Notes under the pieces: model-generated | The model's input: the letters and a program-made list of their open reading frames with translations, nothing else | Databases searched by the model: none | Told to the model about the DNA's origin: nothing | Position numbers and translations under genes: made by a program | Assembly: GCA_029213025.1 (NCBI GenBank) | Contig: JARGOZ010000027.1 | Coordinates: forward strand, 1 to 53,896 | Source: Verrucomicrobiales bacterium | GTDB taxonomy: Bacteria; Verrucomicrobiota; Verrucomicrobiia; Verrucomicrobiales; DEV007 | Direction of reading: 5' to 3' | Length of the DNA stretch: 53,896 bases | In this document: positions 1 to 53,896 of the stretch, one piece after another | Position numbering within the stretch: the first letter of the stretch is position 1 | How the letters are laid out: each line of letters opens with the position of its first letter

Positions 1-469
1 CACAAACGGATCGGTCGATATTTTGTTCCGAAGATACGGAGCAGGTCTTGCCGTTCCAGAATGCTCCGATTCCGGTCGCCCCGGATACCATTTCGTCAAG
101 CGCAGGGAAATAGGCACAACCCGCTTCGACGGATCCGTCGATTTCCAATGCGATAAGAACGGCATAGAGTGGCACACCGCGAATGAATGATTTGGTGCCG
201 TCGATAGGATCGATGATCCAGCGGTATTGTGAACGGGAATTTTTGGAATCGGATTCGCCGAACTCTTCACCCACGATTTGATGGTCGGGAAATTTTTCTT
301 CGATTCTTTGGCGAATCAGTTGTTCGGCTTCCCGGTCGGCAATTGTGACCGGTGTGTCATCGCCCTTAAATTCGGCTTTGGTGCCGGATTTTTGAAAATA
401 TTGCAATGTCAGGTTACCGGCCTCCCTGGCGGTTGACTCGATAAATTTCAGAGTGGAGGAGAGTTCCAT
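1..469 (-). CDS. Inositol monophosphatase family phosphatase (possibly histidinol-phosphatase), 3' end outside window
   Basis: The first 156 codons are present; the ATG is at 469 and the C-terminus lies beyond base 1. Reading the minus strand shows the family metal-binding motifs in order: GEEFG at about residue 69, then DPIDGTKSF at about residue 90, which is the DPxDGT signature whose aspartates bind Mg2+. The family hydrolyses phosphate monoesters such as inositol-1-phosphate, histidinol phosphate or PAP. The RWIIDPIDGTKSFIRGVP stretch resembles the histidinol-phosphatase (HisN-type) branch, but substrate cannot be settled from half a protein. The gene is followed upstream on the same strand by the ThuA-like gene, 24 bp away, so the two may be co-transcribed. 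Family assignment is firm; substrate is a guess. Confidence 0.85.
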   Translation of the reverse strand, partial: MELSSTLKFIESTAREAGNLTLQYFQKSGTKAEFKGDDTPVTIADREAEQLIRQRIEEKFPDHQIVGEEFGESDSKNSRSQYRWIIDPIDGTKSFIRGVPLYAVLIALEIDGSVEAGCAYFPALDEMVSGATGIGAFWNGKTCSVSSEQNIDRSVC

Positions 470-493
470 ATTTTTGCAGTAAATTTGTGAGGT

Positions 494-1492
494 CTATTCG
501 GGAGCCTCTGCGGGTGCAAGTGCGGCTTCTTTATTCAGACCGCTTGACGGTACGGCTTCGGCGGTTAGATCGCCCATAGCATATTGCATGCCGTCGAGCA
601 TGTGTTGCAGAACGGTTTGATTCCAAAATGTGGAGTCGTTATGACCAAGGTTGGTGAAAAACAGTCTACCTTCACCAATTGTGCGGATCCATGAAACGGG
701 CACATCCATGGGCTGGCCTTCTTCGATCTGTTTTTTGAATTTTTCATTCTTTAGTGGATCGTGATTTCGAGGTTTGGTCATATCTAAACTCAAGAGCACG
801 CGGAGTCGCTCCCGTCCCTGAAAACTTTCGGGCTTGTACCAGTAGATTTCGTCTTTGTGCCAGAATCCATTCCCTCTGAAGGCGGCGTTCAACGGGTGAT
901 CCGGATCGTCGAGTTTAAAGGCCCAGGTTCCTTTGCTGGTCCACGGGTGACCGTTAAAAACTCCGCCGATCATGGCCACGCCCTCTTCCCATTTTTTGAA
1001 ATTGTCGGCAGCTGCGTGGAACCCGATAATTCCTTTTCCGCCATTTACGAAATCGAGAATAGCTTTCTGCTGTTCCTCATTGGGAACGAGATTTGTTGTA
1101 TTGTTAAAGAGGACGGCGTCGTATTTCTCCAGATTTTTTGAAGTAAAAACGGAGTATTCGTCTGCCAGATCGACTTTGTAGGCTCCTGTGGATTCAGCCG
1201 TTTTTTGGACTGCGTAGTTGCAAAAGGGGATTGAGGTATGGATAAAACCTTCGCATCGCCAGAAACACAGGATTCTCCGCTCTTTTCCGGGTTCTACCGT
1301 GGCTTTTGGTAGATTGGACTCAATGAGTGCTTTCTGGTCGGGTAGAGGCGTGTCTCCGAACCGCGCAGCGGCTTTTTCAGGCCACGTTTTTGGTTTCTGC
1401 TTCTCTTTGTCAGGGGACTGGGCGACAACAAGCAGCGAGGCTGTTGCGATAATAATACCTGTGGCAAGAACGGGCAAAGTGCGCATTTTCAT
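494..1492 (-). CDS. Secreted ThuA-like domain protein
   Basis: 332 residues. The N-terminus (MKMRTLPVLATGIIIATASLLVVAQ) is a typical signal peptide with a hydrophobic core at about residues 7-24, so the protein is exported. From about residue 70 the sequence follows the ThuA (trehalose utilisation) fold, a class-I glutamine-amidotransferase-like domain: RILCFWRCEGFIHTSI, then YDAVLFNNTT, GIIGFHAAAD and near the end GEGRLFFTNLGHN. In Planctomycetes and Verrucomicrobiota such proteins commonly sit beside cytochrome-containing and sugar-degradation genes, and their biochemical role is not established. Here it lies next to the large cytochrome/WD40 gene on the same strand, 61 bp downstream of it, and could share its transcript. 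Fold recognition is confident; function is not known. Confidence 0.85.
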   Translation of the reverse strand: MKMRTLPVLATGIIIATASLLVVAQSPDKEKQKPKTWPEKAAARFGDTPLPDQKALIESNLPKATVEPGKERRILCFWRCEGFIHTSIPFCNYAVQKTAESTGAYKVDLADEYSVFTSKNLEKYDAVLFNNTTNLVPNEEQQKAILDFVNGGKGIIGFHAAADNFKKWEEGVAMIGGVFNGHPWTSKGTWAFKLDDPDHPLNAAFRGNGFWHKDEIYWYKPESFQGRERLRVLLSLDMTKPRNHDPLKNEKFKKQIEEGQPMDVPVSWIRTIGEGRLFFTNLGHNDSTFWNQTVLQHMLDGMQYAMGDLTAEAVPSSGLNKEAALAPAEAPE

Positions 1493-1553
1493 GACGACGT
1501 TTAGGCGAAACCAAAAACGACGTCAAATGCGCAAATCCGAACGTTGGAGTTGA

Positions 1554-4500
1554 TTACTTTCTTTCGGGGAGAGACTCCAGATACTGTTTCTTCAAATCAG
1601 AAATCAACTTCTTCTGTTCTTCGACCGTTGTCTCCTGAGCTTTGCGCTGTTGCTCAATCGATTTGGCGAGTTGGGCTTTCGATTGTTCGATTTTTGCCCG
1701 TTCGGCAATTACGGGAGGGGTCTTCTGGGCAACTTCAGCCGCGCTTACCACAGTTTTCTTAGTTTTATCTGCCTCTGTGTAAGCTTCCGCGATTGATTTG
1801 CTGAGATCGTCGAGTCGCTTTTGAATTGCGTAAATTTCTGCATTGATTTCGTCGGGAGACTTCTCGGCCAGTGTAGAGGACAGTACTTCAACGACTTCGA
1901 CCTCTTCATCAGCTTCTTCCGGAAGGCTGGTAGATGGCTCGTTATTTGATGCCGGAGTATCGAGTGCTGCCACTTCGGCAGGTTTCTCGTCTACCACCTC
2001 TTCCGCTACTTCTTCGCGGAGGCTTGCCGCGGCGCGTCCGGCGATAAGTGCCAGAGCCCTGTCGAGCACGGAGGTAGTGGTCTCTTTAAGTTTCTTCTGA
2101 CCTACAACGACTGTTTTCTTCGCTTCTTCGAGGGTTTTCTCGGCAGCCTGTCGAGATGCGACGGCGTTCTGTAACTCCTTCTTTGCTTCGGATTCCTCGT
2201 CAAGCATGTCATCGAGGTCCACGGCCATATCATCGAGTTCTTCGCTTTCGAGTTTGGCCTCGAAATTGATTGCGGCCGCTTTGAATTTTTGAGCGAGGAA
2301 CTTACTCTTCTCCAGATCGACTTTAGCAACTTCGATGCTCTTTTTGACTTCTGACTCTTTGGATGAAACCGCAGATACGGCTTTTGCCTGAGCCTCTTTC
2401 TGTTTTACTGCGGCTTCCAATTCCTTTTGCAGTTTGGCTATTTCCGCTTTGGCGACGTTCAGTTTGGCGCCGGTTTCGGAAAGGGCTTTTGATTTAGCTA
2501 TAAGAGTGGTGTTGGCGTCCTCCATATCACCCCTGGCGGCGGCTTCAGCAGCCCTCGCGGATTTTACCTTTGCCTCCCATTGAGCGATTTTCGAGGTGGC
2601 TTGACTGAGCAATTTCTGATGATTCTTCTGATCCGCGTCGATTTTCTGATAAGCGGCGATTTTTGCCGGTATCTCGGCGTTGGCTTTGGCAACGGCCTGC
2701 ATTCGCTTGCCGCCCTCCTGCAAAAACGGCTTCAGGGTTGTCTCGGCTTTAGCGAAAGTGGCGTTGATCTTTTTTTGATTCTCCCTGGCAGCGAGAAGCG
2801 ATTTGTTCGCTGCATCAAATGATAGTTTTACCTTGTCGGTGGAATCTTTCTGGATTTTCCATTTCGCAGTCGCCTGATTTTGCGCATCCAAAGCTTTGTT
2901 ATATTCGTTTTCGAGGGTCATCTGCTTTTGCATCGCCGTTTTTTGTGCATTTACAATTTCCGCAGGTGCGGTAGCTCCGTCCGCTGAGGCTTCCTTCACG
3001 GCGTTGTCTGCCTGTTGGCGAGCGTAGACGGCTTCATCGAAACGTTCTTTTATCGCGGTGACATTGTTTACGGCTTTAACTTTTGCAGCCTCGAATTGAG
3101 CAAGAGCTTTATCATGAACTTCGAGTTGCGCCTTTAGTTTATCTGACTCTAAGGCTTTCAGGGCGGCATCTTTTTCTGCCTGGTTCTTCCTGGCTGTTGC
3201 CTGATTGAATGCCTCCTTCGCCTGAGCGTAGGCGCTCTGTTTTTTCGGATCGTCAAATACCGGGGAATCTGCGATTTTCTTCAAAGCATTTGCGCCATCG
3301 GCGGCCTGTTTCAATAAAAGGTTCTGTTTGGCCAGCGCCTGCTTCCATTTGTCCCCTTCCGTTTTGGCGTTCTGAAGCTCTTTTTCGGCTTTGATCCGTT
3401 CAGCGGTCCGTTGCTGCATCAGGCTGGTATTCTGCGAGACGAGGCCTTTGAATTTGTTGGTCTCATCAGTCAGGCTTTTTATTGCGCCACTCAGACTGGC
3501 GAGTTCCTTGTCCCGTGCTGCCTTTTTGCCGGCAAGTTCACTGGACTGTTTCGCAACGAGGGAGAGTTTCTCTTTAGCTTTTTTGGCTTCGTCTCTGGCT
3601 GTTGCGATACTTTTCTCCAGGGCGGGGATTTTCGAGTTAAGTTCGGTGATCCGTTTCTCGGCATATTCGATCTGCTTGTCGATCGTCGGAGGATTGGCAT
3701 CGAGCAATGCGAGTTCTGTGCCGTCTGCAACATTCCAAACTTTAATTACACCGTTGTAATCTCCACTGATTACCCGCTTGTTATCGTGAGTGAAGGCTAC
3801 GCTCATCACAATATCATCACTGGCTTTAATGGTCCGGATGGCGGCTCCGTCTGCTTTCCACAGTTTTACGGTTTTGTCGCGTCCGGCACTTGCAATCATA
3901 GAGCCGTCGGGGGAGAAATCGATGGCGAGCCCCCCGCCGGAATGGGCTGTCCATTTTTTAATTTGTTTGCCCTCATTCATCTCCCAGAGCATAGCGACAC
4001 CGTCTTCGGAAATGGAGGCAAGGATGTTGGAATCCGGTCTCCAGCCTAGATCTGTGATAGCTTTGGTATGTCCCTTTAACGTATAGAACTCAAGTCCGGT
4101 TGCGCCTTCCCAAATGTAAAGACCACTGTTTCGGCCGCCTGTGGCGAGCAATACGCCATCCGGGCTGTAGTCGGCTGTCAACAGCCAGTCCGGGTGTTTT
4201 TTGACCGCGGCGATCTGTTCGCCGGATACGGTATCCCAGATCTTGAAGATTTTACCCGGGCCACCCATCACCACATGGCGGTGATCCGGGGAAATGTCTG
4301 AGCCCAGCACAATATCGAATTCTCTGCCCACCTCGATCACCCGCTCACCTGTCTTTACGTCCCAGGCAACGACGTTACCGGCTTTACCTCCGCGGCCACC
4401 GCCGGCCTGAAGCAATGTACCGCTGGAACTGAACGATAGTGATTGGGGAAAACCTTCGGGGTAGGGGAGAATACCGAGTACATCAAAGTCTTCACTGTGG

Positions 4501-5075
4501 TACAGGATGACCTGTTTTTGTCCAGCCACTGCAACAATAGGGGCCCATGGGCTGTGAGCAAGAGCCGGAACAGCATTGGGACGTTCTGTTACAATTTCCG
4601 GTTGCATGATGACATGCTCAGGCATTGCTGCCGGGCCGTCCGGTTTGCCGGTGGATGTGATTAAAGTCATATCCATTTTCGGCTTATCCGATTTTTTTGC
4701 CTTACTTGAGGAGGTTTCGAGAATTCCTCCGTTGATCCACTTGGCGATCAAAGCGAGTTCTTCATCGGGAGCCTTGGGTTTTCTGGGAGGCATGTACGGT
4801 TCCTCGGTATGAGCCATCAAGCTGTAGAGCCGTGATCCTGCGGAATCTTCTGTTGCGATCACCTTGCCGCCCGAGCCTCCGTTGAGCATGGCGCCGTAGG
4901 TTGAGAGGTCCAGCCCGCCTTTCGCTTCATCCGGGTTGTGACAATTGAGACACTTGTTCTCCAGGATGGGGAGAATATGTTCCTCGAAGTTAATTTTCTC
5001 TTCTTTCTTGTCAGCCGCAGTGGCGATAGAGGTGAGAAGTAGAGTTCCAATAAGCAGGGCAGGACGGAGTTTCAT
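1554..5075 (-). CDS. Giant secreted planctomycete-type cytochrome c / WD40 / coiled-coil protein
   Basis: 1173 residues. A signal peptide (about residues 1-20) is followed by a single haem-binding CxxCH (C42-L-N-C45-H46) inside a planctomycete-type cytochrome c domain, with the usual context KGGLDLSTYGAMLNGG and a later MPPRK that could provide the axial methionine. Residues about 165-455 are WD40 repeats (for example AVKKHPDWLLTADYSPDGVL, LKGHTKAITDLGWRPDSNIL) and should form a propeller. From about 470 to the end the protein is Lys/Ala/Glu-rich and reads as one very long coiled coil with an acidic, Val/Glu-rich break around 1040-1085. It is divergent from the DUF1501 cluster across a 262-bp intergenic region. 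The family combination cytochrome plus WD40 is known in PVC bacteria; the length of the coiled coil is the odd part. Role is unknown, probably periplasmic. Confidence 0.85.
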   Translation of the reverse strand: MKLRPALLIGTLLLTSIATAADKKEEKINFEEHILPILENKCLNCHNPDEAKGGLDLSTYGAMLNGGSGGKVIATEDSAGSRLYSLMAHTEEPYMPPRKPKAPDEELALIAKWINGGILETSSSKAKKSDKPKMDMTLITSTGKPDGPAAMPEHVIMQPEIVTERPNAVPALAHSPWAPIVAVAGQKQVILYHSEDFDVLGILPYPEGFPQSLSFSSSGTLLQAGGGRGGKAGNVVAWDVKTGERVIEVGREFDIVLGSDISPDHRHVVMGGPGKIFKIWDTVSGEQIAAVKKHPDWLLTADYSPDGVLLATGGRNSGLYIWEGATGLEFYTLKGHTKAITDLGWRPDSNILASISEDGVAMLWEMNEGKQIKKWTAHSGGGLAIDFSPDGSMIASAGRDKTVKLWKADGAAIRTIKASDDIVMSVAFTHDNKRVISGDYNGVIKVWNVADGTELALLDANPPTIDKQIEYAEKRITELNSKIPALEKSIATARDEAKKAKEKLSLVAKQSSELAGKKAARDKELASLSGAIKSLTDETNKFKGLVSQNTSLMQQRTAERIKAEKELQNAKTEGDKWKQALAKQNLLLKQAADGANALKKIADSPVFDDPKKQSAYAQAKEAFNQATARKNQAEKDAALKALESDKLKAQLEVHDKALAQFEAAKVKAVNNVTAIKERFDEAVYARQQADNAVKEASADGATAPAEIVNAQKTAMQKQMTLENEYNKALDAQNQATAKWKIQKDSTDKVKLSFDAANKSLLAARENQKKINATFAKAETTLKPFLQEGGKRMQAVAKANAEIPAKIAAYQKIDADQKNHQKLLSQATSKIAQWEAKVKSARAAEAAARGDMEDANTTLIAKSKALSETGAKLNVAKAEIAKLQKELEAAVKQKEAQAKAVSAVSSKESEVKKSIEVAKVDLEKSKFLAQKFKAAAINFEAKLESEELDDMAVDLDDMLDEESEAKKELQNAVASRQAAEKTLEEAKKTVVVGQKKLKETTTSVLDRALALIAGRAAASLREEVAEEVVDEKPAEVAALDTPASNNEPSTSLPEEADEEVEVVEVLSSTLAEKSPDEINAEIYAIQKRLDDLSKSIAEAYTEADKTKKTVVSAAEVAQKTPPVIAERAKIEQSKAQLAKSIEQQRKAQETTVEEQKKLISDLKKQYLESLPERK

Positions 5076-5337
5076 AATGCGAATTCCAATACGTTCTTCA
5101 ATTTAAGGTATGGAGTAATCAGTAGATTGCAACTTTTCCGGTAGGGTTAAACGTGCCCTGATTTGCTGGTTGAAAATGAAAATCAACAGCCGGGCCGGTG
5201 CAAATTTTTGATTTGAGCCTTGTTACGTTGGTGATAAGATACAAGTTCAGGTAACCGTGATACGGTAACACGCCCCTTGAGACTGAGGGTGCAAATCGGA
5301 GAGTGGACATGTATCACCAAACTATTCTCAAAAAATT

Positions 5338-6657
5338 ATGAAAGGCTGTCAAGGTTTTCAACAAGGTTTCGCAAATCGTCGTGAATTTATGCAAGTAGGC
5401 TTCGCCGGAGGCCTTGGACTGGCTCTACCCGAGCTTATGAAGGTCGAGGCGAATGCGGCGGCAAAATTTTACGAATCAAGGGAGGGCGTTGCCAAGTCGT
5501 TGATTCACATTTACCTGCCGGGCGGAAGCGCTCATCAGGAAACGTGGGACCCGAAGCCTTACGCACCGGCGGAATACCGCGGCCCTTACAAGCCGATCAA
5601 AACCAATGTTCCCGGAATCGAATTTTCCGAGAACATGAAGGAAATGGCGAAAGTCGCCGATAAGATTTGTGTGATTCGCTCCATGAATCACGGTGAAGCA
5701 GCTCATGAAAGGGGCACGCACAATATGTTCACCGGGTACCGGCCCAGTCCAGCGATCGAATTTCCAAGTTTCGGTTCGGTGATTTCTCACGAATTTGGCC
5801 CCCGTAAAAATCTTCCTCCTTATGTCTGTGTGCCGAATCAACCGAACGAATACGCAGGAACAGGATATCTGAGTTCCATGTACGGTCCTTTTGCTCTCGG
5901 CAGTGATCCTGCGCAGGACAAGAGTTTTAAGGTTCGCGACCTGACTTTGCCGGGCGGAGTGGATGTGAAGCGTTTCGAAAGGCGGAGATCTCTTCTGGAA
6001 ACTGTCGATTCCCATTTCCGGAATATGGAAAAAGCGGACGAGATTGATGCGATGGACACTTTTTACCAAAGAGCTTACGGACTGATAAGTTCGAAAGAGG
6101 CCCGGGATGCATTTGATCTCACCAAAGAAAGTGACAAGCTGAAAGATCGCTACGGCAAAAATCAGGCCGGAATGAGAATGCTTCTTGCTCGTCGGCTTGT
6201 CGAAAGCGGGGTGCGGCTTGTTACCCTGACTTACGGTAGCTGGGATATGCATGACCGTATCAAGGACGGAATCAAAAAGAATGTGCCTGATTTCGACCGG
6301 GCTCTGGCCAGTCTCATTACAGACCTTTCCGAGCGTGGTTTGCTTGACAGCACACTGGTGATGGTCTCTTCTGAATTTGGCCGGACGCCTAAGATTAACA
6401 AGACTGATGGCCGGGATCATTGGCCGAGAGTCTTCTCAACTGTCCTTGCGGGTGGTGGAATTAAAGCAGGCATGGTTTACGGATCGTCTGATTCGCTTGC
6501 CGCAGAGCCTGATCAGAATCCAGTAGGGGTTCAGGATTTCGCAAAGACAGTCTATCACCAACTTGGCATAAATGCTGATAAGGAATTGATAGCTCCCGGG
6601 CCTCGTCCGATGGAGATTGTCGATGGAGGAAACGTCATTCAGGATATTATTGCCTAA
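5338..6657 (+). CDS. DUF1501 family protein, Tat-exported
   Basis: 439 residues. The N-terminus has a twin-arginine signal (R14-R15-E-F-M followed by a Gly/Ala/Leu-rich stretch to about residue 31), the normal export signal of DUF1501 proteins, whose fold is related to sulfatases and alkaline phosphatases. Diagnostic pieces are IHIYLPGGSAHQETWDPKP near residue 57, IRSMNHGEAAHERGTHNMF near 120, and DSTLVMVSSEFGRTPKIN plus GRDHWP near 340-365. DUF1501 genes in PVC genomes are nearly always paired with a cytochrome/DUF1549/DUF1553 gene, as here two genes downstream. The PPC-domain gene starts 34 bp after the stop, indicating an operon. Function is not established; extracytoplasmic hydrolysis of a carbohydrate or sulfate ester is only a family-level guess. 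Confidence 0.9.
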   Translation: MKGCQGFQQGFANRREFMQVGFAGGLGLALPELMKVEANAAAKFYESREGVAKSLIHIYLPGGSAHQETWDPKPYAPAEYRGPYKPIKTNVPGIEFSENMKEMAKVADKICVIRSMNHGEAAHERGTHNMFTGYRPSPAIEFPSFGSVISHEFGPRKNLPPYVCVPNQPNEYAGTGYLSSMYGPFALGSDPAQDKSFKVRDLTLPGGVDVKRFERRRSLLETVDSHFRNMEKADEIDAMDTFYQRAYGLISSKEARDAFDLTKESDKLKDRYGKNQAGMRMLLARRLVESGVRLVTLTYGSWDMHDRIKDGIKKNVPDFDRALASLITDLSERGLLDSTLVMVSSEFGRTPKINKTDGRDHWPRVFSTVLAGGGIKAGMVYGSSDSLAAEPDQNPVGVQDFAKTVYHQLGINADKELIAPGPRPMEIVDGGNVIQDIIA

Positions 6658-6691
6658 CGGCGAATCATTTTAAAACGCTTGTCCTTAAATT

Positions 6692-9181
6692 ATGAAAAGC
6701 ATTCTGTTACAACGGAGTGCGGCAAAGACAGGAGTGAACCGGGGAGTGCTGGCAGCGTTAGGGCTGACAGCATTCTTTTTAGCCGGGAATCCCGTTAACG
6801 CCGCCAGCCCGGATCTGCAAAATTCCACCCCTCGTGGTGGTCAACGTGGAACGGAAGTAAAAGTCACCCTCACGGGGAGTCGACTCACGGATATGGACCA
6901 GGTGGTTTTCCATAAGCCGGGGATCACCGCGAAAGACGTCAAAGCAATTGATAGCCGCAAAGTCGAGGCGACGTTTGTTATCTCCAAAGACTGTGAGCTT
7001 GGGGAACATCAGATGCGTTTGCTCGGCAAAAGTGGCTTCAGTTACGCCCGGACTTTTTGGGTAGGGCAGTTTCAGGAAGTAACTGAAGTAGAGCCAAATG
7101 ACGATTTTGATAAGCCGCAAGTGATCTCGCTTAACACGACCGTAAATGGTTCAGCCAAGCCGGAGGAGATCGATTACTATCGGGTTTCGGCCAAAAAGGG
7201 GCAGAGAATTTCCGTTGAGATGGAAGCTCTGCGGATCAATAACCTGAGAAACCAGGTGGCGATGGATCCGTATATTGCGATTCTAAACAAAGATCGCTTT
7301 GAACTCGCGGTGTCTGACGATTCGGCATTGATTAAACAGGAATCTGTAGCCTCGGTTATCGCACCGGAAGATGGTGAGTACACAATCGAAGTTCGAGACG
7401 CTTCCTACCAGGGCCGTGGCTATTACCGGGCTCACATCTCGACAACTCCCCGTCCTCTCGGCGTTTATCCTGCAGGTGGTAAAGCTGGATCTGAAGTGGA
7501 ATTCACGTTTCTGGGTGACCCGACCGGTCGTTATAAGGCGAAGTCCAAGCTCCCGGGAGTTACCGATTCTCATTACGTTTTCGGTGCAAACAGCAACCAG
7601 ATTCCGGCTTCCGGAAACATGGTTCGAGTAAGCCCGTTTGATAACGTTCTTGAACAGGAACCGAATGATTCCTACAAAGACAAAATGCCGGAGGCGAAGC
7701 TTCTGCCGCTGGCTTTCAATGGGATTCTGGAAAAAGAAGGGGATTTGGATTATTTCAAATTCTCCGCAAAGAAAGGGCAGCGCTTCCGCTTTCGTAGCTA
7801 CGCAAACCGTCTGGGAACGCCTGTCGATACAGTTATAAACATATACGACGCGAAGATAAAAAGTCTCGGCGGAAACGACGATGCCGACGGGTCAAAAGAC
7901 AGCAGGGTTGACTTCAATGCTCCGGCTGACGGTGAATATTTTCTCCGGGTGACGGATATGCTGGGCCGTGGGGGGGAGGACTTTGTTTACCGGGTTGAGT
8001 CGGAACCGTTTGAGCCGACTATCGAGGTAACGATGCCTGAAATGCTGCGCAGGGATAATCAGTATCGCAAGCAGTTCAATATTCCTCAGGATGGTTTCTA
8101 TGCGATGAACGTCAATGTAAAGCGTTCTAATTTGTCCGGCGATCTTGTTTTCGATGTTCCTAAGCTGCCGAAGGGCGTTAGCTGGGAAGCCGGGACGATT
8201 CCCAAAAATTTGAGTCAGTTCCCGATCCTCCTGAAAGCGGCTCCTGATGCCCCTGTAGGCGGAGGTCTCTACGACTTGCTGGTTAAAACTACCGATCCAA
8301 AAAATCAAGTGGTCGGGAAGTATCAGCAGGATATTCATTTTGTTCGGGGAAATCCCAACGGAACTTCGTACTACGCGAGTTCGAATGACCGCTTTCCGGT
8401 TGCTGTAACCGAAAAAGCGCCGTTTAGAATCACAATCGATCAACCTAAAGTTCCCATCGTTCGCAACGGTACAATGAAGCTCAAGGTTCGTGCTCATCGC
8501 GATGAAGGTTATGACAAGAAGATTGTCGTGAGAATGCTTTGGAGACCACCTGGAATCAGTTGTCCGTCGACGATGACTTTCAGCGAAAAAGCTACCGAAG
8601 TGGAGTATGAACTTAATGCTAACAGCTCAGCTCAGATTGCAGAGTGGGACATTTGCGTCCTGGCGGAGTCTGATGCCGGGCAGGGAATGATTATGTCTTC
8701 ATCTCCCTTTGTGAAGTTGAAGGTCGAAGAGCCTTTTGTGTCGATGAAAATGAATATGACGACACTGAAACAGGGAGAGAGCAGTGAGATTATATGTTCT
8801 CTGGAAAATTTAAGGGAATTTCCCGGACAGGGCGATGTTCAGATTTTCGGCCTTCCCGCCAAGACGACCTCGAAAATCCTGAAGGCGGATAACGGAACGA
8901 AAGAATTGAGATTTCCGGTTGTAGCCGCAGACGACTCGCCGGTTGGTCAGCATAAGAATCTGTTTTGTACACTCGTCTTTATGCAAAACGGCGAGCCCGT
9001 TCAGCAGCGAATCGGAATGGGGGGAGTAATCCGCGTCGACCGGAAGCCAACGGAAGTGGCAAAGGCCGCCCCGCCTAAATCCGGCGCGAAACCTGCTCCC
9101 AAACCAGCGGCAGCAAAGCCTGCCAAGCCGTTGTCCCGTTTGGAGCAGCTGAGGCTGGAAGCGAAGAAGAATGCACAATAA
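6692..9181 (+). CDS. Secreted protein with bacterial pre-peptidase C-terminal (PPC) domains
   Basis: 829 residues. A signal-peptide-like hydrophobic stretch (about residues 17-38, ending VNA-A) is followed by an IPT/TIG-like segment (STPRGGQRGTEVKVTLTGSRL, about 44-64). Two PPC-type domains follow, each introduced by EVEPNDDFDKPQ (about 132) or EQEPNDSYKDKMPEA (about 320) and containing DYYRVSAKKGQRISVE or DYFKFSAKKGQRFRFR. PPC domains are beta-sandwich modules on exported proteins. The C-terminus is a low-complexity Lys/Ala/Pro tail (about 785-815) ending in a charged stretch. It sits between the DUF1501 and DUF1549/DUF1553 genes, a recurring PVC gene set. No catalytic motif was recognised, so it is probably a structural or binding partner of that set. 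Confidence 0.85.
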   Translation: MKSILLQRSAAKTGVNRGVLAALGLTAFFLAGNPVNAASPDLQNSTPRGGQRGTEVKVTLTGSRLTDMDQVVFHKPGITAKDVKAIDSRKVEATFVISKDCELGEHQMRLLGKSGFSYARTFWVGQFQEVTEVEPNDDFDKPQVISLNTTVNGSAKPEEIDYYRVSAKKGQRISVEMEALRINNLRNQVAMDPYIAILNKDRFELAVSDDSALIKQESVASVIAPEDGEYTIEVRDASYQGRGYYRAHISTTPRPLGVYPAGGKAGSEVEFTFLGDPTGRYKAKSKLPGVTDSHYVFGANSNQIPASGNMVRVSPFDNVLEQEPNDSYKDKMPEAKLLPLAFNGILEKEGDLDYFKFSAKKGQRFRFRSYANRLGTPVDTVINIYDAKIKSLGGNDDADGSKDSRVDFNAPADGEYFLRVTDMLGRGGEDFVYRVESEPFEPTIEVTMPEMLRRDNQYRKQFNIPQDGFYAMNVNVKRSNLSGDLVFDVPKLPKGVSWEAGTIPKNLSQFPILLKAAPDAPVGGGLYDLLVKTTDPKNQVVGKYQQDIHFVRGNPNGTSYYASSNDRFPVAVTEKAPFRITIDQPKVPIVRNGTMKLKVRAHRDEGYDKKIVVRMLWRPPGISCPSTMTFSEKATEVEYELNANSSAQIAEWDICVLAESDAGQGMIMSSSPFVKLKVEEPFVSMKMNMTTLKQGESSEIICSLENLREFPGQGDVQIFGLPAKTTSKILKADNGTKELRFPVVAADDSPVGQHKNLFCTLVFMQNGEPVQQRIGMGGVIRVDRKPTEVAKAAPPKSGAKPAPKPAAAKPAKPLSRLEQLRLEAKKNAQ

Positions 9182-9211
9182 ATCCGTTTTACTGAGCAGT
9201 ATAGACCATTC

Positions 9212-9255
9212 AACAGGGTACCGTTACGTACCCAACAGGGTACAGTTCCGTCTCC
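9212..9255 (+). promoter_or_regulatory. Two 22-bp tandem direct repeats (AACAGGGTAC element), copy A
   Basis: Two units begin with the identical decamer AACAGGGTAC at 9212 and 9234, so the period is 22 bp, close to two helical turns. The first unit also contains the inverted pair GGGTAC / GTACCC. The block lies 107 bp upstream of the DUF1549/DUF1553 start codon, in the 181-bp gap after the PPC gene. The same element recurs at 19461-19504 and 27694-27759 at a similar distance and orientation from its gene. It is probably a protein-binding operator; the binding factor is unknown. Confidence 0.55.
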
Positions 9256-9362
9256 GGACGGGAGGTATGCCTGAGAGATGGACGCATACGAAAGAAGCCT
9301 TACATCTTTACGGACGTTTTTAACCGGGTGAAACCGGTACAAATTAATCAATCATCAGCACT

Positions 9363-12170
9363 ATGAAAAAAGCGATTATCTCCTGCCTGTCAATTTTTCT
9401 GGTAAGTTCGGCATCGGCCGTAGACTTCGAGAAAGATATTCAACCAATTCTGGAGTATCATTGCGTCTCGTGTCATAACGAAGAGAAAACCAAAGGGGGG
9501 CTGCGTTTTGACAAAGCCGCCCACTTTCACAAAGGGGGAGACGGTGGCCCTGCTCTTGTCGTCGGGAAGCCCGACGATTCATTGCTGATCGAGCTGGTGA
9601 GTTTGCCGTCGGACGATGATGATGTAATGCCGCCCAAGGGTAGGACTTTGACGGAGTCGGAGATTGCGAAACTCAGAGAGTGGATCAAAGAAGGGGCAAA
9701 GTGGCCTTCAGAAAAAGTCCTCGTTGCTAAAAACGAGGATGACTTCAAAGGGGCAACGCCTCTGCCTGATAAGGGCAAGAAAATTGTCGGAATCGATGTT
9801 TATCCCGAGGATATTGTTCTGGAAACCAAAAGGGACAGCCAGTCAGTGGTTGTGATGGCCACATATGAAGATGACACCACTCTTGATGTGACCAGCAACG
9901 CCAGTTTTACCTTTGCTGATTCGTCTCTGGTGGATCTCAAAAAGAGAAATCACTTTGTGCCTGTCAAAGACGGGCAGACTGAGTTGGTAGTGAAAGTGGG
10001 GAGCAGTCACAGTGCAACGATTCCCGTTACGGTAAAAGGGGCTCAGGACGACAGACCTATCAGTTTCCATATGGATGTGATGCCCGTTTTCATGCGCGAA
10101 AACTGTAACACGGGTTCCTGCCACGGTTCAGCGCGGGGGCAGGATGGATTTATGCTTTCGCTCTTTGGTTATGATCCGAACGGTGATCATTTTCGTCTTA
10201 CTAGGGAAATGGCCGGACGTCGAATTAACCTGGCTATTCCCGAGGAATCCCTGCTGATTGAGAAGTCGATTGAAACTGTGCCGCACACAGGAGGTAAGCT
10301 CTTCGAAAAAGGGTCGGAATCCTGGAAGACCATGGTTGAATGGGTGCAAAAAGGAGCTCCGAACGATAAACCGGAAGAAGTCCAGGCAGTGACCGACTTG
10401 ATTCTTTACCCGCCGAAGCTGGTTCTTGAGGGTGCCGGTTCCACCCAGCAAATGACCGTCAGGGCCCGCTATGCAGACGGGCATGACAGGGACGTGACTG
10501 ATCTCGTAGTTTTCCGAAGCAGTAACGATCCTACAGCCTCAATTGATGAGAGAGGGAAAGTGACAGCCGGCAAGAGGGGCGAAGCATTCATTATGGCACG
10601 GTATGAGACGAAAACCGTTGGTATCCAGTGTATTGTTATCCCTGAAGGTCTTGAGTACACGCGGCCGAAACCTGCTGAAGCAAATTATATCGACAAGTTT
10701 GTGCATGAAAAGCTTCATAAACTTCGTGTGATCCCATCCGGTAATGCAACAGATGAAGCGTTCCTCCGCAGGGTATATCTGGACGTTGTTGGCCAGTTAC
10801 CCACTGTGGAAGAATACGATCAGTTTATGAACGACAAATCGCCTGATAAGCGTTCGAAGTTGATCGACACTTTGATTGAGAGGAAGGAATTCACCGAAAT
10901 GTGGGTTATGAAATGGTCTGAATTGCTGCAGATCCGTTCAGACGGCAATGTGGCCAGAGGAATTTCCTACAAAGCTGCTTTGCTCTATCACAACTGGTTG
11001 AAGGAGCGGGTGGCAGAGAACGTTCCTTTTAATGAAGTTGTATCGGAGCTTCTCGGTTCAACAGGCGGAACTTTCTCCAACCCGGCTACGAACTTTTATC
11101 AAATTGAACGCGATCAGCTTAAATTATCGGAAAACGTTGCCCAAGTCTTCATGGGGATGCGTTTGCAGTGTGCGCAATGCCACAATCACCCCTTTGACCG
11201 TTGGACGATGGATGATTATTACAGTTGGGCTGCATTTTTTGCTCAGATTGGAAGAAAGGCGGGAGTCGATCCCAGGGAACAGATCGTTTACAACCGCGGG
11301 TCCGGCGAAACAAAACACAAAGTTGGCGGACGGAATATGCCGCCCAAGTTTCTCGGTGGGATCGTCCCTGATGTGAAAGGTAAAGATCGGCGAAAAATCC
11401 TCGGCGAATGGTTGGCTTCAACGGAGAATCCTTACTTCGCGAGGAACATTGTGAATATCGTCTGGGCGCACTTCTTCGGGATTGGAATTATTGATCCTGT
11501 TGATGATGTCCGAATCAGTAACCCTGCGTCAAATCCGGAACTTCTGGCCGCACTTGCTGACAAGTTTCAGAACGAATACAATTTCGATTTCCGGCGGCTG
11601 GTCAAAGACATTTGTAAATCGAAGACCTATCAGCGAACAACCAAAGCCAATAAGACCAACGAAAGTGATTTAACAAATTTCTCCAAAGCCAGAATTCGTC
11701 GTCAACGCGCAGAGGTGATGCTTGATACGATCACCCAGGTCACGGAGACGAAGAACAAGTTTAAAGGTCTTCCTTTGGGAGCGCGAGCTGTTCAAATTGC
11801 AGACGGGCAAACTTCCGACTACTTCCTGACTACATTCGGCCGGGCGACAAGGCAGACGGTTTGTAGCTGCGAGGTAAAAATGGACCCCAGCTTAAGTCAG
11901 GCTCTACATTTGATGAATGGGCCGACGGTTAGCACGAAGATCGATCAGGGGGGTATTGTCAAAACGCGCATTGCGGAGGGTAAGAAGCACGAGGATATCA
12001 TCACTGAGATCTATGTCCGTTGTCTCTCCAGAAAACCTACTGCGGAAGAAATGAAGCAGATGATGAAGGAGGTTAGCGCTGTTGGCGCCGATAAGAATCA
12101 GCAGATATTAGTGCTGAATGATGTTTTCTGGGCGGTCCTTAACTCGAAAGAGTTCATGTTTAACCATTAA
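9363..12170 (+). CDS. Planctomycete-type cytochrome c / Ig-like / DUF1549-DUF1553 protein
   Basis: 935 residues. A signal peptide (about 1-19) precedes a planctomycete cytochrome c domain with C34-V-S-C37-H38 and the MPPKGR motif that supplies the distal ligand region. Two bacterial Ig-like (Big2-type) segments follow, near 140-220 and 345-425 (for example ARYADGHDRDVTDLVVFRSS). Between them is RENCNTGSCHGSARGQDGF, a Cys-rich insertion typical of this family. DUF1549 starts near 440 (YIDKFVHEKLHKLRVIPSG, RRVYLDVVGQLPT) and includes MRLQCAQCHNHPFDRW, a further CxxCH. DUF1553 follows (LADKFQNEYNFDFRRLVKDI, SRKPTAEEM). The family is thought to act outside the cytoplasm in redox or polymer breakdown and is paired with DUF1501 proteins; the reaction is unknown. 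The tandem repeat block 107 bp upstream suggests its own promoter. Confidence 0.9.
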   Translation: MKKAIISCLSIFLVSSASAVDFEKDIQPILEYHCVSCHNEEKTKGGLRFDKAAHFHKGGDGGPALVVGKPDDSLLIELVSLPSDDDDVMPPKGRTLTESEIAKLREWIKEGAKWPSEKVLVAKNEDDFKGATPLPDKGKKIVGIDVYPEDIVLETKRDSQSVVVMATYEDDTTLDVTSNASFTFADSSLVDLKKRNHFVPVKDGQTELVVKVGSSHSATIPVTVKGAQDDRPISFHMDVMPVFMRENCNTGSCHGSARGQDGFMLSLFGYDPNGDHFRLTREMAGRRINLAIPEESLLIEKSIETVPHTGGKLFEKGSESWKTMVEWVQKGAPNDKPEEVQAVTDLILYPPKLVLEGAGSTQQMTVRARYADGHDRDVTDLVVFRSSNDPTASIDERGKVTAGKRGEAFIMARYETKTVGIQCIVIPEGLEYTRPKPAEANYIDKFVHEKLHKLRVIPSGNATDEAFLRRVYLDVVGQLPTVEEYDQFMNDKSPDKRSKLIDTLIERKEFTEMWVMKWSELLQIRSDGNVARGISYKAALLYHNWLKERVAENVPFNEVVSELLGSTGGTFSNPATNFYQIERDQLKLSENVAQVFMGMRLQCAQCHNHPFDRWTMDDYYSWAAFFAQIGRKAGVDPREQIVYNRGSGETKHKVGGRNMPPKFLGGIVPDVKGKDRRKILGEWLASTENPYFARNIVNIVWAHFFGIGIIDPVDDVRISNPASNPELLAALADKFQNEYNFDFRRLVKDICKSKTYQRTTKANKTNESDLTNFSKARIRRQRAEVMLDTITQVTETKNKFKGLPLGARAVQIADGQTSDYFLTTFGRATRQTVCSCEVKMDPSLSQALHLMNGPTVSTKIDQGGIVKTRIAEGKKHEDIITEIYVRCLSRKPTAEEMKQMMKEVSAVGADKNQQILVLNDVFWAVLNSKEFMFNH

Positions 12171-12208
12171 GAGCGGACGACTTCGGATCTAAACGGGGGA
12201 GACGGCCT

Positions 12209-13411
12209 TTATTCGACTTTTATTACAAATAAGGTTGTGTCGTCCCTCCCGGCCTCTTTATAGGCCCGTTCGAGCAGGCTTGTGGCAACTCCCTTCGGAG
12301 TGTTGTTTGTCAGCCCTGCCATCAGGAATTCCTGTTCAATCTGTTTGTCCCACAAACCGTCGACTACTCCGTCTGAACAGATGAGAAACCAGTCGTCCTG
12401 TTTGATCTGAACACTGCTTACTTCAGGTGAAATGATTTCACATTGCGCACCGATAGCCTGAGTCAAAATGTTCCGGCGCGGATTCAGTCTCGCTTCGCGT
12501 TCACTGATTTTACCTTCCTCCTGCAATTTGCCGACAAACGAATGATCTTCGGTCAATTGCCGAAGGCTCCCGTCCCGGAATCGGTAGAGACGACTGTCAC
12601 CAACATGGCCAAAATGAAGTTCAGTTCTGCTGAAAATGCAACAAACCACGGTCGCTCCCATGTCAGCGACTTCGGGCCGACTGTCTGCGATACGAAGAAC
12701 ATGGTCGTGAACGGCAAAAATTGCTTTTTCCAACAGCGCAACCGGGGAGCCCACCCCGTCAAATTCGCCCAGAGCAGAAGGGATGTATCGATGGAGTTGG
12801 GAAACGACGAGTTGGCTGGCCATTGCGCCACCCGAGTGGCCCCCCATTCCGTCACTCACAGCGAAAATGAGGCTGCCGTCACTTATCTTTCTTATGCCCT
12901 GAAGCGTTTCTTCATGAGCGCTGCCACTCTGATTGCTGAATACTGAAAGAGAATCTTCATTATCCTCTTTCCTCATTCCGCTTCTTGTTGTGCCGTACCA
13001 GCTTAAGATGCGCGCTTCTGCGATTTTTATGGGATTGCCGAGGACCGTTGCATTCTCAAAATTAATTACGCAGAAGCAACCGCGATGTGGATCGTAAGTG
13101 ATATTTCCCGGAATCGGGTCTTCGTGGATGACTCCAAACTCCTCTTTCAGGACTTTGAAAATTTGCTTTACTTTCTCCGCTGCGATTTTTTGGACAGGCG
13201 AACCGCAATTGGTGGTGACAATGGTGAAATTCTCATTGTTCGCGTCAAGAAGTCTGGGCACAAAATCACAACCCCTTGCTTCCATCTCCCCGAGAAGCCG
13301 GGTTTCATTTTCGAAGCGCTCTTTTCGATCAGATCCGGTAAACGTCTTGTAGACCTTACCATCATACCCAATCCGAACTATCGAGCTGATGCCGTCATTG
13401 GCAGCTTTCAT
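12209..13411 (-). CDS. Kinase-like domain fused to PP2C-family Ser/Thr phosphatase
   Basis: 400 residues with no signal peptide. Residues about 1-135 look like a small protein-kinase/Kdo-kinase-type fold: VYK with K22, a glutamate in ENETRLL, a catalytic-loop-like H96-E-D-P-I-P-G-N103, and VINFENA at about 115-121 where the metal-binding DFG should be. DFG reads NFE, so this lobe may be a pseudokinase or bind its ligand differently. Residues about 140-400 are a PP2C phosphatase with the metal-binding aspartate motifs in order: RKEDNEDS, VSDGMGGHSGG, GHVGDSRLYRF, LTEDHS, LICSDGVVDGL and AGRDDTTLFVIK. PP2C enzymes remove phosphate from Ser/Thr and often partner bacterial Hanks kinases. It is convergent with the DUF1549 gene. 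The phosphatase half is certain; the N-terminal half is a fold-level inference. Confidence 0.85.
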   Translation of the reverse strand: MKAANDGISSIVRIGYDGKVYKTFTGSDRKERFENETRLLGEMEARGCDFVPRLLDANNENFTIVTTNCGSPVQKIAAEKVKQIFKVLKEEFGVIHEDPIPGNITYDPHRGCFCVINFENATVLGNPIKIAEARILSWYGTTRSGMRKEDNEDSLSVFSNQSGSAHEETLQGIRKISDGSLIFAVSDGMGGHSGGAMASQLVVSQLHRYIPSALGEFDGVGSPVALLEKAIFAVHDHVLRIADSRPEVADMGATVVCCIFSRTELHFGHVGDSRLYRFRDGSLRQLTEDHSFVGKLQEEGKISEREARLNPRRNILTQAIGAQCEIISPEVSSVQIKQDDWFLICSDGVVDGLWDKQIEQEFLMAGLTNNTPKGVATSLLERAYKEAGRDDTTLFVIKVE

Positions 13412-13498
13412 GGGGCGACAGATTCGGGAGGGATTAAGCCGAAGTCAAGAAATGAAGTCGCTGACATGTATTCTTTCCTGAAGCGCCAAATCTTTTGA

Positions 13499-13830
13499 AT
13501 CACCCCGGTTGGGAATTTACGAAAGCCCTGACAGTCTGGGTTGTAGTTGCCCTTATCGGAAGAATCGCAGATACCAGGCAGGTTTGACAGGAGATTCCCC
13601 CCGATCAATTCGCTCCCGGTTACGATGGATCATGAACAAGGTATGATCATCAGTCATCGTATGGTGTGAAAATCGACTGCTGGATGCCCGATGATCAAAT
13701 TTCTTTTCGCGAATAGAAGGATCTTTTAGGAGGGTCATAGTTTCTAGCAGCATTTCTATATTCGCTTGAAAACCGGATAAATCAAGAAAAAGGGAGGCAA
13801 TCGGTCGTTGGTTCCGGGGAGGGTGACTCC
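13499..13830. other. Gene-free stretch
   Basis: About 330 bp upstream of the PP2C fusion gene and downstream of tatD. Only short frames without recognisable domains or ribosome-binding sites are present. No clear terminator, tRNA or repeat was seen. It probably holds the promoter of the minus-strand PP2C gene. Confidence 0.5.
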
Positions 13831-14625
13831 TCAGCCGTTTCTCAAGTTGTGAAAGAAATTATGGGCGTTTTCGGTCGAAATCTCAGCGCACTCCTGTTCG
13901 GAAATGTTGCGGACGTCAGCGATTTTTTTAGCTGTATGAGTGACAAATGCCGGCTCATTACTTTTACCCCGGAATGGCACCGGTGAGAGGTAAGGGCTGT
14001 CTGTCTCCACCATGAAGCGGTCTTCCGGTACAAACGCTGCCATTTCCCGGACTTCCGGAGCTTTAGGGTATGTTACCACACCTGTGAACGAGAGGTATAA
14101 TCCCATCGATAGTGCCTTTTCAGCCTGTGCTCTGGTCCCAGTGAAACAATGCAGCACCGCTTTCGTTCCTGGAAAATCGTTCAGGATCTCGAGGACCTCA
14201 TCACCACTTTCCCGCTGATGAATGACCAGAGGTAAATCCAATTCATTGGCCAGACTGATTTGCTTCACAAAATAGTCTGATTGCCGGGAGCGCCACTCCG
14301 ATTCAGAAAATCCTATTGGGGGATCATGATAGAAATCCAGACCAACTTCTCCAATGGCGGCAACTGAATTTTGCTCCGCCAATTCTTTGATTTGTTCCAG
14401 CCAGGATTCCTCTTCCACCTCGTGGACATAGCAGGGGTGGATTCCCACAGTAGGATAGACATTGTCATATCTTGAGGCCAAATCGACGACATCCTTCGAG
14501 TCGGCCAGGTCACAGGCTATGGACACGATCTTTTCGACTCCGCAATCCCGGGCTCTCTGAATGACCTCATCGGTGTGATTCTTAAAACGATCCGAGGTCA
14601 AATGAGCATGAGTATCGATTAACAT
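13831..14625 (-). CDS. tatD: TatD family metal-dependent DNase
   Basis: 264 residues from the ATG at 14625. An in-frame ATG at 14673 would add 16 AT-rich, Phe/Ile-rich codons before the conserved MLIDTHAHL start, so the shorter form is preferred; it has AGG just upstream. The family metal ligands are visible: DTHAH at the N-terminus, GEVGLDFYHDPP near 105-115 (Glu and Asp ligands), LVIHQRESGDE near 145, VLHCFTGT near 170 and VETDSPYLSP near 220. TatD enzymes are TIM-barrel amidohydrolase-superfamily proteins with 3'-5' exonuclease or endonuclease activity, linked to DNA repair. Length matches the family (about 260). It stands alone on the minus strand, divergent from the ShlB-type gene. Confidence 0.92.
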   Translation of the reverse strand: MLIDTHAHLTSDRFKNHTDEVIQRARDCGVEKIVSIACDLADSKDVVDLASRYDNVYPTVGIHPCYVHEVEEESWLEQIKELAEQNSVAAIGEVGLDFYHDPPIGFSESEWRSRQSDYFVKQISLANELDLPLVIHQRESGDEVLEILNDFPGTKAVLHCFTGTRAQAEKALSMGLYLSFTGVVTYPKAPEVREMAAFVPEDRFMVETDSPYLSPVPFRGKSNEPAFVTHTAKKIADVRNISEQECAEISTENAHNFFHNLRNG

Positions 14626-14786
14626 ACCTAAATATTTTTGAAAAATTATACAATTAAAGAAAAATCTCGACAATTTCGTCCATATTTGCGAAAAATTGGA
14701 AAAAATTACAAAAAACCTTTTTCAGAATGTTTTTCCTATGTTAAGCCATAAAGCTTATCTTTGACTTGCCGTCGGAACACGTGACC

Positions 14787-16700
14787 ATGAATTTTTCCAA
14801 ATCAATTTGCTCTCTCGGAGTTGTTGCTCTTGCCGTCCTTCCCCATGTGGGAAACAGCCAGGGAACAGTAACCGATCAGTTTGGCACCAAAATCCTTACT
14901 GATTATGCTCCTCCCTCTGTGCAATCTAGCGGATCGGGGAGGAATGGTGGACCTCTTAACTTTCAGCGCAGCGGTAGTCGTTCCCAAATTTCACAAAACT
15001 CGAACTACACGGGAACCAATGTGGGTGCACCCGAAGCAGAAGAGGAATTGCTGGTCAACCAGCTGCTTGGAGTAGTTCTGGTGCCTTCTCCAGGAGACGT
15101 TCGCCCCGGGGGGTGGCCCGGGGTTGAAGGGGTTTGGCATGATTTCAAAGATTTCCCGCCGGAAGTGGGCTGGACATTGCAGAACTACCTGCGCAAGCCG
15201 GTATCACTGACTTCTCTCGACAGAATGGTGAAGGATGTGATTGTCGCTTACCGGGAGGGTGACCGCCCGGTTGTGGACGTGTTGCTACCCGAGCAGGACA
15301 TTACATCCGGTGTGGTTCAACTCGTTGTGATTGAATCGAAGCTCTCGAGGATTCGAGTGGAAGGCGTAGACGTCGACACTGAAGAATACATTCGGAGCCA
15401 GATGCGGGTTCGCAAAGGGGAGGTGATTCGCTCGTCGGAAATTCTTCACGACCTGGCCTGGTTAAACCGCAGTCCCTATCGGAAAGTTGATTTGGCCTAT
15501 GCTCCCGGCCGGGATTTTGGAACTACCGATGTGATTCTGAAACCTTACAATTCGAAGATGAATTCTTTCTTCGTGGGATATGAAGATTCGGGAACAGAAT
15601 TTCTTGGACGGGAAAGATTCGTTACCGGAGTGAATTTCGGGGAATTGGGAAGGCCGGGAAGATCGTTGGCATACCAGTTTACTTCCGACTTCGATTTCGA
15701 ACATGTCCGGGGTAACACGGTGGTCTATTCTCATGACCTCCCGTGGCGTCATAACCTTACCCTGTTGGCCTCTTTCGTGGATGTTGATGCTACCGTTCCT
15801 GTTGCGGTAGGATTGCCGCCTGCCAGATCTGAAGGTTTCAACTGGCAGTTGAGTGCCCGTTACAACATTCCGTTGAAGAGCAAGGAAACTTATCTGTGCG
15901 AGCCTCTGTTTGGAACGATTCAGCGTCGTCGTGATATGCATTTTGGTTTCGACTTCAAAGCCAATGAAAACGATTTGGAATTCGGGGGATTGCTTGGTGT
16001 GGCTCTCGGAAATACTCTCAACACACAGGTTGAAATTTATCAGTTCACAGCGGGGTACAAGGAAGTTTGGCAACATCCCGGTGGTGTATCGCAGCTTGAT
16101 GTAGCTGGATTCTACTCTCCCGGCGGATTTTCACCGCAGAACTCGGACAGGGTGTTTAATCTGGCTCGCCCGGGTTCGGAAGCGAATTATGCCTATGCGA
16201 CTGCCGGATTCGAACACCAGCACAGGCTGATGCAGGATTGGTCAATGAGGACCAAACTCGCTGGTCAAATTGCGAATGGGAATCTTCAAGCTTCTGAGCA
16301 ATACGGGGCAGGAGGCTACAGCACAGTTCGCGGTTTCGATCAGAGTGCAATTCGAGGTGATGAAGGAATCTATGGAACATTCGAGTTGTATGCTCCGGAA
16401 ATGTCCTTCGCCCGTATATTTGACTGGCCTTATGCTCACGGTCCTTGTACCGATTCACTCAGGCTCCTCGGATTCTTTGACGCTGCGTCGGTCAGTAATG
16501 TGACGCCTAACCCCAATGTTCCTGAACCGAACAGCCAGACAATTGCTTCAGTTGGTGTTGGTATGCGCTATACTTATAACGATTTCTTCAAACTGAGAGT
16601 GGATTATGGTCACCCGGTAATGTCAGATGTTCCGGTAAATGCGGTCAATCCGCTGGACACGTCGGGCAGGTTTCATATCGGAGCTACGGCGACCTTCTAA
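14787..16700 (+). CDS. ShlB/FhaC/HecB-type two-partner-secretion outer-membrane transporter
   Basis: 637 residues from the ATG at 14787. A TTG at 14766 in the same frame lacks support and would precede the signal peptide (MNFSKSICSLGVVALAV...GNS). After a low-complexity linker, residues about 95-180 and 185-255 read as POTRA domains (QLVVIESKLSRIRVEGVD; RKGEVIRSSEILHDLAWLNR). The rest is a beta-barrel of alternating aromatic strands, including the TpsB landmark STVRGFDQSAIRGDEGIYG near 520-540 and a C-terminal aromatic residue (GATATF) as expected for BAM-inserted barrels. TpsB proteins secrete a TpsA exoprotein across the outer membrane. No TpsA partner is visible in the window, so the substrate is elsewhere or the protein has another role. 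Its presence supports a Gram-negative envelope. Confidence 0.88.
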   Translation: MNFSKSICSLGVVALAVLPHVGNSQGTVTDQFGTKILTDYAPPSVQSSGSGRNGGPLNFQRSGSRSQISQNSNYTGTNVGAPEAEEELLVNQLLGVVLVPSPGDVRPGGWPGVEGVWHDFKDFPPEVGWTLQNYLRKPVSLTSLDRMVKDVIVAYREGDRPVVDVLLPEQDITSGVVQLVVIESKLSRIRVEGVDVDTEEYIRSQMRVRKGEVIRSSEILHDLAWLNRSPYRKVDLAYAPGRDFGTTDVILKPYNSKMNSFFVGYEDSGTEFLGRERFVTGVNFGELGRPGRSLAYQFTSDFDFEHVRGNTVVYSHDLPWRHNLTLLASFVDVDATVPVAVGLPPARSEGFNWQLSARYNIPLKSKETYLCEPLFGTIQRRRDMHFGFDFKANENDLEFGGLLGVALGNTLNTQVEIYQFTAGYKEVWQHPGGVSQLDVAGFYSPGGFSPQNSDRVFNLARPGSEANYAYATAGFEHQHRLMQDWSMRTKLAGQIANGNLQASEQYGAGGYSTVRGFDQSAIRGDEGIYGTFELYAPEMSFARIFDWPYAHGPCTDSLRLLGFFDAASVSNVTPNPNVPEPNSQTIASVGVGMRYTYNDFFKLRVDYGHPVMSDVPVNAVNPLDTSGRFHIGATATF

Positions 16701-16736
16701 TACGCAGCTTTCACGGAAGGATTATATTTCATCATG

Positions 16737-16764
16737 AAGTCCCGGCGAATGTCGGGACTTTATT
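16737..16764 (+). terminator. Intrinsic terminator after the ShlB-type gene
   Basis: AAGTCCCG and CGGGACTT form a perfect 8-bp stem around an 8-nt loop, followed by the short T-rich TATTGTTTTG. It begins 36 bp after the stop codon. Confidence 0.75.
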
Positions 16765-16865
16765 GTTTTGATGCATCTTAATATCTTTGGGATTTCGGCT
16801 TGAACGCTTCCTTCATAGGCGATAAAAGGATGTGAGTATTTAACGAATAAACAGAACGAATCACT

Positions 16866-17867
16866 ATGGGTAGACCAGTAACTCTTTTCACCGGGCAGTG
16901 GGCTGATATGGATTGTGAAACCATCATCACCAAAGCGAAAGAATATGGATACGATGGCGTCGAGTTGGCGTGTTGGGGCGACCACTTCGAAGTGGATAAG
17001 GCGGACGCAGACTACTGCTCTGCAAAAAGGGATTTGTTGAACAAGCACGGGATGAAATGCTATGCCATTTCGACCCACCTCGTCGGTCAGGCTGTTTGCG
17101 ACCGAATTGACGAGCGGCACGCACAAATTCTGCCGGACTACATCTATGGAGATGGTGATCCGGAGGGCGTGAGACAGCGGGCCGCAGAGGAAATCAAAAA
17201 GACCGCGATCGCAGCCCGGCAGTTTGGAGTTCCAGTGGTCAACGGGTTTACCGGGTCATCAATTTGGCATCTATGTTATTCGTTTCCTCCGAATTTGCCG
17301 AATCAGATCGAAAACGGATTTAAAGATTTTGCTGACCGCTGGGGACCAATAATGGATGTGTTTCAGGAGAATGGAATTCGCTATGCTTTGGAGGTTCATC
17401 CCACAGAGATTGCCTTTGATACAGCTTCCGCTCAGATGGCACTGGAGGCGATAGACTATCATCCGGCCTTCGGTTTTAACTACGACCCAAGCCACCTGGC
17501 CTATCAGGGAGTGGACTACATCGAATTTATCTACAAGTTCGCGGATCGTATCAATCACGTCCATATGAAGGACGCCAGCTGGGGAGACCGGGCCGAGGCC
17601 GGCGTATTCGGCGGTCATACCGATTTCCATAAGCGTAATCGATACTGGGATTTTAAGTCCGTCGGTCGCGGCAATGTGAATTTTGAAAAAATTATCCGGG
17701 CTTTGAATGAGATTGAATATCAGGGCCCGCTTTCAGTTGAATGGGAAGACGGGGCAATGGACCGTGAAGCCGGGGCCACAGAGTCTGCAGAGTTCGTGAA
17801 GAAAGTCGATTTTCCGCCTTCCAACATCGTTTTCGATGCGCAGTTTGATAAAGATAACCAAAGCTGA
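16866..17867 (+). CDS. Sugar phosphate isomerase/epimerase family TIM-barrel protein
   Basis: 333 residues, no signal peptide. The fold is that of the xylose-isomerase-like TIM barrels (AP endonuclease family 2): [35 protein letters not shown] near 20-40, [15 protein letters not shown] near 60, [16 protein letters not shown] near 170 with a metal-binding glutamate, [17 protein letters not shown] near 205-220 with Asp/His ligands, and [12 protein letters not shown] near 233-245. [10 protein letters not shown] near 285 supplies the last Glu. Members isomerise or epimerise sugars or cyclitols; the substrate cannot be read from sequence. It is transcribed alone, flanked by terminators at 16737 and 17898. 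Confidence 0.85.
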
Positions 17868-17897
17868 GTGAACGAAAAATCCGAATAACCTGTTTTG

Positions 17898-17928
17898 AAA
17901 TCCCCGTAGGAATACGGGGATTTTTTTT
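17898..17928 (+). terminator. Intrinsic terminator after the isomerase gene
   Basis: AAATCCCCGTA and TACGGGGATTT form a perfect 11-bp stem around GGAA, followed by an uninterrupted T run to 17928. This is a textbook rho-independent terminator, 30 bp after the stop codon. Confidence 0.93.
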
Positions 17929-17981
17929 CGGGCTGAAAATTCTGCCTTTCGTAAAGGCCGGATCTATGGGACTTGAGATAG

Positions 17982-19445
17982 ATGCATTTCCGGTTCGATA
18001 ACACCTACGCTTCTCTACCTTCAGAGTTTTTTGCTCCTGCGGCTCCTTCCCCGGTTAAAAATCCGCAGTTGATTGCCTTTAACGAATCGTTGGCGGAAGA
18101 TCTGGGGATAGACTGCGAGCAGGCTGACACAGAGAGTATTGCACGGATTTGCTCGGGGAATGTGGTTCCTGAAGGAGCTCAACCCCTGGCGATGGCCTAT
18201 TCCGGACACCAGTTTGGCGGCTTTTCGCCTCAGCTGGGGGATGGAAGAGCGATTTTACTGGGGGAGGTAATCGACAAAAGTGGAAATCGCAGGGACATAC
18301 AGTGGAAAGGGGCAGGCCCCACACCTTTCTCCAGAAGAGGCGACGGCAGATCTGCACTGGGTCCGGTGCTTCGGGAATATGTTGTATCAGAGGCTATGCA
18401 CGCTCTGGGAATCCCGACGACGCGAGCTCTGGCCGCGGTTTCGACCGGGGAAAATGTGTATCGTGAAACTGTGGAACCCGGTGGTGTATTTACGCGTGTC
18501 GCTCAATCTCATCTTCGCATTGGCACGGTCCAATTTTTCGCAGCACGGCAGGATATCGAAAACCTCAAAGTGTTGGTCAAGTATGCGCTGAACAGGCACT
18601 ACCCCGAAGCGATTGATTCGGAAAATCCTGCTCTCGCCCTGTTGAACGGGGTGATGAACCGACAGGCGAACCTGGTCGCTAAATGGATGAATGCAGGCTT
18701 CATCCACGGAGTGATGAACACTGATAACATGAGCTTATCGGGAGAAACGATCGATTACGGGCCGTGTGCGTTTATGGATCATTACGATCCAGCGAGAAAA
18801 TTCAGTTTCATTGATCGCGGCGGTCGTTATGCGTTTGCCAATCAACCGGCCATTGCTCACTGGAATTTGACCCGTCTAGCCGAAGCTCTGCTGCCTCTTC
18901 TCGCCGAAAAGGAAGAGCAATCCATTGAGCTGGCAGAGGCAGAATTGTCGAAGTTGCCGTCCCTGTTTGAACCTCTTTATATGGAAACATTTTGTAGAAA
19001 GATAGGGTTACCTCGAAGTTCAGAGGATTCATGGGCGCTGGCGGATTCGTTCCTGGATTTGCTGCGTGACCGGAAAGTTGACTTTACCCTGGCTTATCGC
19101 CGTTTAACGGAGGTGTTGGAGGCGGGTTCAAACGGGCTTTTGGAACTGTTTTCCGACCCGGAGCCCGTTTCGCGTTGGCTGGATGACTGGAAACAAACTC
19201 TCGGGAAACTGCATATCCCGAATAAGCAAGCCATCCAGCTGATGAGAGAGGCGAATCCGGTGTATATTCCGAGAAATCACAAAATTGAGGAGTTAATCGA
19301 AGCTGGTAAAGAAGGCGATTTTTCTCTCTTTCACCGGATGAACGAAGTTGTAGCAAAACCGTTCGAAAGCAGAGAGAAATTCAGCGAATACGAGCTGGCT
19401 CCGGAACCGCACGAAGTCGTCCCGGCTACCTTTTGCGGCACATGA
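17982..19445 (+). CDS. selO: SelO/YdiU family pseudokinase (protein adenylyltransferase)
   Basis: 487 residues, the usual length for bacterial SelO. Family hallmarks appear in order: NTYASLPSEFFAPAAPSPV at the N-terminus, MAYSGHQFGGFSPQLGDGRA near 65-85, QWKGAGPTPFSRRGDGRSALGPVLREYVVSEAMHALG near 105-140, MNAGFIHGVMNTDNMSLSG near 230-248 and YGPCAFMDHYDP near 255. SelO is a kinase-fold enzyme that binds ATP in a flipped orientation and transfers AMP to Ser/Thr/Tyr of redox-related proteins. The C-terminus ends TFCGT with an ordinary Cys codon, so no selenocysteine is used here, unlike animal SelO. The start ATG has GAG at a suitable distance (TTGAGATAG then ATG). Confidence 0.93.
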   Translation: MHFRFDNTYASLPSEFFAPAAPSPVKNPQLIAFNESLAEDLGIDCEQADTESIARICSGNVVPEGAQPLAMAYSGHQFGGFSPQLGDGRAILLGEVIDKSGNRRDIQWKGAGPTPFSRRGDGRSALGPVLREYVVSEAMHALGIPTTRALAAVSTGENVYRETVEPGGVFTRVAQSHLRIGTVQFFAARQDIENLKVLVKYALNRHYPEAIDSENPALALLNGVMNRQANLVAKWMNAGFIHGVMNTDNMSLSGETIDYGPCAFMDHYDPARKFSFIDRGGRYAFANQPAIAHWNLTRLAEALLPLLAEKEEQSIELAEAELSKLPSLFEPLYMETFCRKIGLPRSSEDSWALADSFLDLLRDRKVDFTLAYRRLTEVLEAGSNGLLELFSDPEPVSRWLDDWKQTLGKLHIPNKQAIQLMREANPVYIPRNHKIEELIEAGKEGDFSLFHRMNEVVAKPFESREKFSEYELAPEPHEVVPATFCGT

Positions 19446-19460
19446 AGACATGGGAGGCTA

Positions 19461-19504
19461 AACAGGGTACAATGCGGAACCCGACAGGGTATAGTTCGGT
19501 TCGC
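19461..19504 (+). promoter_or_regulatory. Two 22-bp tandem direct repeats, copy B
   Basis: AACAGGGTAC at 19461 and GACAGGGTAT at 19483, 22 bp apart, in the 145-bp gap between selO and the next gene. The first unit continues with AATGCGGAACCC, like unit two of copy C. The block ends 86 bp before the ATG at 19591 and has the same orientation relative to that gene as copies A and C have to theirs. Confidence 0.55.
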
Positions 19505-19590
19505 CGGCGACAAATCAGGCTGAATTGTTTCACTGCCACCATACGCGTCCAGGTCATTGAGTTGCTGAGAAATAAGATTAGTTTTTCGGT

Positions 19591-20568
19591 ATGCGTTATT
19601 CTGTATTCTTCGTGATCGCATCTGCTGTCGTTTTTTCCGGCCCGATCCGGGGTGGGGATCTGACTCCGGGACAGATTGAATCTCTTCGGCTGAAACTCAC
19701 TCAGGTGAAAGAGAATCTCGATGGTCATCTTTCATCCCGAAACCAAAGTGCGCGCTCCGTTTTCATGGCTGCGTCAAATGACCCCCGGGCAGCCGTAAGG
19801 CTGTATCTCGATTGCCACAAGAAAGTCGAGTACGACATGGAAGGCCGAAGCGAAGCTGACTTTCGTGCCTGGCGGGATTCGCAGGAAGCTCGAATCAAAG
19901 ACAAACAGTTTATTGAATCTCTGCTGATCCAGTTGCGCTACCTGGCTCTCAGCTGCCACGCGGCTGAAGTCGAAAAACTCGATGAAGTATTTGGTCCCTT
20001 AAACAGCTATGTAGAGAGTTTGAGCAGGCTGGAGGAACTTCCGGATCGAATCCTGACTTCGAATGTTTCCAATTCGATATTCGCAAAGGCGTACAACCTG
20101 GAGAAGTTGCTGGGTGGAAATGAAGGCTGGGAGTCGGTGCCTTTCAATATTCCCGGTATATATGAAAAGACGATTCTTCCCCACTTGCGTGCCACGAATC
20201 CGGATTTACTTCTCTCAGCCTGGGACAAACGAATCGAACAGCAGAAGCGACTGGTTCTTTTCTTCGAAGCGAAAAAGCAGGAGGAACTCCGGGGGATGGA
20301 CCGGGATCAGAAGATCCGCGCTCGAACCCGTCAGGAAAACCGGGGCGGGCTTATGAAAAGCCACGATCTCGAAGATTTTAACCGGGAAACACTACCCCGT
20401 CTTCAATGGGACAAAATGAAAGACAAGTTTGCCTATATCGACCAACTTTCTGCTGCTCAGGAGATGCTCGCATTTGTAGAAGCCAATCTCACTACACCGA
20501 AAGGCGGGGAATATTTCAAAGAGTTCTCAGAGCTTCTGGAAAATTCCAACCAGGTGCCGACTCAATAA
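19591..20568 (+). CDS. Secreted protein of unknown function
   Basis: 325 residues. MRYSVFFVIASAVVFSGPIRGG is a signal peptide. The mature part is mostly helical, charged and without any motif I recognise. Landmarks are DPRAAVRLYLDCHKKVEYDMEGRSEADFRAWRD near 50-82, an acidic helix EVEKLDEVFGPLNSY near 118, and GIYEKTILPHLRATNPD near 188. No transmembrane segment beyond the signal is seen. It carries its own upstream 22-bp tandem element and is followed 21 bp downstream by the lipid kinase gene, so the two may be co-transcribed. Confidence 0.75.
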   Translation: MRYSVFFVIASAVVFSGPIRGGDLTPGQIESLRLKLTQVKENLDGHLSSRNQSARSVFMAASNDPRAAVRLYLDCHKKVEYDMEGRSEADFRAWRDSQEARIKDKQFIESLLIQLRYLALSCHAAEVEKLDEVFGPLNSYVESLSRLEELPDRILTSNVSNSIFAKAYNLEKLLGGNEGWESVPFNIPGIYEKTILPHLRATNPDLLLSAWDKRIEQQKRLVLFFEAKKQEELRGMDRDQKIRARTRQENRGGLMKSHDLEDFNRETLPRLQWDKMKDKFAYIDQLSAAQEMLAFVEANLTTPKGGEYFKEFSELLENSNQVPTQ

Positions 20569-20589
20569 ATTCATTTCTGTAACTTTCCT

Positions 20590-21504
20590 ATGCGACGTCT
20601 TGTCATCCTGAATCCAAAGAGTCGCAATGGACAAGCAGAGAAGCTGTTTCACAGCCAAATGGAGCGCTGGGAGCACTTGCTTGGTGACTTTGCATTGTTT
20701 ACCACGCAGTCAGCCGGGGATGCTCAACGAAAGGTGAGGAATACTCTGGAGGGTGGGGAGGTAGACCAGATTATTATCGCCGGTGGCGACGGAACGATTA
20801 ACGAAGCACTTGCCGGTTATCGAAATGAAGGCCGGATTATTAATCCCGAAGTTCCGCTCGGGATCATCGACTGCGGAACGGGAGGAGATTTGCAGCGAAC
20901 TGTGGAATGTTTCTGTAAGGACTACTGCGATGCTCTCGCTGAGAACCGGTGGAGTCCGGTAGATAATGGAATTGTGAAGGATTCTTCGGGTGTGGATCAC
21001 TACTTTCTAAATATTGCTTCCGTAGGAATGGCCGGGGAAATGCTCAAGAATTTAAAGAATTCAGCGTTCCAAAATGGATCGGCTGCCTACTTCTATCATT
21101 CTCTGAAAACTTTGATAAGTTTCGATCCGGTTTCTGCTGTGGTGGAATTCAGTGACGGGGAATCGAGGGAGGTAGATATAATCAATCTATTCGTGTGCAA
21201 TGGTCAATTTAGTGGGGGTGGTATGCAGTGGGCTCCCGGAGCGAAACTCGACGATGGTATGTTGCGGGTTACTCTGTTAAGTGGAAAGAGAAAGCTCCCT
21301 CTCATCGTTCAAAGCGGAAAACTGTACTCAGGGCAGGTCGAAAAATTTCCCGGCGCGGAGATTTTCGCAACAAAGGAAGTTCGGGTGAAATTTGATAAAC
21401 CGATGAGTCTCGAAACCGACGGGGAAGTGATTGAAATGGAAAGAAAAGGCAACGGCGAATTTCTGTTCCGGGTGGAAGAAAAGGTATTTCCTCTGGTGAT
21501 ATAG
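20590..21504 (+). CDS. Diacylglycerol/lipid kinase family protein (DAGK catalytic domain)
   Basis: 304 residues, typical for YegS/DgkB-like lipid kinases. The nucleotide-binding signature IIIAGGDGTINEALAGY is near residues 58-74, preceded by RRLVILNPKSRNGQAE at the N-terminus. LGIIDCGTGGDLQRTV near 97-112 corresponds to the family's GTxNDFAR-type motif. FVCNGQFSGGGMQWAPGAKLDDGMLRVTLL near 197-228 and SLETDGEVIE near 276 are the usual C-terminal beta-domain landmarks. Members phosphorylate diacylglycerol, sphingoid bases or related lipids; the substrate is unknown. It is convergent with the deiodinase-like gene, with only 3 bp between stop codons. Confidence 0.9.
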   Translation: MRRLVILNPKSRNGQAEKLFHSQMERWEHLLGDFALFTTQSAGDAQRKVRNTLEGGEVDQIIIAGGDGTINEALAGYRNEGRIINPEVPLGIIDCGTGGDLQRTVECFCKDYCDALAENRWSPVDNGIVKDSSGVDHYFLNIASVGMAGEMLKNLKNSAFQNGSAAYFYHSLKTLISFDPVSAVVEFSDGESREVDIINLFVCNGQFSGGGMQWAPGAKLDDGMLRVTLLSGKRKLPLIVQSGKLYSGQVEKFPGAEIFATKEVRVKFDKPMSLETDGEVIEMERKGNGEFLFRVEEKVFPLVI

Positions 21505-21507
21505 TCA

Positions 21508-22770
21508 CTATCGTTTCCGGTTTGCAAAGTAGGTTTTCAGTTCTTCCAGTGTTATGATTTTATCGTGGTCCTTGTCGATTTGATCGAAGCGTTCAACGAA
21601 AGGTCCCCGGGACTCATCGGTGTTGATGACTCCATCTTTATTCAGATCCATCCGGGATAGAGCGGTTTCGGGCGACATCCGGGGCCTTCCTTTTCTTTCG
21701 GAAGGTCTGCCTTTCCCCCTGCCTTTTTCCTGAACCTTACCGGCATGCTTGTCTTCCTTCAGCAGGACGGTAAATGTTTGAGTAATTGCTTTGCACCATT
21801 CCTCATCATCATGGCAGGCATAATAGTGCACTTCGATTTCGATTGGATCGGAAAGGCCGGCGGAAGAAACTTCCACTGCAAACTCCCGGGGAGACCTGTC
21901 ACTTTCGGGTTCCACTTTTGCTGCGGTTGCTTTGACAGGGGAATAAGAGCCGGGGGAGTTGATATGGTATTGCAGCGGTGGGGCGAGATTGTTCCAGTGA
22001 ACCCGGTGGATCGGATCGATATGAAATGCGAGTTTCAGTTGGCCTGTTCCCGTTTTCAGCAATTGGGATCCAGCGTCGGCACGAAGCTTGATGTAATAGG
22101 GTTGGTCGCTTTCCAGCGCCGAAACGGTGACCGTTCTGGCGTCCGGAGGACTTGGCACCGGCGGTAGAGATACCGCTGCTGAGGTGGTTTTTGGCGTATA
22201 GCTCATGTCCTTTCCGAGGTCTGTCACCAGCGTCCGTTTATCAATTTTACCAATATACTTTTCCAGATCCTCGCGCAGCGCTTCCTCATCGCTCCAGCTT
22301 CGGGCGCTAACAATTTTCCCATTCGGATCAATTACGAATTCAGAGTTGTTGCGGTTTCCAAAGGCTTCTTTGATCTCGTTGTTCATTGAGTCAGCGAGCC
22401 ATGTCCAATCTGTGTCGAAGCGGCTGTCCGCTATTTTGAGATGGGCGACACGTTCCTCGATCGTAAGAGGCTGCACGAATCCATCTTTTTGAGGGTGGGC
22501 GAGCGCCTTGTAGATGTAGTAAAACTTTGCCCCTTTGGGAGAGTAGTCCCGAAATACTGTCTCCAGACCGGAAACATTGCGCATGAAAGGTGGTCAGGTC
22601 AGACAGCCGAAAACAACAACCGAATAGTGGCCTTTCAACCTTTCACTGAAGTCAACAGGCTTTCCGGTCATGTCGTAAGCCGTGACCTGCGGCACTATTG
22701 TGCCTGTGAGGTGTTCCTGAGCAAAAAGTAGAGAAGGTGCAGCGATTAGGAAAGATAAAAGGTATTTCAT
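21508..22770 (-). CDS. Deiodinase-like selenoprotein with DsbD-N-type domain and EF-hands (TGA = Sec59)
   Basis: 420 residues if TGA at 22594-22596 is read as selenocysteine. The two halves (22594-22770 and 21508-22584) are in the same frame, separated by TGA and three sense codons. A signal peptide (MKYLLSFLIAAPSLLFAQ) is followed by a thioredoxin-like domain with VVVFGC56-L-T-U59-PPF, the CxxU form of the iodothyronine-deiodinase active site (SCTUPPF in known members), and then FYYIYKALAHPQKDGF, matching the family's YIxEAHPxDGW segment. Residues about 205-335 resemble the N-terminal domain of DsbD, with CHDDEEWC. A Lys/Arg/Gly-rich linker leads to two EF-hand loops, DLNKDGVINTDE and DKDHDKIITLEE. 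A SECIS-like hairpin follows the TGA. It is likely a periplasmic thiol/seleno-redox enzyme. If TGA were a true stop, an active-site-truncated fragment would remain. Confidence 0.82.
22559..22596 (-). promoter_or_regulatory. Bacterial SECIS element with the Sec TGA codon
   Basis: On the minus strand the TGA (22596-22594) is followed, after 18 nt, by a 6-bp stem GTTTCC / GGAGAC (one G-U pair) closing a 5-nt loop GGTCT (22569-22565). GGUCU is the same loop sequence bound by SelB in E. coli fdhF mRNA. The loop lies 24 nt after the TGA, inside the range accepted for bacterial SECIS hairpins. It overlaps the coding sequence, as is normal in bacteria. Confidence 0.75.
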
Positions 22771-22810
22771 GACTGGGTGAATCAACACCGCAAGCCAATG
22801 AAAGTTTCAG

Positions 22811-24775
22811 TTAAAGTTTTTCAAGCTCTTCGAGTTCGGCGGAAAAACCGCTGCTTAAGATCGGAAAGCGACACCAGGTTTTCGGATCGAGATTCTCGTC
22901 GTCGAGGTGAAAACTCGGGGCATACCTTTCCCGTTTCCATTGATTGCGGGTCCACAATTTGAAGAAACGAATAGTCCACTGTTTGAGCTGATCCGGTGCC
23001 CAGGTTTCCGACCAGGTTTCGCAGATTAACTGATAAACTTCTACGGGTAATTTTTTATCGCGAATCGCCAGTTTTTCGATGGCATCAAGCAACGGATACG
23101 GCATGAGGTCGCCTTCGTCGGTCTGATTTTGATCGCCCGGGCGCAGTTCAGCAGTAGGAGCCTGAGCGTTGATCGCGCTCAGAGCCGGGAACGGTCCGAT
23201 ATCCGGAGCCCCTTCTTTTTCCAGCCATACCAGCCAGTTCCGGAGGAAGGCTTTATCGATCCCGCAGATTGGACTGAGCCCGCCGCTCGTGTCGCCATCC
23301 ATGGTGGCATATCCCACCGCCGCTTCAGAGCGGTTGCTGGTAGCAAGCAGGAGTGCGTTGTTGATGTTGGCGATCATCCAGATTCCCGGGGATCTGACCC
23401 GTGCCTGAATGTTTTGCAGTGTAATGTCATCGGTTTCCCAACCGAGTTCCCTGCCTATACCTTTCTCTACTGTTTTCCTATAGCCCTCCACAAGCGGGTC
23501 AATATCCCATTCCTGGTATTGGGCGCCGATCTCCTTTGCAATCTGTGCAGCGGCATTTCTGGTTACTTCGCCGCTGTTTCTTGTTGCCTGGTAAACACAT
23601 GTGAGAAGGGCTTCTGTATAGTTTTTTCCGGGGAAATCTATATATCCCAACTTTTTCCTGAATTCACTTCTGCCAAGTTCCCCGCAGGCCAGATCAACCA
23701 TGATCTTTACGAGACAGGCGACCGCTCCTGAATCGGCCCCGCCGCTTAGAGAAACGACAAATCCTCTGGACCACGATTTTCGCATGTAGTCAAAAAGCCC
23801 GAGTGCCTCCGCCCGGGCGAACTCCTCTTCTTTCGACAGAACTTTGTCCCGTTGCGTTGCCGGGCAGGGGATAAACTTTTTTGTTTCATGAATTTCAGTC
23901 CGGAGCCGGACGGTACTGTCCGGGTTCCCGGCGAGAATCGGGTCGTGGCTTGCCTGCTTTGCCTGATGCATCCTGCTCAGATTTATATCGATCGGAGCAG
24001 AGGTTATGAGAAAATCTTTGAAAGAGAAACGGTTCCCGGTAGCTACCAGATTGCCACCGCTGGCGATAGCTGTACCTCCATCGAAGATAATCCGACCGGA
24101 TTCATTGCCAAGCAGATTGGCGTATACATAAGCGCAGGCAAATGCCCTGGAACCTTCGAGGACAAATCGCTCCCTGATTTGTTGTTTTCCGAAAGCAAAG
24201 TGACTGGCGCTGGGATTGAGAATGATATCGACGCCCCGCCTGGCAAGCCGTACTCCGGGTCGTTCGGCAACCCAGGCGTCTTCGCAAATTTCAAAACCGA
24301 TGCGAACGCCGTCGATTTCGAATATCAAATCGCCTATTGGAACTTTCTCACTGCCGGTATGTAAATAGTCGACAATCCCAACCGGCCAGGGTTTGAACCA
24401 GCGGGTTTCATAGTGAAGCCCGTCACCCGCGAGGTTTTTCTTGCAGACACACCCCGCAATTTTTCCGTCGACCAGAAGGAAAACACCGTTAAATACTGAA
24501 CTTTGAAACCACACCGGCAAGCCCACCGCGACGATTGCATTTTTGGAGTGGGGCAGTATTTCCCCCAGAGTCTGTAGAGCTCTTTCTCCTACTTCGGGAG
24601 CCAGAAACATGTCCTCGCATCCGTAGCCGGTGACACACAATTCCGGCAGACAGATAATCGAAATACCTGCCGCCTTTGCTTCTGTAATCGACGCAATAAT
24701 TCGGTCCCGGTTTCCCTGCCAGTCCAACGGCGTTTGATTGACTGAAACGGCGCCAACGTTGATTCGGTTAATCAT
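22811..24775 (-). CDS. nadE: Glutamine-dependent NAD+ synthetase
   Basis: 654 residues, the length of the two-domain glutamine-hydrolysing form. Residues about 1-280 are a nitrilase-type glutaminase with the Glu-Lys-Cys triad visible: LPELCVTGYGCEDMF (Glu near 44), VCKKNLAGDG (Lys near 114) and IGFEICEDAW (Cys near 164). The C-terminal part is the ATP-pyrophosphatase synthetase domain with SLSGGADSGAVACLV near 345 (SGGxDS P-loop) and TSNRSEAAVGYATMDGDTSGGLSPI near 480-505. The enzyme converts deamido-NAD+ to NAD+ using ammonia from glutamine. It sits 40 bp upstream of the deiodinase-like gene on the same strand; that promoter arrangement could allow co-expression, with no obvious functional reason. 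Confidence 0.95.
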   Translation of the reverse strand: MINRINVGAVSVNQTPLDWQGNRDRIIASITEAKAAGISIICLPELCVTGYGCEDMFLAPEVGERALQTLGEILPHSKNAIVAVGLPVWFQSSVFNGVFLLVDGKIAGCVCKKNLAGDGLHYETRWFKPWPVGIVDYLHTGSEKVPIGDLIFEIDGVRIGFEICEDAWVAERPGVRLARRGVDIILNPSASHFAFGKQQIRERFVLEGSRAFACAYVYANLLGNESGRIIFDGGTAIASGGNLVATGNRFSFKDFLITSAPIDINLSRMHQAKQASHDPILAGNPDSTVRLRTEIHETKKFIPCPATQRDKVLSKEEEFARAEALGLFDYMRKSWSRGFVVSLSGGADSGAVACLVKIMVDLACGELGRSEFRKKLGYIDFPGKNYTEALLTCVYQATRNSGEVTRNAAAQIAKEIGAQYQEWDIDPLVEGYRKTVEKGIGRELGWETDDITLQNIQARVRSPGIWMIANINNALLLATSNRSEAAVGYATMDGDTSGGLSPICGIDKAFLRNWLVWLEKEGAPDIGPFPALSAINAQAPTAELRPGDQNQTDEGDLMPYPLLDAIEKLAIRDKKLPVEVYQLICETWSETWAPDQLKQWTIRFFKLWTRNQWKRERYAPSFHLDDENLDPKTWCRFPILSSGFSAELEELEKL

Positions 24776-24798
24776 GAGAACTTGTCACCGGGGTTCGA

Positions 24799-25557
24799 CT
24801 AATAGACGGCTCTGCCGCCACTCAAATCAAAGGTAAAGCCCGTATTGAAACTGGATTCCGGCGACACGATCCAGCAACTCAGCGAGGCGATTTCATCCAG
24901 TGTGCCGCACCGGCCCATCGGAATTCTACTTGTCATGTAGTCGATTTGTTCAGGATGGATGGCTTCGACCATGGGGGTGCGAATCACCGCCGGGGCGATC
25001 GCGTTAATGGTAATGCCGGAAGTGGCGTACTCCTTGCCCACTGATTTTACCAGTCCGATCACCGCTGCTTTACTCGCTGAATAAGGGCTCATACCGGCAT
25101 TGCCCTCTTTCCCGGCGATCGAGGCAAAATTGAGGATCCTACCATAGCCGTTCTTCTTCATCGCTTTAATTGAGTAGCGAGTCATGAGGAAAGTCCCCCT
25201 GACATTGATTGCAAAAACCCTGTCGAAATCGGAGATCGATACCTTATCGACCGGCGTTGACGTGGGGCCGACAATCCCGGCGCAATTTACCATGATGTCG
25301 AGATTGCCTCCGTTTCTGGCGACGACGCTGCCAACGGCTGATTTGACCTGTCGTTTCGATGAAATATCCACGATCTCGTAGTCGATACTTATTCCTGATT
25401 CAGCAAATTCCCCGGCTGTTGCCTCGGCATTTTGCAGATTGATGTCAAATATCGTAACCAGAGCACCCTCCCGCGCGAGGCGCAGAGCGATGCTCCTTCC
25501 AATTCCGTCGGCTCCACCGGTCACAATTGCGACTTGCCCTTCAAATCGATTTCCCAT
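24799..25557 (-). CDS. Short-chain dehydrogenase/reductase (FabG-like)
   Basis: 252 residues, a classical SDR. The Rossmann motif VTGGADGIGRSIALRLA is near residues 13-29, NCAGIV near 90, a catalytic serine in ILNFASIAGKEG near 140-148, and the catalytic YSASKAAVIGL (Tyr-x-x-x-Lys) near 157-161. The C-terminus (TGFTFDLSGGRAVY) matches 3-oxoacyl-ACP-reductase-like members. The N-terminal Gly motif with an aspartate at the end of strand two (TIFDINLQNAEA) suggests NAD(H) preference. Substrate cannot be deduced. It lies between the two-component genes and nadE on the same strand. Confidence 0.92.
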   Translation of the reverse strand: MGNRFEGQVAIVTGGADGIGRSIALRLAREGALVTIFDINLQNAEATAGEFAESGISIDYEIVDISSKRQVKSAVGSVVARNGGNLDIMVNCAGIVGPTSTPVDKVSISDFDRVFAINVRGTFLMTRYSIKAMKKNGYGRILNFASIAGKEGNAGMSPYSASKAAVIGLVKSVGKEYATSGITINAIAPAVIRTPMVEAIHPEQIDYMTSRIPMGRCGTLDEIASLSCWIVSPESSFNTGFTFDLSGGRAVY

Positions 25558-25585
25558 ACCGGGAATCTACCCCGATTTTGGGATT

Positions 25586-26902
25586 TCAGGATGACTTTTC
25601 GAGAACTTTAGCCGGCGGACCCGGAAGTGAAATGCTGAAACAGGTTTCCGCACCCGGCTGACTGGCCACCGAAATGGTTCCATGGTGAGCTTCGACAGCC
25701 CGTTTCACAATCGAAAGTCCTAATCCGGTTCCCTTTATCGTTTGGGCGTGGCTCTTGTCGACCCGGTAGAATCGCTTGAAAATTTCGGTTAAATCAGACG
25801 AGGGAATGCCCACACCGTTATCGACGATGCGGATATGAAAACGGCCCTCCTCGTTGCGCACCTGAACTTTGACCTTCAATCCGGGAGCTGGATTTTGTTT
25901 CAGCGCGTTTTCCACCAGATTGAAAAATATCTGATCCCAGTAAAACCGGTCCCCGTAAAACTCGCGATTCTCCGGTTCCTTTGGCAGTTTCAGTTCAATT
26001 TTTGCCTGCTGCGCGTCAATCATTGGCTGGAGCTGCTCGATCATGTCGTAAATGCAGTCACCAATGTCGAAAACCGCCTGATTTTGCAGTAATCTCCCGT
26101 CCGGACTTTCAATTCGGGAAATCAGAAGCATGTCATCCACGATTCTGGCGAGGCGCTCTGTGTGCTTCATCATGATTCGGACCGCGTTGGCGTGCTCGGG
26201 ATCGCCATCCATCATCTCCAGATAACCTTTTATGATGGAAAGAGGAGTTCTCAACTCGTGCGAGGCGTTGGCCACAAAATCCTGCCGCACCTGTTCGGTG
26301 TGAAGTTCCGCCGAGATATCGCGGATCATCAGCCACGCTCCTTTGCCGATTTGATAGGAATTGTCGATGGGTCCTGATTCGATCAGGAAAACCCGGGAAT
26401 CGTTGGCCATCCGAATCTGGTCCTGGATCGCCGCGCCGGTATTCATAGCCAGGTCCACCGTCTCGGCAAATTGATGGTCGAGGCAGACTTCGATGAGAGT
26501 ACGGCCTTCGAAATCCTTCGTATCGAAAAGGTTTTTAGCGGCTTTATTTGCGAAGCGGATTTCCTGAAAGTCATCGACGATAAAAAGGGCGTCTTTGACC
26601 GCGTCGAGCAGCACATTTTGAATGCGCTGTGTCCCGGTCGCCATATCACGCTGCAGATCCGCCTCGGAGACAGTGTCGAGGACGATTCGTGACAGTTTGC
26701 CGAGACGGTTCTGCTTGCCCACGATGGGGAGGTCTTTTGGCGAGGGCAACGGAGTGGTCTTGAGCGCTTCGGTCAGGCTTGAAATGCCTCTTTTCAGGAT
26801 AGCCAGCCGATAGCCCAGCCAGACCCAGATACAGACCAGCAGAACGATGAGAAAAGTTTGCAAATCAGTTGGTAGTATCTCCTGCAAGCTGAGCTGACTC
26901 AT
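25586..26902 (-). CDS. PhoR-type sensor histidine kinase
   Basis: 438 residues. One transmembrane segment (about 14-32, LQTFLIVLLVCIWVWLGYR) is followed by a PAS-like domain (about 85-200: LLDAVKDALFIVDDFQEIRFANKAAKNLF). The HisKA motif is NASHELRTPLSIIKGYLEMM with the phospho-acceptor His near 216. The HATPase domain has N-box NLVENALKQNP, G1 DNGVGIPSSDL, F-box FKRFYRVDKSH and G2 GTGLGLSIVKRAVEAHHG. With no large extracytoplasmic domain, the single-TM PAS arrangement resembles PhoR of phosphate signalling. Its start overlaps the end of the response-regulator gene by 38 bp, which implies translational coupling. The signal sensed is not known. Confidence 0.92.
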   Translation of the reverse strand: MSQLSLQEILPTDLQTFLIVLLVCIWVWLGYRLAILKRGISSLTEALKTTPLPSPKDLPIVGKQNRLGKLSRIVLDTVSEADLQRDMATGTQRIQNVLLDAVKDALFIVDDFQEIRFANKAAKNLFDTKDFEGRTLIEVCLDHQFAETVDLAMNTGAAIQDQIRMANDSRVFLIESGPIDNSYQIGKGAWLMIRDISAELHTEQVRQDFVANASHELRTPLSIIKGYLEMMDGDPEHANAVRIMMKHTERLARIVDDMLLISRIESPDGRLLQNQAVFDIGDCIYDMIEQLQPMIDAQQAKIELKLPKEPENREFYGDRFYWDQIFFNLVENALKQNPAPGLKVKVQVRNEEGRFHIRIVDNGVGIPSSDLTEIFKRFYRVDKSHAQTIKGTGLGLSIVKRAVEAHHGTISVASQPGAETCFSISLPGPPAKVLEKSS

Positions 26903-27593
26903 TGAATTGGTAACCTACGGACCGTACCGTTTCGATACAAGAGCCATATTGCCCCAGTTTTGCGCGAAGCCGTTTGATGTGGGTATCCAGAGTCCGGGTT
27001 TGCGACAGATTGCTGTAACCCCATACCTGGCCCAGAAGGTCACCCCGCTCTTTCGGTGTCCCGGGCTCTTCGATCAGTGACAAAAGCAGCTTAAATTCCG
27101 TGGAAGTGAGATCCACTTCTTCATCGGAAATATTCAACCGCAAATTGTTCTTATCGAGGTGAAACGGCCCTACTTTAACTTCGGATCCACCCTCTGTAGA
27201 CAGAGTCCGGCGCAGGATACTGCGAATCCGGAGAATAAACTCCTCTTTGGCGAATGGCTTCGTCATGTAATCGTCCGCGCCCACTTCGAGTCCTTTGATC
27301 GTCGTTTCTTTGGCATTCAGCGCTGTCAGCATCAGGATCGGGATTCGCTTTGTTTTCGAGCCCTGACGCAAATCTTTGCAGACTGATATGCCGTCGCGAC
27401 CTGGCATCATCAAATCCAGCACAACCAGGTCGGGTCGCTCTGATTTGGCTCTTTGAAGACCTTCAAGGCCGTCGGAAGCTTCGATGGAATCGAAACCTTC
27501 TTTTTTCAGCATTTCTGCGATCATGGATCGCATATCTTCTTCGTCGTCGACGATCAGGATAGTTGGCATAGGAGTGGAGAGTAGTAGACTCAT
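26865..27593 (-). CDS. PhoB/OmpR-family response regulator
   Basis: 242 residues. The receiver domain has the acidic pair in LIVDDEEDMRSM near 14-21, the phospho-acceptor Asp in VVLDLMMPGRDG near 58, a Thr/Ala switch in ILMLTALNAKE near 87, and the conserved Lys in DYMTKPFAKEE near 110. The C-terminal winged helix (about 140-235: LDKNNLRLNISDEEVDLTSTEFKLL, SQTRTLDTHIKRLRAKLG, ETVRSVGYQF) is an OmpR/PhoB DNA-binding domain. It is the first gene of a two-gene operon with the histidine kinase. A three-unit 22-bp tandem element lies about 100 bp upstream of its start in the same orientation as at two other genes, so this regulator is the obvious candidate to bind it. Confidence 0.93.
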   Translation of the reverse strand: MSLLLSTPMPTILIVDDEEDMRSMIAEMLKKEGFDSIEASDGLEGLQRAKSERPDLVVLDLMMPGRDGISVCKDLRQGSKTKRIPILMLTALNAKETTIKGLEVGADDYMTKPFAKEEFILRIRSILRRTLSTEGGSEVKVGPFHLDKNNLRLNISDEEVDLTSTEFKLLLSLIEEPGTPKERGDLLGQVWGYSNLSQTRTLDTHIKRLRAKLGQYGSCIETVRSVGYQFNESAQLAGDTTN

Positions 27594-27693
27594 CTATACT
27601 AACCGAATCCTGTCCGGGGGAAAATTGTATATCTTAACGAAACTGTAACATAATCGAATCGCGCGGCTTGTGGCTGAGCCCTTTTTTTGGTAG

Positions 27694-27759
27694 GAAAAGC
27701 TAATTGTACCCTCTTGGGTCCGCCATTGTACCCTGTTAGGTCCCTGGCTGTACCCTGTT
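27694..27759 (-). promoter_or_regulatory. Three 22-bp tandem direct repeats, copy C
   Basis: Read on the minus strand, units start at 27759 (AACAGGGTAC), 27737 (AACAGGGTAC) and 27715 (AAGAGGGTAC), each 22 bp apart. The block ends 100 bp upstream of the PhoB-type regulator's start codon in the same orientation as copies A and B have to their genes. It also ends only 23 bp before the ATG of the plus-strand sulfatase, so it could affect both. Confidence 0.6.
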
Positions 27760-27782
27760 GAGTCGTTAATTGTGAGATGTTT

Positions 27783-29315
27783 ATGAACAAAACTTTTCTG
27801 GCAGCCCTGTTTCTTCCTTTGATACTTATCCCGACAGCGTTTTCGTCGGATTCTCCAAATATTATCGTTATATATACAGATGATCAGGGGTTTGGCGATG
27901 CCGGTTGTCTCAATGAAAAGGCGAAATTCAAAACTCCGAATCTGGATCGACTCGCATCGGAGGGAATCGCTTTTACCAACGCCCACAGTTCCGATACAGT
28001 GTGTACCCCGTCGCGGTACGGGCTTCTCACCGGTCGTTACTCGTGGCGAACTTCTTTGAAGAGCGGGGTATATACCGCCGAGCGGCCCTGTCTGATAGCA
28101 GATGGCAGAGTTACGCTGGCTTCGTTATTACGGGACCGGGGTTACGACACGGCGATGGTGGGCAAATGGCACCTGGGGATGGATTTTCCCGGCACAAGCC
28201 ACAAGAACCGCGACTGGACTCAGCCGGTTCTGGATATGCCTTTGGACAAAGGCTTCGACTATTTCTACGGTATTCCGGCTTCCCTGAACTACGGGATTCT
28301 GGCCTGGTTCGAAGGCCGGTACGCAAAAGTTCCGCCGACGCTGTTTACCAACAAAAAACCGAATCAGCGTCATGTGGATTACCGGATCATGCCGCCCTAC
28401 GAAAAGACTCCGGAGGAAACCAAAAAAATTGTCGGCAGGCCAGGCATGGAGGTCGCTCCGGATTTTGTGGACAACATCTGCCTGACCCGGTTTACCGATA
28501 AAGCGATCGAGTGGATTTCGGGTAAAAAAGACAGCGAAAAGCCGTTTTTCGTCTATTTGCCGTACACTTCGCCGCATTATCCGGTCTGTCCGCTACCGGA
28601 ATTTCACGGACAGGGGGAATGTGGTGGCTACGGCGAATTTGTGATCGAAACGGATTACCATGTCGGCCGGATTCTGAAGTTCCTCGAACAAGCCGGCATC
28701 GACGACGATACCATGATCATTTTTTCCAGTGACAATGGTCCGGAAAACTCATGGAAGCAGAGAATTCCGGATTTTTCTCACGACAGCCGGGGTGGATTCA
28801 CCGGCGGAAAGCGCGATATCTATGAAGGCGGACATCGTGTGCCGTTCTTTGTGCGCTGGCCTAAGGGAATCAAAAACCCGGGTCGAAGGTGGGACGGTTT
28901 GGTTGGTCAGGTGGATGTGCTCGCCACGGTTGCGGAAATCACCGGGGCAAAGTTGGCCGATTCTGCCGGGGAAGACAGCCAGAGTTTCGCCTCCGTTTTG
29001 TATTCAGAGAATCCGGAGCATGAGCGCCTGCCTTTAATCAATCACGGGGCGAAAGGGCGTCTTTCTCTCACCGACGGCAACTGGAAGCTGATCGCTCCGC
29101 ACGGAAAATTGAAATGGGAACTCTATGATTTGTCCAAAGACATCAAAGAAGAGAACAATGTGTATGCGGCAAATCCGGATTTGGCTGAGAAATTGACTCA
29201 AAAACTCACCGACATCGTCCGCCAGGGGCGCACCACAGCGGGTGCTCCTCAGCCGAACGATACCGGCTACTGGAAGGATCTGACGTGGATGACTGAGGAG
29301 GAGTATTCCCGCTAA
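27783..29315 (+). CDS. Secreted sulfatase (family S1), CTPSR active site
   Basis: 510 residues from the ATG at 27783, which has GTGAG six bases upstream; an in-frame ATG at 27777 abuts that sequence and is less likely. A signal peptide (MNKTFLAALFLPLILIPTAFS) precedes NIIVIYTDDQGFGDAGC, the first metal-binding Asp pair. The cysteine converted to formylglycine lies in SSDTVCTPSRYGLLTGRYSW near residue 76. MIIFSSDNGPENS near 315 and GGKRDIYEGGHRVPFFVRWP near 340 complete the alkaline-phosphatase-superfamily metal and substrate sites. S1 sulfatases remove sulfate esters from polysaccharides or steroids; PVC bacteria use sets of them on algal or animal sulfated glycans. The end overlaps the convergent sulfatase gene by 4 bp. 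Confidence 0.93.
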   Translation: MNKTFLAALFLPLILIPTAFSSDSPNIIVIYTDDQGFGDAGCLNEKAKFKTPNLDRLASEGIAFTNAHSSDTVCTPSRYGLLTGRYSWRTSLKSGVYTAERPCLIADGRVTLASLLRDRGYDTAMVGKWHLGMDFPGTSHKNRDWTQPVLDMPLDKGFDYFYGIPASLNYGILAWFEGRYAKVPPTLFTNKKPNQRHVDYRIMPPYEKTPEETKKIVGRPGMEVAPDFVDNICLTRFTDKAIEWISGKKDSEKPFFVYLPYTSPHYPVCPLPEFHGQGECGGYGEFVIETDYHVGRILKFLEQAGIDDDTMIIFSSDNGPENSWKQRIPDFSHDSRGGFTGGKRDIYEGGHRVPFFVRWPKGIKNPGRRWDGLVGQVDVLATVAEITGAKLADSAGEDSQSFASVLYSENPEHERLPLINHGAKGRLSLTDGNWKLIAPHGKLKWELYDLSKDIKEENNVYAANPDLAEKLTQKLTDIVRQGRTTAGAPQPNDTGYWKDLTWMTEEEYSR

Positions 29316-30706
29316 TTGGCCGGGATTCTTGCCTCCAGCTGGTCGGCATCACCGTCTGCGGTGTCGGCGAGGTGAGCCTCGATTTTCTTCTGCATTTCGG
29401 CAACAACCTCAGGATGGGTTTTTGCCACATCGTGAGCTTCCGAAATATCCGCGACGAGGTCGTACAGCTCCGGTTTATCCATTTCCACCTGTCTGCCGTA
29501 GTTCACCATCTCCCGTTGTTTGATGTGCAGTTTCCACTTGCCGGAGCGAATCGCGTGCAACTCGGCGCGGGTCCAGTAATGGAATTCCGACCTCGGGCTT
29601 TTTCCAGTGCCTGTCAAAACGGGCGACAGATCGTAACTGTCCATTTTGCGATCAGAAGGGATTTCGGCTCCAGCCAGAGTGGCAAAAGTGTTCATCAAAT
29701 CCATGGTAGAGCCCATTTCTGTGACCATTCCCGGTTTCACGATGCCCGGACCCCAGAATATTGTCGGAACCCGCTGGCCACCCTCGAAAGTGGTGCCTTT
29801 TCCGGCCCGCAGCGGACCGGCCGAACCACCGTGCGTTTTAAAGCTCAGCCACGGACCGTTATCGGAACTGAAAACAACCACTGTATTGTCGGCGATTCCG
29901 GCTTTTTGGACGGCTTCGAGCACCTGGCCTACACTCCAGTCGATTTCTTCGATCACATCTCCATACAGACTGCCCATAGATTTACCGCGGAAGTCGGGAT
30001 GGCAAAAAAGCGGGATATGCGGCAGTGAGTGCGCCAGGTAGAGGAAAAAGGGCTTATCTTTGTTGTTGCCGATATATTCGACGGCCTTTTCCGTGTAGCG
30101 CTTCGTGATGGTGTTTTGATCAGCAGGCTGTTCGATGATTTTTGCCCCGTCCATCAGCGGGACATTGTATTGCTGCGTGTTGGGATACCAGTTGGGATCG
30201 TCGGCCATTTTCCGGTAGTTGTCCGCCCCTTTGATGCGATCCATGTCATTGGAATAGGGAATACCAAAATAGGAATCAAAGCCCTGATTGATCGGCAAAT
30301 ATGGCGGCAGGTGGCCCAGGTGCCATTTGCCGACCGCTGCTGTTGCGTAGTCCTTTTGTTTCAGAACTTCAGCAATGGTGATTTCGGAGGGGGCGAGTCC
30401 ATTGGCTGAGTCGGGAAAGAGAACCACTCTTTTTGCAGAACTCATTCCGTTGCGGATCGGGTAGCGTCCGGTAAGCAGGCCGGCGCGGCTGGGGGTGCAG
30501 ACCGGATCCGCCACGTAGAACTGGGTCCATTTCTGACCTTCGGAAGCCATCCGGTCGAGATTGGGCGTTTTTATGCTCGGGTTTCCAAAGCAGGACAGGT
30601 CGCCATAGCCGAGATCATCACAGAATATGACCACGAAGTTGGGACTTTTGGCGTGGGAAAAGCTGATCGCAAAAACGGCGAAAAAGAGAAGCACTAAAGA
30701 TTTCAT
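29312..30706 (-). CDS. Secreted sulfatase (family S1), CTPSR active site
   Basis: 464 residues. A signal peptide (MKSLVLLFFAVFAISFSHA) is followed by NFVVIFCDDLGYGDLSCFG with the Asp-Asp metal ligands, then FYVADPVCTPSRAGLLTGRYP with the formylglycine cysteine near residue 70. VVVFSSDNGPWLSFKTHGG near 275 and GKGTTFEGGQRVPTIFWGPG near 303 follow. Architecture matches arylsulfatase A-like secreted enzymes, and the length is normal. It is convergent with the preceding sulfatase, sharing 4 bp at the stop codons, so the pair is a tail-to-tail sulfatase module. The glycan target is unknown. Confidence 0.93.
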   Translation of the reverse strand: MKSLVLLFFAVFAISFSHAKSPNFVVIFCDDLGYGDLSCFGNPSIKTPNLDRMASEGQKWTQFYVADPVCTPSRAGLLTGRYPIRNGMSSAKRVVLFPDSANGLAPSEITIAEVLKQKDYATAAVGKWHLGHLPPYLPINQGFDSYFGIPYSNDMDRIKGADNYRKMADDPNWYPNTQQYNVPLMDGAKIIEQPADQNTITKRYTEKAVEYIGNNKDKPFFLYLAHSLPHIPLFCHPDFRGKSMGSLYGDVIEEIDWSVGQVLEAVQKAGIADNTVVVFSSDNGPWLSFKTHGGSAGPLRAGKGTTFEGGQRVPTIFWGPGIVKPGMVTEMGSTMDLMNTFATLAGAEIPSDRKMDSYDLSPVLTGTGKSPRSEFHYWTRAELHAIRSGKWKLHIKQREMVNYGRQVEMDKPELYDLVADISEAHDVAKTHPEVVAEMQKKIEAHLADTADGDADQLEARIPAN

Positions 30707-30748
30707 GGGGGAATCTTGACTGCGGAGAGGGGAAAGCGAGGGGCATTT

Positions 30749-31546
30749 TCAGGGTAACTTCAGTACCGGGCGGAGTCGGGTTGTCGCCTGGTAGAGACCG
30801 GGAATCCTGCTCTGCCTAATTCGAAAAGCCGAACCGTGGTTTCGGGCGCTGCCGCTTTCTTTGATATGCATGCGTAATTCCAGCACGACATCACCGGCTC
30901 GAATCAGATTGATGAATGCGCCAATGGAAGGATCGCGACACCACTGCACCCCGTAGTAGTGAAATTCTTCATTCTTTCCCGTTCCCCGGGTGCGGGCAGC
31001 GATGAATACCGCTTCGGAATGCTTTTCGCGCAGGCGGTCTTCGAGCACTTTGAAGGTCCAGAATCCGACATCCTCACCACGGAATTGAATAAATACCCGT
31101 TGGCCGACTGGATCGATTCGAAACCGGAAACCGTGCGAATTCTCTTTGATTTGCACCGTGGAATACAGAGCGGTACGACCGTTATCATCAACGTAACCGT
31201 ATTTTTGAATCCGTTCGCTGTGTTTCAAATCGTCGATCCAGACCGGTTCTTTGAGGAACAGATTCATCTTTTTATTGCCTCCGGCGTCGAAGTCTTCCTC
31301 CCGGTGCGCTTTCAATTCCATGCCCATAAAGTCACCCAGCGGGGAATTGTTCTCTTCGATTTCCAGAAGCGTTTCCAGGGTATAACCGATCCCGGTTGAG
31401 CCTGACCGAAGGGTGGGCACGAATCCGCGGGCGGAGAGCTGATCAAATTTTTCGAGGAAAATCCTCACCGCCGGACTTTGCTCTTCTCCCCTGGCAAAGG
31501 CGAAGAAAAGACTGAAAGCAATGATGCAGTGGGTGACTTTCTTCAT
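30749..31546 (-). CDS. Secreted MvaI/BcnI-like restriction-endonuclease-fold protein
   Basis: 265 residues. MKKVTHCIIAFSLFFAFARG is a signal peptide, unexpected for this fold. Residues about 30-250 follow the MvaI/BcnI restriction endonuclease family: LRSGSTGIGYTLETLLEIEENN near 46-67, then D72-F-M-G-M-E77-L-K79, which reproduces the D-x4-E-x-K catalytic spacing of MvaI (D50, E55, K57). Later segments (GFWTFKVLEDRLREKHSEAVFIAARTRG; FINLIRAGDVVLELRMHIK) also fit the family. No methyltransferase gene is nearby, so it is not part of a conventional restriction-modification pair. Export would separate it from chromosomal DNA; a periplasmic or extracellular DNase for DNA scavenging or defence is an inference. 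The alternative is a cytoplasmic enzyme with an accidental hydrophobic N-terminus. Confidence 0.8.
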   Translation of the reverse strand: MKKVTHCIIAFSLFFAFARGEEQSPAVRIFLEKFDQLSARGFVPTLRSGSTGIGYTLETLLEIEENNSPLGDFMGMELKAHREEDFDAGGNKKMNLFLKEPVWIDDLKHSERIQKYGYVDDNGRTALYSTVQIKENSHGFRFRIDPVGQRVFIQFRGEDVGFWTFKVLEDRLREKHSEAVFIAARTRGTGKNEEFHYYGVQWCRDPSIGAFINLIRAGDVVLELRMHIKESGSARNHGSAFRIRQSRIPGLYQATTRLRPVLKLP

Positions 31547-31560
31547 TCCGGCACGATGGA

Positions 31561-31595
31561 CAAAAAAAGGCCTGAGATCAAATTGATCTCAGGCC
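31561..31595 (-). terminator. Intrinsic terminator after gap
   Basis: GGCCTGAGATCA and TGATCTCAGGCC form a perfect 12-bp stem around 3 nt; on the minus strand it is followed by seven T residues (31568-31562). It lies 31 bp after the gap stop codon and separates gap from the MvaI-like gene. Confidence 0.93.
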
Positions 31596-31626
31596 GCGAA
31601 ATTCGCTTTTCTGTTAAAGCCGGACT

Positions 31627-32673
<1,047 letters not shown>

Positions 32674-32858
32674 TTACTGCCAAATCTTCAGCTCCACCCA
32701 TTTGGCGGACGCGGGCGCAAGTAAACCCCGACTCGGTGGAGCCGTCAAACTAAAATAAGAGAGACAAAGTGGCGCTTCGGAAACCCGGAATTTTACCGCG
32801 TCAGGTCGTTGCATTTCCTGTCTTATGTGGCGAACAATTTGGGTGTGAGACTAACCTT

Positions 32859-33890
32859 ATGAAACCACCCGTCACTGATCCCGGCAGTATTCTGGCCTTT
32901 CGGGACCGTCAGGTAGCCGTTGAACTTCTGGCCGCAGCCATTGTCCATTTCGATTTTTTTACCTGGCTGGATGGAACCGGCGGGGCATCGAGTACCGACG
33001 TCTGTAAACATTTCGGTTTTCACGAAAGGCCTGTCGATGTCTTGCTGACCCTGTGCCGGTCGCACGGATACATCGAGACCGGTACGGAGGCGATTCACCG
33101 GACGACTCTGCAGGCAAAAGAACATCTTGTCTCAACGTCTCCCTGGTTTTTGGGCCCCTATTATTTGCCGCTGAAGGAAAGTTCGTTTGTAGCCGACTTT
33201 GTCAAAATTCTAAAAACGGGGAAACCGGCCAACTGGCGCTCGGAGGAGGATGGCGCCGACTGGCATGACTCGATGCTGAGCGAAGATTTCGCCCGCGATT
33301 TTACCGCGTTGATGGATTGCCGGGGACTGGCTTTCGGGCAAAATCTCGCGCTAAAACTGGAACCGGAATTAAAAAATTGTTCCCGGGTGCTCGATGTCGG
33401 CGGTGGATCGGGAGTTTACGCGCAGTCGTTTGTTTCCGCTCATCCACACCTCAACGCGGTCGTTCTGGAACAGGCTCCGGTCGACAAGATCGCGCAGAAT
33501 CTCATCAGCGAACGCGGCCTTGCGGACGCCGTGCAGGTTTGCACCGGCGATATGTTTCAGGACCAGTGGCCCGCCGATTGTGATGTCCACCTGCTTTCCA
33601 ATCTTCTCCACGACTGGGATTTCCCGGAGATCGAACAGATTCTGCAGAAATCCGCCGAATCGTTACCAAAAGGAGGAATGCTGGTGATCCATCAGGCGTT
33701 TCTGAATGACGACAAAACCGGTCCGGTCGCTGCCGCCGAGTATTCCACATTGCTGATGCATATCACCCGCGGCCGATGCTACAGCCGGGCCGAACTGGTG
33801 CCGTTTCTGAGACAAGCCGGTTTTCGACCGGAAAGCGCTGGTGACACGCTGGCCAGCCGGGGATATCTCACCGCAATCAGGGAAGGGTGA
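32859..33890 (+). CDS. SAM-dependent O-methyltransferase (acetylserotonin O-methyltransferase-like)
   Basis: 343 residues from the ATG at 32859. An in-frame GTG at 32769 has an AGAGAG upstream and would add 30 residues without family resemblance, so the start is uncertain. An N-terminal winged-helix dimerisation domain (VAVELLAAAIVHFDFFTWLDG; DVCKHFGFHERPVDVLLTLCRSHGYIE) is followed by the class-I methyltransferase domain: CSRVLDVGGGSGVYAQSF near 170-187 binds SAM, with DVHLLSNLLHDWDFPEIEQIL near 245-265 holding the catalytic His region. GGMLVIHQAFLNDDKTGP follows. The family O-methylates small phenolic or polyketide-like molecules. No biosynthetic cluster is evident nearby, so the substrate is unknown. 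Confidence 0.82.
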   Translation: MKPPVTDPGSILAFRDRQVAVELLAAAIVHFDFFTWLDGTGGASSTDVCKHFGFHERPVDVLLTLCRSHGYIETGTEAIHRTTLQAKEHLVSTSPWFLGPYYLPLKESSFVADFVKILKTGKPANWRSEEDGADWHDSMLSEDFARDFTALMDCRGLAFGQNLALKLEPELKNCSRVLDVGGGSGVYAQSFVSAHPHLNAVVLEQAPVDKIAQNLISERGLADAVQVCTGDMFQDQWPADCDVHLLSNLLHDWDFPEIEQILQKSAESLPKGGMLVIHQAFLNDDKTGPVAAAEYSTLLMHITRGRCYSRAELVPFLRQAGFRPESAGDTLASRGYLTAIREG

Positions 33891-33924
33891 TTGACTAAAA
33901 GCCCCGAAAACATATTCTGGCGGA

Positions 33925-35796
33925 ATGCATCGATACATCTCCGCCGTCATTCTCATTTTCGTCGCGTTATCCGCTCAAGTGCGGGCAGATGAAAAGCGTC
34001 CCAATTTTGTATTTATTGTTTCCGAGGACAACTCGCATCACTACCTGAATCATTTTTTTGAAGGCGGAGCCCAAACTCCTGCGATTGAAGCACTTGCCGC
34101 CAACGGGCTGACCTTTGATAACGCCTTTTCCAACTCCCCGGTTTGTTCGGTAGCCAGAACTACACTGGCGACCAGTTGTTACGGCCCGCGGATCGGAACC
34201 CAGTTTCACCGCAAATATAAACAGGCAACGCTACCGGACAACGTGAGGATGTTTCAGCATTACCTCAACGAAGCGGGGTACTACACAAGTAACAATTCGA
34301 AAACCGATTACAATGCCAATCCGGCTACAGGTTGGGATGAATCCTCCAGAAAAGCGGGCTGGAGAAACCGGAAAGATGGAGAACCGTTTTTCCACATGGA
34401 ATCACACGGGCAGTCCCATGAAAGTTCTTTGCACTTCTCGCAGAATACCTTCGAAAACGTCAAGACCGATACCGATCCCGCTGCTGTGAAACTGGCCGAT
34501 TATTTTCCCGACACTCCACTGTTCCGGTATACCCATGCCTACTATCACGACCGGATCAAAGATATCGATGATATAGTCGCGTCGACGGTGAAAAAGCTGG
34601 AGCAGGACGGTGTTTTGGAAGATACATTTGTGTTCTACTTTGGCGATCACGGCGGTGTGCTGCCGCGGGGCAAAGGCTACGTCTACGAGTCGGGCCTTCA
34701 CGTGCCACTGGTGATAAGAATTCCGGAGAATTTCAAACATCTCGTCGACGGCGAGAGGGGAGAGCGAGTGAAGGGATTTGTCAGTTTCATCGACTTCGGT
34801 CCAACCGTGCTGAATCTCGCCGGAGTGGAAGGATCGGACGCAGTCGATGGAGTTCCATTTCTCGGCCAGGGCGTGACCATGGATGAACTCAACAGTAGAG
34901 ATGAGTCATTTGGTTATGCCAACCGTTTTGATGAAAAATACGATTTTATTCGCAGCCTGCGCAAAGGCAAATATCACTACCTGAGATGCTACCAAAACTG
35001 GTTACCGGATGGACTGCAAAACAACTACCGATACAAAATGCTCGCCTATGAAGAATGGCGGTCCTTGTTTCAGGCCGGAAAGCTGAATGAAGCGCAAAGT
35101 CAGTTCTACCTGCCGAAACCGGTAGAGTTGTTATTCGATGTCGAAGCCGATCCTCACGAAGTAAAGAATCTGTCGGAAGACCCGGCCCATGCGGAAAAGC
35201 TGGCAGAGCTGCGGGGGCGTCTCAACGAAAAGGTGAAATCCCTGCCTGATCTGAGTTTCTACCCGGAAAGTTACCTGGTTGCTCATGTATTGGACGACCC
35301 TGTGAAGTTCGGGCAAAGCCATAAAGACGATATTGCCCGCTATGTAGATATAGCAAACCTCGCAACAGGCCAATTTGCCGACGCACAACCGGAAATCGAA
35401 AAGGCGCTGAACTCCGCGGATCCCTTCGACAGATACTGGGGAGCGATGGTGTGCAGCAGCTTCGGGAAACAGGCAGAAGCTTTCGCGCCGGGAGCGAAAG
35501 AACTGCTCAATGACGAAAATGAAGTCGTGCAACTTCGTGCCGCCGAATTTCTCGGCCTAATCAATGAAATCGATCCCGCCAAAACAATTGTCGATTTGGT
35601 AAACCAAACTGACGATTCGGTATTTGCGACCGAGGCCCTGAACTCGCTGGTCTACTTCGTCGATCATCACGATCCGCCTGCAAAGCTGGATATTTCAACC
35701 CTGAAACCCGTTATCGACGGAGCCGACATTCCGAGAAGGATTCCCTACCTGAAAGGCGAACCTTTGTTCAAATCCAAGAAGAAAAAGAAGCAGTGA
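33925..35796 (+). CDS. Secreted sulfatase-family protein with atypical CSVAR active site and helical C-terminal extension
   Basis: 623 residues. A signal peptide (MHRYISAVILIFVALSAQVRA) precedes NFVFIVSEDNSHHYLNHFFEG, where the metal-binding segment reads SEDNS. The putative formylglycine site is SNSPVCSVARTTLATSCYGPR near residues 72-91: Cys is present but the canonical C-x-P/A-x-R has Val at position 3. TFVFYFGDHGGVLPRGKGYVYESGLHVPL near 234-262 supplies the second metal site. VADPHEVKNLSEDPAH near 410 is typical of the heparan-N-sulfatase-like branch. From about 465 to 600 the sequence is Ala/Asp/Glu-rich and helical, resembling HEAT-like repeats (ARYVDIANLATGQFADAQPEIEKAL). It ends in a basic tail KSKKKKKQ. 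Likely a glycan or carbohydrate sulfatase. Confidence 0.85.
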   Translation: MHRYISAVILIFVALSAQVRADEKRPNFVFIVSEDNSHHYLNHFFEGGAQTPAIEALAANGLTFDNAFSNSPVCSVARTTLATSCYGPRIGTQFHRKYKQATLPDNVRMFQHYLNEAGYYTSNNSKTDYNANPATGWDESSRKAGWRNRKDGEPFFHMESHGQSHESSLHFSQNTFENVKTDTDPAAVKLADYFPDTPLFRYTHAYYHDRIKDIDDIVASTVKKLEQDGVLEDTFVFYFGDHGGVLPRGKGYVYESGLHVPLVIRIPENFKHLVDGERGERVKGFVSFIDFGPTVLNLAGVEGSDAVDGVPFLGQGVTMDELNSRDESFGYANRFDEKYDFIRSLRKGKYHYLRCYQNWLPDGLQNNYRYKMLAYEEWRSLFQAGKLNEAQSQFYLPKPVELLFDVEADPHEVKNLSEDPAHAEKLAELRGRLNEKVKSLPDLSFYPESYLVAHVLDDPVKFGQSHKDDIARYVDIANLATGQFADAQPEIEKALNSADPFDRYWGAMVCSSFGKQAEAFAPGAKELLNDENEVVQLRAAEFLGLINEIDPAKTIVDLVNQTDDSVFATEALNSLVYFVDHHDPPAKLDISTLKPVIDGADIPRRIPYLKGEPLFKSKKKKKQ

Positions 35797-36077
35797 ATCA
35801 AACATGTAGAACAGGTTGCCAACCTGTTTTCCAGCCCGACTACGCAACCGGCGCGCGGGGTCGACGCGGCTTTACCCGCAAAGACCTGGAAGCGGTTGAA
35901 CAGCTGGAAGGCAAAATGAAACCGGCGGAAGTGCTGCGCTACCGGATCCGCTACTTCACTGACGGAGCCGCGCTGGGCAGTGCCGCCTTTATTGAAAAAG
36001 TCTTCAAGACCAACCGAGCCAATTTCGGTCGGGACCGCCAGAAAGGTGCGCGTCATATGCGGGGAGCCGAATTATAG
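35793..36077 (+). pseudogene. Remnant of a REP-associated tyrosine transposase (RAYT), C-terminal fragment
   Basis: The frame from about 35870 encodes RKDLEAVEQLEGKMKPAEVL, then RYRIRYFTDGAALGSAAFIEKVF and FGRDRQKGARHMRG, which matches the extreme C-terminus of RAYT/Y1-type transposases (TDGxxLGSxxFV...FGxxRxxGAR). The catalytic HUH domain is absent, so this is a fragment of about 60-70 codons. Upstream codons derive from a palindrome at 35810-35828, not from protein-coding sequence. The open frame overlaps the sulfatase stop by chance. It marks an old insertion or deletion at the border of the CRISPR locus. Recognition rests on the short motif only. Confidence 0.6.
35810..35828. repeat. Perfect palindrome AACAGGTTG-C-CAACCTGTT
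   Basis: Two 9-bp arms around a single C, 13 bp after the sulfatase stop codon and directly before the RAYT remnant. Palindromes of this kind are the usual substrates of RAYT transposases, so the pairing with a RAYT fragment is consistent. It could also act as a bidirectional transcription stop. Confidence 0.6.
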
Positions 36078-36149
36078 TGCGTGGTAACCGTATTGTGAGA
36101 CAAATCTCGAAACCACCGTTTTCACAGACTGTTTCGGAGATGCGAAAGA

Positions 36150-36191
36150 TCAGGTGACGCGAATTCAAGGAATTCAAGAATTGGCACCTGA
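36150..36191. repeat. Imperfect inverted repeat at the trailer end of the CRISPR array
   Basis: TCAGGTG (36150-36156) and CACCTGA (36185-36191) are exact inverse complements 28 bp apart, enclosing GAATTC-containing direct repeats. It lies 35 bp before the array's last repeat and may be a hairpin that ends the leftward pre-crRNA transcript, or debris of a mobile element. The remaining bases between 36078 and 36226 hold no gene that I can see. Confidence 0.35.
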
Positions 36192-36226
36192 CCCTTTTAC
36201 AATCTTTTAGTTTGCGTAATCACAAT

Positions 36227-39200
36227 TTTCTAAGCTGCCTACTCGGCAGTGAACGGCGGCGTCTTTGGCGGTATGCAGATCGATGATTTCTAAGCTGCCT
36301 ACTCGGCAGTGAACCCACCATTGAGTTGGCCATGAAATTCGCGGCTTTTCTAAGCTGCCTACTCGGCAGTGAACTTCTGGAGGGGCTTTTGCGGGATCTG
36401 GCGTATTTTCTAAGCTGCCTACTCGGCAGTGAACCCGCAGCCGGAAGCTCTTCCGTCTCGGCGGTATTTCTAAGCTGCCTACTCGGCAGTGAACATTTGC
36501 TGGATGGTTTCGAATTGTTCGTCGGTTTTCTAAGCTGCCTACTCGGCAGTGAACGATATCCGGGAGTTTCATCGTTCCCTCATCGCTTTCTAAGCTGCCT
36601 ACTCGGCAGTGAACGAAAACCTGCTCGGCGTGCCGCGCGGCTGGATTTTCTAAGCTGCCTACTCGGCAGTGAACGATATCGGCACTACCTGGTCTTTTGT
36701 GATTTGTTTCTAAGCTGCCTACTCGGCAGTGAACGGTGTGCTGTATAAGAATGTGTCCGGTGCTACTTTCTAAGCTGCCTAATCGGCAGTGAACAATTCC
36801 AAGGAACACTAGGATCTACATACAACTTTCTAAGCTGCCTACTCGGCAGTGAACGCTGGAGCCGCCAGCCTCGCTCACTGTGTAGCTTTCTAAGCTGCCT
36901 ACTCGGCAATGAACGTGCCGGTCCCCGCTTTGTCGGGACAAGCGGATTTCTAAGCTGCCTACTCGGCAGTGAACTATCGTCGGGAGGGATGGACGAAAAG
37001 GTTTTATTTCTAAGCTGCCTACTCGGCAGTGAACGCACAAATTGGGCGACGACTCAAGACCGTAGCTTTCTAAGCTGCCTACTCGGCAGTGAACACGCTG
37101 ATCCTCGCTGTGATCTCGTGGCTGATTTTCTAAGCTGCCTACTCGGCAGTGAACTCCTCCTTATGATACCGGGTATGGTTACACCTTTTCTAAGCTGCCT
37201 ACTCGGCAGTGAACATTTTCCGGCCCTCTGCGAGGATCTCCCGGTTTTTCTAAGCTGCCTACTCGGCAGTGAACGGCGCAGCGAACCGCACCGCTTGCGG
37301 ATCGATTTTCTAAGCTGCCTACTCGGCAGTGAACATCACACGGTTGTCTTTCGGCTTGTCTTTTTCTTTCTAAGCTGCCTACTCGGCAGTGAACATGAAG
37401 AGAAAGCCGCGTGGCGCTCCGCTATCTTTCTAAGCTGCCTACTCGGCAGTGAACCTGGCAATCTCTCAAGCGGTTGAATCCTCGCATTTCTAAGCTGCCT
37501 ACTCGGCAGTGAACGAGATGGCTGGTACAATGACGTTGACGCGGAATTTCTAAGCTGCCTACTCGGCAGTGAACTATGTACCAGTCTTCGGTGCCCGAGT
37601 CGTCGATTTCTAAGCTGCCTACTCGGCAGTGAACTCCGACGGAAGTAACGGCAGTGCGGCGTTTGCTTTCTAAGCTGCCTACTCGGCAGTGAACTTGGAG
37701 TTCCGCAATCTGGGAAAACTGGGTATTTTCTAAGCTGCCTACTCGGTAGTGAACACAAAGCGCCGATTGAGCCGGTATGAAAAACGTTTCTAAGCTGCCT
37801 ACTCGGCAGTGAACTGCTGCGCCAGATCGACGAATCGATTGCGGCTTTTCTAAGCTGCCTACTCGGCAGTGAACAGGGAAATGAACAGCCCGGAACTGTT
37901 CGCAGATTTCTAAGCTGCCTACTCGGCAGTGAACATTGTCTTGAGCGCCCATCGAACGCCGTCAGCTTTCTAAGCTGCCTACTCGGCAGTGAACGCGTCC
38001 TTGAACGCGGCGAGTGTTTTCTCGTATTTCTAAGCTGCCTACTCGGCAGTGAACGCGGCGGCACTCGCAGGGATGAATCTCTATAATTTCTAAGCTGCCT
38101 ACTCGGCAGTGAACACACAAAAAGCCCGCGATCAGGGCTGGTCAGATTTCTAAGCTGCCTACTCGGCAGTGAACGCTTATGCCGACCGATACCGGGTGGA
38201 GATCCGTTTCTAAGCTGCCTACTCGGCAGTGAACTTTAAGAGCCAGATCCCACCCGATCAGCTGGATTTCTAAGCTGCCTACTCGGCAGTGAACAACGCG
38301 ACTCTGAACGAGCTCACGCAGAAACTTTTCTAAGCTGCCTACTCGGCAGTGAACTCCATCCCCTGGGCGATAAATTTCCGCGTCGATTTCTAAGCTGCCT
38401 ACTCGGCAGTGAACCTGCGGATGTGGCGAAAGTCCGCCTTGGTCCATTTCTAAGCTGCCTACTCGGCAGTGAACAAAATTGGCCACAAGCCAGGGGATAT
38501 TTTCGCTTTCTAAGCTGCCTACTCGGCAGTGAACGAAACCTGCTATGGACAATAAAGGTTATTATCTTTCTAAGCTGCCTACTCGGCAGTGAACATCCGC
38601 GACAGTGCGGGCGATCTGACGGCGGATTTCTAAGCTGCCTACTCGGCAGTGAACGTAACAAGGTAGCCAGCCAGGGCGTACTATCATTTCTAAGCTGCCT
38701 ACTCGGCAGTGAACAGATTGCTGAGGCTGTAATTGTATCAGAGTTATTTCTAAGCTGCCTACTCGGCAGTGAACGTTCCTGCGTCCGGTTCTGTCGACTG
38801 GGATGTTTTCTAAGCTGCCTACTCGGCAGTGAACTACGTGATCTCGATCGAGTCGCCCAGCTCACGTTTCTAAGCTGCCTACTCGGCAGTGAACGATAAT
38901 CGCGAGTCCGCCACCTGCGGGAGAATTTTCTAAGCTGCCTACTCGGCAGTGAACGCATAATGACCCCGCTTTTCAACAAGATCACTTTTCTAAGCTGCCT
39001 ACTCGGCAGTGAACGGGGCTTTCCATATTTCTCAGCCTCTCTATATTTTCTAAGCTGCCTACTCGGCAGTGAACGATCGGTTTGCCCATTTTTGGAGAGA
39101 CTCACTTTTCTAAGCTGCCTACTCGGCAGTGAACATGTTTACGAAGTTCAAGCTTGAGCTTCCGAATTTCTAAGCTGCCTACTCGGCAGTGAACGAACCG

Positions 39201-42194
39201 CTCCTGAAGCGCCGCAAGCTAAAACTTTTCTAAGCTGCCTACTCGGCAGTGAACAACATAACCGGCGTTTTCACCGTCACCGTCAATTTCTAAGCTGCCT
39301 ACTCGGCAGTGAACACGACTTGCTTTCCAGCTTGCGGGAAGATTTATTTCTAAGCTGCCTACTCGGCAGTGAACATGTGTAATAAGTTCGACCAACCATT
39401 ACCAATTTTCTAAGCTGCCTACTCGGCAGTGAACTCAGCGAACCGTTACGTGGATCAAACGCCATCTTTCTAAGCTGCCTACTCGGCAGTGAACACATTG
39501 TTCAATCAACAGTCTTTTGCATTTTTTTTCTAAGCTGCCTACTCGGCAGTGAACAGGTGTCATGCGGATTAGATGTTGTCGTTCCATTTCTAAGCTGCCT
39601 ACTCGGCAGTGAACAACTAATGTATATACACGCTTTTTAAGGGTGATTTCTAAGCTGCCTACTCGGCAGTGAACCGTCTTGTTAGCCTCTTTGGTCGCTC
39701 ATGTGATTTCTAAGCTGCCTACTCGGCAGTGAACCACAATTGGCAGATTATTGGCAATGAATTCCGTTTCTAAGCTGCCTACTCGGCAGTGAACGCCAGC
39801 TATACCGCCAGTTCCACGAACTCCCCTTTCTAAGCTGCCTACTCGGCAGTGAACGGACCCAGATCACATCGATATCACCTGCTACCTTTCTAAGCTGCCT
39901 ACTCGGCAGTGAACTCCAATCAGACCGCCCGCCGAAACCGGCGATATTTCTAAGCTGCCTACTCGGCAGTGAACACTCATCCGGGGCTGACGCTCCTTAC
40001 GTATGTTTTCTAAGCTGCCTACTCGGCAGTGAACGAGTGCCTGTTGGTGTCCGGCCGGGTTTTTTGTTTCTAAGCTGCCTACTCGGCAGTGAACATGACC
40101 ACACCGCTCCCGCCGGACTTATCACTTTTCTAAGCTGCCTACTCGGCAGTGAACTGGGCATGGGTGTGGTATGGACTTACGTTGTGTTTCTAAGCTGCCT
40201 ACTCGGCAGTGAACCCTGATATACCTCGCAGCCGCCCTTTTCGGCTTTTCTAAGCTGCCTACTCGGCAGTGAACTTGGAATTGCTGGATTTCGGTGAGTG
40301 CCTGTTTTTCTAAGCTGCCTACTCGGCAGTGAACTCCACGCGCACCGTAACCGCTACCGTATCCGATTTCTAAGCTGCCTACTCGGCAGTGAACCGGCGA
40401 ACCGGCGGCACCGGTCTTATCATTTGTTTCTAAGCTGCCTACTCGGCAGTGAACATGCGGGAGCCGTTGGAGTGTTTTCACCCGGATTTCTAAGCTGCCT
40501 ACTCGGCAGTGAACTTGATCTTCAGCGCATCGCCATAGTGATCCCATTTCTAAGCTGCCTACTCGGCAGTGAACATATATTCGCCCATGATCTGGAGCTG
40601 GTCTACTTTCTAAGCTGCCTACTCGGCAGTGAACAGCAATTATAATTGACTTAGTATTATCCCACGTTTCTAAGCTGCCTACTCGGCAGTGAACGATTTT
40701 CGAAACGCAATGACAGATAAAAAGCATTTCTAAGCTGCCTACTCGGCAGTGAACCCGATCTTGAACCGCTTTTAATCGCGTCATTATTTCTAAGCTGCCT
40801 ACTCGGCAGTGAACGGCAGATAGCCCTGCTCCCGCCACTTCTCCCATTTCTAAGCTGCCTACTCGGCAGTGAACGATCTGGCGGAGGTGAAGCGCGGCTG
40901 GCGGGATTTCTAAGCTGCCTACTCGGCAGTGAACTCGGGCGCAGCAGGTTATCCTCACAGGTGATCTTTCTAAGCTGCCTACTCGGCAGTGAACGATGAG
41001 TCGGCTGTTACGCTCCCGGGATTGTATTTCTAAGCTGCCTACTCGGCAGTGAACATTTCACGCCGCAATCTGGAAGTATCGTCTCATTTCTAAGCTGCCT
41101 ACTCGGCAGTGAACTGGGTGACTATCTGTCGACACACACCTTTTATTTTCTAAGCTGCCTACTCGGCAGTGAACGTCGAGCGCTTCCGCGCGCGCCGCTT
41201 TTCTTTTTTCTAAGCTGCCTACTCGGCAGTGAACAGGGACCTACCGGGATTACGCAATATGCGAAGTTTCTAAGCTGCCTACTCGGCAGTGAACAACCAT
41301 TTCGCTATCAGAAAGGGTGTTCCCTTTTTCTAAGCTGCCTACTCGGCAGTGAACTAACTTATCGCCTGTAAACACCTCACTTGTAATTTCTAAGCTGCCT
41401 ACTCGGCAGTGAACATGCCGTTTAGGATGCCCTCTTTGATTGCTATTTTCTAAGCTGCCTACTCGGCAGTGAACTGACGCTCTTTCCTGCACCTCAAATT
41501 CTGCCATTTCTAAGCTGCCTACTCGGCAGTGAACTTTCGCCTAACTCATCAACAAAACTCCCGGTATTTCTAAGCTGCCTACTCGGCAGTGAACATGGGC
41601 GTCCCGATCCGCGTCGAAGTGGTCGATTTCTAAGCTGCCTACTCGGCAGTGAACATCGGCCCGTTTTGTCGTGGGCGAAGGCGGCGTTTCTAAGCTGCCT
41701 ACTCGGCAGTGAACTAGAGGTTCACCCCGTTTCCGGCTTGCCTCAATTTCTAAGCTGCCTACTCGGCAGTGAACCCCAACCGAAACTCACGCGCCCAGAA
41801 ATACCGTTTCTAAGCTGCCTACTCGGCAGTGAACCGTATCGAGTTCGCAGAGCAGTGGCGGCGGATTTTCTAAGCTGCCTACTCGGCAGTGAACACAAAG
41901 TCCCGGTTGTAGGGTCAAAAGAATAATTTCTAAGCTGCCTACTCGGCAGTGAACTCGAGATTCGCCGAAGGTGTCCCCTGGACGATTTTCTAAGCTGCCT
42001 ACTCGGCAGTGAACGAACCGACCTCGACCACATCACCACCGCCATATTTCTAAGCTGCCTACTCGGCAGTGAACTTCCCGATGGTCTACAACCTCAATTA
42101 GTCCGTTTTCTAAGCTGCCTACTCGGCAGTGAACTTAGAGCCGCCTGGACCTTGTGGTAATTTTCTTTTCTAAGCTGCCTACTCGGCAGTGAAC
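36227..42194 (-). CRISPR. Type I-F CRISPR array, 100 repeats of 28 bp and 99 spacers of 32 bp
   Basis: The 28-bp repeat recurs every 60 bp without exception from 36227 to 42194, giving 100 repeats and 99 spacers of exactly 32 bp. Read on the minus strand it starts GTTCACTGCC, has stem CTGCC/GGCAG around loop GAGTA and ends CTTAGAAA, which is the type I-F (Ypest/Csy) repeat; the last 8 nt form the crRNA 5' handle. Transcription is therefore leftward, matching the cas genes, and the leader is at 42195 upward. 97 repeats are identical. Single changes occur at 36782 (loop), 36909 (outer stem pair becomes G-U) and 37747 (breaks the stem), all in the leader-distal quarter. The 28/60-bp phasing leaves frames open across many units, which makes false protein-coding frames. 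Confidence 0.98.
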
Positions 42195-42339
42195 AGGAGT
42201 AAATTCGGGGGAACCTGTTTAAAATCAATATGTTAAAGAACAATTCACCTGAATACCCAAATTTTTACCCGACAGCTTGAACGCCAGTAATCATCAGGGA
42301 TTCAGGGCCCTTTCATTTAAAAGGGTAGTTTTCGGGCAT
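42195..42339 (-). promoter_or_regulatory. CRISPR leader
   Basis: The 145 bp between the cas1 stop and the first (leader-proximal) repeat are A/T-rich and gene-free. On the minus strand the sequence next to the first repeat reads TTGATTTTAAACAGG and onward, with an IHF-type site at 42223-42235. CCCTTT / AAAGGG (42308-42325) form a short hairpin just after cas1. The pre-crRNA promoter is expected here but no clear -35/-10 pair was identified. Confidence 0.8.
42223..42235 (+). promoter_or_regulatory. IHF consensus site in the CRISPR leader
   Basis: AATCAATATGTTA matches the IHF consensus WATCAANNNNTTR at every defined position. It lies 29-41 bp upstream of the first repeat, where IHF bends leader DNA to guide Cas1-Cas2-3 integration in type I-E and I-F systems. 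Such a 13-mer can occur by chance in A/T-rich DNA; its position is the argument. Confidence 0.5.
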
Positions 42340-43308
42340 TCAAAATGGCTCTTCTAAATCAATAGAGCCGCCCAAAGCCTGAGCCTTCACTGAATCAAAC
42401 ATGAAGTTCATCGCGTTGTGATCGGTGAATGCCTGCAGGCATTCTATACGAAATTCCTGCTCACCGAGATTTTGCTTCGCGCCCAGAAAGGCCCAGGGAA
42501 GCACGAGCGCATCTTTGACGAGGTCTGCAACGTCAAACACCAGGGCTCCGCGTCTCGTTTTGCCATGCATAACGGCAAAACCGTGGGGGATACCTAACAC
42601 CCAAAGCGTAGTAGCACCCAAACCGTAAGCGAGGTAATTGCCATGGTTCAAAAAAGCGTTGGCTTTGTCAGCACCATCGTGCTGCCGGGTGAATTTCGAT
42701 TGCCCGGTTGTTCGAGCGGCAAATTTGTAGAGCGACTTTGTCAATGTCGCTTCAAGTTGTAATAATTTGCCCACAGAGGGTGCGTCTGCTATTTCGGAAC
42801 GATTCTTCGAAAAAGCATTCGCTATCACTGGATCCTCCGAGCAGAACCCATGTTCGCGAAGCGTTCTGTCTTTGCTCCAGATCTTTTCGATAAAATCTAA
42901 CCGGGTAAATTGAAACTGCTTCGCTACGCTGAGGCGCTTAGCATCATCCCACCACCAACTGAGCCAGCCCTGGATGTATTCAGTAGGACGATATTCACTC
43001 TGGGGGGACAACCACTCAATTTCGGTTGCCATTAAAAGAGGGGTCGACCCACCGCCGCAAAAACCGACCATCACTCCCGCCGATGCCAATAGCCTCATGG
43101 CTGCCTGTGTGATGGAAGTTCCCGTTCCTAAAAGAAGGCATGTCGTGTTAGCAATCGGAATATTCCAATACTTACTGCCATCGCCCTTGGCATCCTCCAT
43201 AAGATAGAGGACGCGGCCATCCTTTTGCATCACCCGGCATTTCTCGAGATAATAGAGATTGGCCCGCTTGGAATGCAGGATTGCTTTCAGGTTACTGATC
43301 GTTTCCAT
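42340..43308 (-). CDS. cas1: CRISPR-associated integrase Cas1, type I-F
   Basis: 322 residues, the I-F length (about 325). The metal-binding catalytic triad is visible: E186 in KLLQLEATLTKSLYK, H248 in GFAVMHGKTRRGALVFD, and D259/D262 in FDVADLVKD. The N-terminal beta-domain (ANLYYLEKCRVMQKDGRVLYL) and the GGGSTPLLM turn are typical. Cas1 with the Cas2 domain of Cas2-3 integrates new spacers at the leader end. Unusually, cas1 is the last gene of the operon, directly before the leader and 29 bp after cas6f, instead of standing upstream of cas2-3. This places the integrase gene beside its site of action. Confidence 0.96.
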   Translation of the reverse strand: METISNLKAILHSKRANLYYLEKCRVMQKDGRVLYLMEDAKGDGSKYWNIPIANTTCLLLGTGTSITQAAMRLLASAGVMVGFCGGGSTPLLMATEIEWLSPQSEYRPTEYIQGWLSWWWDDAKRLSVAKQFQFTRLDFIEKIWSKDRTLREHGFCSEDPVIANAFSKNRSEIADAPSVGKLLQLEATLTKSLYKFAARTTGQSKFTRQHDGADKANAFLNHGNYLAYGLGATTLWVLGIPHGFAVMHGKTRRGALVFDVADLVKDALVLPWAFLGAKQNLGEQEFRIECLQAFTDHNAMNFMFDSVKAQALGGSIDLEEPF

Positions 43309-43337
43309 CGTGGAATTGTCCGGTAAGATGGATTCAC

Positions 43338-43928
43338 TTAAAAATCCGGAACTGTCGCTCCTTCTTTACTAAGCCCGTAAGTGCTAAATGTGCCAGCAAC
43401 AGATTGAGAGGTCTCTTCTTTTCGAATATAGAGTCGAAATTGATGGCCCGCGCTAAGACTTTGCAATTCAATATACGGAAAGTCCAAGTTGGCGTTATGA
43501 AGCTTCTCCTCGTAAGCGGAAATTTGCTCTTCTGACGGTTGAAAGCGCCTAATAAAACGTCTCAGTTTGGCCGGACTTTGATTTTGCTGAACGCGGTTAA
43601 AGCGAACATTTTTTGAATCGCTTTTACAAGATTGAACTTCGGAGAGGACGAGATAGTCACTGAACCGTTTTAGCCAGGTCCTCAAGTCGAGATGAGATAG
43701 GTTTTCAGTTGATTCGCTAAATACTCTCAATTTTGAACCTAGTGAATTGATTGTAGGATCATCGGGATCGTATTGATAATCGGGAAAACTAACTCCCAAG
43801 CCGGATGGAGAACTGTGTTTTCTAAACTCAACTAATGAAAGATGGAGTTGACAGTAGAACTTACCCCATAGAAACCCCGTTCCGATATCAGAATCGGGAA
43901 GAAATCTCACTTCTTGAAAAAAGTTCAT
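43338..43928 (-). CDS. cas6f: CRISPR RNA endonuclease Cas6f (Csy4)
   Basis: 196 residues, close to the 187 of P. aeruginosa Csy4. H29 (QLHLSLVEF) is at the same residue number as that enzyme's catalytic histidine. An Arg-rich helix (VRFNRVQQNQSPAKLRRFIRRF, about 108-129) corresponds to the helix that enters the major groove of the repeat hairpin. IELQSLSAGHQFRLYI near 153-168 holds the serine of the active site region, and STYGLSKEGATVPDF is the conserved C-terminus. It cleaves pre-crRNA at the 3' base of the CTGCC/GGCAG stem and stays bound to the crRNA. It follows cas7f by 3 bp. Confidence 0.94.
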   Translation of the reverse strand: MNFFQEVRFLPDSDIGTGFLWGKFYCQLHLSLVEFRKHSSPSGLGVSFPDYQYDPDDPTINSLGSKLRVFSESTENLSHLDLRTWLKRFSDYLVLSEVQSCKSDSKNVRFNRVQQNQSPAKLRRFIRRFQPSEEQISAYEEKLHNANLDFPYIELQSLSAGHQFRLYIRKEETSQSVAGTFSTYGLSKEGATVPDF

Positions 43929-43931
43929 ATT

Positions 43932-44963
43932 TTACGATTTTTCTCCAAACACCCCACCTCGAACGAGGACAGCAGCTACAAAATGAGTGTCCTCGATTGA
44001 ACTCAACTCTTCGCCGCGTGACCACTTATCAAACAAACTGTAAAAATCCCTTTTCTCTTTCGGCGTTCGATACGCTTTTCCGAGATTTGTAACTGCACCA
44101 TAAGGTTCAATTGCAATAGCTCCATTAGTGGTTTCAGGATTAGAGAATTCAGTGTACCAGGTATCGATCGATCTTAGAGCGTTACCGACTTTTTGAGAAT
44201 GCAAGGCGGCAGTGCCGTCGACTTGATAGAGAATCTTGCTTTTTTCGCCTTTGCCGTTCGATTTATCGAGGACGAGTTCCTCGCTGGGGTAAACTTCCTG
44301 AGCATGTCCAACCTTAGCAAGACAAGTGACCTCTAAAAGCAGCATTTCTTCCGTTCCGGATAATACATCGGCGATTTGTTTACCTAGATTAGTAATGTTA
44401 GGATCGTCGTGCTTAAAATCGTGCATCCGGTAATCGTGAGCATTGAAGCTCCATGAATTTGACGGGTTGATTAAATCTTTCACCTTCACCGTAATTTGAT
44501 CTGCGCCGACCCGGTTTCGCCAAAGAAAACGAGCGTTAGCAATATTTGTAGCGTAGCGGTTTCCCAGTTCTGAAAAATTCGTTTCTGAAATATACTTTTC
44601 CATCGCAGCTTTATAGCTGTTTCTGAAAGCCAGGTTGTTACAGGCTGATGGAGTTGAAAGATTACCCAAAACCTTTAACGTGAATTTCATCACCAGAGTG
44701 TCAGCATGCGGTGAAAGCGAGCAAGCGTCTACTCTTTGAAGGTTTGCTTTTTCGACCTCTTTATTCAATTTGGCCGGGTCTCCTGCTACTGCTGGTTTGA
44801 GCCGGTTTGAGATCGTGCCTCTTACCGATTTTTCAGTTAACCCGATAGGGGTTAATTGTTCAGGTGCGTCCCAGTTTGTCTCATATAGAAAGGCGTCGGA
44901 GGGAATTAGTTTTTTTTCGAATGCAAGGACGGTTGCTTTGTCGTCTATAATTGCTTTAGCCAT
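43932..44963 (-). CDS. cas7f: Cascade backbone protein Cas7f (Csy3)
   Basis: 343 residues, the Csy3 length. Recognisable family segments are LAFEKKLIPSDAFLYETNW at about 13-31, LTPIGLTEKSVRGTISNR near 36-53, ANARFLWRNRVGADQITVKV near 143-162, and NGAIAIEPYGAVTNLGKAYRTP near 280-301. Six copies coat the 32-nt spacer portion of the crRNA in the type I-F surveillance complex, with a thumb at every sixth nucleotide. It lies 15 bp after cas5f. Confidence 0.93.
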   Translation of the reverse strand: MAKAIIDDKATVLAFEKKLIPSDAFLYETNWDAPEQLTPIGLTEKSVRGTISNRLKPAVAGDPAKLNKEVEKANLQRVDACSLSPHADTLVMKFTLKVLGNLSTPSACNNLAFRNSYKAAMEKYISETNFSELGNRYATNIANARFLWRNRVGADQITVKVKDLINPSNSWSFNAHDYRMHDFKHDDPNITNLGKQIADVLSGTEEMLLLEVTCLAKVGHAQEVYPSEELVLDKSNGKGEKSKILYQVDGTAALHSQKVGNALRSIDTWYTEFSNPETTNGAIAIEPYGAVTNLGKAYRTPKEKRDFYSLFDKWSRGEELSSIEDTHFVAAVLVRGGVFGEKS

Positions 44964-44978
44964 TTTATTATTCAGTTG

Positions 44979-45878
44979 TTAGTTAGTTTGTTTACAAGTG
45001 TACAGATTGTTTTCCGAGTCGAAATGATAGTGCCAAAGAATATCGTCTACGGAAGAAAGGCGATGTGGCATTTTGAATTCACCAAGCGTAACGACTGCCT
45101 CTGCAAATCGGTGAGGTGTTTCAGGGTCCCGTTGATTAAGAGCGGTAGCGGGTTCAGTCAGCGCGTGGAACCCGGTAGCAATAGGGACAATCCAGCCTTT
45201 ATATTTTCGTGATCCCTTGTCCCAGGCGACCTTTTCGTGAGGTTTGTCTTCGTTGGGAAGGGTGCTGCATTTTTGGGTGACTGAAACGGCATCCAGGACA
45301 GCTTCCAGCGCATCTTTGCCTTCCCTCATAGCTTCGATCATCAAGTCGCTTCGCTCTAATAAGGCATAGCCAGGCATAAGGCTCGCTTGTAACCGTTTCG
45401 CCTCTCCAGGATAATTGTCTGAAGTCTTGTCGAGTTTTGCAATTTTGGGTTTCCCCAGCTTTTGAATGACTCCGCCTGCCATTCGCATTTTCAGTAGTTC
45501 AGCGTAAACGGAATCGAGAAACTCGTCGTGTTCAACTGCACTGACTCCTGAAAATTCAATGACGAGAGAAATGGTAAGATGACATTTAGGCTCTTCGACG
45601 AACGATGGTGAATTTCCGTCTTTCTTCAGTGGGTGCCGTTCACCAATCAGGGATGTGACGTAACCCGAACGATGAGCCCGTAACTTAAATTGGTGGGATA
45701 CAACTCCGACTCGAAGGGCATTAAATTTCGAGAACTTCGTATCCGTAAATTTGCGCTGTAAAGCATGAACTGCGCCCAGCCAAGCTGTCATGGCCGGAAA
45801 ACCAACGGTGAACGGACTTGAAAACGCATTGGCGTCTGAGATCACTATTCGAGGAATCGTAAGGATATTTTGAATCAT
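44979..45878 (-). CDS. cas5f: Cascade protein Cas5f (Csy2)
   Basis: 299 residues, slightly shorter than P. aeruginosa Csy2 (about 327). Segments typical of the family are LTIPRIVISDANAFSSPFTVGFPAMTAWLGAVHALQR at 6-42, VVSHQFKLRAHR near 59-70, and LMPGYALLERSDLMIEAM near 170-187. Near the C-terminus, GWIVPIATGFHALTEPATALNQRDPETPHRFAEAVVTLGEF matches the strongly conserved Csy2 block. With Cas8f it caps the 5' handle of the crRNA. It is 9 bp after cas8f. Confidence 0.93.
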   Translation of the reverse strand: MIQNILTIPRIVISDANAFSSPFTVGFPAMTAWLGAVHALQRKFTDTKFSKFNALRVGVVSHQFKLRAHRSGYVTSLIGERHPLKKDGNSPSFVEEPKCHLTISLVIEFSGVSAVEHDEFLDSVYAELLKMRMAGGVIQKLGKPKIAKLDKTSDNYPGEAKRLQASLMPGYALLERSDLMIEAMREGKDALEAVLDAVSVTQKCSTLPNEDKPHEKVAWDKGSRKYKGWIVPIATGFHALTEPATALNQRDPETPHRFAEAVVTLGEFKMPHRLSSVDDILWHYHFDSENNLYTCKQTN

Positions 45879-45887
45879 AAATTTGAA

Positions 45888-47174
45888 CTATCTTAAGTGT
45901 TCGATCTCGGACTCAATCTTTTCCACCAAATCAGAAAACTCGGCTTCTCCCATGAGGATAAACTTTTCCTCTCCGATAACTTTGCGATAGGTTGCCTGAA
46001 TCCAGGAGGCCATCTCTTTAGCCAATGATATTAACCAATCGTGATTTTGAAGGCGCTCGTCGGATGATGTTGTAATCCAGATGCGTTGGTGTTCAGGGAG
46101 GTTGGAGTTAGCTTCATTATATTGCTCAGGAGCCACCTGTCTTAGCTGAAACAGTTTTGGGAGAACCACATTGTCGATTAATGATTGGATAATCTCGTCG
46201 TACTTAGCTCGAACATTCATGTTGTTTCGCTTATCTTTGTAGTAGCTATGTAATGATTTGATAAAGTTACGCATCTGCCAAAAAGGAATGCATTGTGAGA
46301 AAAAGTCGGCGGTGGGGAAATTAATGGCTCGCTCCTCTAGTTCAGGTGGCATAGAGGCGAGTAAATAGGCCCGTCCGCCGTTTTTTGAATTCTTTACGCT
46401 AATATTTTGTGGCTTAGTCCCGCCATACCCTATCGTCACAGAACCAAAAACTTCGGTGTAGGAATCCGGGCTATACTTGTCATCTTTCCTCAGTGTTCTC
46501 AGTTCTTTGGTCCGATCTGAAAAATGCATTTCATCAAGCCTGCTTCTTAAATCAAAGATTAGCCCAGAGTTGCTTACCAACGAAAGTAGATGGTATTCGT
46601 TTGATTCTGATGAATTGGAGGATAAAGGAAAATAGACTTGTTTGAGCCGGGCGCTGGTGATTGATTGAGCCGAGTTATTGACCATGGCTAAGAAGAGTTC
46701 CTTCATTTCGTCATAGCTGCGATCAGGTAACAGGCTGAAATTTTCTTTTGCGATGTCAGAATCCTGTTGCAAGTGCTCAATAATGGTTTCCCCATTGATC
46801 TTCAGGTTCAGAAAATCGTAAACATCAAGAGCTGCAGCGTTTCCAATCGCATCGGTTGTGGACTCAATATTTCCGGTTCTTAAATAACCATCAACTCGGT
46901 TTACTGCCGTTGAAATCACGCTGGTTGTGTCACCGTTCGAATTTTTACCCGCATCAGGATGCGAGAATTTGCTCGGATGCGAACTGATCGAGATCTGCCC
47001 CGCTCTTGGTGCTGCACGGGGTATCCAATTCAACGGACAGAAGACCTCATTGTATTTGTTCTCGATTTGTAATACCTCATCAGAAGTCATGGTTGGTTTA
47101 ACGTCCGCTTTGATTTTCGAGGCTCTTCTAGTTTCTAAAAACTTTTCGATCACGGGGTGAAAAACTGAACTCAT
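45888..47174 (-). CDS. cas8f: Cascade large subunit Cas8f (Csy1)
   Basis: 428 residues, the Csy1 length. Conserved pieces include FLAMVNNSAQSITSARLKQVYFP near 155-178, HLLSLVSNSGLIFDLRSRLDEM near 192-213, and SVTIGYGGTKPQNISVKNSKNGGRAYLLASMPPEL near 245-280. The C-terminus is a helical bundle, expected to contact Cas3. Csy1 recognises the CC PAM and the crRNA 5' handle together with Csy2. It begins the four-gene Cascade block and is separated from cas2-3 by 249 bp carrying a crRNA-like element and its matching target site, so its promoter appears to be the regulated one. Confidence 0.93.
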   Translation of the reverse strand: MSSVFHPVIEKFLETRRASKIKADVKPTMTSDEVLQIENKYNEVFCPLNWIPRAAPRAGQISISSHPSKFSHPDAGKNSNGDTTSVISTAVNRVDGYLRTGNIESTTDAIGNAAALDVYDFLNLKINGETIIEHLQQDSDIAKENFSLLPDRSYDEMKELFLAMVNNSAQSITSARLKQVYFPLSSNSSESNEYHLLSLVSNSGLIFDLRSRLDEMHFSDRTKELRTLRKDDKYSPDSYTEVFGSVTIGYGGTKPQNISVKNSKNGGRAYLLASMPPELEERAINFPTADFFSQCIPFWQMRNFIKSLHSYYKDKRNNMNVRAKYDEIIQSLIDNVVLPKLFQLRQVAPEQYNEANSNLPEHQRIWITTSSDERLQNHDWLISLAKEMASWIQATYRKVIGEEKFILMGEAEFSDLVEKIESEIEHLR

Positions 47175-47218
47175 GTCTACAGGTTAGGTTATTAGGAAGC
47201 TCCGTCAATAAAAAATAT

Positions 47219-47237
47219 CCATATAAACTGCATTTTA
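47219..47237 (+). promoter_or_regulatory. PAM plus partial protospacer for the crRNA-like guide, upstream of cas8f
   Basis: CC at 47219-47220 is the type I-F PAM. The 17 bases that follow (47221-47237) match the first 17 bases of the guide's spacer (47315-47331) except at position 12. In I-F complexes every sixth crRNA base (6, 12, 18...) is flipped out and need not pair. Matching stops after position 17, which favours binding without cleavage. The site lies 45-63 bp upstream of the cas8f start codon, within the A/T-rich DNA where its promoter must be. Confidence 0.85.
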
Positions 47238-47280
47238 AAACATTTATGTTCTGAAATTTGCAGACTGCTTATACGGAGCT

Positions 47281-47367
47281 AGATTCTTTCTCCTGGGGAG
47301 ACCTAGCTTAGAAAATATAAACTGCCTTTTATTGAGAGGGCTTACTGCCGCATAGGCAGCTTAAATG
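47281..47367 (+). ncRNA. creR: CreR-type crRNA-like guide RNA, antiparallel to the cas genes
   Basis: Plus-strand order: a hairpin region (AGCTAG 47277-47282 pairs with CTAGCT 47303-47308, enclosing TCTCC-TGG-GGAGA), then the exact I-F 5' handle CTTAGAAA (47307-47314). A 25-nt spacer-like segment follows (47315-47339), then a degenerate repeat (47340-47367) sharing 21 of 28 bases with the array repeat. The latter keeps a perfect CTGCC/GGCAG stem around loop GCATA, so Cas6f could bind and cut it. The 5' end is a guess based on TTATAC at 47269-47274 as a -10 box. The spacer pairs with the site upstream of cas8f. Cas-regulating RNAs of this design are known from type I and V systems, where they direct Cascade to repress cas promoters. 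Transcription has not been shown here. Confidence 0.8.
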
Positions 47368-47423
47368 GAGCATGGTTTGGCAAGTTGGATAACCGGTTTG
47401 CTAAACTACGCTCTATGAAAGGG

Positions 47424-50400
47424 TTACTCATACAGCCCCAGTTGATCATTGTAATTAAGGGCACGAGGCTTGTCGTCGAAATGCGCAACAGTGATCTCCC
47501 CATAAATTTCTGAAAGTTTCATAACCCCGCCTCCCGTTTCTTCAGAAAGCTTTTTCAGGGCTATTAAGTAGTCTCGCGATAGCCAAGTCCGTTCGGGATA
47601 TTGGCATTCAAAATCAGTCTGCGTTATTCCGAGCGGACCATTCTGATCAGCGGGAATTCCATTTTCCAAGCGGGCGAATTTCCCTCTCAATCTTTCGGAA
47701 AAGAACAGCTTCTCCGAGTCAGGGTCGTAAACTAAACTCAGAATTTTAGATTGTGCCGACCTTCTGAAGCGGCAGTAGGTTTGAGGAAGACCTGTCAGCC
47801 ACCAGGAACCAGAAACGAAACCAAAGAGTGATTCCGGTGATCTCTGGTCAAAGGAGCGCAGTCGAGACTCAATGGCTAAGTGTTCGATCCCGATTAAGGT
47901 GCTTCTCTCACCATTATGCCTGATGCGTGGGGTGGCGTCGATTTTTTCTCCCAACGCTTCGTTGTCCACGATGCTGAGAATGGAATGGTTTGCCAATTTG
48001 AATGCAGACACTTCATACCCTGGTCGCCGGAAATAGATCTCATCGTTTTGATCCTTGCCTCGATAGGCATTGATGTTGTACTCGAGAATACCAATATTCG
48101 GTTTTTCCGGAGTTATCTCACGGTGCCTTGCAACTCGGCCTGACATTTGGATAATCGAACGGAATGAGGAAGGTTCGATCACTGCCCAGTCGAAATCGTG
48201 ATCGCGGCCGACTTCTTCGACAGGCGTTGCAATCACGATAAAACAAACATTCTTTTGTTGAGGTGACCCGGTATCCAAATGGTGTCTGATCGTTTCGTCG
48301 TTCCTTAAAAAACCGTCGGCATTCTCTTTTCGTTTTAGAATAGAATCCAGGTATTCTTCCTGCTTATTCCTCATCAAAAGAAGCTGGCGACTGTGATAAG
48401 TCATTATGTGGATACCCCAATTCTCTGGTATCGGTGTATTGTATAGATGTTGAGTGAGCGAGACTGCAGTTTTAATTGTGGCAACTCGAACGACTCCAAG
48501 TGAAACTGATTTATCAGAGATTGTATCGATCGTGTGGTGGTCCCGATGCTTTGCTAAACATTCGTTCAGAACCGCCGTAAAATAGGTATCCTCTTCATCA
48601 GACTCTGGATAGTCAAGTGGCGTTGGGATAACGTTCCCCTTTCGTCTTGGTGGCAATTTGTCTAACTCCAATACGCGTTTATTGGTAAAGTCATTATGCC
48701 GCTTTTGGAATTGCTCAAAACCTTGAAGCGATTCGAATCGGGGTGCTCTAAATTCATCCACCCAAACACAATCTATGTCCATGGAGCAATTATTTTGGGA
48801 CTTTTGATATAAGGTCCAACCCTGACTGTAGGCCTGAAAATAACCTTCAGCCATACTGGGCGGTATCGTAGCTGACGATAACAAAACTCGCTTGCCCAGC
48901 ATTCCTGCCTGGAAAATTAGCCGACCAATTGCAATCTCATCTTCTCCGACGAAATCATCAATTTCGTCAATAACTAGATCTGATGAAAGAAGCCTCAGAG
49001 AAGGCAGTATATATCGCCCACCTCTAGTCGTTTCAGTAGCTCCCATCAAATGGTCAATTGTGCATACTGTAATCGGAGCCGCTAGAAACATCTTTTGTTT
49101 TTCCTTTTCCAGAATGACGTCGAAACATTTATTGGCGAAATCACCAGTGAATCTGATTTCCCCGGTAAATAAATCGTTCCGTGATTCCGATCCGGTCGAG
49201 AAATTATCTTTCTCTGATTTGTTGAGTTCATGAAGCTCTTGAACGGCGGTTGAACCGATAATGGTACCAAGCTCATTTCTTTTCAAACCGAGGCGAACTT
49301 TAAATTCATCACCCGTTTGAAGCGTCAAGGTTCTCAAGCCCAACGCTACAGAAAGCCTCATCCCGCACGGTTCATTTACGCTTGCTGCAGCCATGATTTT
49401 TGAGTTGGCGATGGTTTTTCCGCAGCCAGTGCTAGCCAAATTGACACAAAAGAATCCTTTTTTGCCTTCCTCACCAGTTCCGATTTTGGCAAGTATCTTT
49501 TTGACCGCTTTATCCTGCCAGTCATATTTTTCGGGACTCGGCTTCAAAAACCTTTTACACTCTACCCCTGGTAAATCCTGCTCAATAATCGGCAGATGGC
49601 GAGGTATCCTCCTGGCACTTTTTGCTACATGATAGAGGTGGTTATCCAGGCGCTGGCGAGGGGTTTTATCTAAATTTGTGTTAGCTAGCAATTTAAGGTT
49701 ACTGATCCACTCCTGGTTCTCGGGTTGGCTGGAATAGTTATAGTCTCCCAGCATTAGGCAAAGCCTGGCATGATGCAGGACCGATCGGTAAGCTCCGTTC
49801 GAGATCGATTCTTCAACAAGATGGAGCTGGGTTTTCAGTTCTTTCGCATATTTCTTAACGCTTACGAGCCACTCAGGAGAATTGGTCAGCAAATCTGATG
49901 AAAAGCTGTAACACTTATCAAAATCGCTGTCTTTGGATTTGTCATTTACATTGGAATAATCCCAATCAACTGTGATTTGAGTTAGTGTATCGTCCAAGCT
50001 TTCTGAATGTTCCCCTCTGTAGTCGAGTTCACAAAGTGGCATCCGGTGATGGCTCAAGATTAGCCATAGTAGGAGTTTTAGACAGTTAGAATCGATTGCT
50101 TCAAATGGCGAATTCGATCCTTCGTCTTTCAGGCTGGAACGGATTTTCTTTTCGTCGAAAATTCCTTTTTTAAGTTGGTCCAGCCAGTCTTCATTTTCTG
50201 GATACGCATTGTAAAGCGCCCGTAAGAAAAGAACCGATAGCCACTCATGCCTGTGAGGGTCGCCTACGATCCCACCTTTCAGTATTTTGGCCTGAAAGAA
50301 TTTGTTAGATTTTCCCCAATCATGAAAAATGGCAGCAAGGGACGTAAGAGATTTGATAAGAGGCAAATACTTCCATCTTTCATTTTCCATATACTGTCCA

Positions 50401-50690
50401 GTTTCCGTCCCTGTCTCATTTACCGGCACTTGACCCGTGGCGTTAAATTCATGCTGCTTGCCAACGATCCAGAGTAGCTGACTCCGGGTGCGCGACCTTT
50501 GCCAGAGGCAGGCAACTGCGGTGGATTTGCTGGCCGTTTTGCGAAGTTCTGTGTGCAGGGCTTCGAGTCCTTCGTGGGTAATAATGGTTTGCCAGGTGTT
50601 GTCACCAATCCGTTCCGCAAAAGCATCAAGCACCATCCGGGTTCGCTGCAGCGCCTTTTTTTTGCACTGGGAGATGAGAATGACCTGCAT
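47424..50690 (-). CDS. cas3: Cas2-Cas3 fusion nuclease-helicase, type I-F
   Basis: 1088 residues. Residues 1 to about 80 are the Cas2 domain (MQVILISQCKKKALQRTRMVLDAFAERIG) that marks subtype I-F. The HD nuclease follows, with AAIFHDWGKSNKFFQ (H123-D124), HRHEW near 147-150 and LSHHRMPL near 212-219. The SF2 helicase has Walker A ASTGCGKT (419-426), DEID Walker B (575-578), SSAT (motif III), VEEVGRDHDFDW, and MSGRVARHR (motif VI). It degrades targeted DNA after Cascade binding and joins Cas1 for adaptation. It is first in the cas gene order and separated from cas8f by the CreR-type element. No clear promoter was identified in the upstream 50691-51074 region. Confidence 0.97.
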   Translation of the reverse strand: MQVILISQCKKKALQRTRMVLDAFAERIGDNTWQTIITHEGLEALHTELRKTASKSTAVACLWQRSRTRSQLLWIVGKQHEFNATGQVPVNETGTETGQYMENERWKYLPLIKSLTSLAAIFHDWGKSNKFFQAKILKGGIVGDPHRHEWLSVLFLRALYNAYPENEDWLDQLKKGIFDEKKIRSSLKDEGSNSPFEAIDSNCLKLLLWLILSHHRMPLCELDYRGEHSESLDDTLTQITVDWDYSNVNDKSKDSDFDKCYSFSSDLLTNSPEWLVSVKKYAKELKTQLHLVEESISNGAYRSVLHHARLCLMLGDYNYSSQPENQEWISNLKLLANTNLDKTPRQRLDNHLYHVAKSARRIPRHLPIIEQDLPGVECKRFLKPSPEKYDWQDKAVKKILAKIGTGEEGKKGFFCVNLASTGCGKTIANSKIMAAASVNEPCGMRLSVALGLRTLTLQTGDEFKVRLGLKRNELGTIIGSTAVQELHELNKSEKDNFSTGSESRNDLFTGEIRFTGDFANKCFDVILEKEKQKMFLAAPITVCTIDHLMGATETTRGGRYILPSLRLLSSDLVIDEIDDFVGEDEIAIGRLIFQAGMLGKRVLLSSATIPPSMAEGYFQAYSQGWTLYQKSQNNCSMDIDCVWVDEFRAPRFESLQGFEQFQKRHNDFTNKRVLELDKLPPRRKGNVIPTPLDYPESDEEDTYFTAVLNECLAKHRDHHTIDTISDKSVSLGVVRVATIKTAVSLTQHLYNTPIPENWGIHIMTYHSRQLLLMRNKQEEYLDSILKRKENADGFLRNDETIRHHLDTGSPQQKNVCFIVIATPVEEVGRDHDFDWAVIEPSSFRSIIQMSGRVARHREITPEKPNIGILEYNINAYRGKDQNDEIYFRRPGYEVSAFKLANHSILSIVDNEALGEKIDATPRIRHNGERSTLIGIEHLAIESRLRSFDQRSPESLFGFVSGSWWLTGLPQTYCRFRRSAQSKILSLVYDPDSEKLFFSERLRGKFARLENGIPADQNGPLGITQTDFECQYPERTWLSRDYLIALKKLSEETGGGVMKLSEIYGEITVAHFDDKPRALNYNDQLGLYE

Positions 50691-51074
50691 CGGTTCCGTC
50701 TGTTTCTGATTTTCGTTTCGTTTTCCAGTCCTGGCGGCAAGTCACACGCAGGCATAGGTTTACTATTATCGGGGATTGTTAATAGTCAATGTCCGTAAGT
50801 GATTTGTTAGGAAATTTTTTGTTCTGAACGGACAGAATGAAATCAGATGGCAATGAGAAGACGGGAAGCAAATAGGCGGCTAAAGCTTTCCGTCGTGTTT
50901 GCGGACGGTTGAAAGACGGTGGCTTCTTGACCACGAACCCTGCGAATAGCGATTACTTTAGCCTGCGGGATTTTACGACATATTACCAGTCGATTCCCTG
51001 GCAGGAAGTCCTGAGTCACCAGGGAAGGCAGGTGAGCAGTGTTTTGCGTAACCTGTTCGCTATTATCAGAAAAA
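50691..51074. other. Gene-free region between cas2-3 and tRNA-Leu
   Basis: No protein-coding frame with recognisable features. On the minus strand a TTGACT (50789-50784) is followed by A/T-rich sequence including GATAAT (50770-50765), but the 13-bp spacing is too short for a standard promoter, so the cas2-3 promoter remains unassigned. TTCTG-AACGGA-CAGAA near 50821-50836 is a short inverted repeat that could be an operator. Confidence 0.4.
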
Positions 51075-51155
51075 TACCGGGGACAGGACTCGAACCTGCA
51101 CACCAAAGGCACTTGATCCTAAGTCAAGCGTGTCTACCAATTTCACCACCCCGGC
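51075..51155 (-). tRNA. tRNA-Leu (anticodon UAG)
   Basis: Read on the minus strand: acceptor GCCGGGG pairs with CCCCGGT (one G-U), a D-arm with GAAATTGGTAGAC, anticodon stem CTTGA/TCAAG with loop CTTAGGA giving anticodon TAG, a class-II variable arm, and the T-arm GCAGGTTCGAGTCCTG. It decodes CUA and, by wobble, other CUN leucine codons. CCA is not encoded. The 3' end faces the cas locus. Confidence 0.95.
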
Positions 51156-51355
51156 TTCGCTTCGAATGGAGCGGGGTGAGAACCGGGTTTTCCCGGGTTC
51201 GATCCGCTCCAATTTGCGAGCGCCTATCTTACGCCTCATTGAATTCTGTGCAATGAAAACATGACTGCGAAAGCCCTCGAATTTCGGGTTGTTTCAGGAA
51301 AAATCGGGTTTTTTGCATAATCTGAATTCCCGTTCGTCTACGCGACGGAATCCGG

Positions 51356-52180
51356 TTGTTCGGCTTGAGCATATTGACAAAATGGGTCAATATTCAGGTT
51401 GGCGACAAAGCGTCACTCATTGTGGACCCGAAGTACAACATATTGAATTTTACCGAATCCTATCGGAAAGCGGATCACAGGCATACGATCCTGTTGCCGG
51501 TGCTGATGGGTCTGGTCGTGATGGGCAGCTTCTGGATTGTATCAACCACCCGGCCGACGGTTCGCAAGGCGGAGACGCAACCGGCCTACCTGGATCCTCG
51601 CAATCAGACTAAAGGTTCGGTCGATGAAATCGCGATTTCCTCCCCGCCGAAGATTGATCTGGATATCGATTTTGATCTCGATGTCGGGGAAATCCCGGTC
51701 ATCGATCCGGGTATCGACATCAATCAACGACCTTTGGTTCAGGGCCGGCAGGCGGTTCCCGATGTGCCCACGGCGAGTGTGATCCGCGCCATTCCGGTTT
51801 CGCCGGACGGGTTGCCGTTGATGAATGTGGATTCAGGCGCTGTGGGCCGCTTTACCAGCTGGATGACTCCGACAGCGTTGAATCAGCATATCCTTTCGTT
51901 GAATCAGGGGCAGGAGGTTTCGTTTTGGGACCGGGGGCACTGGATCATCGCCGTGGAAGGTCGCTGGGCCAGTAACCGGCAGGAATACCGGATCATTTAC
52001 GAGCAGGTCCCACGGGAGTCCAATTTCCAATGGCGATATCGAATCGCCCAGTCACCGGATGCTTTTGCGCGAAATATCACCCAGCTGGAAAGCGACGGCT
52101 TTACCCTGGTGCAGAGCCAGTTCTACGAGATGCCGGGAAAATACCGGCTGTATCAAGCAGTGTGGCAAAGGATGGATTAG
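51356..52180 (+). CDS. Membrane-anchored protein of unknown function with an Asp-rich linker
   Basis: 274 residues from a TTG at 51356; no ATG is available upstream in frame and an alternative TTG lies 21 bp downstream, so the start is unsure. One transmembrane segment (about 44-63, TILLPVLMGLVVMGSFWIVS) follows a charged N-terminus (DPKYNILNFTESYRKADHRH). An acidic linker (KIDLDIDFDLDVGEIPVIDPGIDIN, about 98-122) leads to a soluble C-terminal domain with FTSWMTPTALNQHILSLNQGQEVSFWDRGHWIIAVEGRW near 163-201 and a Tyr/Arg-rich end. No family was recognised. The C-terminal domain is probably extracytoplasmic. Confidence 0.65.
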   Translation: MFGLSILTKWVNIQVGDKASLIVDPKYNILNFTESYRKADHRHTILLPVLMGLVVMGSFWIVSTTRPTVRKAETQPAYLDPRNQTKGSVDEIAISSPPKIDLDIDFDLDVGEIPVIDPGIDINQRPLVQGRQAVPDVPTASVIRAIPVSPDGLPLMNVDSGAVGRFTSWMTPTALNQHILSLNQGQEVSFWDRGHWIIAVEGRWASNRQEYRIIYEQVPRESNFQWRYRIAQSPDAFARNITQLESDGFTLVQSQFYEMPGKYRLYQAVWQRMD

Positions 52181-52204
52181 TGGCTTCGGCGGCCCGGCTT
52201 CGCT

Positions 52205-52222
52205 AACGACAGGATTGTCGTT
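52205..52222 (+). terminator. Possible hairpin terminator after the membrane protein gene
   Basis: AACGACA and TGTCGTT form a 7-bp stem around GGAT, followed by the weakly T-rich GTTCCTTG. It begins 25 bp after the stop codon. The poor T tract makes this tentative. Confidence 0.4.
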
Positions 52223-52253
52223 GTTCCTTGTGTAAGGTAATGAAGCGGAGAAT

Positions 52254-53405
52254 TTAGCCCTCTTTGATTTGGGAAAATGCCCAGTCCAGCCAGGGTAGCA
52301 GTGCTTCAATATCGGCCAACTCCACTGTGCCGCCGCCCCAGATTCTCAGGCCGGCGGGTGCATCGCGGTAGGAGCCGATGTCGTAGGCGACACCTTCCTG
52401 ATCGAGCAGGGTGGCGATTTGTTTTGCTTTGGCGGCCTGCTCTTCTTCGGCAAGGCTGAGGTACCAGGGATCGGTGATTTTGAGACAAATTGAAGTATTT
52501 GATCTCGTGGCCGGGTCAGCGGCGAGAAAATCAACCCAGTCGCGTTGTTCCACCCAGTCTGCGATGGCTTTGAGGTTGGCTTCCGAGCGGGCGATCAAAG
52601 CACTGAGACCACCGATGTTTTTTGCCCATTTCAACCCATCCAGAGCATCCTCCACGGCAATCATCGACGGGGTATTGATCGTTTCTCCGGCGAAAATTCC
52701 GGAGATGAGTTTTCCGCCTTTGGTGAGTCGGAAGATTTTTGGAAGCGGCCACGCCGGTGTGTAGCTTTCGAGGCGGGCGACAGCGCGGGGGCTGAGAACG
52801 ATCATGCCGTGAGCGGCTTCTCCGCCCATAACTTTCTGCCACGACCAGGTCACCACATCGAGTTTTTCCCACGGCAGTTCCATGGCGAAAACAGCGGAGG
52901 TCGAGTCGGCGATGACGAGTCCTTCGCGGTCGGCGGGGATAAAGTCGCCGTTGGGGATTTTGACGCCGGAGGTGGTTCCGTTCCAGGTGAGGACCACATC
53001 GCGGGAAAAATCAGTTTCGGAAAAATCGGGCAGCTGTCCGTAGTCAGCGATGTTGCCGCGACAATCATCGAGTTTGAGCTGCTTTTGCGCATCGGTCACC
53101 CAGGCGCTGCCGAAGCTTTCCCAGGCATACATGTCGACCCCGCGTTCGCCGAGCATGGTCCACATGGCCATTTCGACCGCACCGGTGTCGGAAGCGGGGA
53201 CGATGCCGCACAGGTAGTCATCCGGGATCCCCAGGACAGCCTTCGTTTCGTCGATCACCTCTTTGAGACGGGCCTTGCCGGGTTTGGAGCGATGGGAACG
53301 CCCGGTGATGGCATCGGATAGAGCTTCGACGGTCCAGCCGGGCCTTTTGGCGCAGGGTCCGGATGAAAAATTCGGGCAATTGGGACGGACGTCAGGTTTT
53401 GTCAT
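52254..53405 (-). CDS. serC: Phosphoserine aminotransferase (SerC), actinobacterial/archaeal-like form
   Basis: 383 residues. A class-V PLP aminotransferase with [14 protein letters not shown] at about 9-22, [18 protein letters not shown] near 37-54 and [20 protein letters not shown] near 67-86. The PLP lysine is in [16 protein letters not shown] near 190-205, and [17 protein letters not shown] near 250 is also typical. SHRSKPGK and ASDTGA are typical of the longer SerC type seen in Mycobacterium and methanogens rather than the E. coli type. It makes 3-phosphoserine from 3-phosphohydroxypyruvate in serine synthesis. It is divergent from the sulfatase at 53483. Confidence 0.92.
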
Positions 53406-53482
53406 GAATCTGGATAATTTCGGGGCAAAGATTGCCTCTGTTCGCGGGAAGACAAACGGATTTGTTCGTCTAGATTCCGATT

Positions 53483-53896
53483 ATGAAATGTTGGTTGTTT
53501 GCATTGCTGCTTTTTCTGCCCTGCCTGTCTGGGGGGAAACCGAATATTGTCTTTATCCTCGCGGATGACCTCGGCTGGGGAGATTTGAGCTGCTACGGGC
53601 AGACCACGCTGCAGACTCCGAATCTTGACCAGCTCGCGGCTGACGGGATGAAATTCAGCCGACATTATGCCGGGTCCACGGTGTGTGCTCCCTCGCGCTG
53701 CGTTCTGATGACCGGGCTGCACACCGGGCACTGCAGGATTCGGGGAAACGGGATGGCTCTTTTGAAACCGGAAGATTTTACCGTGGCGGAGCTGCTGAAG
53801 GAAAACGGGTACGTGACCGGTTGTTTCGGCAAATGGGGCATTGGCCATCCGCCTCCGCTGGATGATCCGAACCGCAACGGATTCGATCAATTTTAC
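53483..53896 (+). CDS. Secreted sulfatase (family S1), CAPSR active site, 3' end outside window
   Basis: 138 codons are present, open to the window edge. A signal peptide ([17 protein letters not shown]) is followed by [20 protein letters not shown] with the Asp-Asp metal ligands and [19 protein letters not shown] with the formylglycine cysteine near residue 73. [28 protein letters not shown] carries the usual GKW(G/H) substrate-site lysine near residue 117. It is the fourth sulfatase of the window, supporting a lifestyle on sulfated polysaccharides. Confidence 0.93.

What the first reader, a model, noticed from the sequence alone, without database searches (positions are those of the whole stretch)
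47219..47367. A crRNA-like guide between cas2-3 and cas8f targets its own cas promoter region
The gap holds an exact I-F 5' handle (CTTAGAAA, 47307-47314), a 25-nt spacer-like segment and a degenerate repeat with an intact Cas6f stem. The segment's first 17 nt match 47221-47237 except at position 12. That target is preceded by CC, the I-F PAM, with register exact to the base, and position 12 is a flipped-out crRNA base that needs no pairing. Beyond position 17 there is no similarity, which should allow binding but not Cas3 cutting. The target lies 45-63 bp upstream of cas8f. This is the layout of a Cas-regulating RNA (CreR) that makes Cascade repress its own operon and derepress it when Cascade is limiting or blocked by anti-CRISPRs. 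CreR guides are known in other type I and V systems; one in a PVC-lineage I-F locus appears new to me.
Basis: partly seen in the sequence, partly recalled or inferred. Interest (0 to 1): 0.95.

Follow-up and report, generated by a model that had tools for sequence, protein, structure and literature searches.

The report
CRISPR guide aimed at own cas8f
Between two genes of a bacterial CRISPR immune system lies a one-guide mini CRISPR array whose guide matches, next to the correct recognition motif, the DNA just upstream of the system's own cas8f gene, so the CRISPR complex likely turns down its own production; the same arrangement recurs with mostly different sequences in other bacteria, and switches of this kind are already known.

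Summary
Between cas2-3 and cas8f lies a mini-array: degenerate first repeat with exact 5' handle, 25-nt spacer, second repeat with intact Cas6f stem. Spacer positions 1-17 match CC-flanked DNA about 46 bp upstream of cas8f except at position 12; 0 of 20,000 shuffles reach this. Of 77 other I-F loci surveyed upstream of cas8f, 27 hold the same device, mostly with unlike sequences. Over these 28 pairs (window included), positions 1-5, 7-11 and 13-17 match in 400 of 420 cells, positions 6 and 12 mismatch in 34 of 56, and matching falls to chance at position 18. Spacers are mostly 18-20 or 25-28 nt, not 32. This is guide-target covariation in the register of the I-F complex. Published I-F1 biochemistry shows truncated complexes bind, more weakly, without Cas2/3 cutting. 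I support a CreR-like autorepressor (0.88); repression is untested and the window's promoter is not recognisable. The kind is known: an I-F CreA guide sits in the same gap in Acinetobacter (PMC10097628), and an I-F1 regulatory mini-array was reported by Shmakov 2023 (recalled). New member of a known kind; the register and length rule is the most useful addition.

The parts
47219..47220 (+). PAM, CC (reads GG on the cas8f strand)
   Evidence: CC is the I-F PAM (passages of PMC10097628) and precedes 27 of the 32 best guide matches in the survey, which did not require it
47221..47237 (+). target (protospacer) of the guide; its PAM lies 45-46 bp upstream of the cas8f start
   Evidence: 16 of 17 match to 47315-47331, mismatch at position 12; shuffle test
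47276..47314 (+). degenerate first repeat: long imperfect hairpin 47276-47309 in place of the canonical Cas6f stem, ending in the intact 5' handle
   Evidence: RNA fold; 9 of 20 identity to an I-F repeat consensus and 3 of 5 canonical stem pairs
47307..47314 (+). 5' handle CTTAGAAA
   Evidence: identical to the last 8 nt of the array repeat
47315..47339 (+). spacer (guide), 25 nt against 32 in the array; nt 1-17 carry the match
47340..47367 (+). second repeat, Cas6f stem CTGCC-GCATA-GGCAG at 47345-47359
   Evidence: Rfam RF01317 E 6.7e-4, below its gathering score
45888..47174 (-). cas8f (csy1), first gene downstream of the target, the likely regulated gene
   Evidence: TIGR02564, 185.5 bits, cut-off 169.4
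44979..45878 (-). cas5f (csy2)
   Evidence: TIGR02565
43932..44963 (-). cas7f (csy3)
   Evidence: TIGR02566
43338..43928 (-). cas6f (csy4), the predicted processing enzyme
   Evidence: TIGR02563
42340..43308 (-). cas1f, here downstream of cas6f
   Evidence: TIGR03637; order compared
47424..50690 (-). cas2-3 (Cas3f)
   Evidence: TIGR02562
36227..42194 (-). main I-F CRISPR array, 100 repeats by an exact 9-mer, 60-nt period (28-nt repeats, 32-nt spacers)

Best explanation
A mini CRISPR array between cas2-3 and cas8f carries a guide whose positions 1-17 match CC-flanked DNA just upstream of cas8f at 16 of 17 bases, and it is predicted to lead the system's own I-F Cascade there to repress the cas8f-cas5f-cas7f-cas6f operon without calling in Cas2/3 to cut. 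Shown: sequence, register, PAM, truncated spacer, and recurrence with covarying guide and target in 27 other loci. Inferred: a + strand transcript, Cas6f cleavage after the second stem, assembly of a Cascade about one Cas7f short, occlusion of the cas8f promoter, and release of repression when Cascade is scarce, occupied by ordinary crRNAs or blocked by anti-CRISPRs.
For: Exact handle, Cas6f stem, spacer, PAM and 16 of 17 match; 0 of 20,000 shuffles. Survey of up to 600 bp upstream of cas8f in 78 of 80 loci (window included): of 108 handle-like sites 32 had a match of at least 14 of 18 in their own gap, 27 of them next to CC though CC was not required; the same spacers tried on other loci gave 46 of 1,080, 3 of them next to CC. 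All 28 sites with at least 12 of 18 and CC, one per locus, were kept. Over them: 20 mismatches in 420 cells at positions 1-5, 7-11, 13-17; 34 in 56 at positions 6 and 12; position 18 matches 7 of 28 and positions 19-32 match 123 of 392. Spacers 18-20 nt in 17 loci and 25-28 in 9; first repeat more diverged than the second in 24 of 28; a pair in 28 of 33 loci with a gap of 200 bp or more upstream of cas8f against 0 of 42 with a shorter gap. In 9 of 21 divergent-type loci the best sigma-70-like element begins 1-3 nt past the PAM, 0.5 expected from shuffles. I-F1 Cascades with 20- and 26-nt spacers bind target but do not trigger Cas2/3. In an I-F CreA with a 20-nt spacer, mutating any of nt 2-5, 7-9 or 13-17 destroyed repression and disrupting pair 10, 12, 19 or 20 did not.
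Against: No transcript or repression data. No sigma-70-like promoter is recognisable in the window's gap; the best candidate, TTGACG 11 nt past the PAM, is weak (8 of 12) and would give an almost leaderless mRNA. The first repeat lacks a canonical Cas6f stem, so how the 5' end is made is unclear. The free RNA is predicted to fold guide positions from about 10 on into a hairpin. In the I-F1 work binding weakened as the spacer shortened, and a 14-nt spacer bound only weakly and did not hold back phage in vivo; 17 nt of pairing lies between that and the 20 nt that bound. The nearest relatives (53-57% Csy1) are known only as proteins here, so covariation was tested only against loci with 37-45% identical Csy1. 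50 of the 78 surveyed loci have no such pair upstream of cas8f, 5 of them despite a gap of 200 bp or more.
Confidence: 0.88

Rival explanations
1. The guide is the CreA antitoxin of a CreTA pair: Cascade represses a tiny toxic RNA or mini-ORF in the gap, not cas8f.
For: An I-F CreTA with the same layout (degenerate first repeat, 20-nt spacer, CC target) lies in the cas3-csy1 gap of three Acinetobacter species.
Against: There the gap is about 400 bp and holds a conserved 33-bp ORF with a Shine-Dalgarno motif. Here 44 bases lie between PAM and cas8f and 49 between the target and the position of a 28-nt first repeat, and no closed ORF with a Shine-Dalgarno-like start was found in either; ORFs without such a motif and untranslated toxic RNAs were not excluded. 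In 18 of 21 divergent-type loci cas8f (start extrapolated from the protein alignment) begins 46-59 bp past the PAM.
Confidence: 0.05
2. A decayed remnant of a CRISPR array or a stray self-acquired spacer with no function.
For: The first repeat is degenerate and the match covers only part of the spacer.
Against: The same design recurs in 27 other loci with mostly unlike sequences and with mismatches concentrated at positions 6 and 12; decay would scatter them. It lies on the strand opposite the main array.
Confidence: 0.03
3. The guide mainly represses its own divergent promoter, or both promoters, acting as a limiter of its own supply.
For: The target lies between cas8f and the mini-array, 49 bp from the position of a 28-nt first repeat, where a divergent promoter for the guide would also be expected.
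Against: In 9 of 21 divergent-type loci the best-scoring sigma-70 element has its -35 box 1-3 nt past the PAM and points at cas8f; guide promoters were not scored there, and none is recognisable here.
Confidence: 0.04

Closest known systems
I-F CreA of CreTA, Acinetobacter sp. WCHA45 (PMC10097628; passages and section 6 read)
   Same: cas3-csy1 gap, guide with diverged first and conserved second repeat, CC PAM, partial match of a 20-nt spacer, base 6 unpaired, all strictly required bases within positions 1-17
   Different: represses a toxin RNA with a 33-bp ORF; pairs at 19 and 20 as well and not at 11; here no such ORF was found and cas8f itself starts 45 bp away
CreR, cas-regulating RNAs (Liu 2023, not looked up; described in PMC12737573 and PMC13131331, passages read)
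   Same: crRNA-like guide with partial complementarity to its own cas promoter; autorepression relieved by crRNA competition and anti-CRISPRs
   Different: stated for I-B, I-E and V-A; this is I-F
Type I-F1 regulatory mini-arrays (Shmakov 2023, NAR, gkad495)
   Same: recalled from its abstract: mini-arrays partly complementary to cas promoters, cas8 above all, in many type I systems, one I-F1 example tested; text not held
   Different: I could not check whether this lineage, or the 17-nt and spacer-length rule, is in that paper
RacrIF1 and other phage RNA anti-CRISPRs (PMC10651486; passages)
   Same: stand-alone I-F repeat processed by Cas6f
   Different: [quoted passage not shown] here a full guide matches the cas8f upstream region

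Membership tests
CreR (cas-regulating RNA) | mini-array of two repeat-like sequences outside the main array, in the cas locus | tested here: met
   the first repeat keeps only the handle and a hairpin of its own
CreR (cas-regulating RNA) | spacer partly complementary to PAM-flanked DNA upstream of its own cas genes | tested here: met
CreR (cas-regulating RNA) | guide and target co-conserved in related loci | tested here: met
   28 pairs including the window, 78 loci examined; no close relative's DNA was available
CreR (cas-regulating RNA) | target overlaps a cas promoter | tested here: inconclusive
   9 of 21 divergent-type loci have a -35-like box 1-3 nt past the PAM, 0.5 expected; none recognisable in the window
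CreR (cas-regulating RNA) | RNA made, processed by Cas6 and loaded | not testable with these tools
   needs RNA data
CreR (cas-regulating RNA) | represses cas expression, relieved by crRNA or Acr | not testable with these tools
   needs reporter assays
CreTA (type VIII toxin-antitoxin) | toxin mini-ORF with a Shine-Dalgarno motif downstream of the target | tested here: not met
   no closed ORF with a Shine-Dalgarno-like start on either side of the target
Functional I-F immune array | near-identical repeats and 32-nt spacers | tested here: not met
   repeats diverged, spacer 25 nt

The most novel reading that the evidence does not exclude
Type I-F systems share one structural code for self-regulation: a guide that pairs in exactly three five-base segments (1-5, 7-11, 13-17), carried in a spacer cut by whole Cas7f steps (about 20 or 26 nt instead of 32), so that Cascade is locked in a bind-only state on its own promoter. 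The window extends this code to what is likely a member of the Verrucomicrobiota, with the first repeat replaced by a long hairpin that may tie the guide to its own Cas6f.
Probability: 0.6. Interest if true: 0.62.

Novelty: new member of a known kind. Interest (0 to 1): 0.52.

Why it matters
The survey gives a compact rule that may let such guides be read from sequence alone, could help to tell regulatory self-matching guides from dangerous self-targeting spacers, and offers a natural counterpart to the R-loop-length checkpoint seen in I-F1 biochemistry.

Tried and rejected
Close relatives: a search with the window's Csy1 hit only its own genome among 95 (94 others without a hit), and the Csy1 family was found in 2 of 387 phylum and 2 of 384 class genomes, the window's own and G198 both times (the two samples overlap), so covariation among close kin could not be tested. 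Viral contigs gave 7 loci; no pair was found in them and they are in no count. Promoter and terminator consensus scan: nothing useful in the gap. Anchored motif averaging and promoter scoring gave a pattern in other loci but only a weak candidate in the window. Idea that the guide hits other genomic sites: no support. CreTA reading: thought unlikely for lack of room and ORF.

Survey rows dropped or mixed: L086 (truncated cas8f) before all counts; L028 and L031 (under 200 bp upstream). cas8f starts were extrapolated from protein alignments. The gap was measured to the nearest upstream stretch of 300 or more open codons, which need not be cas2-3. L082/L083 (two Legionella, guides 16 of 17 alike) were both counted; without L083 the mismatches are 19 of 405 and 33 of 54. 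The next most alike guides share 14 of 17, the mean of all pairs is 6.3. When picking the best match, ties were broken by a seed test that skips position 6. Positions beyond the end of a short spacer in the 19-32 count read into the second repeat. Five loci aim a guide at DNA 155-265 bp upstream of a cas2-3 start (L017, L049, L053 second pair, L056, L058) and are outside the 28. L020 and L052 have other candidate pairs in their long gaps and count as 'without pair'; L071, L079 and L084 have gaps of 200 bp or more and no pair near cas8f; three loci had no determinable gap. Three further handle-like sites have a best match next to CC below 12 of 18 and were left out. One search also lists matches inside ordinary arrays, which I set aside by eye.

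Full report
WHAT IS THERE. The window holds a complete set of type I-F genes on the minus strand: cas2-3 (47424-50690), cas8f, cas5f, cas7f, cas6f and cas1f, each above the curated cut-off of its I-F NCBIfam model, then an array of 100 repeats (counted by an exact 9-mer) GTTCACTGCCGAGTAGGCAGCTTAGAAA at 36227-42194 with a 60-nt period. The 249-bp gap between cas2-3 and cas8f carries, on the opposite strand, a mini-array: a hairpin (47276-47309) in the place of a first repeat, overlapping the exact handle CTTAGAAA (47307-47314), a 25-nt spacer (47315-47339) and a second repeat (47340-47367) with the stem CTGCC-GCATA-GGCAG. Rfam's CRISPR-DR4 model finds the second repeat at E 6.7e-4, below its gathering score.

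THE MATCH. Spacer positions 1-17 equal 47221-47237 except position 12, and CC stands immediately 5' of that target. In 20,000 dinucleotide shuffles of 47175-47296 the best CC-flanked match was 13 of 17 and the best anywhere 15 of 17. Besides target and guide, one site in the 7.88-Mb assembly fits the pattern with 2 mismatches and none with fewer; the reversed control pattern has two.

THE SURVEY. A Csy1 alignment of 28 proteins brought 80 loci from GTDB species genomes, the best 80 of a longer list. I took 79 of them (L086 dropped) plus the window; 78 of these 80 have at least 200 bp upstream of cas8f. Within 600 bp upstream there are 108 handle-like sites (at least 7 of 8). Without asking for a PAM, 32 of 108 have a match of at least 14 of 18 in their own gap, 27 of them preceded by CC; the same spacers tried on ten other loci each give 46 of 1,080, 3 preceded by CC. 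All 28 sites with at least 12 of 18 and CC were taken as pairs, one per locus; the control gives 11 of 1,080 at that level. By record title the 27 loci besides the window are Gammaproteobacteria and Campylobacterota, one MAG labelled Alphaproteobacteria and one labelled proteobacterium.

THE RULE. Over the 28 pairs, positions 1-5, 7-11 and 13-17 show 20 mismatches in 420 cells; positions 6 and 12 show 34 in 56; position 18 matches in 7 of 28; positions 19-32 match in 123 of 392. Selection scored all 18 positions alike except for a tie-break that skips position 6, so the drop at 18 was not built in and the six-base rhythm hardly so. In I-F1 Cascade the spacer is held in 6-nt steps per Cas7f, L = 6N - 4 (section 7 of PMC7296934); that every sixth base is flipped out is recalled. 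Spacers are 18-20 nt in 17 loci, 25-28 in 9, one of 15 and one of 33: near the 20 and 26 nt of a complex short of two or one Cas7f. In Aggregatibacter I-F1 such complexes bind their target, more weakly than full ones, form short R-loops and do not trigger Cas2/3 (abstract, sections 7 and 8). Those tests used full pairing along the short spacer, so 17 nt of pairing was not itself tested there; a 14-nt spacer bound only weakly. The first repeat is less like the consensus than the second in 24 of 28 loci, equal in 3 and more alike in 1, as reported for CreA (PMC9458426, abstract and passages); the window is among the most extreme.

WHICH GENE. 28 of 33 loci with a gap of 200 bp or more upstream of cas8f hold a pair, 0 of 42 with a shorter gap, and 3 could not be measured; the contrast is partly built in, since a mini-array needs that room. 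Of 21 targets on the strand opposite cas8f, 18 have the PAM 46-59 bp from the (extrapolated) cas8f start, and in 9 of 21 the best sigma-70-like element begins 1-3 nt past the PAM, where shuffles predict 0.5. Two of seven targets on the cas8f strand begin 7 nt past a -10 box. The window has no such clear promoter; TTGACG 11 nt past the PAM is weak. Five loci aim a guide instead upstream of cas2-3, one of them (L053) in addition to a cas8f guide. The only other genome with Csy1 in the class sample, G198, has a mini-array upstream of a csy1 fragment with a weaker match (12 of 15 at non-sixth positions).

LITERATURE. Wang 2023 (PMC10097628; passages and section 6) describes, in the same cas3-csy1 gap of Acinetobacter I-F loci, a 20-nt guide with CC PAM and 17 paired bases (all but 6, 11 and 18) that represses a toxin RNA; mutating any of 2-5, 7-9 or 13-17 abolished repression, disrupting pair 10, 12, 19 or 20 did not, and loss of pair 1 had a partial effect. 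The required bases agree with the rule seen here; position 10, which matches in 25 of 28 pairs here, was dispensable there. CreR autorepression is stated for I-B, I-E and V-A (PMC13131331, passages) and for type I and V-A in general (PMC12737573, passages). Shmakov 2023 could not be read; from memory its abstract reports mini-arrays against cas8 promoters and one tested I-F1 case. Ten searches of the openly licensed library, of which I saw capped listings and passages of some papers, showed no Verrucomicrobiota I-F example and no statement of the spacer-length rule; subscription papers are not covered.

LINEAGE. SerC beside the locus is 83% identical to a partial one labelled Verrucomicrobiota bacterium and 75% to Coraliomargarita's, but SerCs labelled cyanobacterial reach 73-79% among the 120 hits listed. 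Verrucomicrobiota is likely, not proven.

VERDICT. Observation confirmed; a CreR-like autorepressor is the best explanation. What remains is expression, processing and repression, which need a bench.

Noticed in passing
window 42340-43308: cas1f lies downstream of cas6f, next to the array. Of 65 loci with a detectable cas1 (window included, 80 searched) 64 have it upstream of cas8f; only the window has it downstream.
   Followed up: partly
L077 15399-15690 and L075 15338-15515 (Providencia): Mini-array guides beyond the cas6f-like ORF match CC-flanked DNA (15 and 14 of 15 non-sixth positions) just upstream of a tiny ORF with a Shine-Dalgarno-like start (23 and 20 aa): possible I-F CreTA modules outside the cas3-csy1 gap.
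   Followed up: partly
L017, L049, L053, L056, L058: The same kind of guide matches DNA upstream of a cas2-3 start instead; L053 carries two mini-arrays, one for cas2-3 and one for cas8f.
   Followed up: partly
L053, L060, L061: The target lies about 230 bp upstream of cas8f, leaving room for another transcript; these three may be CreTA rather than CreR.
   Followed up: no
L005 1170-1310 (genome G198, same class): Mini-array with two identical Cas6f stems and a 21-nt spacer upstream of a csy1 fragment; G198 has csy1 pieces on three contigs.
   Followed up: partly
window 47324-47341: Guide positions from about 10 to the end are predicted to form a 7-bp hairpin in the free RNA, which could affect loading.
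   Followed up: no
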